Shown here piece by piece: positions 1-64,000 of a DNA stretch of 64,000 nt (positions are counted from its first letter, which is position 1; every line of letters starts with the position of its first letter). The translations under genes and the position numbers were made by a program. Source of the stretch: Nocardiopsis xinjiangensis YIM 90004. Lineage in GTDB: Bacteria > Actinomycetota > Actinomycetes > Streptosporangiales > Streptosporangiaceae. The notes below the pieces were generated by a model. That model had not been told where the DNA came from. It searched no databases and was given only the letters and a program-made list of their open reading frames with translations. The stretch is from NCBI RefSeq assembly GCF_000341145.1, contig NZ_ANBE01000007.1:12072-76071 (forward strand), given 5' to 3'.

Positions 1-1804
1 GGGCGGTGTCGGCGAAGGTCTGCAGGTTCTCCAGTCCCACCGTTCGGGCGTCGGTACCGACCGTGACACGGACCGGGGCGAACGTCGCCGCCAGGGCGAC
101 CAGCCCGGGGCCGGGGGTGCGGTCGGGGAACAGCAGCCCGTCGGCGACGAAACTGCCGTCGTGCAGCACCTCCCCGAAGTCGCCCCCGTAGGCGAACCAT
201 TCGGTGCCGTCGGCCTCCCGGCGGCGGATGCCGTGGTCGATCCACTCCCAGACGAACCCGCCGGCCAGGCGCGGGTACCGCTCGAAGAGGCGCTGGTACT
301 CCTCGAGCCCGCCGGGACCGGCACCCATGGCGTGGGCGTACTCGCACAGCACGAACGGCAGTGCGCGCCGGTGCGCGTCCGCGGCCGGGTCCCCGGCCTG
401 CGGTTCGGCTTCCCGGCCGATCGCCTCCACCTCGGCGTGCGGCCAGTACATGTGCGAGTACACGTCGACGTAGGAACTGTCGAAGTCGCCCTCGTAGTGC
501 ACCGGCCGGGTGGGGTCGCTCCGGTGGACCCAGTCGGCCATGGCCCGCAGGTTCTGCCCGGTGCCGGCCTCGTTGGCCAACGACCACAGCACGATCGAGG
601 GGTGGTTGCGGTCACGGGCCACGGTGCGCCGGATCCGGTCCAGGTAGGCCTCGCGCCACCGGGGGTCGTCGGAGGGGTTGGCACGCCAGTCCACGGCCTC
701 GAACCCGTGGGTCTCCAGGTCGCACTCGTCCACCACCCACAGGCCCAGTTCGTCGCACAGGTCCAGGAAGTGGGGGTGAGGAGGGTAGTGGCTGGTGCGC
801 ACGGCGTTGACGTTGTGCTGCTTCATGAGCAGCACGTCCTCGCGCATGGTTTCCCGTGGCACCGCGCGGCCGTGGTCGGGGTGCCACTCGTGCCTGTTGA
901 CGCCGCGCAGGAGCAGGGGACGACCGTTGGCCTTGAGCCGGCCGTCCTCGATCGTGACGGTACGGAACCCGACCCGCAGGCGGGCCCGCTCGCCGGGGGT
1001 GCTGACCTCGGCCTCGTACAGGCGGGGTGTCTCGGCGCTCCAGGCCTGGACCGGGCCGACCTCGTGCACGGTGCCGGTGGCGGCGCCGACCAGGCCCAGT
1101 TCGGGCAGGTCGATGCGGGCGGGCGACGTTCCGGCCACGTCCACCCGCAGGCTCCCGGTGCCGGTGGTGTGGTCGTAGCCGGCGACCACCGTGAGGTCCT
1201 CGATGGCCTCGGCGGGGCGATGCTGCAGGGTGAGGCCGCGGAAGATCCCCGACAGCCACCACATGTCCTGGTCCTCCAGGTAACTGGCGGCCGACCACTG
1301 GTGCACCCGCACCGCCAGGACGTTGCGTCCGGGCCGCAGCAGATGACCGGCGTCGAACTCGGCCACCAAGCGGCTGCCGGTCGAAAAGCCCAGTTCGGTG
1401 CCGTTGAGCCAGACCCGGAAGAAGGAGTCCACCCCGTCGAAGCGCAGCACCGTCTCACCCTCGGGCCAGTCGGCGGGCAGGTCGAAGGCGCGCCGGTACT
1501 CGCCGGTGGGGTTCTCCTCAGGCACGAACGGCGGGTCGACCGGGAAAGGGTAGTGGAAGTTGACGTAGGCGGGCCGGCCGTGTCCGTGCAGCTGCCAGTG
1601 GGAGGGCACCGGGAGCCCCTCCCACCCGGAGTCGTCCAGGTCCGGTGCGGCGAAGTCCCCGGTGTGTTCGGGGGCGGTGGGCAGCAGCCGGAACTTCCAC
1701 GTGCCTTCCAGGTCGAGTTCGGGTGCGTCGGAGTCCAGTCGGGCGCGCGGGGCGCGGGCACCCGAGGAGGGGGCGAAACCCTGCAGGTCGGGATCGGGTG
1801 CCAT
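1..1804 (-). CDS. lacZ: GH2 beta-galactosidase, C-terminus outside window
   Basis: This is a LacZ-type glycoside hydrolase family 2 enzyme that hydrolyses terminal beta-galactosides, probably in the cytoplasm because I see no signal peptide. About 601 residues are visible and the C-terminal beta-sandwich part lies beyond base 1. The sequence shows the N-terminal sugar-binding sandwich (about 30-200), the immunoglobulin-like domain, and then the TIM barrel. The barrel carries WSLANEAG with acid/base Glu412 and LCEYAHAMG with nucleophile Glu488. The ATG start (1804-1802) overlaps the stop of the alpha-galactosidase in TGATG, so the two are translationally coupled. It is the last visible gene of a galactoside ABC-transport operon. 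The family assignment is secure; the natural substrate is inferred. Confidence 0.93.
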   Translation of the reverse strand, partial: MAPDPDLQGFAPSSGARAPRARLDSDAPELDLEGTWKFRLLPTAPEHTGDFAAPDLDDSGWEGLPVPSHWQLHGHGRPAYVNFHYPFPVDPPFVPEENPTGEYRRAFDLPADWPEGETVLRFDGVDSFFRVWLNGTELGFSTGSRLVAEFDAGHLLRPGRNVLAVRVHQWSAASYLEDQDMWWLSGIFRGLTLQHRPAEAIEDLTVVAGYDHTTGTGSLRVDVAGTSPARIDLPELGLVGAATGTVHEVGPVQAWSAETPRLYEAEVSTPGERARLRVGFRTVTIEDGRLKANGRPLLLRGVNRHEWHPDHGRAVPRETMREDVLLMKQHNVNAVRTSHYPPHPHFLDLCDELGLWVVDECDLETHGFEAVDWRANPSDDPRWREAYLDRIRRTVARDRNHPSIVLWSLANEAGTGQNLRAMADWVHRSDPTRPVHYEGDFDSSYVDVYSHMYWPHAEVEAIGREAEPQAGDPAADAHRRALPFVLCEYAHAMGAGPGGLEEYQRLFERYPRLAGGFVWEWIDHGIRRREADGTEWFAYGGDFGEVLHDGSFVADGLLFPDRTPGPGLVALAATFAPVRVTVGTDARTVGLENLQTFADTA

Positions 1805-3954
1805 CAGATCTCCTCCAGTTCCAGCAGCATGACCTGGCCGGGGTTCAGGTTCGGCATCTGCAGGCCCGCGCGGGCCAGGACCGCCCCGGACACGACGGCG
1901 GATTCGGCGCCGGTCCAGGCCGGCATGGCCTGCTGCATCGTGGAGGGCCACCCGGTCTCCCGGCGCCAGGCCACCCGGTAGCGGCGTCCCTCGGCCAGGC
2001 CGGGCAGGCGGACCCGTCCGGGCAGGGCGCGGGCCGAGGCCTCCAGGCGTGCGTAGCGGAACAGGGCCCGGCTCCTGTCGGCGGCCACGATCCCGTCGAG
2101 CTGTTCGGCGGGGTCGGGCGCGTCGGCGTGCACCACCTCGCCGGTGTGCAGCAGGGGGCGCAGCTCCTTGTAGAGGCGGATCCAGGAGGCCAGTGCGGCG
2201 AGTTCGCCCTCGTCACAGGTGGTGACGTCCCATTCGATGCCGGCGTGCGCGAACAGGCTGGTGAGCAGACGGGTGGGCAGCGGGGCGACGCGGCCGGTGG
2301 TGTGCGACTGCGGTGGGCCCACGTGGCTGCCGATGAGTTCGGGCGGCAGGAGCAGTTCGGTCCAGCGCTGCAAGGTGAGGCGTTCCAACGGGTCGTTGTT
2401 GTCGGAGGCCCACACCCGGTCGGTGCGCTGGAGGATGCCCAGGTCGACGCGGCCGCCGCCGGAGGAGCACGACTCGATCTCCAGGCCGGGATGGCGGGCG
2501 CGCAAGCGGTCCAGGAGGTCGTAGGCGGCCCGGGTCTGGCGGTGCACGCCGGCCTGGCCGGTGGGGACGTGGACGGCCTCCATGGCGTCGCGGTTCTGGT
2601 CCCACTTGAGGTAGTCGGGCCGGTACTCGGTGACCAGGGCGTCCAGGTGCTCGAGGACGTACTCGAACGCTTCGGGCCGGCCCAGGTCGAGGAACTGTTG
2701 GCTGCGGCTGGGCGGGGCTCGGCGTCCCTCTGGCGCCAGGAACCAGTCGGGGCGGGCGCGGGCGAGGTCGGAGTCGGGGTTGACCATCTCCGGTTCCACC
2801 CACAATCCCACCTGCATGCCCAGGGAACGCACGTGGTCGAAGAGCGGGTGCAGGCCCTCGGGCCAGACCTCCTCGTCGACGGTCCAGTCACCGAGGCCGG
2901 CGGTGTCGTCGCGCCGGCCCCGGAACCATCCGTCGTCCAGGACGAAACGTTCCACGCCGATGCGGGCGGCGGCGTCGGCGAGCTCGGTGAGACGGTCCAG
3001 GTCGTGGTCGAAGTAGACCGCCTCCCAGGTGTTGAGCACGACCGGCCGCGGGGAGGCGGGATGGGCGGGACGGGCGCGCAACCATTGGTGGAACCGCGCC
3101 GACATGCCGTCCAGCCCCTGGCCGGACCAGCTCAGGAAGGTCCACGGGCCGGTGTGTGATTCGCCCCGGGACAGTCGGACCTCCCCCGGGTGGAGGAGTT
3201 CGCCGCCGCTCAGGACGGCGTCGGCCTGCCCGGCGCCCTCGGGCAGGCGTTCGGCCAGGTGCAGGTGGTCCCCGCTCCAGGCGGTGTGCACGCCCCAGAC
3301 CTCACCGTGGCGGAAACCGAACCCGGGGGTGCCGGCGGTGAGGACGAGCGGTGCGTCGTGGCCGGTGCGGCCCCGGCGGGAGGCGCGCATGCGGGTGCCC
3401 ATGGTCAGGGGCGAGCGTTGCGGGGCGCGTTCGCGTACCCAGCGGCCGGTCAGGTCCAGGACCTCTTCTGCCTCCTTGGGCAGGGGCAGGGCCGCGGTGA
3501 GGGTGTCCAGGGTCCAGGGGGCGTCCTGGAGGTTGGTGACGGTGTGGCGGATCCGGACCAGGCCTTGGGGTTCCATGCGCACCTCGGTGCGCAGGCCCAG
3601 TCCGGCGCCCTCGGCGGTGACAGTGATGTGCCCGCCCACGCCCGGGGGCGCGTTCTCCAGGGGATCGATGTCGACGTGGACACCGGACCAGTCAGGGTGG
3701 CTCACGCGGCCCTCGTGGTGGCCGGCCAGGCCGGGGTGCCCGCGCCAGCCCTCCCCCTGGGTGGGGACGAGGGAGAGGTAGGAGGGCACGTCGACACCGT
3801 TGTTGGCTGCGGCGGGTGCGGCGGCCGTGGCCAGCCCCTCGGGGGCCTCCAGGTCGGCGCCCCAGTGCAGGACGTGCGGCAGACCCCGGTCGGGTACGCG
3901 CAGGATCAGGGCGGTTCCGGCGGCCCGCAGGGTGATGGTGCGCTGGTCGGTCAT
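1804..3954 (-). CDS. GH36 alpha-galactosidase
   Basis: A 716-residue cytoplasmic alpha-galactosidase of GH36/clan GH-D, the usual length for bacterial full-length GH36 enzymes. It removes alpha-1,6-galactosyl residues from melibiose, raffinose or galactomannan fragments. After the N-terminal supersandwich, the barrel contains FVLDDGWF, the nucleophile motif KWDQNRD (Asp452), SCSSGGGR, and the acid/base region SDNNDPLER (about 517-525). The start ATG overlaps the preceding permease stop by 4 bp (ATGA) and the stop overlaps the lacZ start, so the gene is embedded in an operon of transporter followed by hydrolases. Binding protein and permeases upstream suggest import of alpha-galactoside oligosaccharides before cleavage. 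Family confident; exact oligosaccharide unknown. Confidence 0.95.
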   Translation of the reverse strand: MTDQRTITLRAAGTALILRVPDRGLPHVLHWGADLEAPEGLATAAAPAAANNGVDVPSYLSLVPTQGEGWRGHPGLAGHHEGRVSHPDWSGVHVDIDPLENAPPGVGGHITVTAEGAGLGLRTEVRMEPQGLVRIRHTVTNLQDAPWTLDTLTAALPLPKEAEEVLDLTGRWVRERAPQRSPLTMGTRMRASRRGRTGHDAPLVLTAGTPGFGFRHGEVWGVHTAWSGDHLHLAERLPEGAGQADAVLSGGELLHPGEVRLSRGESHTGPWTFLSWSGQGLDGMSARFHQWLRARPAHPASPRPVVLNTWEAVYFDHDLDRLTELADAAARIGVERFVLDDGWFRGRRDDTAGLGDWTVDEEVWPEGLHPLFDHVRSLGMQVGLWVEPEMVNPDSDLARARPDWFLAPEGRRAPPSRSQQFLDLGRPEAFEYVLEHLDALVTEYRPDYLKWDQNRDAMEAVHVPTGQAGVHRQTRAAYDLLDRLRARHPGLEIESCSSGGGRVDLGILQRTDRVWASDNNDPLERLTLQRWTELLLPPELIGSHVGPPQSHTTGRVAPLPTRLLTSLFAHAGIEWDVTTCDEGELAALASWIRLYKELRPLLHTGEVVHADAPDPAEQLDGIVAADRSRALFRYARLEASARALPGRVRLPGLAEGRRYRVAWRRETGWPSTMQQAMPAWTGAESAVVSGAVLARAGLQMPNLNPGQVMLLELEEI

Positions 3955-4877
3955 TCCTTGCTCGCTCCCAGGGTCAGTCCGGCCACGAAGTGGCGTTGCA
4001 GCAGGAAGAAGACGACGAGGGTGGGCAGAGCGACCAGGATCGACCCGGCCGACAACAGGTTGTAGTCGAGGAAGAAGGCCCCCTGAAGGTTCTGCAGGGC
4101 GGTGGTGACGGGGAGTTTGTCACCGCTGGAGAGCAGCGCCAACGCCCAGAAGAAATCGTTGTACACCCAGGTCACCAACAGTGTGGCCAGCGCCGCCAGG
4201 CTGGGACGGCACAGCGGCAGCACGACCCGCCGGTACTGCTGGAAGACGGTCGCGCCGTCGATGCGGGCGGCCTCCAGCAGCGACGGCGGCATCGCCTTCA
4301 TGAAGTTGCTCAACACGAAGGTGCAGAAACCGAGCTGGAAGGCGACGTGGATGAGCACGATCCCCAGATGGCTGTCGTAGAGGGAACCGGAGGAGCTGAT
4401 CCAGTACGGCAGCGGGATCGAGGTGTACATCCGAAACAGCGGCACCAGCAGCGCCTGGGGCGGCAGCAGGTTCGCGGCCAGGAAGACCGCGAGCATCACC
4501 AGGTTGAACCGGCGCGAGTGGTGGGAGAGCACGAACGCCGCGCACGAGGCCAGGAACAGGGTGATCAGCACCGCCGGGACGGTGATGATCAGCGAGTTCA
4601 GGAAGTACTGCGGCAGTTCGCCCTGTTCCCAGGCCCGGGTGTAGTTGTCCAGGGTGAACCCGCCCAGGGACAGGTATCCGTGGACGGCGGTGTGGTCGTA
4701 GTCCCGGAAGGAGTTGATCACGGCCCACAGGACCGGAAAGAACCAGGCCAGAGCGGTGCCGATGAGGAAGAGGTGCAGCAGGACCCGGCCCGGGCGCAGA
4801 CGCCGCCGCGGTGTCTCGGCGCGCACGGTCCTTTCCTCGGAGGCCGGACTCTCGGGGGTGGTCGTGGAAGTACTCAC
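3951..4877 (-). CDS. Carbohydrate ABC transporter permease (MalG/CUT1 type)
   Basis: A 308-residue inner-membrane permease of the CUT1 sugar ABC family with about six hydrophobic helices. It has the cytoplasmic EAA loop (LLEAARIDGATVFQQYRRVVLPL) that contacts the ATPase. I chose the GTG at 4877 because it overlaps the stop of the preceding permease as GTGA and opens directly onto a Ser/Thr-rich tail before the first helix at about residue 32. The stop overlaps the GH36 start by 4 bp. No ATPase gene lies nearby, which is common in actinomycetes, where one MsiK-type ATPase serves many CUT1 systems. Role: galactoside oligosaccharide uptake, inferred from the adjacent glycosidases. Confidence 0.93.
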   Translation of the reverse strand: MSTSTTTPESPASEERTVRAETPRRRLRPGRVLLHLFLIGTALAWFFPVLWAVINSFRDYDHTAVHGYLSLGGFTLDNYTRAWEQGELPQYFLNSLIITVPAVLITLFLASCAAFVLSHHSRRFNLVMLAVFLAANLLPPQALLVPLFRMYTSIPLPYWISSSGSLYDSHLGIVLIHVAFQLGFCTFVLSNFMKAMPPSLLEAARIDGATVFQQYRRVVLPLCRPSLAALATLLVTWVYNDFFWALALLSSGDKLPVTTALQNLQGAFFLDYNLLSAGSILVALPTLVVFFLLQRHFVAGLTLGASKE

Positions 4878-5857
4878 CGGCGGGCCCCTCTCAGCATGGT
4901 GGCGACGTAGACGACGATGAAGACCACCGAGATCAGCAGCATGATCACCGCCAGGGCCGAACCGAACCCGACCCGGCTGGCCTCGCCGATGACGTTCGAG
5001 GTGACCAGGGCGGAGATGAGTTCGAGCCCGTTGCGTCCGCGGTTGATGACCCACACGATGTCGAAAGCGCGCAGTGCGTCGATGACGGTGACCACGACGA
5101 CCACCAGGTTGATCGGCAACAGCGCGGGAAACACCACGTGCGTGAATGTGCGGACCGGCCCGGCCCCGTCGATGGCGGCGGCCTCGCGCAGGGAGGGGTC
5201 CACCGCCTTCAACCCGGCCAGGTACAACAGCATGATGTAGCCGGTGTGGCGCCATCCCGCTGCGACCAGGACCGCGTACAGGTTCAGGTCGGGGTCACCG
5301 AACCAGTCCACGGGCGGGGCGTCGGCGGCGAAGGCCAGGAAGGAGTTGAGCAGCCCCTGGTCGCGGGAGTAGATCAGCTGCCAGATGAACCCGATCAGGG
5401 CCAGGGACAGCACGACCGGCATGTAGAAGATGCTCTGGTAGACCGCGCCCCCGCGCATCTCGCGGTCCAGCAGCACGGCCAGGAACATGCCCAGCACGGT
5501 GGGGACGGTGAAGAGCACCACCAACCAGATCAGGTTGTTGCTCAGCGCCGGTTGGAAGGGCGGGTAGATGGTGAAGGCGTCCACGTAGTTCTGGACGCCG
5601 GTCCACTCGATCGTGTCCCAGCCGCCGATTCCGTCCCAGCGGGTGAAGGAGAGCACGACGGTGACCAGGGCGGGCAGCCAGACCAGGCCGAGCACGAGGA
5701 GCGCGGGGACCCCGAGCATGAGGGCGATGGTGATGCGGTCGCCGCGGCCGTTGCGCAGGGTTCCGCCGGCCCCGGACCTCCGGGCTCCTCGCGGGCGCCG
5801 GTCCGGGGACGTTGTGGACGGTGGTGCGGGCGGTGGGGACGTACTGTGCGACGCCAC
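4874..5857 (-). CDS. Carbohydrate ABC transporter permease (MalF/CUT1 type)
   Basis: A 327-residue CUT1 permease, partner of the downstream MalG-like protein. The N-terminus is a proline- and arginine-rich cytoplasmic tail of about 45 residues. Six predicted helices follow, with an EAA loop near LREAAAIDGAGPVRTFTHVVFP. A longer frame opens with TTG at 5872, but that stretch contains a clear Shine-Dalgarno sequence (AAGGAGG, 5869-5863) five bases before GTG 5857, so GTG 5857 is the likely start. The gene follows the binding protein stop by about 11 bases and overlaps the next permease by 4 bp. Together with the lipoprotein it forms the membrane part of the galactoside importer. Confidence 0.92.
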   Translation of the reverse strand: MASHSTSPPPAPPSTTSPDRRPRGARRSGAGGTLRNGRGDRITIALMLGVPALLVLGLVWLPALVTVVLSFTRWDGIGGWDTIEWTGVQNYVDAFTIYPPFQPALSNNLIWLVVLFTVPTVLGMFLAVLLDREMRGGAVYQSIFYMPVVLSLALIGFIWQLIYSRDQGLLNSFLAFAADAPPVDWFGDPDLNLYAVLVAAGWRHTGYIMLLYLAGLKAVDPSLREAAAIDGAGPVRTFTHVVFPALLPINLVVVVVTVIDALRAFDIVWVINRGRNGLELISALVTSNVIGEASRVGFGSALAVIMLLISVVFIVVYVATMLRGARR

Positions 5858-5868
5858 GACGGCCTCCT

Positions 5869-7164
5869 TCAACCGAAGATCGATCGTTTCTGGCGTTCGA
5901 GGTCCGAGGTGAGTTCCCTGATGTCGTCCGGTCGGCGCAGGAAGCGCTGGAAGGCGGGGATGGCCACCACCGCGGCGAAGTCGGGTCGGGTGTCACGGTC
6001 CAGGAACTGGGTGATGGTGTCGGCGCCGTCGATGAGCTCCAGGGCCTTGCGGTCCAGGTCGCTGAATCGGTCGGTGTCGGTGTCGACGTGGGCGGGCAGC
6101 GCTTGGGGGTCTTGGTCGGCGTAGAGCTCCTGCGACTCCAGGCTGCCCAGGTGGGTCAGGAGGTCGTCGGCGCCCTCGGGGTTGCGGGGGTCGGCGCTGA
6201 GCATGAACCCGTCGGTGGGGGCCTCGACGGCGCTGGTACCGACGGCGGGGTCGTACTCGGGGAAGGGGAAGAAGTCGAGGTCCTCGCGTTCCTCGCCCTC
6301 GGGGAAGGACTGGGAGACGAAGAGCCCGGCCAGGAGCATGCCGCACTCCTTCTGGACCAGGGACAGGCGGGCCTCGTCGAAGCTGCGGCCGAGCGGGTCC
6401 GGCTGGTGGAAGGGCAGCAGTTCGGCCCAGGCGGAGAAGACCTCGCGGACCTCGGCGCTCTCCCAGGAGGCCTCGCCGCGCAGCAGCTGGTCGTGGAACT
6501 CGGGCCCGTTGACGCGCAGGTTCAGGTAGTCGAAGGTACCCATGACCGGCCAGCCCTCGCGGTTGCCGTAGCCGATGGGGTCGAGGCCGTCCTCGCGCAT
6601 GCGTTCGCACAGGTCCAGGAGCTCGGCACGGGTATGGGGGACCTCGTAACCGTGCTCCTCGAACACGCTCTTGCGGTAGAAGAACGCCCACGGGTAGGAG
6701 AAGTCCGGCACGAGGTACTGCTTGCCGTCGTCTCCGGTGCACAGTCGCTCGAGGCCGTCACTGAAGGAGCCCTTGAGCGGGCCCTCCCACAGGTGGGAGA
6801 GGTCGCTGATGAGGCCGCGTTCGGCGAAGAACCGCATCCGGTAGCCGCCGAACCAGGCGACGACGTCGTCGGGGGTGCCCTGGAGGTAGTTGTTGATGCT
6901 CTCCTGGAAGGCGTTGCGTTCGACCGTGTTGAGTTCGACGGTGTAGTCGCTGCCGGTGCGGAAGGACTCGAGGACGGCGGCCATGCCCGCCGCCTCGAGC
7001 TCCTGCGCCCGGTTGGAGGCCATGGTGATCCGGAGTGGGTCGTTGCGCGGGTCGGTTCCGCATCCGCCCAGAGCGGGCAGGACGCCGAGGACCCCGGCCC
7101 CGGCGAGCCCCCGTAGGAGGGTCCGCCGCCGCAGGGCGGGCGGGCCCGGGTCGTGGTGGTGCAT
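5869..7164 (-). CDS. ABC transporter sugar-binding lipoprotein (CUT1)
   Basis: A 431-residue extracellular solute-binding protein of family 1. The N-terminus has twin arginines (RRRTLLRG), a hydrophobic stretch and a lipobox ending LPALGGC, so it is probably a Tat- or Sec-exported lipoprotein anchored outside the membrane. The start ATG 7164 follows GGAGG with good spacing; the frame stays open further upstream, but that would put it in the regulatory region. It is the first gene of the operon with two permeases, alpha-galactosidase and beta-galactosidase, so its ligand is probably a galactosyl oligosaccharide. The promoter region is shared with the divergent DeoR gene. Confidence 0.93.
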   Translation of the reverse strand: MHHHDPGPPALRRRTLLRGLAGAGVLGVLPALGGCGTDPRNDPLRITMASNRAQELEAAGMAAVLESFRTGSDYTVELNTVERNAFQESINNYLQGTPDDVVAWFGGYRMRFFAERGLISDLSHLWEGPLKGSFSDGLERLCTGDDGKQYLVPDFSYPWAFFYRKSVFEEHGYEVPHTRAELLDLCERMREDGLDPIGYGNREGWPVMGTFDYLNLRVNGPEFHDQLLRGEASWESAEVREVFSAWAELLPFHQPDPLGRSFDEARLSLVQKECGMLLAGLFVSQSFPEGEEREDLDFFPFPEYDPAVGTSAVEAPTDGFMLSADPRNPEGADDLLTHLGSLESQELYADQDPQALPAHVDTDTDRFSDLDRKALELIDGADTITQFLDRDTRPDFAAVVAIPAFQRFLRRPDDIRELTSDLERQKRSIFG

Positions 7165-7357
7165 GGTGAATCCTCCGGAACAGGCTGTGAACGATGCCAC
7201 AAACACCCACAATGATTCACAGCCCACTGGAGCAGTGTCAACACTTAACAACTAATTTCAACACAACAAATCACGCAAGGGCCCCGTTGACACCTCCGAT
7301 GCCAAGGATCAGACTTGAACCAACAAGAATCAACACACCTGAACGGACGGGGGCCGG
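7165..7357. promoter_or_regulatory. Divergent promoter region with TCAACAC repeats (gal/lac operons)
   Basis: This AT-rich 193-bp gap separates two divergent operons. Three same-strand copies of TCAACAC lie at 7238-7244, 7258-7264 and 7330-7336. The first two are exactly 20 bp apart, about two helical turns. A TTGACA box on the plus strand (7287-7292), with a weak CAGACT 17 bp later, could drive the DeoR-galTEK operon. TTGACA on the minus strand (7241-7236) overlaps the first repeat and could drive the transport operon. Direct repeats at promoters are typical of DeoR-family operators, so the adjacent regulator is the obvious candidate binder. The promoter calls are weak; the repeats are plainly visible. 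Confidence 0.6.
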
Positions 7358-8146
7358 ATGCTGGCCGCGCAACGGCAGGAGCAGATCCTCGAACGGCTCC
7401 GCAGAGAAGGGAGCGTGCGCGTCACCGATCTCGTCGGTGACCTGTCGGTCTCCGACATGACCGTGCGGCGCGACCTCGACGTCCTGGAGGTCCGCGGCGC
7501 CCTGCGCAAGGTGCACGGCGGCGCCGTCGCACCCGAGGGTCCCCGCACCGAGGAGCCCGGGTTCGCCGCCAAGTCCACCCTTCAAGCCGCACAGAAACAC
7601 GCCATCGCCCGCGCCGTGGCCGAGCTCGTCGAGCCCCACAGCGCGGTGGGGTTGTCGGCCGGCACCACGACCGCGCTGGTCGCCGAGTACCTGCGCGAGA
7701 AGCCCGGCCTGACCGTCATCACCAACTCGCTGCACGTGGCCGAGGTCTTCCACCGATCGGAACGATCCGACCAGGCCGTGGCGCTGACCGGCGGGTTCCG
7801 TACCCCCTCCGACGCCCTGGTCGGCCCGCTCGCCCTGGCCTCGGTGCGCGGCATCAACCTCGACACCCTGGTCCTGGGCGTGCACGGCATGGCCGAGCGG
7901 GCCGGGTTCACCACCCCCAACCTCATGGAGTCCGACACCGACCACGCCCTGGTGGAGTCCGCCGAGTCCCTCGTGGTCGCCGCCGACTCCAGCAAGTGGG
8001 GCACGGTCGGGCTGAGCACCATCGCCCCGCTGGAGCGCTGCGACGTGCTCGTCACCGACGGCGGGCTCGCACCGGACGCCCGCCACGCCCTGGAGGACCA
8101 CGTGGGCCGCCTCGTGGTCACCGACGTCCCCCCGGAGACCGGATGA
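7358..8146 (+). CDS. DeoR/GlpR-family transcriptional regulator
   Basis: A 262-residue DeoR-family repressor. The N-terminal winged helix is typical (RQEQILERLRREG, then VSDMTVRRDLDVLE with the TVRRDL recognition helix, and LRKVHGGAV). The C-terminal DeoRC domain binds sugar phosphates, with a GLSAGTTT phosphate-binding-like loop near residue 95. As the first gene of the galT-galE-galK operon, and divergent from the galactoside transport operon, it probably represses both sides and is relieved by a galactose-pathway phosphate. Its stop overlaps the galT start by 4 bp. Effector identity is inference. Confidence 0.93.
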   Translation: MLAAQRQEQILERLRREGSVRVTDLVGDLSVSDMTVRRDLDVLEVRGALRKVHGGAVAPEGPRTEEPGFAAKSTLQAAQKHAIARAVAELVEPHSAVGLSAGTTTALVAEYLREKPGLTVITNSLHVAEVFHRSERSDQAVALTGGFRTPSDALVGPLALASVRGINLDTLVLGVHGMAERAGFTTPNLMESDTDHALVESAESLVVAADSSKWGTVGLSTIAPLERCDVLVTDGGLAPDARHALEDHVGRLVVTDVPPETG

Positions 8147-9177
8147 GGAAGACCACCGCGACGCTGGCCGACGGCCGGCAGATCATCTACTACGACGAAT
8201 CCCGCAACGCCCGCCGCGTCCCGCACGAAGACCCCCGCGAACTGCCCGAACGCGCGCCCGGATCCGAGCTGCGCCGGGACCCGCTCACCCGGGAACAGGT
8301 CGTGGTCGCCGCCCACCGCCAGAGCCGCACCCACCTGCCGCCCAGCGACCAGTGCCCGCTGTGCCCCTCCACGGGCGGCCGGCAGACGGAGGTCCCCTCC
8401 CCCGACTACGACGTGGTCGCGTTCGAGAACCGTTTCCCCTCCCTCAGCGGCGACGAGGGCCGCTGCGAGGTCCTGTGCTTCTCCTCCGACCACGGCACCT
8501 CCCTGGCCCGGCTGGGCACCGAGCGGATGCGCACCATCGTCGACGCCTGGGCCGACCGCAGCGCCGCGCTGGCCGAGCGGCCCGGCACCGAGCAGGTGTA
8601 CTGCTTCGAGAACCGGGGACCGGAGATCGGGGTGACCCTGCACCACCCGCACGGGCAGATCTACGCCCTGCCCTTCGTCACACCCCGCACCGGCACCGTG
8701 CTGGCCTCGGCCCGTGCCCACAGGCAGGAGACCGGCGGCGACCTGTTCGAGGACATCCTGGCCGCCGAACGCGAGGGCCCGCGCGTGGTCGCCCGGAACG
8801 AGCACTGGACCGCGTTCGTGCCCGAGGCCGCACGCTGGCCGGTGGAGGTGCACGTGTACCCGCACCGCCACGTGCCCGACCTGCCCTCCCTCGAGAGCAC
8901 CGAACGCGACGCCTTCGCCGAGCTCTACACCGAACTGCTCGGCCGGCTCGACCGCCTCTTCGACGCCCCGCTGCCCTACGTCTCCGCCTGGCACCAGGCA
9001 CCCGTGCGCCAAGGCCGGGACCGGGACCTGTCCCGGCTGCGCCTGGAGCTCTTCTCCGTGCGCCGCGCCGCCGACAAACTCAAGTACCTGGCCGGGACCG
9101 AGTCCGGCATGGGCGTGTTCATCAACGACGTCGCGCCCGAGGCCACCGCCCGGCGCCTGCGGGAGGCCGCACAATGA
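8143..9177 (+). CDS. galT: Galactose-1-phosphate uridylyltransferase
   Basis: GalT of the Leloir pathway, which exchanges UMP between UDP-glucose and galactose-1-phosphate. It has 344 residues, typical for this family. It contains the zinc-binding CPLCP segment near residue 69, the FENR motif (about 90), and the nucleophilic-histidine region LHHPHGQIYALPF (about 167-179). A second histidine-rich stretch (VEVHVYPHRH) lies further on. I chose ATG 8143 because it overlaps the regulator stop as ATGA; the frame is open upstream only as read-through. The stop overlaps galE by 4 bp. Confident by motif and by galE/galK neighbours. Confidence 0.96.
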   Translation: MRKTTATLADGRQIIYYDESRNARRVPHEDPRELPERAPGSELRRDPLTREQVVVAAHRQSRTHLPPSDQCPLCPSTGGRQTEVPSPDYDVVAFENRFPSLSGDEGRCEVLCFSSDHGTSLARLGTERMRTIVDAWADRSAALAERPGTEQVYCFENRGPEIGVTLHHPHGQIYALPFVTPRTGTVLASARAHRQETGGDLFEDILAAEREGPRVVARNEHWTAFVPEAARWPVEVHVYPHRHVPDLPSLESTERDAFAELYTELLGRLDRLFDAPLPYVSAWHQAPVRQGRDRDLSRLRLELFSVRRAADKLKYLAGTESGMGVFINDVAPEATARRLREAAQ

Positions 9178-10145
9178 AACTCCTCGTCACCGGCGGCGCC
9201 GGATACGTCGGCAGTGTCGTGACCGCCCTGCTGCTCGAGGTCGGGCACGAGGTCACCGTGCTCGACGTGCTCTCCGCCGGACACCGCGACGCCGTGCCCA
9301 CCGGGGCCTCCTTCGTCGAGGGCGACGTCCACGACGCCGCCCGGGTCCTGGATCCCACCTTCGACGCCGTCCTGCACTTCGCAGGCAAGTCCCTGGTGGG
9401 TGAGTCCGTGCAGGACCCGGGCCCCTACTGGCACACCAACGTCGGCGGCACCCTCGCCCTGCTGGAGGCGATGCGCGAACACGGGGTGGACCGGCTGGTC
9501 TTCTCCTCCACCGCCGCCACCTACGGCGACCCGCCCACGGACGCGCCCCTGCACGAGAGCCACCCGGCCGCACCCACCAACCCCTACGGCGCGGGCAAGC
9601 TCGCCGTGGACCACATGCTCACCGGTTGGACCCGCGCCCACGGCCTGGGCGCGGTCAGCCTGCGCTACTTCAATGTCGCCGGCGCCCACGGCCGCTTCGG
9701 CGAACGCCACGACCCGGAGACCCACCTGATCCCCAACCTGCTGAAGGTCGCCGCCGGGCAGAGCGAGCACGCCTCGGTCCACGGAACCGACTACCCCACC
9801 TCCGACGGCACCGCCGTCCGCGACTACCTGCACGTACGCGACCTGGCCCAGGCCCACGTGCGCGCGCTGGAGCGGACCGAGCCGGGCACGCACCGTGTCT
9901 ACAACCTGGGCAGCGGCGGCGGGTACACGGTCCGCCAGGTGTTGTCGGCGGTCCGGCGGATCACCGGGCACCCCCTGCCCGCGCTCGAGGGCCCCCGGCG
10001 GGCAGGCGACCCGGCGGTCCTGGTGGCCGCCAACGACCGTGCGCGCCGGGAGCTCGGGTGGCAGCCCTTGCGCGGTCTGGACACGATCGTCGCCGACGCC
10101 TGGGCCTTCGTCCGCGGCCGTACGGAACAGCAGGTGGCACCATGA
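9174..10145 (+). CDS. galE: UDP-glucose 4-epimerase
   Basis: A 323-residue extended short-chain dehydrogenase that interconverts UDP-galactose and UDP-glucose. The N-terminal NAD-binding motif is VTGGAGYVG (6-14). The catalytic Ser/Thr region is FSSTAATYG, and the Tyr-Lys pair lies in NPYGAGKLAVD. A DGTAVRDYLHVRDLA motif near the C-terminal third is characteristic of GalE. The start ATG overlaps the galT stop and its stop overlaps the galK start, so the whole gal operon is translationally coupled. Confidence 0.96.
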   Translation: MKLLVTGGAGYVGSVVTALLLEVGHEVTVLDVLSAGHRDAVPTGASFVEGDVHDAARVLDPTFDAVLHFAGKSLVGESVQDPGPYWHTNVGGTLALLEAMREHGVDRLVFSSTAATYGDPPTDAPLHESHPAAPTNPYGAGKLAVDHMLTGWTRAHGLGAVSLRYFNVAGAHGRFGERHDPETHLIPNLLKVAAGQSEHASVHGTDYPTSDGTAVRDYLHVRDLAQAHVRALERTEPGTHRVYNLGSGGGYTVRQVLSAVRRITGHPLPALEGPRRAGDPAVLVAANDRARRELGWQPLRGLDTIVADAWAFVRGRTEQQVAP

Positions 10146-11284
10146 GCGACTTGGCCGCACAGTTCCGGGAAACCTTCGCGACCTCCGCCGAGGGGGTGTG
10201 GGCCGCGCCGGGGCGGATCAACCTCATCGGTGAGCACACCGACTACAACGACGGGTTCGCGCTGCCGATCGCGCTGCCCCACACCCTGACCGTGGCCGCC
10301 GCGCGCCGCGACGACGGGCGGGTGCGGTTGCGTTCGCACCAGTTCCCCGAGCCGCACGGGTTCTCTCTGGAGGGTCTGGCGCCCGGTTCGGTGCCGGAGG
10401 GGGCTGCCTACCAGGCCGGGGCCCTGTGGGCCCTGCTGGAGGAGGGCCACGGGATCGGCGGGCTCGATCTGCTCGTGGACAGTACGATCCCGGCCGGCAG
10501 CGGCCTGTCGACGTCGGCGGCGCTGTGCTGTGCGACGGTCCTGGCCGCCACCGGACTGTACGGTCGCGAGCCCGCCCCGGCCGAGGTGGCGCGACTGGCC
10601 CAGCGCGCGGAGAACGACTTCGTCGGGATGCCGTGCGGGATCATGGACCAGTCTGCGGTGATGTTGGCCGAGCAGGGCCGGGCCCTGTTCCTGGACTGCC
10701 GTTCCTCGGCCACCGGGTCCGAGCCCTTCGACCTGGCCGCGCAGGGAATGTCGCTGCTGGTGGTGGACACCAAGGCGCCGCGCCGGTTGGTGGAGGGCGC
10801 CTACGCCCAACGCCGCGCCTCCTGTGAGGAGGCCGCGCGTGTGCTGGGGGTGGCTGCGTTGCGTGAGATCTCGGGGCCGGACCTGGAGCAGGCGCTGGAT
10901 CGGCTGCCCGAGGGACCGATGCGGGCGCGGGTGCGGCACGTGGTGACCGAGAACGACCGGGTACTGCGGTCGGTGGAGCTGTTGCGGTCGGGCCGGCTGC
11001 GTGAGGTGGGGCCGTTGTTGACCGCCTCGCACGTGTCCTTGCGCGACGACTACGAGGTGAGCGTCGCCGAGGTCGACACCGCGGTGGAGGCGGCGTTGTC
11101 CGCGGGCGCCCTGGGTGCGCGCATCACCGGTGGCGGGTTCGGTGGCTGTGTGATCGCGCTGGTGGACTCCGAGCAGGTGCGGGCGTGCTCCGACGCGGTG
11201 CGTGCGGCTTTCGCCGGGCGCGGGTTCGGCGCACCGGAGGTGTTCACGGCCCTGCCCTCGGCCGGGGCCCGACGCCTGCGCTGA
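10142..11284 (+). CDS. galK: Galactokinase
   Basis: A 380-residue GHMP-family kinase that phosphorylates galactose at C1 with ATP. The galactokinase signature GRINLIGEHTDYNDGF lies at about 24-39. The ATP-binding motif PAGSGLSTSAA is at about 119-129, and the C-terminal GHMP motif GARITGGGFGGCV is present. It is the last gene of the DeoR-galT-galE-galK operon. Immediately downstream, only 6 bp after the stop, begins a decayed aldehyde dehydrogenase fragment on the other strand, so the operon end is a rearrangement boundary. Confidence 0.96.
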   Translation: MSDLAAQFRETFATSAEGVWAAPGRINLIGEHTDYNDGFALPIALPHTLTVAAARRDDGRVRLRSHQFPEPHGFSLEGLAPGSVPEGAAYQAGALWALLEEGHGIGGLDLLVDSTIPAGSGLSTSAALCCATVLAATGLYGREPAPAEVARLAQRAENDFVGMPCGIMDQSAVMLAEQGRALFLDCRSSATGSEPFDLAAQGMSLLVVDTKAPRRLVEGAYAQRRASCEEAARVLGVAALREISGPDLEQALDRLPEGPMRARVRHVVTENDRVLRSVELLRSGRLREVGPLLTASHVSLRDDYEVSVAEVDTAVEAALSAGALGARITGGGFGGCVIALVDSEQVRACSDAVRAAFAGRGFGAPEVFTALPSAGARRLR

Positions 11285-11290
11285 GCCCCG

Positions 11291-11752
11291 GCCCGTCCGA
11301 TGGCGGCACCGGTGGACGAGCTGCCCGTGAAGCTGACCTTGCCCACACCGGGGTGTTCCACGAGCGGTGCACCCGCACCGCGGCCGTCCCCGGTGACCAC
11401 GTTGAGCACGCCGGGCGGGAGTCCGGCTTCCTCCAGCAGAGGCACCAGGGCCAGAAGCGAGGCCGACGTGTGTTCAACACCGTGTTGCCCGTGGCCAGTG
11501 CGGGTGCGAGTTTGGTGGCGGTCAGCAGCAGCGGGGAGTTCCACGGGGTGAGGGCTCCCACCCACACCGACCGGTTCGCGCAGCGTGTAGTTGAGCAGAT
11601 CGGTCCGGTTCGGTGGCACGACGTCACCGTGGATCTTGTCGGCCGGCCCCGTGTAGTAGTAGAAGCACTCCGGCAGGCTGGTCGGCCGGCCCCGCATCTC
11701 ACGCAGCAACTTGCCGTTGTCGCTGTTCTCGGCCCTGGCGAGCAGCTCGGCA
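11291..11752 (-). pseudogene. Aldehyde dehydrogenase remnant, frameshifted and truncated at both ends
   Basis: Read on the minus strand, three segments in two frames together give a recognisable NAD(P)-dependent aldehyde dehydrogenase. The first has ENSDNGKLLREMRG and LLNYTLREPVGV, the second WVGALTPWNSPLLL and LAPALATGNTV, the third EEAGLPPGVLNVVTGDG and GKVSFTGSSSTGAAIG. At least two frameshifts separate them and the VVKPSE segment normally following GNTV is missing. The first 60 or so residues and everything after the cofactor-binding part, including the catalytic cysteine, are gone. The 3-prime end abuts galK and the 5-prime end abuts another remnant on the opposite strand. It cannot encode an active enzyme. 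Confidence 0.82.
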
Positions 11753-12015
11753 CAACAGCAGGTGGCGGCACGGTTCGCCACCGCGTCGGCCGACAAGTCC
11801 TCCGGAGTTTCCTGGCACGGGGCGAAGCCGGGATCCCCCTGTCGGACGGCTGCTCGGCCGCGCTGGTGGCCCGGATCGGAGAGCGTCTGGAGACCACCGC
11901 CCACACCATCTTCATGGGGCACGTCGTCGAGGTCGAGAACGGCGACGACGCGCCCATGGTCTACAGCTCGGGCGGGTTCTACGACGGGAGCAAGCTCGAT
12001 CCGCTGAGCTGGCGC
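11753..12015 (+). pseudogene. Flavin reductase-domain remnant
   Basis: The plus strand encodes a C-terminal part of a flavin reductase-like (FMN-binding split-barrel) protein in two frames. One frame has QQVAARFATASADKSSGV followed by SWHG, and the next has GIPLSDGCSAALVARIGE, then HTIFMGHVVEVENG and PMVYSSGGFY. Intact family members read continuously through these motifs, so one frameshift is present. The N-terminal half with the FMN-binding start is absent. It begins exactly where the oppositely oriented aldehyde dehydrogenase remnant stops. Too broken to be functional. Confidence 0.75.
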
Positions 12016-12035
12016 CGGGCAGGCACCGGGTTCTC

Positions 12036-12348
12036 TCCCCTGGGAGGACTCGGGCGGATCGGCCCGGTGGACGTGGACCGGGACTCGGCCGAACCGGGCT
12101 TCCGGAACGCCGAGAACGCGGCGGGACGCGGTCTGGCCGTCGCAGCCGTGCAGCGGTGTGTGCCTTTGCCTCGACGGAGCACGGCCCGGCCTCACTACGG
12201 GCCGCCACGACCTTCGACCACCCCGGATCGCCGACCGTGCTGGAGCGGGCGGGCTTCGTCCGCGGCGACACCTCGGAGCTGGGCGGGTGCCCGGGTTGCG
12301 CCCGTCGCGCATCTCGGAGGGGCCGGGCCGCTGACGACCACCCTCTAG
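12036..12348 (+). pseudogene. GNAT acetyltransferase remnant
   Basis: Two frames on the plus strand together resemble the C-terminal two thirds of a GNAT N-acetyltransferase of the RimJ type. The first has GRIGPVDVDRDSAEPGFR and AGRGLAVAAVQR, matching the acetyl-CoA-binding motif A region. The second has CAFASTEHGPASLRAATTFD and GSPTVLERAGFV, matching the motif B region. A frameshift lies near 12155 between the halves and the N-terminus is missing. It follows directly on the flavin reductase remnant. I am fairly sure of the family and sure that it is broken. Confidence 0.7.
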
Positions 12349-12358
12349 TATCGCGGTT

Positions 12359-12919
12359 GTGCCTGCCGACCACTCTTCGCTCCAGCCAGTGGGCCCTCTC
12401 CGCGCCGGCCTGCTCGCCGTCGTCGTCCTTGCGGTGTTGGCCACCGCTCTGACCTGGGGGTGGTTCACGATCGGCCCGAACCACCCCGTCTACGGTCTGC
12501 TGGTGGTGGCCGGGACTTTCGCCGCAGGCCCAGTGCTGGGCGGCCCGATCGAACGCCGGATGGCCGACACGTGGTTCCGCGTCCCGCAGGGTGAGCGAAA
12601 ACTGCACCGTGCGCTGGGGGTGGCAGCCTTCGGCCGGCTGTTGCAGCGTTCGGGCTGGAACCGCGCCATCGCCGACCCGATGCGCAGTTTCGACGGCACC
12701 CGAGCTGGTTTGCCCGCCCTGGACCGGTCGTTGCGCGGCAACGTCGCCGCCCACGGCTCGTGCTTCCTCGTCCACGTCGCACTCGCCGTACTCGCCGCGG
12801 CGACCGGTCACGCCCCGGGGGCGCTGTGGATTCTCCTGCCCGGGGTCGTGGTCCACTTCTATCCGGTGATTCTGCAGCGCTCGATCGCGCTCCGTCTGCA
12901 ACGAGTGCGTGATCGGTGA
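12359..12919 (+). CDS. Small integral membrane protein of unknown function
   Basis: A 186-residue protein starting with GTG 12359. Two hydrophobic helices (about 14-33 and 42-60) are followed by a polar basic stretch with RRMADTWFRVPQGERKLHRA and WNRAI. Two more hydrophobic segments follow (about 133-150 and 153-170), ending with an Arg-rich tail. The pattern of membrane helices around a conserved Trp/Arg-rich loop loosely recalls CrtO-type acyltransferases, but I would not assign it. It stands alone, ending at a hairpin terminator shared with the convergent tRNA gene. Confidence 0.65.
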   Translation: MPADHSSLQPVGPLRAGLLAVVVLAVLATALTWGWFTIGPNHPVYGLLVVAGTFAAGPVLGGPIERRMADTWFRVPQGERKLHRALGVAAFGRLLQRSGWNRAIADPMRSFDGTRAGLPALDRSLRGNVAAHGSCFLVHVALAVLAAATGHAPGALWILLPGVVVHFYPVILQRSIALRLQRVRDR

Positions 12920-12934
12920 CCCGAGAAACAGAAA

Positions 12935-12960
12935 AGGGGCTCACCGCGCGGTGAGCCCCT
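12935..12960. terminator. Bidirectional hairpin terminator
   Basis: A perfect 10-bp stem (AGGGGCTCAC / GTGAGCCCCT) with a 6-base CGCGCG loop. Read on the minus strand it is followed by TTTTC, as expected for an intrinsic terminator of the tRNA gene. It also lies 16 bp after the plus-strand membrane protein stop. Confidence 0.85.
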
Positions 12961-12968
12961 CCGTGTCG

Positions 12969-13042
<74 letters not shown>

Positions 13043-13296
13043 TGAATCCGGACCGGCACCGCGTGCACGGGGCCGCCGACGGGTCGACTCTATCGCATCC
13101 GTGGCACTGACCGGACATCGTTCCGGTGCCCGGCGGGGCCGGGGCCCGCACGCAGACCCGTGAGCGAATGAGGATCACCGCACACTCCGCGGCCCAGGAC
13201 GGTCATCCCCCACTTCCGGCTAAAAACAGCGCATATGTTCAGCAAATGGACAAACAGTCCGACGCTGTAAACAACCATGCGAGGAGTGCCCTCAGG

Positions 13297-14748
13297 ATGA
13301 CCGAGAACAGCCGGTTCGAGCGCGGACGCCCCGTCGTCCTGCGCGGTGGCACGGTGCTGCCCATGGACAACGCCCGCACCGTCCTTCCCGAGACCGACGT
13401 CCTCGTCGTCGACGACCGTGTCGTGGAGATCGGCCGCGACCTGGCCGTCCCCGACAATGCCACCGTCATCGACGCCACCGACGGCATCGTCATGCCGGGC
13501 ATGATCGACACCCACCGCCACATGTGGCAGACCGCGATGCGCGGATACGGGGCCGACTGGACCCTGACCCAGTACTTCGTCTGGTACTACATGGAGGGCG
13601 GCAAGCTCTTCCGCCCCGAGGACGTCCACGCCGGCAACGCCCTGGCCGCGGCCGAGGCCCTCGAAGCCGGAGTGACCACGGTCGTGGACTGGTCGCACGG
13701 GCTGCAGACCGTCGACCACGCCGACGCCGCCGCCGACGCCCTGGAATCGGTCCCGGGCCGCTACGTGCTGGCCTACGGCAACATCCACGCCCAGCCCGGC
13801 GAGTGGGCCACCGACCCGGCCTTCCGCGACTTCGTGCGGCGCCGGTTCGACGGCGACCGCGACATGCTCGACGTCCAGATCGCCTTCGACGTCACCGGCG
13901 ACCCGGAGTTCCCGGAGAAGCCCGCCTTCGAGACCGCCCGCGAGCTCGGCCTGCCCGTGACCACCCACGCGGGTGTGTGGGGCGCTACCGGCGACGACTC
14001 GATCCGGCTCATGCACGAGCACGGGTTCATGACCCCCGAGACCGTCTACGTGCACGCCGCGTCACTGTCGACCGACTCCTACCACCGGATCGCCGCGACC
14101 GGCGGCAGTGTATCGGTCTCCACCGAGAGCGAGCAGAGCGCCGGCCAGGGGTATCCGCCCACGTGGAAGCTGCGCGAGCACGGCATCCCGGTGTCGCTGT
14201 CGATGGACAGCAGCGCCTGGTGGAGCGGTGACCTGTTCTCCGCGATGCGCTCCACTCTGAGCGCCGACCGTTCCCGCGAGCACCTGGAGGCGCAGTCGCG
14301 CGGCGAGACCGTCACCCACGCGGCCCTGCGCGCGGACCAGGTCGTGGAGTGGGCGACCCGCGGCGGTGCCCGCGCCCTGGGCCGCGGCGACGACCTGGGC
14401 CGGATCAGCCCCGGCGCCAAGGCCGACCTGGTCCTCATCAAGAACGACCACTCCCCGGTCTCCTTCCCGATGCTCAACCCCTACGGCCACGTGGCCTTCC
14501 AGGCCCAGCGCGGCGACGTGCACACGGTCATGGTCGACGGGCGCGTGGTCAAGCACGAGCACCGCCTGCTCGACGTCGACCTGGCCACGATCCGCCGGAA
14601 CGTGGAGTCGACCATCGACCACCTGCGCGGTGAGCTCGGCGAGGAGGAATGGACCAAGGGCATGAACCCCGACGTGCCCGAGCCGACGATCCTCGACAAC
14701 CCGTACTCCTACACCGACTACAAGAGCGCCTCCACCCACGGGGGTTGA
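13297..14748 (+). CDS. Amidohydrolase (TRZ/ATZ, cytosine/SAH-deaminase-like)
   Basis: A 483-residue metal-dependent hydrolase of the amidohydrolase superfamily, related to chlorohydrolases, S-adenosylhomocysteine deaminases and cytosine deaminases. The barrel-start motif MPGMIDTHRHMWQ gives the HxH metal ligands. A later His lies in LPVTTHAG, another in VYVHAASL, and the catalytic Asp in LSMDSSAWW. I chose ATG 13297, preceded by AGGAG 11 bases upstream. A longer upstream frame would add about 57 low-complexity residues ahead of the conserved domain. It is monocistronic with a strong downstream terminator. Its substrate cannot be read from context. Confidence 0.9.
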   Translation: MTENSRFERGRPVVLRGGTVLPMDNARTVLPETDVLVVDDRVVEIGRDLAVPDNATVIDATDGIVMPGMIDTHRHMWQTAMRGYGADWTLTQYFVWYYMEGGKLFRPEDVHAGNALAAAEALEAGVTTVVDWSHGLQTVDHADAAADALESVPGRYVLAYGNIHAQPGEWATDPAFRDFVRRRFDGDRDMLDVQIAFDVTGDPEFPEKPAFETARELGLPVTTHAGVWGATGDDSIRLMHEHGFMTPETVYVHAASLSTDSYHRIAATGGSVSVSTESEQSAGQGYPPTWKLREHGIPVSLSMDSSAWWSGDLFSAMRSTLSADRSREHLEAQSRGETVTHAALRADQVVEWATRGGARALGRGDDLGRISPGAKADLVLIKNDHSPVSFPMLNPYGHVAFQAQRGDVHTVMVDGRVVKHEHRLLDVDLATIRRNVESTIDHLRGELGEEEWTKGMNPDVPEPTILDNPYSYTDYKSASTHGG

Positions 14749-14760
14749 GTCCCCGCCTCC

Positions 14761-14797
14761 ACAGGGGCGTCCCGGGACGGGCCCGGGACGCCCCTGT
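14761..14797. terminator. Strong intrinsic-type hairpin
   Basis: A perfect 16-bp inverted repeat (14761-14776 with 14782-14797) with a 5-base loop lies 12 bp after the amidohydrolase stop. There is no T tract, as is usual in high-GC actinomycetes. Confidence 0.85.
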
Positions 14798-15024
14798 GTG
14801 CGTTCCGGGTGACTGACCGAATCGTGTACCCACCGACGTCCCGTTCACCCGAATTGAAAAGAACGCGGAGCGACATTGATGGCCACAGCATGACTAAGGT
14901 CGACATTTAAGGACACAGGGCATGATGGAATTCCGTGCCGGCTGAACCCTGACTCCCATCGATCGGTCTTTTCAAGCAATGCCCCCTCCTGCCAGCATCA
15001 CGGTCGACACAGGAGGAGGACCCG

Positions 15025-16827
15025 ATGCTGGGTATGCGCGTCATCTCACTGACGATCCACGGACCACGAGGGGGACGGACCTTCGACCTCGATCATTCCT
15101 TTGTCGCGGTACACGGGCCCACGAACACCGGAAAAACGTCCCTGGCCGACGCGATATCCTACTGCATGGGGCAGAAGGTCAGGTGGAAAAAGGCGTTCGG
15201 AGACTTCGTCACCAAATGCGAACTTCATGTCCGAATCGGGAACTCCGAGTACATCCTGCACCGCTCCCTCGGAGCGGCAGGAGCAGATATCGAGGTCACG
15301 AACATCGGCCACGAATTCGTCGCGAGCCTATCGGTGAAGAAGAACGGCGACCCCTCGCAGCCTTCCTTTTCCGACTGGATCCTCACCGAGCTCCACCTCA
15401 AGCAGGCCATCGACCCTGACGCGATCCGGGCCCTCGGCGCAGAAAGGACCCGACTGACCTTCACCGACCTATGGCAGTACCTGTATCGCACACAGTCCGA
15501 ACTAGACCGCCAGGTAATCCTGCACGCCGGTGGCCGCGCGTCGGCCCGCAAGGCCCTCTTCGAACTGCTCTTCGGCCTCAGCAGCACCGACGAACGCCTG
15601 CTGGAAGCGAAACTCAGCGAGTCCCGGAAGATCATCCGCGAACAGAAGAGCACGGTGCAGAGTGTTCAGGCGTTCTTCGCTGAGTCCGGGACCTCACCCG
15701 ATCAGGCGGCCGCCGAGCACAGGGAGGCTGAGCGGGAACTCGAACGCGTCACCTCGGAGCTGGCCCCTCTCCGATCACATGTGGCCGACTGGGAGAAGAA
15801 ACGCACGGTACTGCGGAACGAGCACGACGGCGCCCGAAAGGCCTGGGCGAGAGCAGCAGCTGCGATCGAACGGCAGGACATGAAGCCTGTACCCGGAACT
15901 CTCGATCATTCCGGCCATGCACCCGTATCGTGCCCTGCCTGCGGACAGGGGGTCCGGTCCGGCCGAGCCGACGCAGGTGCATGTGACCTGTGCTTGCAGA
16001 TAAAGCCACGGAAGACGCCGATACCTACCCGCGGGCCGGTCGGCTCGGTCAACACGGACGAAGAATTCCCCCGAGCCTCAACCGCACTCGACCAGGCACG
16101 GCAGGCTCTACAGGAACACGAAGCGAACGAACCGCACGATACCCGCGCTTCCATCGAAGAGCTGTCGAACAAGAAGTCCGCCTACCGTGAGCGCCTGGAT
16201 CAACTCACGCCAAGGATCGAGGCACTCCGCGACCTGTTCGCCGGAGCCGATGCCGCAAAGGCCGAGGCTAAACAGGTCGAGCGTAAGCTGAAGACCGTGC
16301 GGGCGCAGATTGTCGATCGAGAGGTGACTCTGGACGAACTGGAAGAGTACTTCTACGAGGAAGTCAAGAATATCGATCTTCCCTGGTTCGTTGGTTCGGC
16401 AACTCTCGACCGCAAGAGCTATCTCCCACTGATCGACGGCCAGGAATTCGAGCAGCTCGGTGGTGGCACGAAGGCCGCCGTCAACGTTGCCTACAGTTTC
16501 GCCCTGCTCGCTTTCAGCACCCGATTGACCATCGATTACGGGGAAAAGCCGCTCCTTCCGTGCTTCCTGGTAGTGGATGCGATCCGCAAGAACATCGGAG
16601 CAAACGCCGAGGACAAAAACCTCTCGGACCGCCTGTACCAGCGTGCTTCCAGCGCGGGCACCCACCTCATGGTCCGCGGCAAGGGTCAAGTCATCGTCCT
16701 CGACAATGACGGACCTTCGGAAGGCGTGCGCAGGACTGGAGCGTTCAAGGAGATCAAGCTGTCCTACACGGAACCCCTCATCCCCGGGGTCTCACACTCC
16801 GACACCGGCGAAGACCCGCACGTCTGA
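15025..16827 (+). CDS. Rad50/SMC-like ATPase with Cys4 zinc-hook-like centre
   Basis: A 600-residue ABC-type ATPase of the Rad50/SMC kind, in two half-domains joined by a coiled coil. The N-terminal lobe carries a Walker A loop, HGPTNTGKTSL (30-40). Helical, charged segments follow (about 190-285 and 350-440). Between them is CPAC (303-306) and CDLC (320-323), a four-cysteine centre at the hairpin tip like a Rad50 zinc hook. The C-terminal lobe has a signature-like QLGGGTKAAVN (477-487) and a Walker B-like LLPCFLVVDAI (510-520). There the Asp is followed by Ala rather than Glu, so hydrolysis may be slow or altered. The start ATG follows AGGAGGAGG. No nuclease partner is adjacent. Codon use is less GC-biased than its neighbours, suggesting transfer. 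DNA repair or anti-phage defence are both possible. Confidence 0.82.
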   Translation: MLGMRVISLTIHGPRGGRTFDLDHSFVAVHGPTNTGKTSLADAISYCMGQKVRWKKAFGDFVTKCELHVRIGNSEYILHRSLGAAGADIEVTNIGHEFVASLSVKKNGDPSQPSFSDWILTELHLKQAIDPDAIRALGAERTRLTFTDLWQYLYRTQSELDRQVILHAGGRASARKALFELLFGLSSTDERLLEAKLSESRKIIREQKSTVQSVQAFFAESGTSPDQAAAEHREAERELERVTSELAPLRSHVADWEKKRTVLRNEHDGARKAWARAAAAIERQDMKPVPGTLDHSGHAPVSCPACGQGVRSGRADAGACDLCLQIKPRKTPIPTRGPVGSVNTDEEFPRASTALDQARQALQEHEANEPHDTRASIEELSNKKSAYRERLDQLTPRIEALRDLFAGADAAKAEAKQVERKLKTVRAQIVDREVTLDELEEYFYEEVKNIDLPWFVGSATLDRKSYLPLIDGQEFEQLGGGTKAAVNVAYSFALLAFSTRLTIDYGEKPLLPCFLVVDAIRKNIGANAEDKNLSDRLYQRASSAGTHLMVRGKGQVIVLDNDGPSEGVRRTGAFKEIKLSYTEPLIPGVSHSDTGEDPHV

Positions 16828-16846
16828 GTGCGCGACCGGCTCCGCC

Positions 16847-17035
16847 ATGATCGTCCCGGGCTCGGCCCGGGGCGTCTCTTTCTGCGCAGGTCGGAGGTAC
16901 CCGCCCGAGAGAGGCACCATCGCCAGGGCCTGCGACAGTGGCCTGGAGGCGATCGCGGGAGCGCTGCAACCGGACGGGGTCGAACGCGCCCACCTGTTCG
17001 ACCTCGCCCGAGCGCTCTCCGAACCGCGCGCCCAA
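16847..17035 (+). pseudogene. XRE-family (MmyB-type) regulator remnant
   Basis: A short open stretch reads ARGVSFCAGRRYPPERGTIA, then SGLEAIAGALQPDGVERAHL followed by FDLARAL. This matches the end of the helix-turn-helix domain of actinomycete XRE regulators with a MmyB-like sensor, whose intact form reads GVSxxYYTRLERGN...VLxALARALxLDxAERAHLFDLARA. The start of the DNA-binding domain and the whole sensor domain are missing, and key residues are changed (YYTRLERG to RRYPPERG). The remaining bases up to 17323 show no gene I can support. It is a decayed fragment downstream of the Rad50-like gene. Confidence 0.65.
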
Positions 17036-17323
17036 CACGGCAAGGCTCGTCTTCCTCGACCCGTACGTCACGACACCGCGCATGGTTCCCCCCTCGTTCG
17101 CACGGCCGTGCGGCCCGCCCCGCACCGAAGAGGCACCCGGGCGGTCGCACGGCCACCGTAGACACGCGGCACCGGCACCTGGGAGAACCCCTGAGGAGTC
17201 TTTACCGTCCAGGAACCCTCGAACACCCGAGCGCCCGGGCCCGGTTCCGGCTCCCGCGTGCTCCCGGCGCCCCGACCCGGAACCCGGTTGCGACGCACGC
17301 AGCCGGTTCGGCAGGCTCGGCAC

Positions 17324-18025
17324 ATGACCCCCCGACGCGACGAACTCCCCAAGCTCCACGATCTCCGTTGGAGCGAGATCGACCCCCGCACCCACCCCTT
17401 CGACCCCGCGACCGCACGCGCCGAGGTCGGCGCCCTGGCCCCGGCGGCTCACGTGCCGCCCCCTCCCGAGGGCACCGACATCTGGGAGCGCATCGCGTGG
17501 GGCCGGGAGTTCGCCGGGCCCTGGACCGGGGAGATGACCCGCGCCCTGCACGAACGCTTCGGGCCCTGGGTCCTCGGCTGGGGCTACTCCGCCGAGGGCA
17601 GTGGGGGTGCGGTGTTCAGCTGGTGCTGCCCCACGGACTCGGTGACCACCCCGGAGCAGACCCTCGACCGGGTGGCGGCCTCCCTGTGCGAGTGGCGCGC
17701 CTGGCTGGAGGAACTGGGCGAGATCTACGAACGCCACCCCATGGGCAGCGGCGACCGCGCGGACGTGTGGGAGCGCGCCGCGACCGTCATCACCACCCGC
17801 GTCGTCGAGCGTACGCAGGGAGCGGAGGCCTGGTACATGCACTGCGCCCAGGCCCTGACCTGGTATCTGACCATGTGGGGCCTCTCGTTGGACACGGCCG
17901 TCGAGTGGACGGAGCTGATCCTCGAGGGCTCGTTCGAGAGCTGGATCGTGCCGGGGGACTCCGCCGTGCAGGAGGTCGCCCGGCAGGTGGCCGCCGCACC
18001 GTGGGAGAAACAGGGGCGCACGTGA
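17324..18025 (+). CDS. Hypothetical protein paired with Fic-domain gene
   Basis: A 233-residue protein I do not recognise. It starts at ATG 17324 with PRRDELPKLHDLRWSEID and contains many Trp residues (for example WERIAWGREFAGPWTGEM and MHCAQALTWYLTMWGL). It is mostly alpha-helical by composition, with no signal peptide or clear membrane segment. Its stop overlaps the GTG start of the Fic gene as GTGA, so the two are made together and probably act together. It could be a dedicated partner, target or regulator of the Fic protein, but nothing in the sequence proves an antitoxin role, and I see no clear inhibitory (S/T)xxxE(G/N) helix. Confidence 0.75.
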   Translation: MTPRRDELPKLHDLRWSEIDPRTHPFDPATARAEVGALAPAAHVPPPPEGTDIWERIAWGREFAGPWTGEMTRALHERFGPWVLGWGYSAEGSGGAVFSWCCPTDSVTTPEQTLDRVAASLCEWRAWLEELGEIYERHPMGSGDRADVWERAATVITTRVVERTQGAEAWYMHCAQALTWYLTMWGLSLDTAVEWTELILEGSFESWIVPGDSAVQEVARQVAAAPWEKQGRT

Positions 18026-18660
18026 GCACCGACCACCTGCGCCTGTGGCTCACCGTGCGCGACACCGTCCCCTGGGAACACACGCGCCCCGCCACCCACA
18101 CACTTGTCGCTCCGGCCCGGGACGGCGCGGCCGACGACGTGCGGGCCTTCGACGCGGCCCGGTCCCCCGAGCGCGCGGCGGGGATGCTCGCCGCGCTGGA
18201 ACACGCACGTTCTGACGCCGCCGTGGGGGCGCCTCTGGAGTTCGCCCGGGTCGCCTCCTGGCAGCGGTCGGTCCTGGGCACGTCCGCGGTGGGGTTCCGC
18301 CGGGGTTCGGCCTTCGCCAAAGGCGGGCGCGAGCGCTACGGCACCGACCTGACCGGCCTGTTCGACGCGTGTCTGGCCGAGACCGCCGCCCCCTCCCCCG
18401 CTCTGCCGGCACGCGCCGCCCGCGCCTACCTGGACGTGTGCTTCTTCCATCCCTTCAGCGACGGCAACGCACGGGCAGCGTTCCTGGTGTTGGTCTTCGT
18501 CCTGGCCCGCGAGAGTGTGGCGCTGGACCGGGTGGGGCCGCTGCGGCGGCTGCCGCATCGCGCCGACCATCCCGAGGGCGCGTTGGCGCTGGCGGACCTG
18601 GTGTCGGTGCTGCTCGAGCACGCCTGCAGGCGTGCTGCGGGGCGGCCCGATCGACCGTGA
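18022..18660 (+). CDS. Fic/Doc-family protein with variant active-site motif
   Basis: A 212-residue protein with a Fic-type motif HPFSDGNARAA at residues 143-153. Canonical AMP-transferring Fic proteins have HxFx(D/E)GNGRxxR. Here the second Gly is Ala and the last Arg is Phe, so the triphosphate-binding anion hole is altered. That resembles Doc-like or actinomycete variant groups and leaves the chemistry (AMP transfer, phosphotransfer or other) open. The catalytic His143 is retained. An upstream segment RVASWQRSVLGTSAVGFR fits the helical region before the motif. The GTG start overlaps the upstream hypothetical gene by 4 bp. The stop codon lies in the loop of a terminator hairpin. Confidence 0.85.
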   Translation: MSTDHLRLWLTVRDTVPWEHTRPATHTLVAPARDGAADDVRAFDAARSPERAAGMLAALEHARSDAAVGAPLEFARVASWQRSVLGTSAVGFRRGSAFAKGGRERYGTDLTGLFDACLAETAAPSPALPARAARAYLDVCFFHPFSDGNARAAFLVLVFVLARESVALDRVGPLRRLPHRADHPEGALALADLVSVLLEHACRRAAGRPDRP

Positions 18661-18686
18661 GGGGGCGTAGGTCGGTCGGGCCGCCC
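18640..18686. terminator. Bidirectional hairpin overlapping the Fic stop codon
   Basis: A 17-bp inverted repeat (18640-18656 with 18670-18686, one mismatch that forms a G-U pair) encloses a 13-base loop containing the Fic stop codon. It lies between convergent genes and could terminate both. Confidence 0.8.
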
Positions 18687-18697
18687 TGGGTTCCGGC

Positions 18698-19993
18698 TCA
18701 GGTGCCGGAGGGTTCGGTGGCCTCCTGCACCGCGGAGGTGAACTGCTCGCTCGCCTGCTCGGGGGTGGCGTTGCCGAACCCGAGGTCCTCCATGACACGG
18801 AGGTTGATGTCGACGACCTCGCCCGCACCGATGGGCTGCGGCGGGTTGCCGTCGACGATGGAGTCCTCGATCTCGTCGATGAACTCCGTCGCCTTGGTGT
18901 CGGCCTGGCCCAGGTCGTCGACGATCGCGTCGCGGACCTCGAGGTTGGCGGGGATACCGAGCTCGCCCTGGACCACCCGCGCGGAGGCGGGGTCGTTGAG
19001 GAGGTAGTCCACGAACTGGCCCGCTTCCTCGGGGTGGTCGCTGCCGGCCGCGACCGAGTAGTAGATGCTCGGCTTGTAGAAGAGCCCGGTGCGCTCGAAC
19101 TCGGCCTCCCCGGGCATCCGCAGGAGCTCCAGATCGCGTCCTGAGGCGGATTCGAGGGCCACGAGCTGGTTGCTCCAGAAGAAGGCCATCGCGCCTTCGT
19201 TCATCCCCACGAGGGACTGCTCGGGGCCGGCCGCGGCGAGTTCGACGCTCCGGGAAGCGCTGGGCTGGATGCCCTCCTCGATCAAACGCTCGTTGAACTC
19301 GTACCAGGAGGTGAGGGTCTCGTCGCTGTAGGCGATCTCCCCGTTCTCGTCGAAGAGGTTCTCCCCGTGCTGGCGGGCGTAGATCTGGAAGACGTTCTCG
19401 TTACCGGGGCCCTGGGTACCGATGATCTCCCCGTCGGTGGCGTCGGTGATCTCCTCGGAGATCTCGGCGTACTCGCCCCAGGTCCAGTTCTCGTCGTCGG
19501 GCATGTCCACCCCGGCCTCCTCGAAGGCCTGCGGGTCGGCCGCGATGGTCATGGCGTTCACCCCGCCCACGGCCCCGGTGGTACCGTCCTCGGTCACACC
19601 GCTCTCGGCCATCAGCGGGTCCATCTCCGAGAGGTCGAGTGTTTCCAGCTCCGTGAGGTCGTACAGAGCGCCCCGGTCGGCGTACTCACTCAGGTAGGCG
19701 TCGTCCTGCATGATGATGTCGGGTGAGTCGTTGGCCGCGGTGTTGGTGGCCAACCGGTCCCAGTAGTTGCTCCAGTCGGTGTAGTCGCCCGACACCGAGA
19801 TCCCGGGGTTCTCGGCCTCGAAGTCGGCGATGACCTCCTGGAGCGCCTCATGGCGGCTGTCCGATCCCCACCAGGAGAAGCGGAGTTCGACCGTGCCGTC
19901 GTCCCCATCGCCACAAGCGGTGGCCAAGAGTGCGAGCGCGCTCCCGGCGGCAGCCACTCGGAGGAGCGGGCGTGCGCGGAATCGTGGGGGCAT
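18698..19993 (-). CDS. Sugar-binding lipoprotein of pectin-oligosaccharide ABC transporter
   Basis: A 431-residue CUT1 solute-binding lipoprotein. The signal sequence has RFRARPLLR, a hydrophobic core and a lipobox LLATAC (Cys27). The mature part is acidic (long DGDDGTVELRF start, many Asp/Glu), as for extracellular binding proteins. No permease is adjacent. However, its promoter and LacI-type operator are almost identical to those before the two orphan permeases at 35917 and 36872, so these three genes probably form one transporter. The ligand is inferred to be a rhamnogalacturonan fragment from the lyase and hydrolase genes under the same operator. Confidence 0.92.
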   Translation of the reverse strand: MPPRFRARPLLRVAAAGSALALLATACGDGDDGTVELRFSWWGSDSRHEALQEVIADFEAENPGISVSGDYTDWSNYWDRLATNTAANDSPDIIMQDDAYLSEYADRGALYDLTELETLDLSEMDPLMAESGVTEDGTTGAVGGVNAMTIAADPQAFEEAGVDMPDDENWTWGEYAEISEEITDATDGEIIGTQGPGNENVFQIYARQHGENLFDENGEIAYSDETLTSWYEFNERLIEEGIQPSASRSVELAAAGPEQSLVGMNEGAMAFFWSNQLVALESASGRDLELLRMPGEAEFERTGLFYKPSIYYSVAAGSDHPEEAGQFVDYLLNDPASARVVQGELGIPANLEVRDAIVDDLGQADTKATEFIDEIEDSIVDGNPPQPIGAGEVVDINLRVMEDLGFGNATPEQASEQFTSAVQEATEPSGT

Positions 19994-20091
19994 GAGGGAT
20001 CCCTTCGATCAAAGGGCGGACGGGGGGACTGGACCTCGCGTGCGGGGACCACGAGGACAGGGCTACCGGTCAAGGGTTCTCGGATTCAGTC

Positions 20092-20152
20092 TGGTAAGCG
20101 CTATCCATCCTGAATTTCCTGCTTTTTAACACCAAATTCTGACCCGTGTCAA
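20092..20152 (-). promoter_or_regulatory. Promoter and LacI-type operator of binding-protein gene
   Basis: On the minus strand there is TTGACA (20152-20147), a 17-base spacer and TTAAAA (20129-20124). An operator TGGATAGCGCTTACCA (20107-20092) begins about 16 bases past the -10 box. The same layout occurs at 35715-35769. An operator over the transcript start suggests repression by steric block. Confidence 0.75.
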
Positions 20153-20355
20153 TGATGGCAGGGGCGCTGGAATCCGGCCCGCGGCGGCTCTGACCGCAGG
20201 CATCACGGGCTGCGGAACCAAGGGGGTGCCGAGATCTCGGAGGCCGCCCCACCGGCGACCCGCCCCCGGAGAGCCCCACTGCCACCCCGCGCGGACGGGC
20301 CCCACACACGCCTGCCCGCTCCCCCGCGGATCGTGACGTGCCTTGCCCGACCCTC

Positions 20356-20369
20356 GGCAAGCGCTTACC
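20356..20369. promoter_or_regulatory. LacI-type operator GGCAAGCGCTTACC
   Basis: A near-perfect palindrome ten bases before the presumed GTG start of the dehydrogenase at 20379. It belongs to the AAGCGCTT operator set of this region. Its closeness to the start suggests a short or absent leader. Confidence 0.75.
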
Positions 20370-20378
20370 ATCCTGTTC

Positions 20379-21617
20379 GTGCGACATGGCGAACCCCCTC
20401 GGACCCCGGACCCCCACACCCCCGCCCCGCAACACCCCCTGCCCCCGGGCCCGGTACCCATCCTCCTCGTGGGTGTGCACGGTTACGGGCGCATGTACCT
20501 GCGTTCACTCCTGCCCCTCGTACGCCGCGGCGACGTCGGCCTCGTGGGTCTGTGCGACCCTCACCCTCCCGCCCCCGACGACGAGCTCGAGGGCCACGGT
20601 CCTCTTCCCTGCTTCACCGACCTGGACGAGGCCCTGGAGCGCACCGGCGCCCGGATCACCGTGATCGCCACGCCGATCCACACCCACCTGCCCCTGGCCC
20701 TCACCGCCCTGAAACACGGCTCCCACCTGATGCTGGAGAAGCCCTCCACCGCCTCCCTCACCGAGTTCGACCGTCTCGCCGAGGCCCTGGAAGGGTCCGG
20801 GCTCGCGTGCCAGATCGGTTTCCAGAGCCTGGGCTCCGGGGCGGTCGGCGAGGTGCGCCGGCTCCTCGGCACGGGCGCGGTGGGCGAGCTCCGCGGTATC
20901 GGGGCCGCCGGCACCTGGAAACGCACCTCTGCCTACTACGCACGCGCCCCCTGGGCGGGCCGCCGCCGGATGGAGGGCCGCGACGTGGTGGACGGCGCTC
21001 TCACCAACCCCTTCGCCCACGCGGTCGCCACGTCCCTGGCCCTGGCCGGGGAAGGGCACCGTGCGCCCCGATCGACCGAGGTGGAGCTCTACCGTGCGCA
21101 CCCGATCGAGAGCGACGACACCTCGGCGCTGAGACTGCACACACGGGAGGGCGTCCCCATCACCGTGGCGGTGACGCTGTGCGCCCCCGGCGATCCGCCC
21201 CCGGTCCTGAGCGTGCACGGGACCCGCGGACGGATCGACCTGGAGTACACCGAGGACCGCCTCACCCTGCGCAGGGAGGGCCGGGCCCCGCACACGACGG
21301 TCCACCCCCGGTTCGGTCTCGTGGACGACCTCGTGGCTCACCTGCGCGAGGGCACGCCGCTGACCTGTCCCCTCTCAGCCACCCGCGGCTTCGCGCACGC
21401 GTTGGAGGCCGTGCGCACCGCCCCCGCCCCCCGGCCCATCGGGGCCCGCCACCAGAAAGTGTGGCAGGAGGACGGACACACCCACCGGACCGTGCACGGG
21501 ATCACCGAACTGGTCCATCGCAGCGCGGAGTCGCTGTCCCTGTTCAGCGAGCTCGGGGCGCCCTGGGCGCGGCCGCCCGCCGGCGACCCCCGCGCCCCCG
21601 CCGGCCCCGTGGCCTGA
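20379..21617 (+). CDS. Gfo/Idh/MocA-family oxidoreductase
   Basis: A 412-residue NAD(P)-dependent sugar dehydrogenase-like protein. The Rossmann start is PILLVGVHGYGRMYLRS, with GxGxxG reduced to GVHGYGRM, then VIATPIHTH and the family LEKPSTAS motif (EKP). The start is uncertain. The GTG at 20379 lies just past the operator and gives a proline-rich leader of about 25 residues with no Shine-Dalgarno, possibly leaderless; the frame also opens earlier at 20343, inside the operator. Genes for an epimerase and a LacI regulator follow on the same strand. It probably oxidises or reduces a pectin-derived sugar; the substrate is unknown. Confidence 0.85.
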   Translation: MRHGEPPRTPDPHTPAPQHPLPPGPVPILLVGVHGYGRMYLRSLLPLVRRGDVGLVGLCDPHPPAPDDELEGHGPLPCFTDLDEALERTGARITVIATPIHTHLPLALTALKHGSHLMLEKPSTASLTEFDRLAEALEGSGLACQIGFQSLGSGAVGEVRRLLGTGAVGELRGIGAAGTWKRTSAYYARAPWAGRRRMEGRDVVDGALTNPFAHAVATSLALAGEGHRAPRSTEVELYRAHPIESDDTSALRLHTREGVPITVAVTLCAPGDPPPVLSVHGTRGRIDLEYTEDRLTLRREGRAPHTTVHPRFGLVDDLVAHLREGTPLTCPLSATRGFAHALEAVRTAPAPRPIGARHQKVWQEDGHTHRTVHGITELVHRSAESLSLFSELGAPWARPPAGDPRAPAGPVA

Positions 21618-21660
21618 CCCGCCTCTCCGCCCCGTCCCGGGGCCCCGAAAGGAGCGCTCC

Positions 21661-22548
21661 ATGCGCGTACTCGTCACCGGAGGATCCGGACGCCTCGGCC
21701 GCAGCACCGTGGCGGTCCTCGCCGCGCGGGGGCACGAGACGGTCTCCGTGGACGCCCGTCCCGGCGCTGCCGTCGCGGGGGTCTTCCAGCGCACCGCGGA
21801 CCTGATGGATCTGTCGGCGCGCACCGCCCTGTTCCGGGAGAGCGCACCGGAGGCGGTCGTGCACCTGGCCGGGATCGCCGTCCCCTTCGGCGAACCGGAC
21901 GAGCGCACCCTGACCGTGAACACGGCCCTGGCCTGGTCGGTACTGTCCGAGGCCACAGCGGCGGGGGCGCAGTGTGCGGTGGCGGCCTCCAGCCCCACGG
22001 TCTACGGCTACAACCACCCGTCCTGGGCCCCGCTGCGGTTGCCCCTGGACGAGGAGCACCCGATCGCCCCCTGGCACGCCTACGGCCTGAGCAAGGCGGT
22101 GGTGGAGGAGACCGTGCGCGCCCTCGCCCGGAGTTCGGACGGGTGTGTCCTCTCCGCCGTCCGCCCGGGGTACGTGATCACCCCCGAGGAATGGGACGGG
22201 GCCCTCACCCAGCAGGGCCACACCGTCCGCGAGCGCCTCCGCGACCCTGCCCTGGCCGGTGCGTCCTTGTTCAACTACGTGGACGCCGAGGACGCGGCGC
22301 TCCTGATCGCCCTGCTCGTCGAGAACCCGGACCGGGCGCGCAACGGGGGCGTGTACAACGCCGTCGCGCCCGACCCGCTCTGCCCCGGGCCCGTGGACAC
22401 GCTCCTGGCCCGCCTGCACCCGGCCACGGCGCCCTTCGCCGGGGCCCTGGCCGACGGACGGGCCGTCTTCTCCTCCGAGCGCGCCCGCGCCGAGCTCGGG
22501 TGGCGCCCGGAAGGGACGTGGCGTTCCCGGCTGCGTACCGGGGATTGA
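21661..22548 (+). CDS. NAD-dependent epimerase/dehydratase (extended SDR)
   Basis: A 295-residue extended short-chain dehydrogenase. It has the NAD-binding motif VTGGSGRLG (6-14), a Ser in AASSPTVYGY, and a catalytic pair in AYGLSKAVVEE (YxxxK). Such proteins act on sugar nucleotides or on uronate-type sugars (the uronate dehydrogenase group is similar in size). It follows the Gfo/Idh dehydrogenase by 43 bp, with a clear GAAAGGAG Shine-Dalgarno, and precedes the LacI gene that has its own operator. Given the surrounding pectin genes, a role in oxidising galacturonate- or rhamnose-derived sugars is plausible but unproven. Confidence 0.88.
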   Translation: MRVLVTGGSGRLGRSTVAVLAARGHETVSVDARPGAAVAGVFQRTADLMDLSARTALFRESAPEAVVHLAGIAVPFGEPDERTLTVNTALAWSVLSEATAAGAQCAVAASSPTVYGYNHPSWAPLRLPLDEEHPIAPWHAYGLSKAVVEETVRALARSSDGCVLSAVRPGYVITPEEWDGALTQQGHTVRERLRDPALAGASLFNYVDAEDAALLIALLVENPDRARNGGVYNAVAPDPLCPGPVDTLLARLHPATAPFAGALADGRAVFSSERARAELGWRPEGTWRSRLRTGD

Positions 22549-22581
22549 CCAGGAGGGGCGCACGCACGGGTTCGGTTAATG

Positions 22582-22598
22582 TGGGAAGCGATTTCCCA
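22582..22598. promoter_or_regulatory. LacI-type operator upstream of lacI regulator
   Basis: TGGGAAGCGATTTCCCA is a 17-bp near-palindrome 27 bases before the regulator start. It is the AAGCG-centred member of the regional operator set and suggests the regulator controls its own gene. Confidence 0.75.
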
Positions 22599-22625
22599 TC
22601 GGCACGAGTTGTAAGGACGCAGGGG

Positions 22626-23660
22626 TTGAGTTCGGGGTACGTGACTCTGGGGCAGGTGGCCGAGGCGGCAGGTGTGTCCTTGGCGACCGCTTCGAGGGTC
22701 CTCAACGGGAGCACCAGCACCCGCCAGGTCAGTGGGGAATTGCGTGAACGGGTGACATCGAGCGCCCGGGCGCTGGGGTACCTGCCCAACGCCTCGGCGC
22801 AGTCGCTGGCACGCAACTCCAGTTCCTTGGTGGGCCTGGTCGTGCACGACATCGCCGACCCGTACTTCTCGTCCGTGGCCGCTGGTGTCACCCAGACGGT
22901 GGAGGAACACGGCCTGGTCGTGGTGCTGGGCACGACCGACCGTTCCCCCAGCAAGGAGAGCACGATCCTGGCCGCATTGCGCTCGCACCGGGCCAAGGCG
23001 GTGGTGCTGGTCGGGTCCCGTTCCACCGACAGCAAGAGCACCGAGGCTCTCACGCGGGAGATCGAGTTGTTCCGCCGCCAGGGCGGGCGCGTGGCGTGTG
23101 TGTCCCAGCCGGTCCTGCCGGCCGACACCGTCTCGCCCGACAACCACGCCGGCGCGGCCGAGTTGGCCCGCAGCCTGATCGAGCAGGGGCACCGCAAGTT
23201 CGCGCTCCTGGCCGGCCCCAACAACCTGAGCACGGCGCGGGAGCGCATGGACGGTTTCCATTCGGCGCTGTCCGCCGCCGGCCTGGAGCCCGACTACCAG
23301 GACGTCATGCACGGGGACTTCACCCGGGACGGCGGTTACGCCTCGACGCGTCGGCTGATGATGCTGGGCACGGAGGCGACCTGCCTGTTCGCGGTCAACG
23401 ACGTGATGGCCACCGGTGCGATCGCCGCGCTGCGCGAGCTCGGGGTGCGGGTGCCCGAGCAGCTCTCGGTGGCCGGTTTCGACGACATCCCGACGTTGCG
23501 GGACCTGACGCCCTCGCTGACCACGGTGCGCCTGCCGCTGGAGCAGATGGGCCGGCAAGCGGCCGAATTGGTGTTGGCCCGTGAGGAACGGGAGGAGCCG
23601 CGACTGATCGACGTGCACGGCGAGGTGCTCATCCGGGAGAGTACCCGGCCCCCCGCCTGA
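22626..23660 (+). CDS. LacI-family regulator of the pectin regulon
   Basis: A 344-residue LacI/GalR repressor. The N-terminal helix-turn-helix reads VTLGQVAEAAGVSLATASRV, followed by the hinge helix LPNASAQSLARNSSSLVGL and a periplasmic-binding-like effector domain (DIADPYFSSVAAG, LFAVNDVMATGAIAAL, VAGFDDIPTLRDLTPSLTTV). I chose TTG 22626, with AAGGA eight bases upstream; a GTG at 22641 is the alternative. It is the only LacI gene in the 18-40 kb block, its own promoter carries the operator, and eight similar palindromes lie in front of the sugar genes, so it is the likely master repressor. The inducer is unknown. Confidence 0.93.
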   Translation: MSSGYVTLGQVAEAAGVSLATASRVLNGSTSTRQVSGELRERVTSSARALGYLPNASAQSLARNSSSLVGLVVHDIADPYFSSVAAGVTQTVEEHGLVVVLGTTDRSPSKESTILAALRSHRAKAVVLVGSRSTDSKSTEALTREIELFRRQGGRVACVSQPVLPADTVSPDNHAGAAELARSLIEQGHRKFALLAGPNNLSTARERMDGFHSALSAAGLEPDYQDVMHGDFTRDGGYASTRRLMMLGTEATCLFAVNDVMATGAIAALRELGVRVPEQLSVAGFDDIPTLRDLTPSLTTVRLPLEQMGRQAAELVLAREEREEPRLIDVHGEVLIRESTRPPA

Positions 23661-23688
23661 CCGTCCTGGGCGGAGGACCGGGGCCCGC

Positions 23689-24768
23689 TCAACCCGTGGG
23701 GTCCTCACCGGGGCCGGCGAGGACCAGACCGTGGCCCGGCGCGGTGTCGGCTCGCAGCCACCCGTTCTCGATACACACCCCGCTCGGTGCGGCCAGTGCG
23801 CCCAACGCCGCGAAGGACCCCTGGTCGATGTCCTCCACCATGGCCACTCTCGGCAGGCACAGGGCCAGTTGCCCGGACAGTTCCGGGAGCAGGTGCGGGG
23901 CCACGGGAACGCTGCGCCGGGCGGCCAGCTCGGCGATGCGCAGGAACGGGGTGATGCCCCCGACCCTGACCACGTTGGGTTGGACCACGTCGCAGGCCCC
24001 CTCGTCGAGATAGCGTTCGAACTCCTCGACGGTGCGCAGGTTCTCCCCCAGGGCGAAGGGCACGTCGGTGCGCGCACGCAGCCGTACGTGGGCCGCCAGG
24101 TCGCCGGCCGGCAGCGGCTCCTCCACGAACAGGGGGTCGTGCTCGGTCAGACCGCCCAGGGCCCGCAGGGCACCGGGCACGTCCCAGCGCTGGTTGGCGT
24201 CGACCATGAGCAGGCGTTCAGGACCGACGAGGTCGCGCACCGCGGCGACCCTGTCCAGGTCGCGCCCGGTCTCGGCCGAGCCCACCTTGATCTTGACGGC
24301 GTGGTGCCCGGCCTCGGTCCAGGAACGCACCTGGGCGAGGAGGTCGGGCAGGCAACGGTCGAGGTTGACGCCGCTGCCGTAGGCGGCCACACGGTCGCGG
24401 CGCCGGCCGATGAGTTCGGCCAGCGGCAGGTTCGCTGCCTTCCCGGCCAGGTCCCACAGGGCGATGTCCACCCCGGCCAGAGCCATGAGAGTCAACCCGC
24501 TGGTGCCGGCCTCGCGCAGCGACCAGTGGAGTTCCTCCCACAGGCACGGGTGGGCGCGGCGGCCCTCCAACAGCGGCGCCAGGTCGGCGTTGACCAGGGC
24601 TTCGACCGCTCTGCCTCCGACGACGGGGGTCCAGGAGAACCCGGTCCCGGTCGGTCCGGTGTCGGTCTCGACACGGACCACGACCACGTCGTTGCGATCG
24701 ACCCCGCCGTCCCAGGCCCGGTGCAGCCGCAGTCGCCGCAGGAACGCACGCACACGGGTGACTCTCAT
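23689..24768 (-). CDS. Enolase-superfamily (mandelate racemase/MLE) sugar-acid dehydratase-like
   Basis: A 359-residue member of the enolase superfamily. The N-terminal capping domain is followed by a barrel with KxK in HAVKIKVGS (about 156-164), metal ligands in MVDANQRWD, VEEPLPAGD and FALGENLR, and a His in VAPHLLPEL. The KxK base plus C-terminal His is the mandelate-racemase subgroup pattern found in many sugar-acid dehydratases. The start is ATG 24768, with GAGGAGG about 11 bases upstream; a GTG at 24777 is possible. It is last in a four-gene operon with a TIM-barrel isomerase, a DUF993 protein and a dehydrogenase. Confidence 0.9.
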   Translation of the reverse strand: MRVTRVRAFLRRLRLHRAWDGGVDRNDVVVVRVETDTGPTGTGFSWTPVVGGRAVEALVNADLAPLLEGRRAHPCLWEELHWSLREAGTSGLTLMALAGVDIALWDLAGKAANLPLAELIGRRRDRVAAYGSGVNLDRCLPDLLAQVRSWTEAGHHAVKIKVGSAETGRDLDRVAAVRDLVGPERLLMVDANQRWDVPGALRALGGLTEHDPLFVEEPLPAGDLAAHVRLRARTDVPFALGENLRTVEEFERYLDEGACDVVQPNVVRVGGITPFLRIAELAARRSVPVAPHLLPELSGQLALCLPRVAMVEDIDQGSFAALGALAAPSGVCIENGWLRADTAPGHGLVLAGPGEDPTG

Positions 24769-24784
24769 GGCCCTCGCCACCTCC

Positions 24785-25705
24785 TCACAGCACGTACTGC
24801 ACGTGCCTGCGCACCATCGTGTCGATGACCTGGTCGCTGTCGGCCGCCCAGACGTCGGCGTTGAAGATCTCCACCTCCACGTCGCCCTCGTAGCCGGCCC
24901 GCCGGACGGCACGGTGCAGGGAACGGACGTCGATGTGTCCGTCGCCGACCATGCCCCGGCCCAGCAGGGGGTCGTCGGGGATCGGGGTGAGCCAGTCGCA
25001 GACCTGGAAGGAGGCGATGCGCCCGAGGGCCCCGGCCCGTTCGATGTGGTGATACACGTCCGGGTCCCACCAGAGGTGGTAGGTGTCCACGACCACTCCC
25101 ACCGTCTCGGGCGGGAACCACTTGGCGAGGTCGAGCGCCTGGCCCAGGGTGGACAGCACCGCGCGGTCGGCGCAGAACATGGGGTGCAGGGGTTCCAGGC
25201 CGAGTTTGACCCCGCGGTCGGCCGCGCGGGGCACGAGGTACTCCAGTTCCTCGGCCATGCGGGCGCGGGTGGCGCGCAGGTCCCGTTCTCCGTCGGGCAG
25301 GCCGCCCACCACCAGGACGAGTGTGGCCGCGCCGAAGGCGGCCGCCTCGTCGATGGCGCGCAGGTTGGACTCGCGTGCCTGCTCGGTGCGGGCCGGGTCG
25401 GTCAGGAATCCGCCCCGGCAGTAGGAGGACACGCGCAGGCCCGCCTCTCGCACCATGCGTTCTGCACGTTCCTGTCCTGCCTCCGCGACGTGTTCTCTCC
25501 ACAGGCCGATCGAGGGAACGCCGGCGCGCAGGCATCCGTCGACGGCCCGGGCGAGGTCGGCCCGCTTGACCGTGGCCTGGTTGAGCGAGAGCCGTTCGAT
25601 CCTGGGGTCGCCGGGGGCCGGGGTAGGCAGGTCGGCAGGCCTGCCGGACGGGATGTCCACGGGTTCCGGCTCGGCCGGGGCGGGGGTTCCGGTGCGGGTG
25701 TTCAC
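24785..25705 (-). CDS. Xylose isomerase-like TIM-barrel sugar isomerase/epimerase
   Basis: A 306-residue protein of the AP-endonuclease-2/xylose isomerase-like barrel family (IolE/Hyi/ketose epimerase group). Typical metal-site segments are visible: LGLEPLHPM (Glu), VVVDTYHLWWD (Asp/His), VCDWLTPI and VEVEIFNADVW (Glu). The N-terminal 40 residues form a proline-rich leader before RIERLSLNQATV. The GTG start overlaps the DUF993 stop (GTGA). It isomerises or epimerises a sugar or keto-sugar; the substrate is unknown, but the operon suggests the same pathway as the enolase-superfamily enzyme. Confidence 0.88.
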   Translation of the reverse strand: MNTRTGTPAPAEPEPVDIPSGRPADLPTPAPGDPRIERLSLNQATVKRADLARAVDGCLRAGVPSIGLWREHVAEAGQERAERMVREAGLRVSSYCRGGFLTDPARTEQARESNLRAIDEAAAFGAATLVLVVGGLPDGERDLRATRARMAEELEYLVPRAADRGVKLGLEPLHPMFCADRAVLSTLGQALDLAKWFPPETVGVVVDTYHLWWDPDVYHHIERAGALGRIASFQVCDWLTPIPDDPLLGRGMVGDGHIDVRSLHRAVRRAGYEGDVEVEIFNADVWAADSDQVIDTMVRRHVQYVL

Positions 25706-26862
25706 TGCGGCACCCCCGAGACCTCCAGGAGGGAGCGCATGCGGGCGGCGGCGCGGTCGGGGTCGTCCAGGAGCCCGGCGCGGTCGGCCAGGCGGAGGAC
25801 CTCGGACAGGTGGGGCAGGCTGCGTCCGCTGTGCAGGCCCGCGACCATGTGGAAGCCGTCCTGGTGGCCGTTGAGCCAGGCCAGGAAGGTGATGCCGGTC
25901 TTGTAGTAGTAGGTGGGCACGGCGAACAGGTGCCGGGACAGCGGCACGGTGGGGTCGAGGATCTCCCGGAACCGGGCGGTGTCGCCCTCGTCGAGCGCGG
26001 CCAGGGCCCGCGAGGCGGCCGGTGCGATCGCGGCGAAGATGCCGAGCAGGGCATCGGAGTGGCCCTGTTCGTCGCCCTCGATGAGTTCGGGGTAGTGGAA
26101 GTCGTCGCCGGTGTACAGGCGTACCCCGTCGGGCAGAAGGCGGCGCAGGCGGATTTCGTGTGCGGTGTCGAGCAGCGAGACCTTGATGCCCTCGACCGCG
26201 TCGGCGTGCTCGGTGATGAGTTCGGCGACCGGTTCGACGGCGTCGGCCGGATCGGCGTATCCCCAGTATCCCTCGAGGGCGGGGTCGAAGGCGGTGCCGA
26301 GCCAGTGCAGGAGGACCGGCCGCTCGGTCTCCGACAGCAGGGCGCCGTAGACCCGTGTGTAGTCGGCGGGGCCCTCGGCCGCTGCCGCGAGGGCGCGCGA
26401 GGCCATGATCACGGGGGTCGCGCCCGCCTCGGTGATCACTCGGAGCTGCTCGCGGTAGGCGTCCAGGATCCCGTCGAGGCCGGGGGCGGGGCCGGTGAGC
26501 TGGTCGGTGTTGACGCCGCAGGCCAGGGGGGCCGATCGTGCCGCGGCCTCCTTGCCGGAGCGGCGGACGAGCTCGGCGGTGGCGGCCCAGTCCAGACCCA
26601 TGCCGCGTTGGGCGGTGTCCATGGCGTCGGCGACCCCGAGGCCCTGGTCCCACAGGTGGTGGCGGAAGGCCAACGTGCGGTCCCAGTCGAGGACGGCGGG
26701 GTCGCCGGGGGCGTTGTTCGCCCGGGGGTCGGCGACCACGTGGGCGGCGGCGTAGGCGGTGCGGGTGCGCGGGGCCGGTACGGGCGCGGCCCCGAGCGGG
26801 GTTCCGGTGAGGGTGTGGGGGGCGGTGGTTCCGTTCTGCGTGGGCAGGTTCAGTGTGTTCAT
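25702..26862 (-). CDS. DUF993 family, dihydrodipicolinate synthase-like protein
   Basis: A 386-residue protein of the DUF993 type, a barrel family distantly related to DapA-like aldolases. It has an alanine-rich N-terminal segment, then DWDRTLAFRHHLWDQGLGVADAM, a likely Schiff-base-lysine strand GIKVSLLD (Lys near residue 217) and LYTGDDFHYPELI. An aldolase or hydro-lyase role on a keto-acid would fit behind an enolase-superfamily dehydratase, but I infer this only from structure class and context. ATG 26862 overlaps the upstream dehydrogenase stop by 4 bp. Confidence 0.85.
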   Translation of the reverse strand: MNTLNLPTQNGTTAPHTLTGTPLGAAPVPAPRTRTAYAAAHVVADPRANNAPGDPAVLDWDRTLAFRHHLWDQGLGVADAMDTAQRGMGLDWAATAELVRRSGKEAAARSAPLACGVNTDQLTGPAPGLDGILDAYREQLRVITEAGATPVIMASRALAAAAEGPADYTRVYGALLSETERPVLLHWLGTAFDPALEGYWGYADPADAVEPVAELITEHADAVEGIKVSLLDTAHEIRLRRLLPDGVRLYTGDDFHYPELIEGDEQGHSDALLGIFAAIAPAASRALAALDEGDTARFREILDPTVPLSRHLFAVPTYYYKTGITFLAWLNGHQDGFHMVAGLHSGRSLPHLSEVLRLADRAGLLDDPDRAAARMRSLLEVSGVPQ

Positions 26863-28013
26863 GTGTTCGTGACCTCGTCGAGGACGATGCGTTCGCCGGT
26901 ACGGGCCGAGCGCAGGCCCGCCTCGGCCATCTGCAGGCCGCGGGCGCCGGAGAGCAGGTCGTGGGGGAAGGGGGTCCCGGCCGCCACGTGGCGCAGGAAG
27001 TTTTCCCACTGGGCGCGGAACCCGTTGGGGAACTCGCGGTTGTCGGGGACCTCGGCCCAGCCGGCGCGGTGGTCGACGGGGTCGGCGACGTCGGGGTCCC
27101 AGACCGCCTTGGGGGTGGCGGTGCGGTGCTGGATGCGGCAGCCGCGCAGCCCGGCGACGGCGCTGCCCTCGGTGCCGTCGACCTGGAACTCCACGAGCTC
27201 GTCGCGGTCGACCCGCACGCTCCAGGAGGAGTTGATCTGGGCGATGATGCCGCCCTCGATGTCGAAGATGCCGTAGGCGGCGTCGTCGGCGGTGGCCTCG
27301 TAGGGCTCGCCGCTTTCGCCCCAGCGGCGGGGGATGTGGGTGGCGGTGCGGGCGGTGACCGTGTGTACGGCGCCGAAGAGGTGCTCCAGGACGTAGTGCC
27401 AGTGCGGGAACATGTCGAGCACGATGCCGCCGCCGTCCTCGGAACGGTAGTTCCAGCTGGGGCGCTGACCGGGCTGCCAGTCGCCCTCGAAGACCCAGTA
27501 GCCGAACTCGCCGCGCACCGACAGGATCTTGCCGAAGAATCCGCTGTCGATGAGGCGGCGGAGCTTGAGCAGGCCGGGCAGGAACAGCTTGTCCTGGACC
27601 ACGCCGTTGCGCACGCCGGCCTGTTCGGCCAGTTCGGCCAGTTCGAGCGCCTCATCAAGGGTCGCGGCGGCGGGCTTCTCGGTGTAGATGTGCTTGCCGG
27701 CGGCGATGGCGGCGCGGGCCGCGGGCTCGCGGGCGTGCGTGATCTGGGCGTCGAAGTAGAGGGGGACGCCGTCGTCGGAGAGCACGGAGTCCAGGTCGGT
27801 GGTCCAGCGTTCGATGCCGTGGCGCTCGGCGATCGTGCGCAGCTTCTCGGGCGAGCGGCCGACGAGCACGGGTTCGGGTACCACCCGGGTTCCGTCGGGC
27901 AGCTCCACCCCGCCGGCGTCGCGGATCTCCAGCACGGACCGGCTCAGGTGCTGCCGGTAGCCCATTCTGCCGGTGACGCCGTTCATGGCGACACCCAGTG
28001 TCTGGACGGTCAT
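26859..28013 (-). CDS. Gfo/Idh/MocA-family oxidoreductase
   Basis: A 384-residue NAD(P)-dependent dehydrogenase, first gene of a four-gene catabolic operon. The N-terminal Rossmann part starts TLGVAMNGVTGRMGYRQH. The EKP motif is in IYTEKPAAATLDEAL. The C-terminal sheet domain includes a GGGIVLDMFPHWHYVLEHL segment, in which His residues are at the usual catalytic position. ATG 28013 follows AAAGGTGG. A perfect-core operator (28034-28048) lies just upstream. The operon order, dehydrogenase, DUF993, isomerase, dehydratase, looks like a complete sugar to keto-acid route of unknown substrate. Confidence 0.9.
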   Translation of the reverse strand: MTVQTLGVAMNGVTGRMGYRQHLSRSVLEIRDAGGVELPDGTRVVPEPVLVGRSPEKLRTIAERHGIERWTTDLDSVLSDDGVPLYFDAQITHAREPAARAAIAAGKHIYTEKPAAATLDEALELAELAEQAGVRNGVVQDKLFLPGLLKLRRLIDSGFFGKILSVRGEFGYWVFEGDWQPGQRPSWNYRSEDGGGIVLDMFPHWHYVLEHLFGAVHTVTARTATHIPRRWGESGEPYEATADDAAYGIFDIEGGIIAQINSSWSVRVDRDELVEFQVDGTEGSAVAGLRGCRIQHRTATPKAVWDPDVADPVDHRAGWAEVPDNREFPNGFRAQWENFLRHVAAGTPFPHDLLSGARGLQMAEAGLRSARTGERIVLDEVTNT

Positions 28014-28033
28014 GGGTCGATACCACCTTTCTG

Positions 28034-28048
28034 TGAAAGCGCTTTCCA
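28034..28048. promoter_or_regulatory. LacI-type operator TGAAAGCGCTTTCCA
   Basis: A palindrome with a perfect GAAAGCGCTTTC core, 21 bases upstream of the dehydrogenase start at 28013. It is part of the regional AAGCGCTT set. Confidence 0.82.
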
Positions 28049-28106
28049 GGCTAATCCACCCCGACGGCTGACGCCAGCCCGGGATCGGGGAGGAGGAGCA
28101 GGGCCC

Positions 28107-28146
28107 GGTGCGGCCCGGGATCCGTGCACGGGTCCCGGGCCGCACC
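28107..28146. terminator. Hairpin terminator of the lyase operon
   Basis: A perfect 14-bp inverted repeat (28107-28120 with 28133-28146) lies 7 bp beyond the lyase stop on the minus strand. The loop holds a further short palindrome, CCGTGCACGG. Confidence 0.85.
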
Positions 28147-28152
28147 CGTTTC

Positions 28153-30456
28153 CTAGTCGGGGTAGCGGATCTGCGGCTCGGGCACCTGCGACCAGTCGGT
28201 GCTCGAGGCGAGCATGAACGAGGGGTGGGAGGGCTGGTTGTAGGCCGTCTGCTGCCACGCCACACCCACGCGGTACTGCGGGTCGTGCATCAAGGTGTGA
28301 ACCTTGCGGTCGGTGACCTCGGGGCTGCTGTAGATGCGCAGCGCCGAACCGTCCTCGGTGCGCACCACCAACTCCTCACGCCAGTCACCGAGCACGTCCG
28401 CCACCAGGGCCGGGTTCCCCTTGGTCCCGTTGCTGGTCAGCGTGCCCTCGGCCGTCAGGAGCGTGCCCCGGCCCCAGTCCTCGATCCGGGGCGGTTCGGA
28501 ACCGTCCCCGGTGTCGGTACCGTGCACGGTCTGGGTGGTCATGTCCGCCGACCACCGGATGCTCATGTTGGTTCCCGGCACGTCCTCGCCCAGGAACTCG
28601 CCGCCGGCCGCGTGCAGCCCGGCCTCGCCCTCGCCCGGACCCATCTCGTACCAGGCCTCCACGCCGGGTCGGTCGGGGTCGATGTCACCGACCATCCCCC
28701 GGCCCACGTCACCGCCCATGAATTCACCGAAGAGTACGTCGCCCGTCTCGGCGTCACGCATGGCGTACCCGTAGGGAGCCGCCGAGTCCTCGTGCACCGA
28801 CCAGATCTCCAGCCCGTCCCGGTCCGGATCGAAGTCGCCCACGTGCAGGGCGTCCCCGTGGCCGAACCCGACGCACTCCTCCCCGTCCACGGCCGGGCTC
28901 CCGTCGCAGGAGGAGTAGAGCAGGGACCCGTCGTGGTCGAGGACGGCCGAACCGTGGACGACCTCCTGGTGTCCGTCGCCGTCCACGTCGGCCACGCTCA
29001 AGGAATGGAAACCCTGCCCGGCCAAGGCACCCAGCTCCGGGTCGGCCGCGTCCCGCATGTGGATGCCGTCGTCGTCGAAGGGGTTGTCCATCTCGACGTG
29101 CCCGCTGTCGGCGGACCATCGCTTCTGAATACGCTTGCCGTCGAAGTCGTAGGCGACGACGGCCGAACGGGTGTAGTAACCGCGCGCGAAGACCGCTGAG
29201 GGCTCGGTCCCGTCGAGGTGGGCCACGCCCGCCAGGAACCGGTCCACCCGGTTGGCGGGTTCGATGCGTTCCATCGCGTAGTCGCCCCAGCGGAGACCGT
29301 CGTCGCCTCGCTCGGGCTCGTAGCGCACGGTGTCCAGTTCCGCGCCGCTCTCGCCGTCGAAGACGGTCAGGTACTCGGGGCCGTCGAGGACGAACCCTTC
29401 GAATCCGCGCAGGTCGTTGTTCTCGCTCTTGTCAGGGGCGTACTCGTCGATGAAGAAGTCGGCGAGTTCCCGGGCCTCGTCCTCACCCAACGGGTAGTCG
29501 TGGCGCGGTTCCCCTCCGAAGGCCTCCTCCAACGTCCGAGGCCACTGGCCGCTCCTGACCTCGGGCTCGGTGTGCCAGTTCCGGAACATCTCCACGAGGT
29601 GCTCGTAGTAGTCGTCGGCACCGAAGCGGTGGTCGTCCCGGTGGGAGTGGCCGGCCTCCAGGTCCTCCTCCGGCATGGTGATGTATTCGGAACCGGTCTC
29701 CCGCCCGTCCCCGTCCAGTTCGACGGTCCGCGTGCCCGGCGCGGTCCTGAACATCAGTTCCGCGCGGCCGTCACCGTCGAAGTCGTATACCAGGAACTGC
29801 GTGTAATGGGCCCCGGCACGGATGTTGTGCCCGAGGTCGACACGGTTCAGCAGCTCCCCTTCGAGCGTGTACGTGTCGATGAGGACGTTGCCGGTGTACC
29901 CGGTGTGCGAGTTGTCCTTGGAGTTGGACGGGTCCCACTTGACGACGAACTCGTACTGCCCGTCGCCGAGCACGTCACCCACGCTCACGTCGTTGGCGGT
30001 GTACTCGTACTCCACCCCGTCCGGGCTCGTACCGCCCTCGGGAGGCTGCAGACCGATCTCGTGGAAGCCCTCCTCCCAGACCGAGGTCTCGCCCTCGGGT
30101 CCCTCCTGTCCCACGGGGGCGACCGTGTAGGAGGATCCGGCACCGCCGTCCTCGTCCAGGTGGTTGGTGCTGTCCTCGACCACGGCGATGGACTCGCCGT
30201 CCCGGAGGACCTCGAAGGCCGGGCCCTCCATACCGGCTTCGCCCCGCCCGTCGACCTCGTCGCCGAGCAAGCGCCAGCTCAGGAGGACACCTTCGTCCGA
30301 TTCCACGGCCACGAGACCCCGGTCGAGGTGTTCCATCCGGGTGTACGTTCGCCGGTCCTGCTCGGCCGGCGCGTGTGCGGCGCCGGCCGCCAGCAGCACG
30401 CTCACTCCGGTTGCGAGCACACCTGCGCTTCGCAACGCCCTGCGGGGGGTGGGCAC
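28153..30456 (-). CDS. Secreted rhamnogalacturonan lyase (PL11)
   Basis: A 767-residue polysaccharide lyase family 11 enzyme (YesW/YesX type) that cleaves the rhamnose-galacturonate backbone of pectin by beta-elimination. The signal peptide runs to about residue 31 (hydrophobic GVLATGVSVLLAAGAAHA). The mature chain has an N-terminal sandwich (MEHLDRGLVAVESDEGVLLSW) and then an eight-bladed propeller with calcium-binding repeats such as DFDGDGRAE, DVDGDGHQE and DVLGDWREE. GTG 30456 follows GGAGG. It lies 70 bp downstream of the GH42 gene, probably in one operon under the operator at 32726. Length and motifs fit the family well. Confidence 0.95.
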   Translation of the reverse strand: MPTPRRALRSAGVLATGVSVLLAAGAAHAPAEQDRRTYTRMEHLDRGLVAVESDEGVLLSWRLLGDEVDGRGEAGMEGPAFEVLRDGESIAVVEDSTNHLDEDGGAGSSYTVAPVGQEGPEGETSVWEEGFHEIGLQPPEGGTSPDGVEYEYTANDVSVGDVLGDGQYEFVVKWDPSNSKDNSHTGYTGNVLIDTYTLEGELLNRVDLGHNIRAGAHYTQFLVYDFDGDGRAELMFRTAPGTRTVELDGDGRETGSEYITMPEEDLEAGHSHRDDHRFGADDYYEHLVEMFRNWHTEPEVRSGQWPRTLEEAFGGEPRHDYPLGEDEARELADFFIDEYAPDKSENNDLRGFEGFVLDGPEYLTVFDGESGAELDTVRYEPERGDDGLRWGDYAMERIEPANRVDRFLAGVAHLDGTEPSAVFARGYYTRSAVVAYDFDGKRIQKRWSADSGHVEMDNPFDDDGIHMRDAADPELGALAGQGFHSLSVADVDGDGHQEVVHGSAVLDHDGSLLYSSCDGSPAVDGEECVGFGHGDALHVGDFDPDRDGLEIWSVHEDSAAPYGYAMRDAETGDVLFGEFMGGDVGRGMVGDIDPDRPGVEAWYEMGPGEGEAGLHAAGGEFLGEDVPGTNMSIRWSADMTTQTVHGTDTGDGSEPPRIEDWGRGTLLTAEGTLTSNGTKGNPALVADVLGDWREELVVRTEDGSALRIYSSPEVTDRKVHTLMHDPQYRVGVAWQQTAYNQPSHPSFMLASSTDWSQVPEPQIRYPD

Positions 30457-30526
30457 GGTCGATCAGCCTCCATCGGGTCGTGATCGGTCAGGGGATGAGG
30501 GGCCCGACCAGGGGCCGGGCCGGGTT

Positions 30527-32569
30527 TCACGGACGCTCCACGCGCAGCACCGCCACCCCGTCGGGAGGCAGGTGCGCACCGGCGGTACCGGTCAAGGGGG
30601 TTCCGGGCAGGTCGGCGAGGACCACGCCCTCGTCCGTGCGGTTGGACAAGAACCAGTACTCGGCGCCCTCCGCGGTGCGAACGGCCAGTTCCACGCACCC
30701 GCGCAGGGGTTCGGGGAGTTCGGAGCCGACCCCGGCCTCATCGGTGATCCGCAGCAGGAACCCGCGCCGTGCTCGGGCCGAGAGCCGGGTCGTGGTGTAG
30801 GAAGCGGTTCCGCCTCCCGGGATCCGGCGCAGGGTGAGGGCGGGCCGCCCTCGGAGGGGTCCGTCGCCGTAGCGCGCGAGCGTCTGCACGTCCCGGCCGG
30901 TGACGGTGGCCTCCTCGGTCCACAGGTCGCCGCTGCCACCGGTGTCCAGGGGGACCGCCACTCCCTCCGGGAGAGGGGAGAACTCCTCCACACGGATCCC
31001 CAGCAGGTCCCGGAACGCGCCCGGATGGCCGCCGAGGTACACGTGGTCGTCGGCGTCCACGGTCCCGGAGAAGTAGGTGGTGACGAGGTGGCCGCCGCGG
31101 TCGGCGTAGCGGTTCACCCGGTCGGCGAGGTGGCCGGGGACCATGTGCAGCAGCGGCGCCACCACCAGGTCGTACTCGTCCCATCCGCCGTCGACGGGGA
31201 CGATGTCCGCGCGGATCCCCAGGTCGAGGAAGGTTTGGTACCACTCCAGCGCCTCCCGGTGGTAGTCGATCTCCTCCGAGGGCAGGGAAGGGCGCTCCAC
31301 GGCCCGCCACGACTGGTAGTCGAAGACGACGGCCGCCCGCGCGGGGAGGCGCTCGGAACCGGCCACCTCGGCCAGGTCCTCGCGCAGGAGCCTGCCGAGC
31401 TCGACCACGTCGCGGAAGACACGGCTGTCGGGGCCGGCGTGCGGCACCATCGCCGAGTGGTACTTCTCCGCACCGGCACGCGACTGCCTCCACTGGAAGA
31501 AGCAGACGGCGTCGGCCCCGTGTGCGAGGTGCAGGAGGGAGTCCCGGTGGAGCTGCCCCTCCCTCTTGGCGAGGTTGACGGGTTTCCAGTTCACCGCGCT
31601 GGTGGAGTGCTCCATCAGGAACCACGGCCTGCCCCGCGCCAGCCCGCTCGTGAGGTTCGCGGAGAAGGAGAGTTCGTCGCGGCCGGTCTCGTCCAGACGC
31701 ACGTAGTGGTCGTTGGCGACGAAGTCGACCTCGTGGGCCCACCGCACGTAGTCGAGGTCCCGGGTGTGGTGGTTGACCATGAAGTTGGTCGTCACCGGGA
31801 TCTCGGGGGTGATGCGGCGCAACAGGTCGCGTTCGGCCCGCAGGTGCTCGAGCAGGGCGTCGTTGGAGAAACGCGTGAAGTCGAGGTCCTGTGTGGGGTT
31901 GGGGATGAAAGCCGCAGCTCGCGGGGGCAGGATCTGGTTCCAGTCGGTGTAGTGCTGGGACCAGAACGCTGTCCCCCACGCCTCGTTCAGGGTGTCCAGG
32001 TCCCCGTAGCGCCGGCGTAGCCAGGCACGGAAGGCGGCCGCCGCGTCGTCGGAGTAGTCGTAGAGATTGTGGCAGCCCAGTTCGTTGGACACGTGCCAGG
32101 CCGCAAGGGCCGGATGCCGCCCGTACCGTTCGGCGAGCGCACGGGTCAGGCGCAGGGCATGTTCGCGGAAGACCGGGGACGTGGGACGCCAGTGCTGCCG
32201 GCTGCCCGGCCACACGGTCCTGCCCGAGTGCGAGACCGGAAGGACCTCGGGGTGGGCGGTGACCAGCCACGGCGGCGGCGAGGTGGTGGCGGTGGCCAGG
32301 TCGACGGCGATCCCGCTCTCGTGCAACCGGTCCATCAGCTCATCCAGCCAGGAGAAGTCCCATGTGTCCGGGCCGGTCTGGATCCTGGCCCAGGAGAAGA
32401 TCCCCAGGGAGACGATGGTGACCCCGGCCTCCTCCATCAGACGCAGGTCTTCTTCCCACACCTCGCGGGGCCACTGTTCGGGGTTGTAGTCGGCCCCGTA
32501 GCCGAACCTCGGGCGGTCGGGGTCGTTCGGCCACCGGATCCACCGGTGCGCGGGCCGTTCGTGGGTCAC
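30527..32569 (-). CDS. GH42 beta-galactosidase
   Basis: A 680-residue cytoplasmic beta-galactosidase of glycoside hydrolase family 42. The acid/base Glu163 lies in AWHVSNELGCH and the nucleophile Glu320 in WFLMEHSTSAVNW. The N-terminal barrel begins FGYGADYNPEQWP, a family hallmark, and trimerisation and C-terminal domains follow. GTG 32569 follows AAGGAG by five bases. GH42 enzymes trim galactan side chains of rhamnogalacturonan-I, which agrees with the lyase downstream. No signal peptide, so it acts on imported oligosaccharides. Confidence 0.95.
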   Translation of the reverse strand: MTHERPAHRWIRWPNDPDRPRFGYGADYNPEQWPREVWEEDLRLMEEAGVTIVSLGIFSWARIQTGPDTWDFSWLDELMDRLHESGIAVDLATATTSPPPWLVTAHPEVLPVSHSGRTVWPGSRQHWRPTSPVFREHALRLTRALAERYGRHPALAAWHVSNELGCHNLYDYSDDAAAAFRAWLRRRYGDLDTLNEAWGTAFWSQHYTDWNQILPPRAAAFIPNPTQDLDFTRFSNDALLEHLRAERDLLRRITPEIPVTTNFMVNHHTRDLDYVRWAHEVDFVANDHYVRLDETGRDELSFSANLTSGLARGRPWFLMEHSTSAVNWKPVNLAKREGQLHRDSLLHLAHGADAVCFFQWRQSRAGAEKYHSAMVPHAGPDSRVFRDVVELGRLLREDLAEVAGSERLPARAAVVFDYQSWRAVERPSLPSEEIDYHREALEWYQTFLDLGIRADIVPVDGGWDEYDLVVAPLLHMVPGHLADRVNRYADRGGHLVTTYFSGTVDADDHVYLGGHPGAFRDLLGIRVEEFSPLPEGVAVPLDTGGSGDLWTEEATVTGRDVQTLARYGDGPLRGRPALTLRRIPGGGTASYTTTRLSARARRGFLLRITDEAGVGSELPEPLRGCVELAVRTAEGAEYWFLSNRTDEGVVLADLPGTPLTGTAGAHLPPDGVAVLRVERP

Positions 32570-32725
32570 GCCCACTCCTTCCGGTTCGTGTGCGCTGCAG
32601 GCCGGGGCCGCGGGCCCTGTGTCCGCGGCCGGCCGCCGCCGCGAGGCCCCGGCCCCGGGCGGAGAGGTCCGCACCGGCAGACCGCGGGGGAGGCTCCTCT
32701 GGTCGTACGAGATCCGACATTAAAC

Positions 32726-32739
32726 GGAAAGCGCTTTCT
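32726..32739. promoter_or_regulatory. LacI-type operator GGAAAGCGCTTTCT
   Basis: A palindrome in the 383-bp divergent gap between the GH42 and beta-helix genes, about 157 bp before the GH42 start. It is likely the control site of the GH42-lyase operon. Confidence 0.78.
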
Positions 32740-32778
32740 CGCCAACCCCCGCACTCCCACTCCTTCGGCCTCGGGGGC

Positions 32779-32791
32779 GCAAACGTTTCCA
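32779..32791. promoter_or_regulatory. Possible second-type LacI operator GCAAACGTTTCCA
   Basis: This AAACGTTT-centred site in the same gap resembles the rhamnose-locus operators (TTGAAACGTTTCAA) rather than the AAGCGCTT set. It may allow rhamnose-dependent control of the pectin genes. Single site, so uncertain. Confidence 0.45.
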
Positions 32792-32887
32792 TTGCATCCC
32801 CGACCTGGAAGGTCGCATTCATGAACCCGAGGGCGCCAGCAACACCCGTTTCGGTTGCTGTCCCTCTGTGCTAACTTCCACCTCCAC

Positions 32888-32902
32888 GGGAAGCGCTTTC
32901 CT
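32888..32902. promoter_or_regulatory. LacI-type operator GGGAAGCGCTTTCCT
   Basis: A near-perfect palindrome 50 bp before the secreted beta-helix gene. It is the plus-strand partner of the site at 32726. Confidence 0.8.
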
Positions 32903-32952
32903 ACCCCCGCTCACCGCCCGGTACGCACACCGGGCCGTACAGGAGAGACCCG

Positions 32953-34191
32953 ATGGCACGAGAAGACCACACACCGCAACCCGCGGGCCGGGCACGGACC
33001 CGGCGCCGCAAGCCGTCCCTGCCCCTGCTCATCGCCGCCCCCGCGGCGATGGCCGTGGGGGCAGGGCTCCTGGTCGCCGCCCAAACCGCGCCCGGCGACG
33101 AACCGGAGCTGACAGCGAGCAGCCCCGGGACCGCCGAGTGCGGATCGGGCGAATACGTGGCCGAGGTCGAGGGCGACGACGACATCGGCTGGACCGTTCT
33201 GGCCTCCGGAGAGGTCGTCCACGAAGGGACCGCGCTGCTGGAGGCCATGCAGGCCGCCGTGGACTCCCTCGACCCCGCCCGCACCGCGCAGCAAGGCGTC
33301 GTCGTGAACGGCTCCGGCCGGGTCCCTGCCGACGCATCGCTGGATCTGCCCAGCCACACCCTGTTCGAGGTCTGCGGTTCCCTCGACGTGGCCGGGGAAG
33401 CAGGGGACTCCCACGCCCCCGTGCGGATCCGGCAGGCGGTCGACGTCGAGGTCCCGCACCTGGCCGTGACCGGAGCGCCCTACTTCGGGGTGTTCGTTCA
33501 GAGCTCGGAGGACGTGCGCTTCGGGCAGATCGATCTCGACCTGTCCGGCGGCCTGGGCATGCGCATCGACAGCCGGGACGACGACGACACGCGCGGAGCC
33601 CGCGACATCAGCATCGACGACGTCAACGTGACCGGCGCCTCCAGCCACGCCGTGGAGACCTACGGGGTCAACGGGTTCACCCTGGGCACGCTCACCGCCA
33701 CCGACGTGGGCGGGTCCGGACTCCTGCTCAACGACTCCGAGAACGCCGACATCGGCGTGATCGACGCCGAGAACGTGGCCGCCGGCAGCGGGTACGCCGC
33801 CTTCCGCATGGCCAACCGCAACGGACTGGTCAACGGTGAGTACCGCGACACCGTCCACGTCGGGCAGGTCACCGCCCGCGGGGGAGGACGCGGCATCTTC
33901 TGCGTCTCCGAGAGCGGCGGCGCCACCATCGACCGGGTCGACATCGCCGGAACCGGCAACGACTCGATCCTGATCGAGAACTGCCACAACGTCACCGTGG
34001 CCGCCGAGGCGGGCACCGTCGAGGGTCCCGGAGGTATCCGCCTCGCCGCGCGGGAGGAGTTCGCCAACAACTCCGACATCACCCTGTCCAACCTGACCGT
34101 GATCGACTCGGAGGTCAGGGAGGACCCCTGCGGCGAGAACACCGTCGTGGAGAACGTGGAGCTGGACAACAGCGCGGACCGCACCTGCTGA
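32953..34191 (+). CDS. Secreted right-handed parallel beta-helix protein
   Basis: A 412-residue exported protein. The N-terminus has a positively charged RTRRRKPS followed by a hydrophobic helix (LLIAAPAAMAVGAGLLVAA, about 24-42) acting as signal or anchor. Then come beta-helix rungs with short repeats such as ISIDDVNVTGASSHAVETYG, IGVIDAENVAAGSGYAAF and VHVGQVTARGGGRGIF. Such folds occur in pectate lyases, polygalacturonases and related pectin-active enzymes, but I do not see a named catalytic motif. An operator lies 50 bp upstream, so it is co-regulated with rhamnogalacturonan lyase. AGGAG precedes ATG. Confidence 0.82.
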   Translation: MAREDHTPQPAGRARTRRRKPSLPLLIAAPAAMAVGAGLLVAAQTAPGDEPELTASSPGTAECGSGEYVAEVEGDDDIGWTVLASGEVVHEGTALLEAMQAAVDSLDPARTAQQGVVVNGSGRVPADASLDLPSHTLFEVCGSLDVAGEAGDSHAPVRIRQAVDVEVPHLAVTGAPYFGVFVQSSEDVRFGQIDLDLSGGLGMRIDSRDDDDTRGARDISIDDVNVTGASSHAVETYGVNGFTLGTLTATDVGGSGLLLNDSENADIGVIDAENVAAGSGYAAFRMANRNGLVNGEYRDTVHVGQVTARGGGRGIFCVSESGGATIDRVDIAGTGNDSILIENCHNVTVAAEAGTVEGPGGIRLAAREEFANNSDITLSNLTVIDSEVREDPCGENTVVENVELDNSADRTC

Positions 34192-34207
34192 GGTGAGTGA
34201 CACGCGA

Positions 34208-34241
34208 CCTCCGGCGGCCCCGGGGACGGGGCCGCCGGAGG
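34208..34241. terminator. Bidirectional hairpin between convergent genes
   Basis: A perfect 15-bp stem (34208-34222 with 34227-34241) with a four-base GGGA loop fills the 51-bp gap between the beta-helix gene and the convergent dehydrogenase. Confidence 0.87.
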
Positions 34242-34242
34242 C

Positions 34243-35550
34243 TCATGCGAGCAGTTCGTCCACACGCACCGGCCGGCCGCTCGCCATGGAGGCGTCGGCG
34301 CACAGCCCGGTGACCAGGGCGTGGCCGCCGTCGGCGTGGTCAGGCCGGATCCCGTCGTCCACGCGCCCGAAGAGGGTCGCGAGCATGTGGGCGTCTCCCC
34401 CGCCGTGGTCTCCCTCCCCGACCTTCACGGGGATCTCCTCCGGTGCTTGCCAGTGCTTGCGCAGCCACAGGCGTGCGGTGACGTCATCGGGACGGTGGGG
34501 ATGCATGCCCCGCACGGCCTCGGGGCCGTGCGCCGCGGTGTCGGTGTGAGGGGACTCGACCATGTCGAGTTCCAGCCGTCCCCGGCTGCCGGTGATGGAG
34601 AGCCGGTACCCTTCCCACGGCGCATAGGCCACCAGGTGGTAGCTCAGGCGCGCACCGGTGTCGTAGCGCACGAGCACCGACATGTCGTCCTCGATGGTGA
34701 TCCCGGCCCCGAAGACGTTGAGGTCGCGCCGGTAGCCGTCCTCGTGCTCGGCCTCCAGGTAGAGCGCTCTCATGTCAGGGCTGTCGGCCATGTGGAGCGC
34801 GAAGGGGTCCTCCTGTGCCTCCGGCGAACCGTGCCCGCGCGTGTAGTCGCCGGCCAGTCCGTGCCGGAGCCCGTTCTCCTGGCCGTAGAAGAACAGCCGG
34901 CCGGAGGCGTAGACCTCCTCGGGCCGGGCGGAGATCCACCAATTGACCAGATCGAAGTGGTGCCCGGCCTTGTGCACCAGGAGACCGCCCGACTGGTCCT
35001 TGTCGCGGTGCCAGCGCCGGAAGTAGTCGGCTCCGTGCCGCACGTCGAGCAACCATTCGAAGTGGACCGATCCGACCTCGCCGATCGCTCCGGAGGCGAT
35101 GAGGCTCCGTACACGCCGGTGTACGGGGTTGTAGCGGTAGTTGAACCCGACCGTGACCCGTCCGCCCGTACGGGCCTGGGCCTCGCTGATCCTGCGCAGC
35201 CCTTCGAGATCGGCGGTCAGGGGTTTTTCGGTGATGGCATCGGCCCCGGCCTCCAGCGCGGCGACGACGTAGTCGGCGTGCAGCCGGTCGACGGTGCAGA
35301 CGATGACCTCCTCCACCGCCTGTTCTCGGAGCATGCGGGTGAAGGAATCGGCGGGGTAGGCGGACACAGGGTCCAGCCCGGCCTCGGCAACGATCCGGTT
35401 GTGCACGTCCATGCGGGTGCGGTTGGAGTCGCAGAGGGCCACGAGCCGCCCCTGGTCACGGTGTTCGTGCACCAGAGCGCGTGTGTACATCCGCGCCCGT
35501 GCGCCTGTTCCGACGATCGCGTACCTGCGTCTGTGGGTGGAATCGCTCAC
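34243..35550 (-). CDS. Gfo/Idh/MocA-family oxidoreductase
   Basis: A 435-residue NAD(P)-dependent dehydrogenase-like protein. It has a Rossmann start YAIVGTGARARMYTRAL, the EKP motif in AITEKPLTADLEGL, and a large C-terminal domain with KAGHHFDLVNWWI at the catalytic-His position. I chose GTG 35550. The longer frame from TTG 35574 would begin within the operator (35558-35573). No clear Shine-Dalgarno precedes it, so the transcript may be nearly leaderless. It is divergent from the permease operon and shares the operator-rich gap with it. Larger than the usual 340-380 residues, with insertions after residue 270. Confidence 0.88.
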   Translation of the reverse strand: MSDSTHRRRYAIVGTGARARMYTRALVHEHRDQGRLVALCDSNRTRMDVHNRIVAEAGLDPVSAYPADSFTRMLREQAVEEVIVCTVDRLHADYVVAALEAGADAITEKPLTADLEGLRRISEAQARTGGRVTVGFNYRYNPVHRRVRSLIASGAIGEVGSVHFEWLLDVRHGADYFRRWHRDKDQSGGLLVHKAGHHFDLVNWWISARPEEVYASGRLFFYGQENGLRHGLAGDYTRGHGSPEAQEDPFALHMADSPDMRALYLEAEHEDGYRRDLNVFGAGITIEDDMSVLVRYDTGARLSYHLVAYAPWEGYRLSITGSRGRLELDMVESPHTDTAAHGPEAVRGMHPHRPDDVTARLWLRKHWQAPEEIPVKVGEGDHGGGDAHMLATLFGRVDDGIRPDHADGGHALVTGLCADASMASGRPVRVDELLA

Positions 35551-35557
35551 ACGAGAA

Positions 35558-35573
35558 GGGTAAGCGCTTTCCA
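35558..35573. promoter_or_regulatory. LacI-type operator GGGTAAGCGCTTTCCA
   Basis: A palindrome starting 8 bp before the dehydrogenase start at 35550 (minus strand). Nothing else is evident in the 35574-35714 part of this gap, which is AT-richer than its surroundings. Confidence 0.78.
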
Positions 35574-35714
35574 AATATCAGGCAATAATACAGCACAGGA
35601 TGTACCCAATCCCCCTCCCCGGCATCGACGCCCGAATCCCCACCGCTCCCCCGGTCGAACCGAGAAACAGCCCGATCAGCAGCGGACACTCCCGTTTCCG
35701 ACCCATCCGCACCA

Positions 35715-35769
35715 TTGACACCTTCGAAGCCCGGTGTTAAAAAAACCACACCTTGGATAGCGCTTGCCA
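35715..35769 (+). promoter_or_regulatory. Promoter plus LacI-type operator of permease operon
   Basis: TTGACA (35715-35720), a 17-base spacer and TAAAAA (35738-35743) are followed by the operator TGGATAGCGCTTGCCA (35754-35769). The module is nearly identical in layout and sequence (GGTGTTAAAAA, GGATAGCGCTT) to the binding-protein promoter at 20152-20092. Confidence 0.8.
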
Positions 35770-35916
35770 GGCTTCGGGGCGGGCTCCCCGTCCCGCCCCG
35801 AACAGCCCTTCCGAGGCGTCGTGTCCCTCCCTGCCCCCACCAGAACGGCGGAAACCGAGCATGACCCCCTATCCGCAGCCGAGCGCGCCGAGCGCTGCCC
35901 GAGGCGGTGGACCGGC

Positions 35917-36882
35917 GTGAGCACCCAACAGAGAAACAGGCCCGAGGCCGTTCCTACGGCCGACGAGCCGCGGCCCGAACAGCACCGCCGTGGAGTACGC
36001 GCCCGACCGAAGAACAAGGACAACCTCGCCGCCCTGGGGTTCCTCGGCCCGTGGCTCCTGGGGCTGTTCCTCATCACCGCGGGGCCCCTGGCGGCCTCCC
36101 TGTACTTCTCGTTCACCGACTACAACCTGATCGGCGAACACGACTGGGTCGGCGTGGAGAACTACACGCGGATGCTGGGGGACACCCGGCTGCACAGCGC
36201 GCTGTGGGTCACGTTCGTCTACGTGTTCGTCTCCGTCCCGCTCCAACTCGCCGCCGCCCTGGCGCTGGCGATGCTGCTCGACCGCGGGCTGCGAGGGCTG
36301 GCCTTCTACCGCTCGGTCTACTACCTGCCCTCCTTGCTCGGCGGCAGCGTGGCGGTGGCCATCCTGTGGCGCCAGATCTTCGGCGAGGACGGGCTGATCA
36401 ACCAGGTCCTGGCCTTCGTCGGGATCCAGGGCGAGGGTTGGGTCTCCCACCCGGACTACGCGCTCGGCACGCTCATCGTGCTCAACGTGTGGACCTTCGG
36501 TGCGCCGATGGTCATCTTCCTGGCGGGTCTGCGGCAGATACCGGCGATGTACTACGAGGCAGCGGCGGTGGACGGCGCGGGCCCGGTGCACCGGTTCCGG
36601 CACATCACGGTGCCGATGCTGACCCCCATCATCTTCTTCAACCTCGTCCTGCAGCTCATCAACGCCTTCCAGACCTTCACCCAGGCGTTCATCGTCAGCG
36701 GGGGCACGGGCGGGCCCTCTGACTCCACGCTCTTCTACACGCTCTACCTCTACCAACGGGGGTTCGGCGCCTTCGACATGGGTTACGCGTCAGCCATGGC
36801 TTGGCTGTTGTTGCTGATCATCGGTGGTTTCACCGCGGTGAACTTCCTCGCCTCCAAGTACTGGGTCCATTATGAGAACTGA
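35917..36882 (+). CDS. Carbohydrate ABC transporter permease (MalF type)
   Basis: A 321-residue CUT1 permease with six predicted membrane segments, the first at about residue 43 (LAALGFLGPWLLGLFLITAG). The EAA loop is AMYYEAAAVDGAGPVHRFRH. GTG 35917 was chosen because GAGGCGG lies about nine bases upstream and it leaves a 40-residue charged tail; the frame is open for a further 51 codons upstream without good start signals. The leader from the promoter is long (about 165 bases). It is the first gene of a five-gene operon with the second permease, a dehydrogenase, a PmoA-like protein and a cupin. Its binding protein is most likely the one at 18698. Confidence 0.92.
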   Translation: MSTQQRNRPEAVPTADEPRPEQHRRGVRARPKNKDNLAALGFLGPWLLGLFLITAGPLAASLYFSFTDYNLIGEHDWVGVENYTRMLGDTRLHSALWVTFVYVFVSVPLQLAAALALAMLLDRGLRGLAFYRSVYYLPSLLGGSVAVAILWRQIFGEDGLINQVLAFVGIQGEGWVSHPDYALGTLIVLNVWTFGAPMVIFLAGLRQIPAMYYEAAAVDGAGPVHRFRHITVPMLTPIIFFNLVLQLINAFQTFTQAFIVSGGTGGPSDSTLFYTLYLYQRGFGAFDMGYASAMAWLLLLIIGGFTAVNFLASKYWVHYEN

Positions 36883-37747
36883 GACGACACGGCCGAGAAC
36901 ACCCGAGAAGCGGGCGGCGAACCGGCCGCCGCGGCGCTACCTGACGCACGCGGGCCTCATCGTCTTCGGACTGATCATGCTGTACCCGCTGTTGTGGATG
37001 GTCTCCAGTTCCTTCAAACCGACCGACGAGATCTTCCGGGATCCGGGGCTGATCCCCTCGAACTTCACGCCGGAGAACTACACGGAGGGGTGGACCGCGC
37101 TCGACCGGCCCTTCCATCACTACATGTGGAATTCGGCCGTGGTCGTGCTGGGATCGATCGTCGGCAACCTCATCGGGTGTTCGATGGCCGCTTATGCCTT
37201 CGCCCGGCTGGAATTCTTCGGCAAGAAGCTGTTCTTCGCACTCATGCTCGGCACCATCATGCTGCCGATCCACGTCCTGATCGTGCCGCAGTACATCATG
37301 TTCTCGCAGCTGGACTGGATCAACACGTTCTATCCGCTGATCGTTCCGAAGCTCCTGGCCACCGACGCCTTCTTCATCTTCCTGATGGTCCAGTTCATCC
37401 GAGGCCTGCCCAAGGACCTGGACGAGGCGGCGCGCATCGACGGGTGCGGGCACGTACGGATCTTCTGCCGGATCATCCTGCCGTTGTCGCTTCCGGCTCT
37501 GGCCACGACCACGATCTTCACCTTCATCTGGACCTGGAACGACTTCTTCAGCCAATTGATCTTCCTGACCGACCCGGACATGTACACGGTCCCCGTGGCC
37601 CTGCGCACATTCATCGACGTCACCTCCGCCACCTCCTGGGGGCCGTTGTTCGCGCTGTCAGCCGTGGCGCTGGGACCGGTCTTCGGGTTCTTCCTCGCCG
37701 GCCAGCGATATCTGGTCAAGGGCATCGCCACGACCGGGATCAAGTAG
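36872..37747 (+). CDS. Carbohydrate ABC transporter permease (MalG type)
   Basis: A 291-residue CUT1 permease, partner of the preceding one and overlapping it by 11 bp. Six hydrophobic segments are visible (first about residues 28-46), with an EAA loop DLDEAARIDGCGHVRIFCRI and the typical ending GQRYLVKGIATTGIK. No ATPase is encoded nearby. With the upstream permease it would form the membrane channel for pectin-derived oligosaccharides. Confidence 0.93.
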   Translation: MRTETTRPRTPEKRAANRPPRRYLTHAGLIVFGLIMLYPLLWMVSSSFKPTDEIFRDPGLIPSNFTPENYTEGWTALDRPFHHYMWNSAVVVLGSIVGNLIGCSMAAYAFARLEFFGKKLFFALMLGTIMLPIHVLIVPQYIMFSQLDWINTFYPLIVPKLLATDAFFIFLMVQFIRGLPKDLDEAARIDGCGHVRIFCRIILPLSLPALATTTIFTFIWTWNDFFSQLIFLTDPDMYTVPVALRTFIDVTSATSWGPLFALSAVALGPVFGFFLAGQRYLVKGIATTGIK

Positions 37748-37789
37748 GGCCGCCGCACGTTCGCTTTCCATGGATCCCAGGAGCCGCCA

Positions 37790-38926
37790 GTGAATTCTCC
37801 ACCTTCCTCCCCCGTACGTACCGCCGTGGTCGGTTGCGGCACCATCGGCCGGGGCGCACACCTGCCCGCGCTGGCCGCCATGGGAGACCGTGTCACAGTG
37901 ACCGCGCTGGTCGACCTCGATCCCTCCCTCGTGGCGGCCACCGCCGAGGAGTGGGACGTACCCGGCCGCTACACCTCCGTCGAGGACATGCTCGGCGCCG
38001 AGTCCCCCGACCTCGTCGTCGTGGGCACGCCCCCCGCCGACCACAAGGGGACCGTGGCCGCGAGCCTGGACGCCGGGGCCTGGGTGTGGTGCGAGAAACC
38101 GCCGGTACTGTCCCTGGCCGAGTACGACGAGGTGAGCAGCCACGAGGGCGAGGGCGGTCCCTACGCAAGTTACGTCTTCCAACACCGCTTCGGGTCGGGA
38201 GCGCGGCACCTGCGCCGACTGGTCGAGGAGGACGTGCTCGGGCGCCCTCTCGTCGGCGTGTGCCACACTCTGTGGTTCCGCGGCCCCTCCTACTTCGAGG
38301 TCCCCTGGCGCGGGCGGTGGGAGACCGAGGGCGGCGGCCCGAACATGGGGCACGGCATCCACCAGATGGACCTGATGTTCTCACTGCTGGGCGACTGGTC
38401 CGAAGTGACCGCGGTGATGGAGACCAAGGCGCGCGAGACCCGGACCGAGGACGTGGCCATGGCGATCGTGCGCCTGGAGTCGGGCGCGAGCGTGTCGGTA
38501 GTCAACAGCGTGCTCTCACCCCGGGAAACGAGCTACCTGCGCTTCGACTTCGAACACGCCACGGTCGAGCTGGAGCACCTGTACGGCTACGACAACTCGC
38601 ACTGGCGCGTGACACCGGCGGCGCAGGAGGAGGAAACCGCCCCGCAGTGGTGGCCGCCGGCCCGGGACGAGAGCGGCTCGCACCAGAGCCAGCTCACCGG
38701 ACTCCTGGACGCGATGGAGCAGGGTCGGCGTCCTGCGGCCGGCGGGCACGACGGCCGCCGCGCCCTCGAGCTCGTGGCCGGGATGTACCGTTCGGCGCTG
38801 ACCGGGACGACCGTGCGGCGCACCGAACTCACCCCCGACGACGCCTTCCACCACGCCATGTACGGCCCCGACCCGGCAGCGGCCTCGGCCGCGCTGGCAC
38901 GAACGGAGACGCGCGCCCATGCCTGA
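37790..38926 (+). CDS. Gfo/Idh/MocA-family oxidoreductase
   Basis: A 378-residue dehydrogenase-like protein. The Rossmann start VRTAVVGCGTIGRGAHLPAL is classic, the EKP motif appears as WCEKPPVLSLAEY, and MGHGIHQMDLMFSLLGDW holds the usual active-site His. GTG 37790 follows AGGAGCC. The gene sits between the permeases and a PmoA-like gene, overlapping the latter by 8 bp. This pairing of a Gfo/Idh dehydrogenase with a PmoA-like protein is common in plant-polysaccharide operons. Substrate not known. Confidence 0.9.
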   Translation: MNSPPSSPVRTAVVGCGTIGRGAHLPALAAMGDRVTVTALVDLDPSLVAATAEEWDVPGRYTSVEDMLGAESPDLVVVGTPPADHKGTVAASLDAGAWVWCEKPPVLSLAEYDEVSSHEGEGGPYASYVFQHRFGSGARHLRRLVEEDVLGRPLVGVCHTLWFRGPSYFEVPWRGRWETEGGGPNMGHGIHQMDLMFSLLGDWSEVTAVMETKARETRTEDVAMAIVRLESGASVSVVNSVLSPRETSYLRFDFEHATVELEHLYGYDNSHWRVTPAAQEEETAPQWWPPARDESGSHQSQLTGLLDAMEQGRRPAAGGHDGRRALELVAGMYRSALTGTTVRRTELTPDDAFHHAMYGPDPAAASAALARTETRAHA

Positions 38927-39827
38927 GACCCCCCGCATCGCACGGACCGGCGACGCCCTCGCCGTCACCGTCGGAGAGGTCGACATCGCCCGCTACGTCC
39001 TGCGCGACGACGCCCCGCAGGCCGAGTCCCCCAAGCCCTATCTGCATCCCCTACGCACCCTGAGCGGTGCCCCGCTGACCGGCTACCGCCCCTCGGACCA
39101 CCGTTGGCACAAGGGCCTGCAGATGACCCTGTCCCACGTCTCGGACCAGAACTTCTGGGGCGGTCCGACCTTTGCCCGCGAGGACGGGTACCAGTGGCGT
39201 GACAACAACGGCAGCATCCGGCACGATCGGCTGCGTTCGTCCGGTGAGGACGGCGAAGGCGCGGCCACGATCGCCGAGGACCTCACCTGGGTGGCCTCGA
39301 CCGGGGAGCACTGGTTGGAGGAGGTGCGCAGCCACCGGTTCCACTCGGTCGACCGCGGCCGCGGCCTGTGGGCGCTCGACTTCTCCTCGGCCCTGAGCAA
39401 CGTGCGGGGCCAGGACCTGCATCTGGGTAGTCCGACCACCGCGGGACGGCCGAACGCGGGTTACACCGGGTTCTTCTGGCGCGGGCCGCGTTCGTGGACC
39501 GGCGGGGACGCGGTCGCCTCGAACGGCCGCACCGGCGACGGCCTCATGGGCGCCGAGGCGGACTGGGTCGCGTTCAGCGCCGAACACGACGAGATCGACG
39601 GCGGCGCGACCATGGTCTACCTCGCCGGTTCCAGCAGCGCTCCGGTACCGATCCGATGGTTCGTGCGCACGACGCCGATACCGGTGCTGAGCCCGTCCCC
39701 GGCCTTCGGCGAGGAGGTCGTGCTCACGCCCGGGCAGAGGCTGTCGCTGCACCACCGCCTGGTGTTCGTGGACCGCCGCTGCACGGCCGAGGAGAGCGGC
39801 GCGTTGGCGAAGGAGTTCGCGCTGTGA
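38919..39827 (+). CDS. PmoA-like protein (DUF6807)
   Basis: A 302-residue protein of the family named after PmoA of methane oxidisers, now usually described as DUF6807. Visible family features are PYLHPLRTLSGAPLTGYRPS near the start, SDHRWHKGLQM (about 59-69), NFWGG, and a late GYTGFFWRGPRS. The function of the family in polysaccharide loci is not established; a beta-sandwich fold acting on sugars is likely. It overlaps the dehydrogenase upstream by 8 bp and the cupin downstream by 4 bp. Confidence 0.85.
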   Translation: MPETPRIARTGDALAVTVGEVDIARYVLRDDAPQAESPKPYLHPLRTLSGAPLTGYRPSDHRWHKGLQMTLSHVSDQNFWGGPTFAREDGYQWRDNNGSIRHDRLRSSGEDGEGAATIAEDLTWVASTGEHWLEEVRSHRFHSVDRGRGLWALDFSSALSNVRGQDLHLGSPTTAGRPNAGYTGFFWRGPRSWTGGDAVASNGRTGDGLMGAEADWVAFSAEHDEIDGGATMVYLAGSSSAPVPIRWFVRTTPIPVLSPSPAFGEEVVLTPGQRLSLHHRLVFVDRRCTAEESGALAKEFAL

Positions 39828-40558
39828 GCACCCCGCGTTTTCCCGGGAGCACCGCCGTGAGCCGGGTTCGGGTCTACGGCTGGCCGGCATCGGACGGTTT
39901 GCACGGGGGCACCCCGCACGTGCACACCGCCTCGACCGAGGCCTATCTCGTGACGGGGGGCAGCGGGCAGGTGCACACCCTCACCCCGGAGGGGACCGCG
40001 GAGGACCCGCTCTTTCCCGGCGACGTGCTGTGGTTCGGGCCCGGTACGGTGCACCGGCTGGTCAACGCCGAGGACCTGGAACTGGTCGTGGTCATGCAGA
40101 ATGCGGGGCTGCCCGAGGCCGGGGACGCGGTCCTGACCTTCCCCCGGGAGATCCTGGCCGACCCCGCCGCCTACACCGAGGCGGCCGCTCTGCCCTCCGA
40201 GGCCGCGGAGGGGGAGCTCGCCGAGGCCGCACGCGCACGCCGTGACCTGGCGATGCAGGGCTACCGCGAGCTGGTGGCGGCCGTGCGCGAACAGGGGCCG
40301 CGGGCGTTGAACGCCTTCCACCGTGACGCGGCCGCGCTGGCACGCCCGCAGGTCCAGCGGTGGCAGGAGCTCTGGGAACAGAGCGTGCAGGAGGAGACCG
40401 AACGCACCCGCCGCCAGCTCTTGGCCCTGGCCGAGGGCGATCCAGGGATCATGGGCGAGGCGACGGTGGTACGCACCGACCCCGCCCCGGTGCCCCACCG
40501 GTTCGGCATGTGCGGGCGCCTGCACACCTGGCGCCCGCGCGAGGGGCCCCTGCCCTGA
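39824..40558 (+). CDS. Cupin-domain protein
   Basis: A 244-residue protein with an N-terminal cupin barrel. The metal-site motif is GGTPHVHTASTEAYLVTGG, followed by FPGDVLWFGPGTVHRLVN, where His, His, Glu and a second-motif His are retained. A helical C-terminal half (about 120-215) is rich in Ala, Glu and Arg. Such proteins bind or isomerise sugars or sense them. The GTG start overlaps the PmoA-like stop. It ends the operon at a 12-bp hairpin. Confidence 0.82.
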   Translation: MSTPRFPGSTAVSRVRVYGWPASDGLHGGTPHVHTASTEAYLVTGGSGQVHTLTPEGTAEDPLFPGDVLWFGPGTVHRLVNAEDLELVVVMQNAGLPEAGDAVLTFPREILADPAAYTEAAALPSEAAEGELAEAARARRDLAMQGYRELVAAVREQGPRALNAFHRDAAALARPQVQRWQELWEQSVQEETERTRRQLLALAEGDPGIMGEATVVRTDPAPVPHRFGMCGRLHTWRPREGPLP

Positions 40559-40567
40559 CCCTTCCGG

Positions 40568-40600
40568 CCGGGGCGCCCGCCGCGGGGACGGGCGCCCCGG
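40568..40600. terminator. Hairpin between convergent cupin and rhaM genes
   Basis: A perfect 12-bp stem (40568-40579 with 40589-40600) with a 9-base loop, in the 51-bp gap between convergent operons. Confidence 0.83.
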
Positions 40601-40609
40601 GCCGCCCGT

Positions 40610-40945
40610 TCAGGGCAGGTGGAAGATCTCGGTCAGGGGGACCATCCCCTCGTCGGGGCGGCCCTCCATCGGTTCGAAGAGCGGCGCCATCTCGGCTTGC
40701 CAGAAGGCGTTGACCTCGGTCCCGGCCATGGCGGCGCGCGCCCGGTCGAAGTCGTCGGTCTCCAGGTACCCGATCACCGTGCCGCGGCCGTCGCTGAAGA
40801 GGGAATAGTTGTGCCAACCCGCGGCTGCCAGGGCCTCGCGCATCGACGGCCACACGCGGGCGTGCCGTTCCTCGTACTCCTCGATCCGGTCGGGCCGCAC
40901 CCTCAGGACGAAGCAGACCCGCCGGCGTCCGGTACTGGTACTCAC
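40610..40945 (-). CDS. rhaM: L-rhamnose mutarotase
   Basis: A 111-residue protein that interconverts alpha and beta anomers of L-rhamnose. It matches the RhaM/RhaU ferredoxin-like fold family: VCFVLRVRPDRIEEYEERHA near the start with the catalytic His (His28 region), VWPSMREALAAAGWHNYSLF, and a C-terminal PLTEIFHLP. It is the last gene of the rhaT-rhaP-rhaQ-rhaS operon, 11 bp after rhaS. The GTG start follows AAGGA. Confidence 0.93.
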   Translation of the reverse strand: MSTSTGRRRVCFVLRVRPDRIEEYEERHARVWPSMREALAAAGWHNYSLFSDGRGTVIGYLETDDFDRARAAMAGTEVNAFWQAEMAPLFEPMEGRPDEGMVPLTEIFHLP

Positions 40946-40956
40946 GGGGTTCCTTC

Positions 40957-42021
40957 CTAGAAGTCGTGGTCGTCGATGTTGTCGGCGTCGAAGACCAGGG
41001 GCGGGCCCAGGACGAGCTCGCCGTCGGTCTCGAAGGTGAACTCGCCGAGGTCGCCTGCTGTGAAGGTCTCACCCTCCGCGCCGGTGATCTGTCCGGCCTG
41101 CAGCGCCGCGCCGGTGTATCCGGCGAGGTAGCCGAGGTCGTGCGGGTCCCAGAGCGCGAACTCCTCGACGGTGCCGTCGTGCACGAACTCCCGCATCTGG
41201 CCGGGTTCGCCGAGCCCGGTCACGACGAGTTCGCCCTGGTACTCGGAGTCGCTGACGTAGCGCGAAGCGGCGGCCAGACCGACGGTCGTGGGTGAGACGA
41301 CGGCGTCCAGGTCGGGGTGGGACTGCACCAGGCCCTGCATCTCCTGAAAGGATTCCAGGTCGTCGTCGTTGCCGTAGACGGTGTCGACCAGCTCGAGGCC
41401 GGAGTACTCGTCGCCGTCGAGGATCTGCTCCATCTCCTCGATCCACGCGTTCTGGTTGGTGGCGTTGGGTGTGGCCGACAGGATCGCGAACTCGCCCTCC
41501 CCGCCGAGCTGCCCGTCGACCATGTCCACCAGCGCCTGACCGATGAGCTCGTTGGAGGACTGGTTGACGAAGACGTCGGTGCAGTTGGCGTTCGAGTCGT
41601 AGCCGACGATGACGGCCCCGCCGTCGCGGGCCTCGTCCAGGGCCGGGCAGACCGCGTCGGGGTCGTTGGCGGCGATGACGATGACATCGCTGCCGACCTG
41701 GCCCGCGGCGTTGATGTACTCCACCTGGGAGTCGGCGGTGGCCTCGGTGGCGCCGCGTTCGGTGGCCTCTCCCCCGAGCTCCTCGACGGCCTCGGCGCCG
41801 CCGGCGTTGACCAGGTCGAAGAAGGGGTTGTTGAGCTGCTTGGGCAGGAAGTCGACGGACAGGCCCTCGGGGATCTCGGCGTCGGGGTCGGAGGTGCCGG
41901 TGGGGCCGCCGGCGCCCTCGTCCTGGGCGTCGTCGATGGTGGTGCCGCCGCAGGCCGCGGTCAGCAGGACGGCGGCCGTGAGGGCGCCGAGCGGGAGGAA
42001 GCGCGGGCGCGGATCGGTCAT
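40957..42021 (-). CDS. rhaS: Rhamnose ABC transporter substrate-binding lipoprotein
   Basis: A 354-residue CUT2 (ribose-type) binding protein. The signal peptide ends in a lipobox LLTAAC (Cys25). The mature part has the periplasmic-binding fold DFLPKQLNNPFFDLVNAGGA, VIVIAANDPDAVCPALDEA and VVSPTTVGLAAASRYV. Unlike the CUT1 systems in this window, it is encoded with its own ATPase and two permeases, in the order of rhizobial and actinomycete RhaSTPQ loci. ATG 42021 overlaps the rhaQ stop by 4 bp. Confidence 0.93.
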   Translation of the reverse strand: MTDPRPRFLPLGALTAAVLLTAACGGTTIDDAQDEGAGGPTGTSDPDAEIPEGLSVDFLPKQLNNPFFDLVNAGGAEAVEELGGEATERGATEATADSQVEYINAAGQVGSDVIVIAANDPDAVCPALDEARDGGAVIVGYDSNANCTDVFVNQSSNELIGQALVDMVDGQLGGEGEFAILSATPNATNQNAWIEEMEQILDGDEYSGLELVDTVYGNDDDLESFQEMQGLVQSHPDLDAVVSPTTVGLAAASRYVSDSEYQGELVVTGLGEPGQMREFVHDGTVEEFALWDPHDLGYLAGYTGAALQAGQITGAEGETFTAGDLGEFTFETDGELVLGPPLVFDADNIDDHDF

Positions 42022-43082
42022 GGTCTCTCTCCGTGGTGTGTCGGGGGTCGGAGGATGGTGGGGACGGGTATTCGGCGCCGCAGGGAGGCGACGAGGTTGG
42101 GGCCGACCACCGAGGCGATGAGGATGAGGCCGGTGACGATCTGCAACACGTCGCCGCTGACGCCGAGCAGTTGGAGGGCGTTGCGGACCGTGCCCAGCAG
42201 CAGGACCCCGCTCATCACGCCCAGGACCGTTCCGACGCCGCCGAAGATCGACACCCCGCCCAGCAGGACGGCGGCCACGACCTGCAACTCCAGACCGAAG
42301 GCGGTGTCGGCGCGCGAGGTGCCGTACTGCAGGGTCCAGAAGACGCCGGCACCGGAGGCGACGGTCCCGCTGAGGGTGAAGAGCCAGAACTCGGTGCGCC
42401 GGACCGGCACACCGGTGAAACGGGCGGCCTCGGTGTTGTTGCCGATGTCGTACAAGGAGCGGCCGATGGCGGTGGCGTGCAACAGCACGGCGAACAGCGC
42501 GGCCAGGGCCAGGATCGCCACGGCGATCCAGGGCAGACCCGCGATGCCCAGGAAGGGGGCGCGTACGCCGCTGACCCAGTCCTGCGGGTAGCTGGCCACG
42601 GCGCGGTCGCCGAGCAGGACGTAGGCGAGCCCGCGGTACAGGGCCATGGTGCCGATGGTGACGGCCAGCGAGGGCAGGCCGAACACGGTGACGAGCAGCC
42701 CGTTGAAGGCGCCCAGTGCCGCCCCGAGCACGAGGCAGATCAACAGTGCGGTCTCGATGGGGATCCCGGCCTCCCACAGCACACCGAGGGTGGCGCTGCT
42801 CAGCGCCAGGGTGCTGGCCACCGACAGGTCGATCTCACCGGTGATGACGATGAGCGTCATGGGCAGGGCCATGAGGGCGATGGCGGCCACGCTGAGCAGC
42901 AGGAACCCCATGTTGCGCCCGGTCGCGAACATGTCGAGGAAGAACGAGGCGAAGACCAGGGAGACCAGGAGGGCGGCCACGACCGGGCTCTCGCGGGCCG
43001 AGAGCAGGGAGCGCACACGGCCGGGCCGGGGGGCCGGTTCTTCCCTGGGCCGGGGCGCGGGGGCGGTGCGTTCAGGGGCCAT
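42018..43082 (-). CDS. rhaQ: Rhamnose ABC transporter permease
   Basis: A 354-residue CUT2 permease (RbsC/BPD_transp_2 type) with eight to ten hydrophobic helices. The family motif GEIDLSVAS (about 106-114) appears, with GGVSIFGGVGTVLGVMSGVLL near the C-terminus. The N-terminal 27 residues are proline- and arginine-rich and cytoplasmic. It overlaps rhaP by 11 bp and rhaS by 4 bp. Assigned to RhaQ by order (second permease, next to the binding protein). Confidence 0.9.
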   Translation of the reverse strand: MAPERTAPAPRPREEPAPRPGRVRSLLSARESPVVAALLVSLVFASFFLDMFATGRNMGFLLLSVAAIALMALPMTLIVITGEIDLSVASTLALSSATLGVLWEAGIPIETALLICLVLGAALGAFNGLLVTVFGLPSLAVTIGTMALYRGLAYVLLGDRAVASYPQDWVSGVRAPFLGIAGLPWIAVAILALAALFAVLLHATAIGRSLYDIGNNTEAARFTGVPVRRTEFWLFTLSGTVASGAGVFWTLQYGTSRADTAFGLELQVVAAVLLGGVSIFGGVGTVLGVMSGVLLLGTVRNALQLLGVSGDVLQIVTGLILIASVVGPNLVASLRRRIPVPTILRPPTHHGERP

Positions 43083-44118
43083 GGGTGCCTCCTCCGAGCT
43101 TGCGGGCGTTGCGCAGGGCCAGGAGGCGGTCCAGGCCGATCGCGGACAGGATGAGCGCGCCGACCACGGCCTGGTGCCAGAACTGGTCGATCTGCCAGAT
43201 GGGCAGGGCCGCGGTGATGGTGGTGAGCAGGACCGCGCCGAGCGCGGCCCCGTAGACGGTTCCGACCCCGCCCGCGATGGCGACCCCGCCGACCACTGCC
43301 GCTGCCACGACCTCCAGTTCCATGCCGAACCCGGCGGTGGAGTCGACCGTGCCGTAGCGGGCGGTGAAGAGCACGCCGGCCAGCCCGGCCAGGGCGCCGT
43401 TGGCGGCGAAGGCGGCCACGACCCGCCGTCCGACGGAGATCCCGGACAGGCGGGCGGCGTGGGCGTCGGAACCGATGGCGTAGAGCTCGCGGCCGGACCG
43501 GTAGCGGGCCAGGTAGAACCCGGTGGCCACGACCACCGCGGCGGCCACCGCCGCGGGGAGGGGGACCCCGAGCACACTGACCCCGCCCAGGGCGAGGAAG
43601 GCCTCGGGCATCTGGTGGGCGTTGATCTGTCCGCCGTCGGCCCACCAGTGGCCGAACCCCCGGTAGGCGTAGAGGGTGCCCAGGGTGACCACGAGCGCGG
43701 GCACCTGGACGGTGGCCACGAGCAGGCCGTTGGCCAGGCCGCACAGGGCTCCGATACCGATCCCGGCGGCCATGGCCAGGGGGACGGGGATCCCGGGCAA
43801 GGCCGCGAACAGGGCGGCGGTACCGAAGGCCGACAAGCCCATGACCGAGCCGACCGAGAGGTCCACGTTCTTGGTGATCAGGACCAGGGCCTGGCCCACG
43901 GCGAGCACGGAGAGCACGGTCGCGCCGAGGAAGAGGTCGCGCACGCCCTGCTGGGAGAGGAATCCGGGGTTCTGGATCCAGGTTCCGGCGACGAGCAGGA
44001 CCACGGCCAGCAGTACGCCGAGTTCGCGTACCGGGCGTTGAGGGCGTGCGCGGCCTGTCCCCTTGTCGGAGGGCGGGCCCTCGGGCCGGGGCCCCGTGGG
44101 GGCTGTCGTCGATGTCAT
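43072..44118 (-). CDS. rhaP: Rhamnose ABC transporter permease
   Basis: A 348-residue CUT2 permease paralogous to RhaQ. It has [17 protein letters not shown] (ribose-permease motif) and [17 protein letters not shown] near its end. Nine or ten hydrophobic segments follow a basic Pro-rich N-terminus. The start overlaps the rhaT stop (ATGA). The two permeases would form the heterodimeric channel with RhaT as the ATPase. Confidence 0.9.
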
Positions 44119-45641
44119 CGGAGGGCCTCGCGGGGTGGTTGTCCGGTGGCCGCGTACATGACCGATTCCTCGTCGGCCTCGTCGCGGTCGAGTTCAGCGG
44201 TGATGCGGCCCTCGTGCATGACCAGTACCCGGTCGGCCATGCCGAGGACCTCGGGGAGCTCGCTGGAGACCATGACCACCGCCAGGCCCTCTCCGGCGAG
44301 ACCGGACAGCAGGCGGTGCACCTCGGCCTTGGTTCCGACGTCGATCCCGCGGGTGGGTTCGTCCACGAACAGGACGGAGGGCCCGGTGGCGAGCCACTTG
44401 GCCAGGACGACCTTCTGCTGATTGCCGCCGGAGAGGGTGGAGACGGGGTCGGTGAGCCGCCGGTACTTCAGGCTCAGGCGTTCACCCCAGCTACGGCAAG
44501 CCTCGTCCTCGGCCCGGGAGGTGAGCAGGCCCAGGCGGCTGAGCGCGCCCCGGCGGGTGGAGGTGGCGTTGCGGGCGATGGAGGCCTCCATGACCAGGCC
44601 CTGTTCGCGCCGGTCCTCGGGAACCAGGGCCAGGCCGGCGGCCATGGCGGCCTTGGGGTCGCCCTGGGCGAGCCGGGCCCCGCCGACCCGGACGCTGCCG
44701 GCGTCGTAGCGGTCGACGCCGAAGAGAGCGCGCACGACCTCGCTGCGGCCGGCGCCGACGAGCCCGGCGAGCGCGACGATCTCACCGGCCCGGACCGTGA
44801 AGCCGATGCCGTCGAAGACGCCCCCGCGGGTGAGCCCCTCGACCTCCAGCAGGACCCGGCCCGGTTCGGTCTCCTGTTTGGGGTAGAGGGTATCGACCCC
44901 GCGCCCGACCATGCGGCGCACGACGGTATCGACGTCGAGGTCGGCGGCGGGGTCGCAGGAGACGAACGACCCGTCGCGCACGACGGTGATCCGGTCGCAC
45001 AGGGCGAAGACCTCGTCGAAGCGGTGGGAGATGAACAGCAGGGCGACGCCTTGGTCGCGCAGGGTGCGGGCGACGGTGAAGAGACGTTCGGCCTCCACGC
45101 CGGAGAGGGCGGCGGTGGGTTCGTCCATGACCAGGACCCTCGCCCGCCGGGTGAGGGCCTTGGCGATCTCCACGAGCTGTTGATCGGCGATGGACAGTCC
45201 GCGGGCCGGGTGGTCGGGGCCGAGTGGGACGCCGAGGCGGTTGAAGACCTCCTCGGTCTCGCGGCGCATGCGAGCACGGTCGATGGTGCGCAGCCGGGTG
45301 CGGGGTTGGCGGCCGATGAAGATGTTCTCGGCCACGGAGAGGTCGGGAAAGAGGGTGGGTTCCTGGTGGATGACGGCGACACCGGCCCGTTGGGCGTCGG
45401 CCGGTCGGGCGAAGGTGACGGGGACACCGTCGGCCCGGATCCACCCGGAGTCGGGGCGGTGGACGCCGGCGATCGTCTTGACCAGGGTCGACTTGCCGGC
45501 CCCGTTCTCCCCGACCAGGGCGTGGATCTCCCCGGAACGCAGCTCCAGGGACATGTCCCGCAGTGCCCGCACGCTGGCGAAGGACTTGGCCACACGGACC
45601 AGTTCCAGTGGCGGGGGCGCCGGTGGCGGCTGTTGCGTCAA
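44115..45641 (-). CDS. rhaT: Rhamnose ABC transporter ATP-binding protein (double domain)
   Basis: A 508-residue CUT2 ATPase with two fused nucleotide-binding domains. The first has Walker [10 protein letters not shown] (about 44-52), signature [15 protein letters not shown] and Walker [12 protein letters not shown]. The second has a degenerate Walker [10 protein letters not shown], signature [15 protein letters not shown] and [12 protein letters not shown]. The unequal pair is normal for this family. TTG 45641 follows GGAGA. It is first in the transport operon; the operator TCAAAACGTTTTAA lies 51 bp upstream. Confidence 0.95.
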
Positions 45642-45692
45642 GAGAAGTCTCCACGTGTGAGGGAGGGGCGCGCCCGTTCTCCACGGGCGTCC

Positions 45693-45706
45693 TCAAAACG
45701 TTTTAA
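45693..45706. promoter_or_regulatory. Rhamnose-regulator operator TCAAAACGTTTTAA
   Basis: A 14-bp palindrome (perfect AAAACGTTTT core) upstream of rhaT. It matches the pattern at 45846, 54499 and 54599. Confidence 0.8.
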
Positions 45707-45845
45707 TCAGGAATGAATGTTAAGTGGGGCACATGGGTGCGTCAAGTACGTCACCAGCGATCGATACAGCGAAGCGACTCTTCGGGCACCCCCGCGCGAA
45801 CCGCCCACCAGGCCCCGGCCGCAGGAGCGTTTCGGGTATAACGGT

Positions 45846-45859
45846 TTGAGACGTTTCAA
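45846..45859. promoter_or_regulatory. Rhamnose-regulator operator TTGAGACGTTTCAA
   Basis: A palindrome with one mismatch, 65 bp before the lacI-type regulator start, suggesting autoregulation. Confidence 0.8.
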
Positions 45860-45924
45860 CAACGCGGCACCGGCAGTGGACCACTGCCGGTGCCTCCCAC
45901 GCACCAGAGAGCACGGGAGCCCCC

Positions 45925-46980
45925 TTGCCCAAGAGCACGAACCGGACCCCGAGGTCGAGCCGCACGGGTATCACGCAGGTGGCCGCCCACGCGGGGGTGT
46001 CCCCGGCGACCGTCTCCAACGTGCTCAACCGGCCCCAGCTGGTGGCGGAGACGACCAGGACCAAGGTCGAGTCCGCCATCGCCGAACTCGACTACGTGCG
46101 CAACTCCTTCGGCAGCAGCCTGCGCTCGGGCCGCAGCACCTCGGTGGGGCTCCTCGTCCTGGACGTGACCAACCCGTTCTTCACCGAGGTCGCACGGGGC
46201 ATCGAGGACGAGGCCGCCGAGACCGGCCTGGCCGTCGTCCTGCTCAACTCGGCCGAGTCGCCCGAGCGCCAGCGACGCAACCTGCGCCTGCTCGCGGAAC
46301 AACAGGTGGCGGGGGCCGTGGTCATGCCGGTCGACGACGACCTGTCCGACCTGCTGTGGTTGCAGCGCCAGGGCGTGCACTGGGTGGCCCTGGACCGCGG
46401 CGACGTCTCCGAGAACGTGGGCTCCAGCGTCAGCGTCGACAACCGGGCCGGCGGGCTGGCGGCCGGACGGCACCTGCTGGCCCTGGGCCACGAACGGGTC
46501 ACCTTCCTCGGCGGCGCCTTCGCCATCGAACAGGTGCGCCTGCGCTACGAAGGACTGCGCACCGCCTTCACCGAGGCGGGCCTGGACCCGGACGAGAGCA
46601 TCAACCTGATCAGCCTCGCTCAGCTCAACGCCCACCAGGGCGAACGCGTGGTCGACCAGGTCCTGCTCGACGGGTCCGGAAAGCGCACCCGCGCGGTCTT
46701 CTGCGCCAACGACCAGATCGCTCTGGGCTTCATGAAGGGCCTGGGCAAACGCGGGCTGCGAGTGCCCGGCGACGTCTCCGTGGTCGGCTACGACGACCTG
46801 GCCGTGGCCGACCTGATCCACCCGGGCCTGACCACAGTCGCCCAACCCAAGTACGAGCTGGGCCGGGCCGCGATGCAGCTCCTGAGCGCGCAGGTGGAGG
46901 GCTCCGACCAGCCCTACGAACGGCGGATCTTCCAACCCCGCCTGATCATGCGCGACTCGACCTGCGCGTTCCGGGACTGA
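45925..46980 (+). CDS. LacI-family regulator of the rhamnose locus
   Basis: A 351-residue LacI/GalR repressor. Helix-turn-helix ITQVAAHAGVSPATVSNVLN (about 16-35), hinge VRNSFGSSLRSGRSTSVG, and effector domain with DVTNPFFTEVARGIEDEA, FCANDQIALGFMKGLGKRG and VVGYDDLAVADLIHPGLTTV. TTG 45925 follows GGGAG. It is divergent from rhaT, with two TTGAAACGTTTCAA-like sites between them; two more sites precede rhaI. It therefore probably represses uptake and catabolism in the absence of a rhamnose-pathway inducer. Inducer identity is inference. Confidence 0.93.
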   Translation: MPKSTNRTPRSSRTGITQVAAHAGVSPATVSNVLNRPQLVAETTRTKVESAIAELDYVRNSFGSSLRSGRSTSVGLLVLDVTNPFFTEVARGIEDEAAETGLAVVLLNSAESPERQRRNLRLLAEQQVAGAVVMPVDDDLSDLLWLQRQGVHWVALDRGDVSENVGSSVSVDNRAGGLAAGRHLLALGHERVTFLGGAFAIEQVRLRYEGLRTAFTEAGLDPDESINLISLAQLNAHQGERVVDQVLLDGSGKRTRAVFCANDQIALGFMKGLGKRGLRVPGDVSVVGYDDLAVADLIHPGLTTVAQPKYELGRAAMQLLSAQVEGSDQPYERRIFQPRLIMRDSTCAFRD

Positions 46981-47115
46981 GGCCCTTCCCTGAGGCCTGC
47001 TACCTCGGCAGGCCCCGCACCAGGCAGGACCCGCGCCCCGAGGGACTCCCCATGAGGGTGTCGAGGTCGTTGTTCGAACCCGCGCCGGCCGTCCCGGCGA
47101 GAGGCGCCGGCGCGG

Positions 47116-47700
47116 TCAGGGTGCGCCCTCGACGCCGTGTTCGAGCAGGTCGAACACGGCGTCGAGGGAGGCGCGGGGGTCGGGTTCGTCACTGAGGAAT
47201 TGCGGGACCTCGAGGACGTAGCGGGCGACGGCGCGGGTGGTGGGGTCGTCGGGGTCGCGACCGAGTTCGGTGGCGATGGCCTCGGCCAGGGGTCCCTCAC
47301 AGCGAATCCACAGTTTGCGTGAGTAGTCGCGCAAGGCCGGGGTGTTGACGATCAGTTCGGTGAGCTCGCGGACCTCCGTGGTGGGGTCGGCCACGAACGG
47401 CCCACGCCCGGCCATGAATTCCCGCAGCGCCGCCATCACCGACAATCCGGCGGGGCGTTCACGCACCGCGGACAGCAGGCTTTCCCGGCGTTCGACGCCA
47501 TCGTCGAACATCAACGCCTCCTTGCCGTCGGGGACGTGTTTGAACACCGTCGGGCCCGAGATGTCCACCGCGTCGGCGATCTGTTTGACGCTGACCTGGT
47601 CATAGCCCTTCTCCAGGAACAGTCGCTGCGCGGCCTCGGCCAGCGCCCGACGGACCTGGGCGTTCTTGCGTTCCCGGCGTCCGAGTGGCTCAACAGGCAT
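47116..47700 (-). CDS. TetR-family regulator
   Basis: A 194-residue TetR repressor with an N-terminal helix-turn-helix (RRALAEAAQRLFLEKGYDQV, then ISGPTVFKHVPDGKEAL) and an all-helical ligand domain. It is divergent from the FAD-monooxygenase at 47821, with repeats TTAACTCA between them, so it probably controls that gene. Codon use and the AT-rich promoter differ from the flanking rhamnose genes. The last 15 codons contain a 19-bp perfect inverted repeat. Confidence 0.92.
   Translation of the reverse strand: MPVEPLGRRERKNAQVRRALAEAAQRLFLEKGYDQVSVKQIADAVDISGPTVFKHVPDGKEALMFDDGVERRESLLSAVRERPAGLSVMAALREFMAGRGPFVADPTTEVRELTELIVNTPALRDYSRKLWIRCEGPLAEAIATELGRDPDDPTTRAVARYVLEVPQFLSDEPDPRASLDAVFDLLEHGVEGAP
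47126..47168. terminator. 19-bp perfect hairpin inside the tetR 3-prime end
   Basis: 47126-47144 pairs perfectly with 47150-47168 around a 5-base loop. It lies within the coding sequence, 8 bp from the stop. It may terminate the convergent lacI transcript, the tetR transcript, or both. Confidence 0.7.
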
Positions 47701-47721
47701 GCCACCACTCTAGCACATGAC

Positions 47722-47746
47722 TTAACTCACTAAATACATTAACTCA
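47722..47746. promoter_or_regulatory. Possible TetR operator with TTAACTCA repeats
   Basis: TTAACTCA occurs at 47722-47729 and 47739-47746, 17 bp apart, in the AT-rich gap between the TetR and monooxygenase genes. The flanking ATGAC and GTCAT form an outer inverted pair. Confidence 0.55.
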
Positions 47747-47820
47747 GTTGTCATTTTAATCAGGTTGTGTTTTTCTGGGTGGGTCAGAGTTCGACCCAAC
47801 GCTGCGAAGGGACGATCAAG

Positions 47821-49413
47821 ATGAGCGGCAACGAAACGACACCGGTACTGATCATCGGCGGCAGCCTGGTCGGGCTGTCCGCCGCGGTGTTCCTGGCTTG
47901 GCAAGGCGTTCCGGTCGTGGTGGTCGACAAGCACCGCGGCAGCTCCCCGCATCCGCGGGCGATCGGTTTCACCACCCGTACGGTGGAACACTTCCGGCAG
48001 GTCGGCGTCGAGGTGCCGCCGTCGCTGCAGGGCATGAAGCCGCCGCGGCGGGCTCGGGTGGAAAGCCTGACTGGGATCTGGCTCGAGGAATACCCGTGGA
48101 CGCCCGGCGGCAAGGGCGCCTACGGCGCGGAAGACTCCCCGGTGCACGCGATCGCGGTCACCCAGGACCGGCTCGAACCCCTCCTGCGTGACCGAGCGGT
48201 CGAACTGGGCACTGACCTGCGACTGGGAACCGAACTGCTCGGCTTCGTCCAGGACACCGACGGCGTGACAGCCACCCTGCGCCGTCGCGACGACAGTCAC
48301 GAATACCGCCTGCGCGCCCAGTATGTGGTGGCCGCGGACGGTGCGACCAGTTCCGTGCGTGAGGCGTCGGGCATCGGCCGCCACGGGGCAGGTCCGCTGT
48401 CGGTGCAGCACAGCATCTTGTTCCGCGCCCCCTTGGATGAGTACCTGCAGCACGGTGTGGTCCAGTTCGAGATCGAGCAGCCCGACCTGAAGGCATTCCT
48501 GACCACCTATTCCGACGGGCGCTGGGTGCTGATGCTCAGCGACGACATCGAGCGTGCCGTCGACGAGCAGATCCAGGTGGTGCAGCAGGCGATCGGCCGC
48601 ACCGACATCCCCATCGAATTGGTGACCACCGGCCGCTGGGACTTGGCCGGGCTGATCGCTGACCGCTTCTCCGACGGCCGGGTGTTCCTCGCCGGGGACG
48701 CCGCCCACCAATTGCCGCCCAACCGTGGCGGTTTCGGCGCCAACACCGGTATCGACGACGCGCACAACCTGGCCTGGAAACTGGCCGCCGTGCTGGCCGG
48801 GAAATCCGAGCCCCGGCTGCTGGACACCTACGACGCCGAACGCCGGCCCGTCGCGGACCTGCGCCACGACCAGCTCTTCGCCCGCGCCGACTACAAGGCC
48901 TACCTGAGGGCCCCCAAGACAGACGTGCCGGTGCTCGACGACGCGTCCATCGAACTCGGCCAGCTCTACCGCTCGGCCGCGGTCCTGGGCGCGGACGCCA
49001 ACCTGCCGCCCGCGCGGCGACCCGACCAATGGGCCGGTCAGCCCGGCACCCGGGCCCCTCACCTATGGGTCACCACCGACGGCGAGGAAAGCTCGACGCT
49101 GGATCTGTTCCGGCGCGACTGGGTGCTGCTGTCCGAAGACGACCGCTGGGCCGCCGCGGCCCGCGCCGCCGAGCAACTGGATGTCCCAGTCACGTTCGTA
49201 CACATCAGCACGGACGCGAAACCGGTGGAGCCCAACGCCTTCCGTACCGCCTACGGCCTTGAACCCGACGGGGCCACCCTCGTCCGCCCCGACGGCTACA
49301 TCGCCTGGCGCACCATCACCGCCCCGCCCGATCCCACACAAGCACTCAACGCCGCGTTGAACGCCACCGCCATGCCCGCCCACACCGTCGGGACAACAGC
49401 AAGCGAGGCCTGA
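47821..49413 (+). CDS. FAD-dependent aromatic monooxygenase (PHBH/TetX-like)
   Basis: A 530-residue flavin monooxygenase of the class A aromatic hydroxylase type, similar in build to polyketide hydroxylases (TcmG/RdmE/TetX group). It has the FAD Rossmann motif VLIIGGSLVGLSAAVFL, the mid motif ADGATSSVRE, and the second FAD motif GRVFLAGDAAHQLPPNRGGF with NTGIDDAHNLAWKLA. A thioredoxin-like C-terminal domain follows (from about 410). ATG 47821 follows AAGGGA. A TetR regulator is divergent and a broken SnoaL-like gene lies directly downstream. The substrate is probably an aromatic compound or drug. Confidence 0.93.
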   Translation: MSGNETTPVLIIGGSLVGLSAAVFLAWQGVPVVVVDKHRGSSPHPRAIGFTTRTVEHFRQVGVEVPPSLQGMKPPRRARVESLTGIWLEEYPWTPGGKGAYGAEDSPVHAIAVTQDRLEPLLRDRAVELGTDLRLGTELLGFVQDTDGVTATLRRRDDSHEYRLRAQYVVAADGATSSVREASGIGRHGAGPLSVQHSILFRAPLDEYLQHGVVQFEIEQPDLKAFLTTYSDGRWVLMLSDDIERAVDEQIQVVQQAIGRTDIPIELVTTGRWDLAGLIADRFSDGRVFLAGDAAHQLPPNRGGFGANTGIDDAHNLAWKLAAVLAGKSEPRLLDTYDAERRPVADLRHDQLFARADYKAYLRAPKTDVPVLDDASIELGQLYRSAAVLGADANLPPARRPDQWAGQPGTRAPHLWVTTDGEESSTLDLFRRDWVLLSEDDRWAAAARAAEQLDVPVTFVHISTDAKPVEPNAFRTAYGLEPDGATLVRPDGYIAWRTITAPPDPTQALNAALNATAMPAHTVGTTASEA

Positions 49414-49415
49414 TC

Positions 49416-49731
49416 ATGACCGACACCACACTCGAACAACGCCTCCGCCGCCTCGAAGACATCGATACGCCGACGCCATCAACAAAGGTTGGAACGGTAA
49501 TCCCCTCGACCTCGATGCGATCGCAGACATCTTCGCGGCCGACGCTCGCCGGCAAAGCCACGAAGGCGAGGTAACCCTCGGCGCGGACGCGATCGCCGCC
49601 GAACTGCCCGAAGCCACCGGCATGGTCGAGTTCTCCGTGCACACCTTCCTCGACCCGATCATCACCGTCGACGGCGACGCGGGCGGCCGGTGGACCCACG
49701 GCCCCCGCGCCCGCTCGAGAGAGCCGCGTTC
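49416..49731 (+). pseudogene. SnoaL-like (NTF2-fold) protein remnant
   Basis: Starts correctly 2 bp after the monooxygenase with MTDTTLEQRLRRLEDI. The frame is then lost near 49463 and continues in another frame as RYADAINKGWNG, IADIFAADARRQSHEGEVT and FSVHTFLDPIITVDGD. Together these match the N-terminal two thirds of SnoaL-like polyketide cyclase/dehydratase-fold proteins. A deletion of roughly 25-30 bases near 49463 would explain the shift. The C-terminal third is missing where the sequence meets the rhaB end at 49732. Not functional as it stands. Confidence 0.8.
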
Positions 49732-51195
49732 TCAGGCGAGCCGGCGCGCGGCCGCCTCCCACTCCGCGGTACCGCCCTCGGGACGGTAGGTCCGCACCTC
49801 GAACGAGTCGGCCACGACTCTGCGCAGCCCCCACAGGTCACCCCGCAGCCCGCCCACCGCCCGTGCCTGCACCAACAGATTGCCGACCGCGGTCGCCTCT
49901 GCCGGGCCGGCCACCACCGGCAGGCCGGTCGCCTCCGCGGTGAGCCGGCACAGCAGGGTGTTCCGGGCCCCTCCGCCGACCACGTGCACCACGTCGACAC
50001 CGGCGCCGCTGAGCTCGGCGACCCGGCTCACCGCCGACCGGTAGGCCAGAGCGAGGGAGTCGAACACGCACCGGGCCACCTCGGCACCGGTCTCCGGCGG
50101 CCGTTGCCCGGTCTCGGCCGCGAACTCCGCGATGCGGGCCGGCATGTCCCCCGGGGGCCGAAAGCGCGGGTCGTCGACGTCGACCACGCAGGCCAGAGCG
50201 GGCACATGGGCGGCGCGTTCCAGGAGGTCGTCCAGGTCCACCTCCCTGCCGCGCTCCCGCCACACCCGCAACGACTCCTGGAGCAGCCACAGACCGGTGA
50301 CATTGCGCAGGTAGCGGACGGTTCCGTCCACCCCCAGCTCGTTGGTGAAGTTCTCCTCGCGCCCCTCCTCCGTGCGCACCGGCGCGTCCAGTTCCACACC
50401 CACGAGCGACCACGTCCCCGAGGAGATGTAGGCGAAGGAGGGCGTGCTCGCGGGCACGGCGGCCACGGCCGAAGCGGTGTCGTGCGAGCCCACCGCTACG
50501 AGCGGAGCCCCGGAGGCCGGCCCCGCGGCCGGCCCGAGAGAACCCACCACGGTCCCCGGAGCGACGATTCCGGGCAGCAGGTCGCCGGCCGGTACCCCGT
50601 AGCGCTCGCGGAGCAGGTCCAAGCAGCGCCGCGACCAGTCCCGTGTTCCGGCGTCGACCAACCCCGTCGTGGAGGCGTTGGTGAGTTCGGCGACGCGTTC
50701 GCCCGTGAGCCAGTGCCCGATCAGGTCGGGCAGGAGCAGCAGGTCGCGCGCCGAGTCCAGGTGGGAGCTCCCGGCGGCCGCCACCAGTTGGAAGAGGGTG
50801 TTGAAGGGCTGGACCTGCAGGCCGTTGACCGCGTACAGCTCCTCCGCCGGCACGTGCTCGAACACCCGCTCGGCCACCCCGTCGGTGCGGGCGTCCCGGT
50901 AGTGGACCGGGTTGCCCACCAGCTCCCCGTCGGCGTCGAGCAGCCCGTAGTCGACCGCCCAGGAGTCCACACCCACCGATGCCGCTCCCCCGGCGGCGCG
51001 CAGGCCCGCGAGGATCCCCGAGTACAGCGACAGCACGTCCCAGTGCAGACGCTCCCCCCGTGCGGTGGGCACGGGCACCGGACCGTTGGGGAAGCGGGCG
51101 ATCTCCTCGGTGTACAGCTGTCCGTCCTCCAGGCGGCCGGTGACCACACGCCCGCTGGAGGCGCCCAGGTCGACGGCCACGTGCGGGGCGCTCAC
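49732..51195 (-). CDS. rhaB: Rhamnulokinase
   Basis: A 487-residue FGGY-family sugar kinase that phosphorylates L-rhamnulose. The N-terminal phosphate motif is VAVDLGASSGRVV, then GVDSWAVDYGLLD (rhamnulokinase signature), VGSHDTASAVAAVP, YISSGTWSLVGVEL and the adenosine motif VVGGGARNTLL. The GTG start overlaps the aldolase-dehydrogenase stop by 4 bp (GTGA). It is the last gene of the rhaI-rhaEW-rhaB operon. Family and role are secure. Confidence 0.96.
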   Translation of the reverse strand: MSAPHVAVDLGASSGRVVTGRLEDGQLYTEEIARFPNGPVPVPTARGERLHWDVLSLYSGILAGLRAAGGAASVGVDSWAVDYGLLDADGELVGNPVHYRDARTDGVAERVFEHVPAEELYAVNGLQVQPFNTLFQLVAAAGSSHLDSARDLLLLPDLIGHWLTGERVAELTNASTTGLVDAGTRDWSRRCLDLLRERYGVPAGDLLPGIVAPGTVVGSLGPAAGPASGAPLVAVGSHDTASAVAAVPASTPSFAYISSGTWSLVGVELDAPVRTEEGREENFTNELGVDGTVRYLRNVTGLWLLQESLRVWRERGREVDLDDLLERAAHVPALACVVDVDDPRFRPPGDMPARIAEFAAETGQRPPETGAEVARCVFDSLALAYRSAVSRVAELSGAGVDVVHVVGGGARNTLLCRLTAEATGLPVVAGPAEATAVGNLLVQARAVGGLRGDLWGLRRVVADSFEVRTYRPEGGTAEWEAAARRLA

Positions 51196-53228
51196 CGCAG
51201 GAAGGCGGCCGCCACACCGCCGTCGACGGGCACGTGCAGGCCCGTGGTGTGGGACAGCTCGCCCGCCGTGAGAACGAAGACCGCGTTGGCCACGTGCTCG
51301 GGCAGCACCTCCCGGCCCAGGATCGTGCGCTTGGCGTAGAACGCTCCGAGGTCCTTCTCCTCGACCCCGTAGACGGCCGCGCGTTGGGCCCCCCACCCCC
51401 CGGCGAAGATGCCCGATCCGCGCACGACCCCGTCGGGGTTGACACCGTTGACGCGGATCCCGTGCTCGCCCAGTTCGGCGGCGAGCAGGCGTACCTGGTG
51501 TGCCTGGTCGGCCTTGACCGAGGAGTAGGCGATGTTCTTCGGGCCCGCGAAGACGGCGTTCTTGGAGGCGATGTAGACGATGTCGCCACCCATGCCCTGC
51601 GTGGTCATCAGGCGGGCGGCCTCGCGGGAGACCAGGAACGCCCCCTTGGCCATGACGTCGTGCTGCAGGTCCCAGTCGTGCTCGGTGGTCTCCAACAGGG
51701 GTTTGGACACCGACAGGCCGGCGTTGTTGACCACCAGATCGACCCCGCCGAAGGCCAGGGCCGCCTGTTCCAGGGCACGGGTGACGGCCTCGGCGTCACT
51801 GACGTCGCAGGCCACCCCGACCGCGGTATCGGTGGAGCCGATCTCGGCGGCCGCCTTCTCGGCCTGCTCGGCGTCCAGATCGGCCACGACGACGCAGGCC
51901 CCTTCGGCGGCCAGGCGTTCGGCGATGGCCCTGCCGATCCCGCTCACCCCGCCGGTCACGAACGCGACACGTGTGGCGAGGGGTTTGGGGGCGGGTTGCC
52001 GGGCGAGTTTGGCCTCCTCCAGTGACCAGTACTCGATGCGGAACTTCTCCGACTCGTCGATGGGCCGGTAGGTGGACAGCGCCTCGGCCCCGCGCATGAC
52101 GTTGACGGCGTTGACGTAGAACTCGCCGGCCACGCGCGCGGTCTTGGCGTCCTTGCCGAAGGTGAACATGCCGACCCCGGGCACGAGGACGACGGCCGGG
52201 TCGGCGCCGCGCATGGGCGGACTGTCGGCGTCGGCGTGTTCCTCGTAGTAGCGGCGGTAGTCCTCCCGGTAGCGCACGTGGAGCTCGCCGAGGCGCTCGA
52301 CGGCCTCGTCCAAGGGCGCGGTCGCGGGCAGGCCCAACACGAGGGGGCGGACCTTCGTGCGCAGGAAGTGGTCGGGGCAGGAGGTGCCCAGATCGGCCAG
52401 CCGGGGGTGTTCGGCGCGGGCGAGGAAGTCCAGGATCTCCCCGGTGTCGGTGAAGTGGCCGACCTGCGCGCGGTCGGTGGAGGCCAGGCCGCGCACGGTC
52501 GGGGCCAGGGCGGCCGCACGGGCACGCCGTTCCTCCTCGGGCAGGGCCTCATACCCCTCCAGGACGGGACCGAAGGGGTCGGGGCGGCCGTGTTCGGCGA
52601 TGAAGCGTTCGGCCGTGCGGATGACCTCCAGGGAGTTGTCCTGGCACTCCTGGCTGGTCTCGCCCCAGGTGGTGATGCCGTGTCCGCCCAGGACCGCGCC
52701 GATGGCGTCCGGGTTCTCCTCGGCGATACGGGCGATGTCGAGGCCGAGCTGGAACCCGGGGCGTCGCCAGGGCACCCAGAGAACGCGGTCGCCGAAGCAG
52801 GCGCGGGTGAGGCTTTCGCCGTCGGCGGCGGTGGCCAGGGCGATGCCGGAGTCGGGGTGCAGGTGGTCGACGTGGGCGGCGCGGACCAGCCCGTGCATGG
52901 CGGTGTCGATGGAGGGCGCGGCCCCGCCCCTGCCGAAGAGGCAGTGATCGAAGGCGGCGACCATCTCGTCCTCGCGGTCCTCGCCCGGGTAGACGTCGGC
53001 CAGGGCGCGGAGGCGGTCCAGGCGCAGGACAGCCAGCCCGCCCTCGGTGAGGGTGCCCAGGTCGCCGCCGGAGCCCTTGACCCAGAGGAGTTCGACAGGA
53101 TCGCCGGTGACGGGGTCGGTTCGGGTACCGGCGGCGGAGGTGTTTCCGCCGGCGAAGTTGGTGTTGCGCGGGTCGGAACCGAGGGTGTTGCTGCGTTCGA
53201 CGAGTTCGGCGACGACGCGTTCGGGCAC
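51192..53228 (-). CDS. rhaEW: Bifunctional rhamnulose-1-phosphate aldolase / lactaldehyde dehydrogenase
   Basis: A 678-residue fusion. The N-terminal class II aldolase/adducin domain (1-about 410) has NTNFAGGNTSAAG, LLWVKGSGGDLGTL, a metal-site DTAMHGLVRAAHVDHLHPDS and GGHGITTWG. The C-terminal short-chain dehydrogenase domain (about 425-678) has VTGGVSGIGRA, VNNAGLSVS and YSSVKADQAHQ with the Tyr-Lys pair. The first half splits rhamnulose-1-phosphate to dihydroxyacetone phosphate and lactaldehyde; the second oxidises lactaldehyde. The fused form is known from actinomycetes, rhizobia and Bacillus. GTG 53228 follows GGGGAG and is 53 bp after rhaI. Confidence 0.94.
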   Translation of the reverse strand: MPERVVAELVERSNTLGSDPRNTNFAGGNTSAAGTRTDPVTGDPVELLWVKGSGGDLGTLTEGGLAVLRLDRLRALADVYPGEDREDEMVAAFDHCLFGRGGAAPSIDTAMHGLVRAAHVDHLHPDSGIALATAADGESLTRACFGDRVLWVPWRRPGFQLGLDIARIAEENPDAIGAVLGGHGITTWGETSQECQDNSLEVIRTAERFIAEHGRPDPFGPVLEGYEALPEEERRARAAALAPTVRGLASTDRAQVGHFTDTGEILDFLARAEHPRLADLGTSCPDHFLRTKVRPLVLGLPATAPLDEAVERLGELHVRYREDYRRYYEEHADADSPPMRGADPAVVLVPGVGMFTFGKDAKTARVAGEFYVNAVNVMRGAEALSTYRPIDESEKFRIEYWSLEEAKLARQPAPKPLATRVAFVTGGVSGIGRAIAERLAAEGACVVVADLDAEQAEKAAAEIGSTDTAVGVACDVSDAEAVTRALEQAALAFGGVDLVVNNAGLSVSKPLLETTEHDWDLQHDVMAKGAFLVSREAARLMTTQGMGGDIVYIASKNAVFAGPKNIAYSSVKADQAHQVRLLAAELGEHGIRVNGVNPDGVVRGSGIFAGGWGAQRAAVYGVEEKDLGAFYAKRTILGREVLPEHVANAVFVLTAGELSHTTGLHVPVDGGVAAAFLR

Positions 53229-53281
53229 GGGTCTCCCCTGTTCGTGGTGGTTCGGTGCGGTGGGGTGGGAGGGGCCGGAGC

Positions 53282-54463
53282 TCACGCGCCCCACCCGGCC
53301 TGGGTTCCGCCCCTGCGTTCGGTGGCGGCCCGCTCGCGGTATCCGGAGCGCAGGTGGGCGGCCATGGGGTCGGGATCCAGGCCCTGGTCCTCGCGCAATT
53401 CGGCGAGCAGGGGGCGCACGTCGGTGTTGAAGGCGTCCATGAGCACGGCGTTGGCTCCGAGCACGTCGCCCTCCTGCTGGGCGGCGGCGAGTTCGGCGGT
53501 GTCGACGAGCAGGGCCTTGGCGGTGGCCTCCTGCACGTTCATGACCGAGCGGATCTGGCCGGCGATCTTGGGTTCGATGTTGTGGCACTGGTCGAGCATG
53601 AACACGACCTCGGAGTCCTCCTCCAGGGCCCCGCCGCGCACGACCTCGTGCATGATCCGGAACAGCTGGAAGGGGTCGGCGGCGCCCACCATGAGGTCGT
53701 CGTCGGCGTAGAAGCGCGAGTTGAAGTCGAAGGAGCCGAGCTTTCCCGAGCGCAGGAGGAAGGCGACGATGAACTCGATGTTGGTGTGCGGGGCGTGGTG
53801 GCCGGTGTCGACGCAGACCAGGGCGCGTTCGCCGAGTTCGAGGCAGTGGGCGTGGGCGGTGCCCCAGTCGGGGACGTCGGTGGCGTAGAAGGCGGGTTCG
53901 AAGAGTTTGTACTCCAGCTGGAGCCGCTGGTGGGTGCCCAGGCGGCCGTAGACGCTGTGCAGGGCCTCGGACAGGCGGTCCTGCCGTGTGCGCAGGTCGT
54001 CCTGACCGGGGTAGTTGGTGCCGTCGGCGAACCAGAGTTTGAGGTCGCGTGAGCCGGTGGCGTCCATGACGTCGACGCACGCGTGGAGGTGGTCGAGGGC
54101 CTTGCTGCGTACACCGGGGTCGGGGTTGGCGACGCTGCCGAGCTTGTAGTCGTCGTCCTGGAAGACGTTGGCGTTGATGGTGCCGATCTCGACGCCGAGT
54201 TCTCGGGCGTGGTCGGCGAGCGCGGAGTAGTCGTCGACACGGTCCCAGGGGATGTGGAGCGCGACGGCGGGGGCGGCGCCGGTGAGCCGGTGGACCTCGG
54301 CGGCGTCGGTGATCTTCTCCCAAGGGTCGCGCGGGACGCCGGGCTGGCCGAAGACCTTGAAGCGGGTGCCGGAGTTGCCGAAGGCCCAGGAGGGCAGTTC
54401 GATGCCCTGCCGGCGCAGAACCGTCCGGGCGCGGGCGCGGGGGTCGTGGGGCTCTGTGACCAC
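53282..54463 (-). CDS. rhaI: L-rhamnose isomerase (RhaI type)
   Basis: A 393-residue TIM-barrel isomerase converting L-rhamnose to L-rhamnulose. It belongs to the Pseudomonas stutzeri/actinomycete RhaI group rather than the E. coli RhaA group: FGNSGTRFKVFGQPG, WFADGTNYPGQ, EYKLFEPAFYATDVPDWG, VDTGHHAPHTN and FMLDQCHNIEPK hold the metal and catalytic residues. I chose GTG 54463, with CGGAG upstream. A longer frame starts at GTG 54490, just by the operator and without a ribosome site. It heads the catabolic operon; operators lie at 54499 and 54599. Confidence 0.94.
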   Translation of the reverse strand: MVTEPHDPRARARTVLRRQGIELPSWAFGNSGTRFKVFGQPGVPRDPWEKITDAAEVHRLTGAAPAVALHIPWDRVDDYSALADHARELGVEIGTINANVFQDDDYKLGSVANPDPGVRSKALDHLHACVDVMDATGSRDLKLWFADGTNYPGQDDLRTRQDRLSEALHSVYGRLGTHQRLQLEYKLFEPAFYATDVPDWGTAHAHCLELGERALVCVDTGHHAPHTNIEFIVAFLLRSGKLGSFDFNSRFYADDDLMVGAADPFQLFRIMHEVVRGGALEEDSEVVFMLDQCHNIEPKIAGQIRSVMNVQEATAKALLVDTAELAAAQQEGDVLGANAVLMDAFNTDVRPLLAELREDQGLDPDPMAAHLRSGYRERAATERRGGTQAGWGA

Positions 54464-54498
54464 GGTGGGGCTCCGTTCGAGGAGTGTCACGGGGGTTC

Positions 54499-54512
54499 TT
54501 GAATCGTTTTAT
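54499..54512. promoter_or_regulatory. Rhamnose-regulator operator TTGAATCGTTTTAT
   Basis: An imperfect palindrome of the rhamnose operator type, 36 bp upstream of the rhaI start. Confidence 0.7.
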
Positions 54513-54598
54513 TGCAACGCCGGAAGCAAGTTACCCACGCCACACATAGAGCGTCAAGAGCCTGCCGAGCTAGGCGCAAGAGACCGGTTCGGGTCGGC

Positions 54599-54612
54599 CT
54601 GAATCGTTTTCA
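54599..54612. promoter_or_regulatory. Rhamnose-regulator operator CTGAATCGTTTTCA
   Basis: A second site 100 bp further from rhaI, exactly ten bases more than nine helical turns from the first by length, so looping is possible. The rest of the 54513-54799 gap shows no gene. Confidence 0.65.
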
Positions 54613-54799
54613 ACATGCACCCGGAACAGCATGGGGACTCCGCACCGAAGGTGCTCTCCCCTGGACGCAGCCAGAACGCATGTTCCTTGACGTTGTAGAT
54701 CTCATATGCGGCCCGCCTGGCTGCGCGGATGCGCCCGTACTCCGATGGGGCGAGACTGGGGACTCCCATCCGCCCCCCCGTCACCGATCGGATCCCCTG

Positions 54800-55591
54800 A
54801 TGAGCCACTCCCCCGCGATCGACACCACCCGGCCGCACTCGGCCCGTGTGTGGAACTACTGGCTCGGCGGCAAGGACCACTACCCCGTCGACCGCGCACT
54901 CGGCGACCAGATCCTGGACCTGCATCCGAAGATCGCCGTCGACGCCCGCGCCGGCCGCGCTTTCCTCGTGCGCACCATCACCCACCTGGCCCGCGAGGAG
55001 CAGGTACGCCAGTTCCTGGACATCGGCACGGGCCTGCCCACCCACCAGAACACCCACGAGATCGCCCAGAACGCCGCACCCGACTCCCGCGTGGTCTACG
55101 TCGACAACGACCCCATGGTGCTCGCCCACGCCCGCGCGCTGCTGAGCGGGACGGAGGAGGGCGCCACCGCGTTCGTCGACCACGACCTGCGCGACACCGG
55201 CCGGGTCCTGGAACGGGCCTCGGAGGTGCTCGACCTCGACCGGCCGGTCGCACTTTCGCTCATCGGCACGCTCGGGCACATCCCGACACTGAGCGAGGCC
55301 GTGGACCTCGTCCGCGCCTACACCGACGCCCTGCCCTCCGGAAGTTTCCTGGTCCTGGCCGACGCCGTCCTTCCCGACCAGGGCAGCGCCACCGAAGCAC
55401 TGGAGGAGTGGAACCGTGAGGCCGCGCTCACCTATCGGGGCCATACGCCGGAGGGGTTCGCGTCCTACTTCGAGGAGCTCGAACTGTTGGAGCCGGGCGC
55501 GGGGCCGGCTCCCCTCTGGCGTCCCGCGGACCTGGACGTGGGACGGGCCCCGGACACCGACATGTACGGCGCGGTCGCCCGCAAACCCTGA
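54800..55591 (+). CDS. SAM-dependent methyltransferase, PF04672 (DUF574) family
   Basis: A 263-residue protein of an actinomycete-rich family annotated as S-adenosyl methyltransferase. The characteristic N-terminus ARVWNYWLGGKDHYPVDR is present, then the SAM-binding FLDIGTGLPTHQNTHEIAQ and VVYVDNDPMVLAHARALL. Many copies occur in individual actinomycete genomes, and their substrates are unknown. ATG 54800 was chosen because the family motif begins 16 residues later; the frame is open upstream without good start signals. Divergent from the rhamnose operon, probably unrelated to it. Confidence 0.9.
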   Translation: MSHSPAIDTTRPHSARVWNYWLGGKDHYPVDRALGDQILDLHPKIAVDARAGRAFLVRTITHLAREEQVRQFLDIGTGLPTHQNTHEIAQNAAPDSRVVYVDNDPMVLAHARALLSGTEEGATAFVDHDLRDTGRVLERASEVLDLDRPVALSLIGTLGHIPTLSEAVDLVRAYTDALPSGSFLVLADAVLPDQGSATEALEEWNREAALTYRGHTPEGFASYFEELELLEPGAGPAPLWRPADLDVGRAPDTDMYGAVARKP

Positions 55592-55607
55592 CCCCGCCCG
55601 CGAGGGC

Positions 55608-56237
55608 TCAGCCGCTGGTCAGCAGGCGGCGGACCTCGTGGTCGCCGACCTGGGTGAAGTCGGCGTAGCACTCCCCGACCGCCCGGAAGCCGCTGGGCAC
55701 CTCGAGGGCGACGACCTGGTCGCACAGGTCGGTGGGTTCGGCGTCGGGCGCGCGCACGGGAACGGCCAGGACCAGGGAGGCCGCACCGCTCTCGCGCATG
55801 TGGCCCAGGGCGGCGCGGGCGCTCATGCCGGTCGCGAGGCCGTCGTCGACGACGATGACGTCGCGGCCGCGCACGTCGGCCTCGGGGGCGCCGCCGCGGT
55901 AGATCTCCACACGGCGCCGGGCTTCGGCCTGTTCGACGGCGACCGCGTCGGCCAGGGCCTCCTCGGTGAGCCCGAGCCGGGTCATGCCGGCCCGGTTGAA
56001 GACGGGCGGGCCCTCGGGGGTGGTGGCGCCGACGGCGACCTCCGGGCTGCCGGGGACGGGGATCTTGCGGGCCACGACCACGTCCAGTGGCGCACCCAGA
56101 CGGCGGGCCACCGGGGCGGCCACGGGCACTCCCCCGCGTGGCATGGCGAGTACGAGCGGACGCTGCCACTGTGTGGTGGCCAGTTCCTCGGCCAGGCGTT
56201 CACCGGCCTCGTGTCGGTCTCGGAACACCGTTCTCAC
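55608..56237 (-). CDS. Phosphoribosyltransferase-domain protein
   Basis: A 209-residue protein with a type I phosphoribosyltransferase fold. The PRPP-binding loop VIVVDDGLATGMSARAAL is at about 126-143, and AMPRGGVPVAAPVARRLG near residue 31 forms the substrate side. Such stand-alone proteins are widespread in actinomycetes, often next to or fused with hydrolases, and their reaction is not established. GTG 56237 is the start. Convergent with the methyltransferase, 16 bp apart. Confidence 0.88.
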   Translation of the reverse strand: MRTVFRDRHEAGERLAEELATTQWQRPLVLAMPRGGVPVAAPVARRLGAPLDVVVARKIPVPGSPEVAVGATTPEGPPVFNRAGMTRLGLTEEALADAVAVEQAEARRRVEIYRGGAPEADVRGRDVIVVDDGLATGMSARAALGHMRESGAASLVLAVPVRAPDAEPTDLCDQVVALEVPSGFRAVGECYADFTQVGDHEVRRLLTSG

Positions 56238-56478
56238 CTCAGCCCTCTTCGGTCACCGTCCGGGTGCCGTAGCGTCCCGGCGGGCCCGCTGCGATCCAGG
56301 GCGGGCCCTGTCTGGGGCGCTCTACCCGGCACCGGCCCGCCCTTACCCTCCGCGGAGGTGTCGGTGCAGCTCACCCCGCATGCGGCCACCGACCAGCACC
56401 GGCGCGGGGGTGTTGCACACGAGCGCTGGATCCCGAATCCGGGGGACGGCGACGGGGTGTTTGTCGTACCTGTGGACG

Positions 56479-56544
56479 ATAACGGGGTTTCTCGTGGTTC
56501 CGCTTGTAGCACCGGAGATAATAACGAGGTTTCTCGTGGTTCCG
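56479..56544. repeat. Two 24-bp direct repeats
   Basis: ATAACGGGGTTTCTCGTGGTTCCG-type units lie at 56479-56502 and 56521-56544 with one mismatch and a 42-bp period, just outside the left flanking repeat of the HNH unit. Confidence 0.8.
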
Positions 56545-56897
56545 GGGGTGGTGGTTCGTCGGGGTCGGGATTTTAGCCCGGCCGGGTCTTTGCGCAACCC
56601 GCTTCGGCGCACCCCCCACACACCTTTCCCTGGGTAGGGATGGTGGCGGCGCTGTGAATGGTTGTTCCCAGCGCCTCGGGGTGTGCGCTTCGACCCTCGA
56701 CGCCGGGCTTTCCCGACCCGTATCGACGAACCCCTTCACCCCCGGCTCCCGGTCGCCGAAGAAATGGGGCCCCAAAAGCAAACCCCCTGTGGTGGCCACA
56801 TGGCGGCCAACGGTCGGGGCGTGTGCACGGCCGCTCGCCCCTGCGACAGCCACAAACATGGCCCCGGCACTCCCGGTGGCGCATCGAGGCCGGGGGT
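56540..56897 (+). repeat. Left arm of about 360-bp inverted repeat flanking the DUF222/HNH gene
   Basis: Comparing this stretch with the reverse complement of 58930-59292 shows long matching blocks in the same order. These include TTAGCCCGGCC at the outer side, CGCCTCGGGGTGTGCG with GACGCCGGGCT, then CCAAAAGCAAACCCCCTGTG running into GTGGCCACAT, and GGCCCCGGCACTCCCGGTGG running into GGCGCAT and GAGGCCGGGGG at the inner side. The central blocks are near identical, others diverged. I find no convincing gene in it. Confidence 0.85.
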
Positions 56898-56958
56898 GGC
56901 CGGCGTGCGCGCACTCGGGTCTCCTCTCATCCTACTCCGGGAAAGCAGGCCGGTGGAG

Positions 56959-57072
56959 TTGTCCACAGGACCATTTTCGGGAATGCACTTCGGGAACTGC
57001 GGCGCGGTTTCCTGAGAGATTCCCCGGGTCGAGGGTAAGGGTTTTCTGCCTTTGAGGGGAGTGTTATCCGCA
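56959..57072. promoter_or_regulatory. DnaA-box-like motifs upstream of the HNH gene
   Basis: TTGTCCACA (56959-56967) equals the actinomycete DnaA-box consensus, and TTATCCGCA (57064-57072) is a one- or two-base variant on the same strand. Two sites are too few to claim an origin. Confidence 0.4.
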
Positions 57073-57091
57073 GGGGAGTTTCTCTTAGAAT
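57064..57091 (+). promoter_or_regulatory. Likely leaderless promoter of the DUF222/HNH gene
   Basis: TTATCC (57064-57069), a 16-base spacer and TAGAAT (57086-57091). The expected transcript start, about seven bases after the -10 box, falls on the ATG at 57098. Confidence 0.55.
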
Positions 57092-57097
57092 GGAAGC

Positions 57098-58594
57098 ATG
57101 ACGGAATACACCGCAGCACCCGGAGCAGGAACGGCCCCCGACGCGGCCGTTGCCGCGCTGGATACTGCGGTCCAGGACGTCCTCGCCTCTTTCGAGGGCG
57201 ACATCCCCTTCGGCGCGGCCGCCGGTGTGTTGGAGCGCATCGAAGCGGTGCACGCACGCATCGATGAGCTCAAGGCCGGGTTACTCGTCCCGCTCGCGCA
57301 GATGGAGGCCTCGGGCGAACTGCTCGAAGAAGGCGGACAGAAACACCTGGACGCCTACCTCACCCACGCGTGGGGCATCCATTCCGGCGAGGCCGAACGC
57401 CTGGCCCTGCTCGCGGTCGGCCTGCACCAGCAGAGCCTGCCCGACACGGCCCAGGCGTTGGCCGAGGGTGCGTTGACGCTGGGCGAGGCCTCGGCCATCG
57501 CCTCGGGCGCCGAGCGCGAGGTGAACAAACGCGATACCGCCGCCCGCCCGGACGCGCAGCACTACCGCTCCATGATCGAGACCGGGCTGGTGGGGGCCAA
57601 GCGCGAGCGCGGGGCGATGTCGGTGCGGTCCCTGACCCGCACCGCCAACGCGTTGGGCCTGGAGCTCAACCCGGACCGGCCGGAGAAGAACGAAGAGGCC
57701 GCCTTCGCCGAACGCGGCGCGCGGTTGCGGCGCACTTTCGAGGGGAGCTTCCAGTTCGAGGCCTGGGGCCCATCCGGGGACGCCGAACGCCTGCAGGCGG
57801 CACTGGAGTCCTACACCGCCCCCTATGACGGGGAGGCGCCCGTCTCGCGGTATGCGCGTACCTATGACGCGTTGCTGGCAGCGGCCGGATTCGCGCACGG
57901 CCACCACGGTTGTGCGAGGGCGCCGGGCCCCAAGGCGGTCATCAACATCACCGTGCCCCTGTCCGCCCTCATGGACCTGAACAACCAGCACCCGAAGCCG
58001 GACCAGGATGAGAGTCGGCCCCAGGGCGAGAGCCCGGACGAGGGCAAGAACCCGGACGGGGGCCGGTCCTGGGAACAGGGTCAGGGGCAGACCCCGGGCC
58101 CGGGCTCGGGTCCGGGCGGGGGTGGTGGTCCGGCTCGGACCGAGGACGGCAACGTCCTGGCCGCCTCGGTGGTGCGGGCGATGGCGCCGGAGGCGCAGCT
58201 GCGCCGTCTGGTTTTCGATGACCGCACCGGCCTGCCCCTGGACCTGGGCCGGGCCCAACGCCTCGCGCCGGGCTATTTGCGTACGTTGGCGTTTGCGAAG
58301 CACTCCACCTGCGCCTGGGGCGGCGGGTGCGACGTGCCGGTCTCGCGGTGCGAGGCCGACCACAGCACCGAGTTCTCCCACGGCGGCACCACCAGCGCCG
58401 CCAACCTCCAACCCCTGTGCTCGGTGCACAACCGGCTCAAGTACCGCCGCAACACCCGCCGCCGGAACAAAACCGGGACCGGAGCCGGGGCCGGGGCCAA
58501 AGCCCCGCCCCCGCCGGACGGCAAGGCCCCGCCGGGAGGCAAAGCTCCGCCGGGCCCGCCGGGTGCGGCCGACCCGCCCGACTCCACGGGCTGA
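57098..58594 (+). CDS. DUF222 / HNH endonuclease-domain protein (13E12-like)
   Basis: A 498-residue protein of the actinomycete DUF222-HNH family, which includes the mycobacterial REP13E12 proteins. The N-terminal helical DUF222 domain (about 40-290) is followed by a glycine-, proline- and acidic-rich linker (about 295-350). The C-terminal HNH nuclease domain has CAWGGGCDVP, RCEADHSTEFSHGG (about 417-430), ANLQPLCSVHNRLK with the final His-Asn, and zinc-binding cysteines. A Pro/Lys/Gly-rich tail ends the protein. It is presumably a DNA nickase or nuclease, function unproven. It is enclosed by inverted flanking repeats and followed by complex palindromes, suggesting a mobile unit. Confidence 0.92.
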   Translation: MTEYTAAPGAGTAPDAAVAALDTAVQDVLASFEGDIPFGAAAGVLERIEAVHARIDELKAGLLVPLAQMEASGELLEEGGQKHLDAYLTHAWGIHSGEAERLALLAVGLHQQSLPDTAQALAEGALTLGEASAIASGAEREVNKRDTAARPDAQHYRSMIETGLVGAKRERGAMSVRSLTRTANALGLELNPDRPEKNEEAAFAERGARLRRTFEGSFQFEAWGPSGDAERLQAALESYTAPYDGEAPVSRYARTYDALLAAAGFAHGHHGCARAPGPKAVINITVPLSALMDLNNQHPKPDQDESRPQGESPDEGKNPDGGRSWEQGQGQTPGPGSGPGGGGGPARTEDGNVLAASVVRAMAPEAQLRRLVFDDRTGLPLDLGRAQRLAPGYLRTLAFAKHSTCAWGGGCDVPVSRCEADHSTEFSHGGTTSAANLQPLCSVHNRLKYRRNTRRRNKTGTGAGAGAKAPPPPDGKAPPGGKAPPGPPGAADPPDSTG

Positions 58595-58644
58595 CACCAT
58601 CACCCTCCTCACCCCCGGGAAGAGAGCCCCGGGGCCCTGCCCCA

Positions 58645-58686
58645 TGGCACCCCCTGGCCGGGAGGCGACTGTTCCCGGCCAGGGGT
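58645..58686. terminator. Hairpin terminator after the HNH gene
   Basis: A 16-bp inverted repeat with one bulged base (58645-58661 with 58671-58686) and a 9-base loop, 50 bp after the stop. Confidence 0.8.
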
Positions 58687-58717
58687 GCTCGGGTGGGCGT
58701 ATTTCGGCGGTGTAGGC

Positions 58718-58783
58718 GGACGCTCCCCCGATTCGCGGTCATTTTCGGCGCCGAAAATGGCCCCGGTTGGGGGGGGAGCGTCC
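58718..58783. repeat. Nested inverted repeats (outer 12-bp stem, inner 20-bp palindrome)
   Basis: GGACGCTCCCCC (58718-58729) pairs with GGGGGAGCGTCC (58772-58783). Between them lies the perfect 20-bp palindrome CATTTTCGGCGCCGAAAATG (58740-58759). It could fold into a cruciform. Confidence 0.85.
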
Positions 58784-58929
58784 CCGGAAAACCCCGCTGT
58801 TGGTGCTCATGGGAGCACTGTCAACACTCGGGGGCGGCCCCGGAGGCCGGCGGCCTGGTGGCCGAGCTTGGCACTGGCAGCAAGATCGGCCGTTCCTGGG
58901 CAGTTCCAGAGCCGCGCACACGCCGCTCG

Positions 58930-59292
58930 CCCCCGGCCTCAATGCGCCACCGGGAGTGCCGGGGCCAGGCCTGTGCCTCCGCAGGAGGGCTTCCGCAGGA
59001 GCGAGCCACCATGCCCACGCCCCAAGCGGTGCACGCAATGTGGCCACCACAGGGGGTTTGCTTTTGGACCCCCACTTCTTCGGGCGGATGAGGGGGTCGG
59101 CCGGTGGGTGTTCGGCGGCGAGAGCGGAACAGCCCGGCGTCAAGGGGCGGACCGCACACCCCGAGGCGCCCCACACCAACCAGGTAGGACGCCGCACCTT
59201 TGGGCAGGTCCCGAGGGTGTGGGGGTGGCGCCGAGAGGGTTGCGGGAAGCCCTGGCCGGGCTAAGCTCGACGCTCCGACGAACACCACCCGC
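58930..59292 (-). repeat. Right arm of about 360-bp inverted repeat flanking the DUF222/HNH gene
   Basis: Inverted partner of 56540-56897. Its inner end begins CCCCCGGCCTC and its outer end is near GGCCGGGCTAAGCTCGACG. Compared with the left arm it contains a different segment of about 40 bp between the DnaA-unrelated central blocks, so the arms have diverged. Open frames in it are short and not supported. The 59293-59393 remainder holds nothing evident. Confidence 0.85.
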
Positions 59293-59393
59293 ATAGAAGA
59301 TCTCAGCCACAAGCCCCCGACCCACCACCCACCAGAACCGAGCCACCGGTCTCCCACCACTCTCCCACCGGCCGGGGCCGCCCTGTGACGGAT

Positions 59394-60107
59394 TCAGCCG
59401 ATGCGCACGACCCGGAAGGGTTCGGCCAGGTGCCCCTCGGGCAGGCCTGCCTCGGTGGCGTTGGCGGCCATCCATTCGCGCAGCATCGGTTCGAGCTCGG
59501 CGATGTCGCCGACCTGGCTCTTGTGCGCGGCCAGCGCCGCCACCTTGCGTTCGAAGACCTCGGTGATGTCCGAGTGGTGATCGGGACGGGGCCCGCCGAC
59601 CACCCACACCTCGGGGACGGCCCACGGCGTCAGGCCCTCCTCGTAGAGGAGTTCACGGTGGGCGTGCGGGTTGCGGGCGTCCGGGAAGACCGCGTTGATG
59701 GCGGCTTCTCCGGCGGCCATGTGGTCGGGATGGCTGGCGGGGATACTGTCCCAGTCGCGTTCGGGGCTGGGGATGACCACACGCTGCGGCCGGACCTGGC
59801 GGATGACGCGGGCGATGTCGCGGCGCAGGTCGAGGGTGGCCTCGAGCCGCCCGTCGGGGTACCCGAGGAACCGTACGTCCTCGACCCCGGCCTCGGCGGC
59901 GGCCCGGCGCTGTTCCTCGCGACGCATCGCACCGATCTCGGCGCTGTCCATGGTGAGTTCGTCGCCGCCGGCCTCGCCGTCGGTGGCCATGAGGTAGACG
60001 ACCTCGGTCCCGGCCCGAGCCCACAGGGCGACGGTCCCAGCGCAGGAGAAGTCGGCGTCGTCGGGGTGGGCCATCACGACCAGGGCGCGTTCGGGGGCGT
60101 CAGACAC
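59394..60107 (-). CDS. PIG-L/LmbE-family deacetylase
   Basis: A 237-residue zinc-dependent N-acetylglucosaminyl deacetylase-fold protein. The metal motif AHPDDADF lies near residue 12 and the partner HPDHMAAG further on; TDGEAGGDEL is also typical. Relatives include MshB and Mca of mycothiol metabolism and many unknown deacetylases. I chose GTG 60107, preceded by AAGGAG with six-base spacing; the frame runs further upstream without such signals. No mycothiol gene is adjacent, so the substrate is open. Confidence 0.92.
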   Translation of the reverse strand: MSDAPERALVVMAHPDDADFSCAGTVALWARAGTEVVYLMATDGEAGGDELTMDSAEIGAMRREEQRRAAAEAGVEDVRFLGYPDGRLEATLDLRRDIARVIRQVRPQRVVIPSPERDWDSIPASHPDHMAAGEAAINAVFPDARNPHAHRELLYEEGLTPWAVPEVWVVGGPRPDHHSDITEVFERKVAALAAHKSQVGDIAELEPMLREWMAANATEAGLPEGHLAEPFRVVRIG

Positions 60108-60755
60108 CAGGGGCTCCTTCTCAGTCGCGGGCGTGCCCGCGTGTTCGGGGTCAGCCACCATCTTACGAAGCGCCGCTCGGGCCCTCTGCCCCGGTGTGCA
60201 CGGGCAGGCCCGGGTCTTTGGACGATCTGCTCTCCGGATGCGAGTAACCTCGCCCGGGGGCTTCGGCATCTCCTGTCACCTGGTACTTCTCGACCACCTC
60301 GCGCAACGAGGAGTCACACACGAAGGTCGGCATGACCGGATCTCGGACAGCCCTTCGACCCTGAGCTGTCGGATGCCCCTCTGATCGGTGTGCGGTTGGT
60401 GCTGCGGACCTCTGCCCGCGCTACCTCGGGCAGGGATGCCCTCGATTGGTGTTCGCCACCGACATTCGCGTCGCGGAGTGTCTCCACGGCGCGGCCCACT
60501 CTTTCCCGAACCCAGTGACGGTCGTCTCGATGACGACCGGCGCGTTCTCCTGCACGGCACGAAAGGCGAGTCACCGGACACGCACACCCGAGAGGCCCCA
60601 GCTCCTGGTGCCCCAACCTTCGAACGGGAGGTTCCCGTCCGTGAAAACCATCCTCGATGCATGGACAGCTGAAGACCACCGCCCACTGCCGTACAGAACA
60701 CCGTGCGGTGCGAAATCGCATCGTGCACTCCGAGTCGCGAGAGAAGAGTCGACCC
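60108..60755. other. Intergenic region without a supported gene
   Basis: This 648-bp gap separates the divergent PIG-L and BCCT genes. Several short frames cross it, but none shows a domain or consistent codon bias that I can recognise. It must contain the promoters of both genes. No clear repeat or terminator seen. Confidence 0.5.
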
Positions 60756-62321
60756 ATGAATGACGCCGCGACCACCCGAAGAACCGTCGGGGTGGTCTTC
60801 TGGGCCTCCCTCTCCGTCTCGGCGCTGTTCGTGGTCTGGGGAGTGGCCGCCCCGGACCACCAGACGGCCTCGATGAACGCCGCCCTGGGCTGGATCACCA
60901 CCAGGTTCGGCTGGACCTACCTCCTACTCCCCCTGCTGCTCCTGGTACTCCTGGTCGGGCTGGCCTGCAGCCGTTACGGACGTATCCGGCTGGGCTCCGA
61001 CGAGGACCGGCCCGAGTTCGCCACGCACACCTGGATCGCCATGATCCTGTGCGCAGTGATGGGCATCGGCCTGGTCTCCTACGGGGTCGCCGAGCCGATC
61101 TCACACTTCGCTACCCCTCCCCACGGGCTGGCCGAGGCGGGAACGCCCCAGGCGGCCGTCCTGGCACTCCAGTACTCCTTCTATGACTGGGGGCTGCACG
61201 CCTGGGCGATCTTCGCGGTCTTCGGCCTGGCCCTGGGCTACTCGATCCACCGCAAGGAGCGCCCCGGCCTGGTCAGCGCCCTGTTCCGGCCGCTGCTGGG
61301 CCGGCATGCCGACGGACCTGCCGGCAAGGCCATCGACATCCTCACGGTCTTCGCCACCCTGTTCGGGACCACGACCTCGCTCGGGTTGGGAGCCCTGCAG
61401 ATCGACAACGGCCTGAACCGTCTCCTGGGCACACCCAGCGGGACCACCACCCAGGTCGTCATCGTGGTCGTGGTCACGGTCCTGTTCAGCCTCTCGGCCG
61501 CCTCGGGCGTCAAGCGCGGCATCCGCTACATCAGCGAGATCAACCTCTCGGTCGCCTCACTGCTCTTCGTGTTCGTGCTCTTCCTCGGCCCGACGGCGTT
61601 CCTGGTCTCGCTGTTCCTGGAGTCCATCGGCCAGTACGGCAACGAGTTCCTGCTGATGAGTCTGCGCGGGCCGGCGTTCGGCGACATCGCGTGGCTGCAG
61701 GACTGGACCTACTTCATGATGGCCTGGTGGGTCTCCTGGGGTGCCTTCGTCGGCGTGTTCCTGGCGCGCATCTCGCGCGGGCGCACCATCCGCCAGTTCA
61801 TCCTGATCGTCCTCGGCCTGCCCAGCCTGGCCTTCTTCACCTGGTTCTCGGTGTTCGGCGGTTCGGCGATCGATCTGGACATGAACCACGGCACGGACAT
61901 CGCGGGCGCCACCGCGACGGAGATCAACAGCGCCTTCTTCGTGACCCTGGCCGAGTTCCCCCTCCCCACGGTCACGGCGGCGCTCGTGGTGATCCTGGCG
62001 GCGCTCTTCTTCATCTCGGGCGCCGACGCCAACACCTACGTGCTGGGCATGCTCACCACGCACGGCTCCATCCGGCCCCGAACATCGATCCTGCTGCTGT
62101 GGGGGGCGATGACCGGAGCCCTGGCGATCATCCTCCTGCTCTCGGGAGGGCTCGATGCCCTACAACAGACCGTCACCGTCAGTTCAGCGCCCTTCCTCGT
62201 CATCATCGTGGGCGTGGTCGTGTGCTTCCTCCGCGACCTGAGATCCGAAGGGGCGGTGGAACCCGACGTCGCTCCACGGCACCTGGAACACGTGACACCG
62301 GAAGGCCGTAAGCGCATGTGA
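60756..62321 (+). CDS. BCCT-family betaine/choline/carnitine transporter
   Basis: A 521-residue membrane transporter with about 12 helices of the BCCT family, which imports glycine betaine, choline or carnitine with sodium or protons for osmoprotection. Family features include GIGLVSYGVAEPISHFATPP (about 108-127), FYDWGLHAWAIFAVFGLALGY with the conserved Trp box, and TYFMMAWWVSWGAFVGVFLARISRGRTIRQF. ATG 60756 is the start; the frame runs upstream without support. The C-terminal tail after the last helix is short (about 30 residues). A hairpin terminator follows. Confidence 0.95.
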   Translation: MNDAATTRRTVGVVFWASLSVSALFVVWGVAAPDHQTASMNAALGWITTRFGWTYLLLPLLLLVLLVGLACSRYGRIRLGSDEDRPEFATHTWIAMILCAVMGIGLVSYGVAEPISHFATPPHGLAEAGTPQAAVLALQYSFYDWGLHAWAIFAVFGLALGYSIHRKERPGLVSALFRPLLGRHADGPAGKAIDILTVFATLFGTTTSLGLGALQIDNGLNRLLGTPSGTTTQVVIVVVVTVLFSLSAASGVKRGIRYISEINLSVASLLFVFVLFLGPTAFLVSLFLESIGQYGNEFLLMSLRGPAFGDIAWLQDWTYFMMAWWVSWGAFVGVFLARISRGRTIRQFILIVLGLPSLAFFTWFSVFGGSAIDLDMNHGTDIAGATATEINSAFFVTLAEFPLPTVTAALVVILAALFFISGADANTYVLGMLTTHGSIRPRTSILLLWGAMTGALAIILLLSGGLDALQQTVTVSSAPFLVIIVGVVVCFLRDLRSEGAVEPDVAPRHLEHVTPEGRKRM

Positions 62322-62332
62322 CGGGAGCCGTA

Positions 62333-62370
62333 TCGGGCTTCCGGGCGCCCCGCGCGTACCGGAAGCCCGA
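62333..62370. terminator. Hairpin terminator of the BCCT gene
   Basis: A perfect 12-bp stem (62333-62344 with 62359-62370) with a 14-base loop, 11 bp after the stop. The 62371-62591 stretch beyond it shows no supported gene. Confidence 0.8.
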
Positions 62371-62591
62371 CCGGGAAAGGCCGAGAAGGATCACTCAGGA
62401 ACATGGAGATCCTGGCCAGAGCACTTCGTCCGGCCAACAGAGGACGGGAACGATCGTAGAGGGGCGCCCACCGGCGCCTGCCCCCGGGCCCGCGTTCCGG
62501 ACCTCATCTGAAGCTCGTCCTGTTCCTGGGCATACGGATCCTCCCGATAGTCCGCAGCGATGCGCAAAGTCACGGCCGACAAGGGACACAG

Positions 62592-63062
62592 CTACGAAAC
62601 GACCCCAGCGCAACGAGGTGCGGACAGTCGCTTCCCGCCAAGAGAAGGACCATGCCGAGGGTCGACGCGCTTTCGCAGATGTGCGGGTGTCTCGGTGAGG
62701 ACGACTTCCATCGTCGGAAAGACGACCAGCTTGCGCAGGTGTCCCGCGAGTGCGGCGGAGTCCTTCCTGCCGAGCACGATGTGGGCGTGCAGCGCTGGTT
62801 CGCCGTTGTGGTCGGCGATATCGCCCGCGCACGAGGCCAACTCCAACTGCTCCTCGAAACTCGTGCAGCGCTGCTGTGAGACCTGCGGGTCGAAGTAGCC
62901 CAGCGTCGCGCTACGAGCAGCACCGATCGCCGTCAGACCCGCCGCCGTGATTCGCTCACGCTCGGCGAAGCCGGTGGCCTACTCGAATGCCTCGTCGCCT
63001 TTGTCCACCACGAGCAGAAGCGCGCGCAGCCCGTTCTCCTCGAGCAGTCGGGTGACCTTCAC
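62592..63062 (-). pseudogene. PPC/DUF296-domain gene with in-frame TAG stop
   Basis: Read from GTG 63062, the frame gives KVTRLLEENGLRALLLVVD and KGDEAFE. It then meets TAG at 62981-62979 and continues in the same frame with ATGFAERERITAAGLTAIGA, ATLGYFDPQ, FEEQLELASCAGDIADHNGE, ALHAHIVLGRKDSAALAGHL and VVLTETPAHLRKRVD. This is a complete PPC (plants and prokaryotes conserved, DUF296) domain of about 150 residues, interrupted only by one stop at the place of an ordinary codon. AAGGGG precedes the GTG. Either a recent nonsense pseudogene or a sequencing error. The last 20 residues deviate from the family. Confidence 0.8.
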
Positions 63063-63098
63063 AGTGTTCTGCCCCTTCCGGACGGGCGCGGGGCAGGC

Positions 63099-63944
63099 TC
63101 ATGAGGAGACGGACGTGTAGGGGGCGATGTCGTAGGCCTTCTGCACCAGTTCCGGGCGCCTTCCGTCGTTGAGCCCGCGCTCCCAGAAGCCCTCGACCTG
63201 TTGGCGGACCGCGGGTTCCATCTCCTCGGGAAGCACGTGGCGGTAGCGCGTGTCCTGGCCGAGCAGCACCTTGATCGTTGTCTCGAAGACGGGCTCTGGA
63301 TCGTACTGTTCATGGGGGAAGGACAACTCGGAATAGTCGAAGAGGCGCTGGGACGGGTCGTCGCCCCACGTCTTCCACTCCTCGAACATGGTGTCGTTGA
63401 ACCCCGTCAGGAAGGGCCCCGGGTTGACGGTTGCGACGGTGACACCGAACTCGGCCAGTTCCTGGTCCAACGCGTCGGCGAAGGCCTCCACAGCATGTTT
63501 GGAACCCGAGTAGGCACCGGTGAACGGATCCGTGGTGAGCCCCGCGACCGAGGACATGAAGACGATCCTGCCGCTCCGACGTGCCGCCATCCTCTTCGCG
63601 AATTCCTGGGTGAGCAGGACCGGGCCGAACACGTTGACGTCGAACTGCCGGAACAGCCGGTCCTCGGGGATGTCCACGGTCGATCCGCCCTCGGAGACAC
63701 CCGCGTTGTTGAGCAGAACATCGACGTCCCACGTCCAGGCGTGCTTCCGGTCGTCGGGATCGGTCACGTCCAGCTTCTCCACGCGCAGGCCCGCCCCGCG
63801 CGCCTCCGCCTCGGATCGGAGCGAGTTGACCTGCGCGATGATCTCGACGCCGGCGATGACGTCGTGCCCCTGGGACGCGAGCCTCAGAGCGATCTCCTTG
63901 CCAAAACCCGTACCCGCCCCGGTGATGAGGATCGTTCCGGTCAT
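63099..63944 (-). CDS. Short-chain dehydrogenase/reductase
   Basis: A 281-residue classical SDR with an NAD(P)-binding motif TGAGTGFGKEIA (8-19), NNAGVSEGG, the catalytic Ser in IVFMSSVAG, and YSGSKHAVEAF with Tyr and Lys. The C-terminal extension (about 200-281) is longer than in minimal SDRs and may shape the substrate pocket. ATG 63944 follows GAAGGGAAC. Its own neighbour upstream lies outside the window. Substrate unknown. Confidence 0.92.
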   Translation of the reverse strand: MTGTILITGAGTGFGKEIALRLASQGHDVIAGVEIIAQVNSLRSEAEARGAGLRVEKLDVTDPDDRKHAWTWDVDVLLNNAGVSEGGSTVDIPEDRLFRQFDVNVFGPVLLTQEFAKRMAARRSGRIVFMSSVAGLTTDPFTGAYSGSKHAVEAFADALDQELAEFGVTVATVNPGPFLTGFNDTMFEEWKTWGDDPSQRLFDYSELSFPHEQYDPEPVFETTIKVLLGQDTRYRHVLPEEMEPAVRQQVEGFWERGLNDGRRPELVQKAYDIAPYTSVSS

Positions 63945-64000
63945 GGTGTTCCCTTCGATGAGTCGGTGGATTCTTTGAAGGCCGTGCCGGAATGGGGTCA

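Follow-up and report, generated by a model that had tools for sequence, protein, structure and literature searches.

The DUF222/HNH gene described here belongs to a repeated, apparently mobile unit with long inverted hairpin arms, one copy of which lies in a 64,000-nucleotide stretch of the Nocardiopsis xinjiangensis YIM 90004 genome (the window; Table 1). A sequence-only reading of the window had proposed a mobile-looking unit at this position, and this was borne out: a blast search of the genome with the unit as query gave 103 matching pieces that resolve to ~38 arm-bearing places, gene-less derivatives occur and relatives carry empty sites. We consider the mobile unit itself to be well supported. 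Our preferred explanation of how it spread, which we rate at slightly below an even chance, is that the window feature is one old copy of a unit that an IS982-family transposase moves in trans, with the DUF222/HNH gene as a conserved passenger whose product would act on the arms.

Table 1. Features of the unit in the window (positions count from the first letter of the window)
Feature	Position	Strand	Basis or remark
Whole inserted unit, approximate limits	56377..59393	.	Comparison with empty orthologous site of G024; ends decayed
Two copies of 24-bp subterminal repeat ATAACGGGGTTTCTCGTGGTTCCG, outside left arm	56479..56544	+	Repeat family D5
Left arm	56528..56920	+	Repeat finder and blast; 81-84% identity to left arms of other copies
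Covarying hairpin, outer half of left arm	56552..56732	+	Fold z-score -7.7 (window copy)
DUF222/HNH gene, 498 aa	57098..58594	+	ORF and Pfam
Short inverted repeats 3' of DUF222/HNH gene	58725..58796	.	Repeat finder I12, I15
Right arm, inverted copy of left arm	58906..59293	-	81-90% identity to right arms of other copies
Covarying hairpin, outer half of right arm	59109..59285	-	Fold z-score -3.0

The inverted arms that the earlier reading saw around the gene are real. The repeat finder aligned positions 56554-56912 with 58914-59283 as four in-register inverted blocks (73-87% complementary), and left and right arms matched each other in the blast search (195 bits, E = 3e-49, 73%). The two window arms are inverted and 72-73% identical to each other over ~370 bp. 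The coordinates originally proposed, 56540-59292, cover most of the arms, but the whole unit is larger: homology to the empty site in a related Nocardiopsis genome (G024) stops at ~56376 on the left and resumes on the right at the stop codon of the neighbouring gene (59394-59396). The GGTTTCTTGTGGTGCC motif of the subterminal repeat occupies the same position in other unit copies, and the stretch holding the short inverted repeats downstream of the gene (the MIDR piece) is kept in five gene-less copies (L017, L021, L024, L027 and L030).

Each of these five gene-less places in the window genome has both arms, and there is a second full copy of the unit on contig C38. Several halves with the gene are cut off by contig breaks, presumably reflecting the difficulty of assembling repeats of this kind; most sister genomes are likewise drafts, broken at the arm repeats. 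Across four Nocardiopsis species (the window genome, N. kunsanensis (G015), N. coralli (G007) and G024), we identified 21 two-arm loci, and in all 21 the arms are inverted and face each other. The same layout thus recurs at other DUF222 genes, with seven of the pairs enclosing a DUF222/HNH gene and 14 lacking one, and the uniform orientation leads us to reject the suggestion that independent insertions each left behind a copy of a conserved flank. Arms without DUF222 genes had been named as a finding that would speak against the unit. They do occur, but these are remnants or pairs that have lost their interior, in keeping with non-autonomous derivatives. These gene-less copies are MITE-like in being multicopy (14 pairs), lacking a transposase and having terminal inverted repeats, with matching termini readable on L017, L086 and L222.

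Empty sites, whose search the sequence-only reading had recommended, were found at three loci. The window site is a plain intergenic gap in G024, holds a different small gene in N. coralli and contains an internally deleted relic of the unit in N. kunsanensis. The gene-less copy L024 is missing at the orthologous N. kunsanensis site, and N. coralli carries a 44-bp stretch in place of the G024 unit at L158. Other unit sites are common to the window species and N. kunsanensis, and within-genome copies mostly share 78-92% identity, so no recent burst is apparent. At one N. kunsanensis locus (L089, contig C16), the DUF222 open frame is kept though both arms are stubs, and arms persist at its orthologous counterpart in the window genome (contig ends L029 and L016).

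An alignment of 24 full-length arms from the four species gave a consensus fold with a long hairpin of ~180 nt in the outer half of each arm (columns 22-204). The hairpin contains compensatory changes, for example G-C to A-T, with up to three pair types per position. In its columns, 98% of cells were paired and 48 cells had changed on both sides, compared with 93% and 16.8 in shuffled alignments, and sliding the partners by 1-3 columns left 36-48% paired. The number of covarying pairs (n = 6) was not above the shuffle level, in a test that is inflated by related sequences. Arm covariation therefore supports the hairpin rather than proving it, and a DNA palindrome bound by a dimeric protein would show the same trace as a folded single strand. 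An Rfam search of the unit returned two sub-threshold chance matches only.

Inverted repeats flank 13 of 16 Nocardiopsis DUF222 loci as opposed to 1 of 33 in other genera, with those of G008 and other Nocardiopsis DUF222 subfamilies having sequences of their own. The hairpin appears to belong to one clade, because its covariance model had no significant match at G008-type or other DUF222 loci (best E = 0.21); the G008 arms did not fold unusually well. Several variations on the arms were also seen. In N. coralli loci including L091, L160 and L166, the inner arm end is in tandem with a period of ~64 bp and varying copy number. Eight DUF222 units of G008 (L144-L151) have a sharply defined left end, GTTTTCCACAGG, and on the right finish in a variable number of tandem ~73/147-bp units with CGTTGA. 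Finally, L164 (G024, contig C223) has an extra 13-bp inverted repeat, TCCTCGCAACACC, outside the arms, possibly the terminus of another unit clade.

Left and right arms in the window genome form two sequence types, and in one G024 copy they are 98% identical. Homogenised arms within some units (98% in L090 and 93% in L158, versus at most 83% to other copies) would suit a homing-like spread, in which the HNH protein cuts unoccupied or diverged copies, recombination repair copies the unit with the arms serving as both homology and target, and gene conversion between copies is driven by the protein. The REP13E12 loci of Mycobacterium tuberculosis, which are DUF222 loci, are gene-conversion hotspots (PMC13061034), in agreement with such a process. 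However, insertion sites have in common only a short CTAG-like target and no arm sequence, and the empty sites lack an arm; we regard homing as improbable.

The 498-aa protein matched Pfam DUF222 at 61 bits (cut-off 24.4) and HNH at 19.9 bits, slightly below the 21.4 cut-off; nothing else in Pfam rose above noise, including the Y1/HUH enzymes (Transposase_17). The Cys and His columns of the HNH motif are invariant across 32 diverse members, and dN/dS was 0.15-0.34 among copies of the same subfamily and 0.5-0.6 against the more distant L158, values that indicate purifying selection. The DUF222 half of the AlphaFold model was good, and it found no relative in PDB sequence and fold searches or among viral structures. 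In PDB searches, the HNH part resembled the nicking HNH nuclease 4h9d and phage HNH proteins, all at E > 0.04. DUF222/HNH genes, often multicopy, were present in 90 of 118 sampled genomes of the class. In two genomes of other genera (L200-L207 in G051 and L208-L215 in G119), DUF222 is repeated as compact ~1.5-kb units without arms, whose borders are sharp and run from the promoter side to immediately past the stop codon. Carriage by phages or plasmids was dropped as an explanation, with no match to the unit among phage records and one weak match among plasmids.

The arms had been taken as the very ends of the unit, which was not supported: better-kept copies in the window species and N. kunsanensis reach beyond them to ATCGTTGATGGGG, a terminus common to an IS982-type insertion sequence, beside CTAG-like targets and often at stop codons. 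Both flanks outside the arms carry GATCRTTGATGGGG, inverted, in L017 and L086, and more altered versions in L021 and L083. In a 250-bp derivative (L222), both termini are present and joined via the outer hairpin stems. The terminus GATCGTTGATGGGG (a 14-mer, allowing one mismatch) occurs 10 times in the window genome and 17 times in N. kunsanensis, whereas the reversed control had no occurrence. Roughly half of the occurrences fall within arm-bearing places; another five belong to the N. kunsanensis insertion sequence, and the remainder comprise short derivatives and unexplained cases. An insertion-sequence-end 17-mer also had 18 exact matches in viral contigs; the two examined looked unrelated and this lead was set aside.

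The N. kunsanensis insertion sequence is known from its ends, in which CTAG is followed directly by ATCGTTGATGGGAAAT, and which lie at the ends of five contigs. One end reads into ...SLVAYDH-stop, the C-terminus of an IS982 transposase; in Rhodococcus and Streptomyces, annotated IS982-family transposases have the ending ...SLIAYDH, and the Rhodococcus relative has CTAG at both ends. The five contig ends (L262, L263, L264, L265 and L231) carry near-identical IS982-type sequence inserted in CTAG, with the terminus of the DUF222 unit.

Among the 4-mers adjoining unit termini, CTAG accounts for 4 of 23, at a background of 0.0002 per position, and the others are close variants. Target duplications, another proposed check, were found in part: exact 4-bp direct repeats in the CTAG register flank L086 (CTGG) and L017 (CGAG), but those of L021, L083 and L222 are inexact. 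We dropped GATC as a 4-bp duplication because it is palindromic and the CTAG/ATC register better suits the insertion sequence and the L086 and L017 repeats; L042 was set aside as a GGTC duplication, its left end being readable two ways.

Twelve of 30 unit ends lie within 7 nt of a stop codon, compared with 6% of random positions, because CTAG is preferred and contains TAG. Ends at stop codons, together with strong hairpins, sites common to more than one species and the divergence among copies, would also fit a unit that is immobile now, with a relic DUF222 gene and with hairpins that the host retains at gene ends for transcription termination or a similar purpose. We consider this very improbable: species differ in presence and absence, the termini are defined, gene-less derivatives are dispersed and the nuclease gene is under purifying selection.

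Because an IS982-type insertion sequence has the same terminus and CTAG target, movement in trans is probable in this clade. According to our preferred explanation, the unit would consist of an outer terminus, short subterminal repeats, a hairpin arm, the DUF222/HNH gene, an inverted hairpin arm and a second outer terminus. In the window species and N. kunsanensis, where units end in IS982-type termini, an IS982-family transposase would move it, or have moved it, in trans, along with the gene-less derivatives of ~1.1 kb and ~250 bp. The DUF222/HNH gene, which is the sole recognised protein gene in the unit (no IS982-type transposase gene was found inside it), would be conserved cargo together with the arms. 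The protein would target the hairpin arms and probably nick or cut them, as suggested by the HNH nuclease adjoining covarying hairpins. Several observations count against movement by IS982: the termini of the window copy have decayed beyond reading, ATCGTTGATGGGG-type termini are absent from the units of N. coralli, G024 and G008, and DUF222 units of other genera are multicopy without arms or such ends.

The DUF222/HNH protein could instead be the mobilising enzyme, recognising the arms as single strands or palindromes and moving the unit and its gene-less derivatives in the manner proposed for RAYT transposases and REP/REPIN hairpins, but with an HNH nuclease. Arms co-occur with DUF222 genes, and extensive arm matches (blastn) are confined to four of 40 genomes of the genus, those with this DUF222 clade, the DUF222 gene being present in 13 of the 40. 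The covarying hairpins, the conserved nuclease motif under purifying selection and the long inverted arms that other Nocardiopsis DUF222 subfamilies have of their own are all consistent with such a role, as is the dispersal of DUF222 units in other genera with sharp paralogue borders and no other obvious gene. The match of the outer termini to an IS982-type insertion sequence and its target argues for a different mover, as do the 250-bp derivatives, which retain the termini and just the stems of the arms, and the units outside Nocardiopsis, which lack long arms. We judge a mobilising role unlikely but give it some weight, because DUF222 units spread in multiple copies elsewhere without such ends and REP13E12 loci are conversion hotspots (PMC13061034).

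The unit resembles several known systems. REP13E12/13E12 of Mycobacterium also places a DUF222/HNH gene in dispersed chromosomal repeats, but the family is compact (~1.5 kb) and without long inverted arms class-wide, as judged on other DUF222 units rather than REP13E12 itself; to a gene of this type the Nocardiopsis unit adds arms, subterminal repeats and IS982-like termini. RAYT/REP systems share the layout, in which inverted palindromic repeats enclose a nuclease gene and also occur as dispersed inverted doublets with complementary mutations (PMC2817692, PMC3116915). The enzyme here is HNH rather than Y1/HUH, the repeats are ~370 nt rather than 20-40 nt, the gene is multicopy and outer termini lie beyond the repeats. 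Because enzyme, repeat size and copy pattern differ, the unit is not a REP/RAYT member; it strikes us as distinctly unlikely that DUF222/HNH proteins are the enzymes behind mobile hairpin repeats of a class not yet described and functionally equivalent to RAYT/REP. Like IS982 insertion sequences and their MITEs, the unit has short gene-less derivatives, and its terminus ATCGTTGATGGG and CTAG target are also those seen in the N. kunsanensis insertion sequence, but it carries DUF222/HNH and long hairpin arms instead of an IS982 transposase gene. In the searchable literature on DUF222 and REP13E12, we came across no earlier account of DUF222 genes flanked by inverted arms.

The DUF222/HNH family is multicopy in most actinobacteria, includes REP13E12 of M. 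tuberculosis and has no known function. One lineage displays a full anatomy around the gene: arms with covarying hairpins, derivatives without the gene, termini and empty sites. It can thus be used to ask whether the protein mobilises DNA, only travels with an insertion sequence or promotes gene conversion among copies; the nuclease may be the unit's passenger or its mover.
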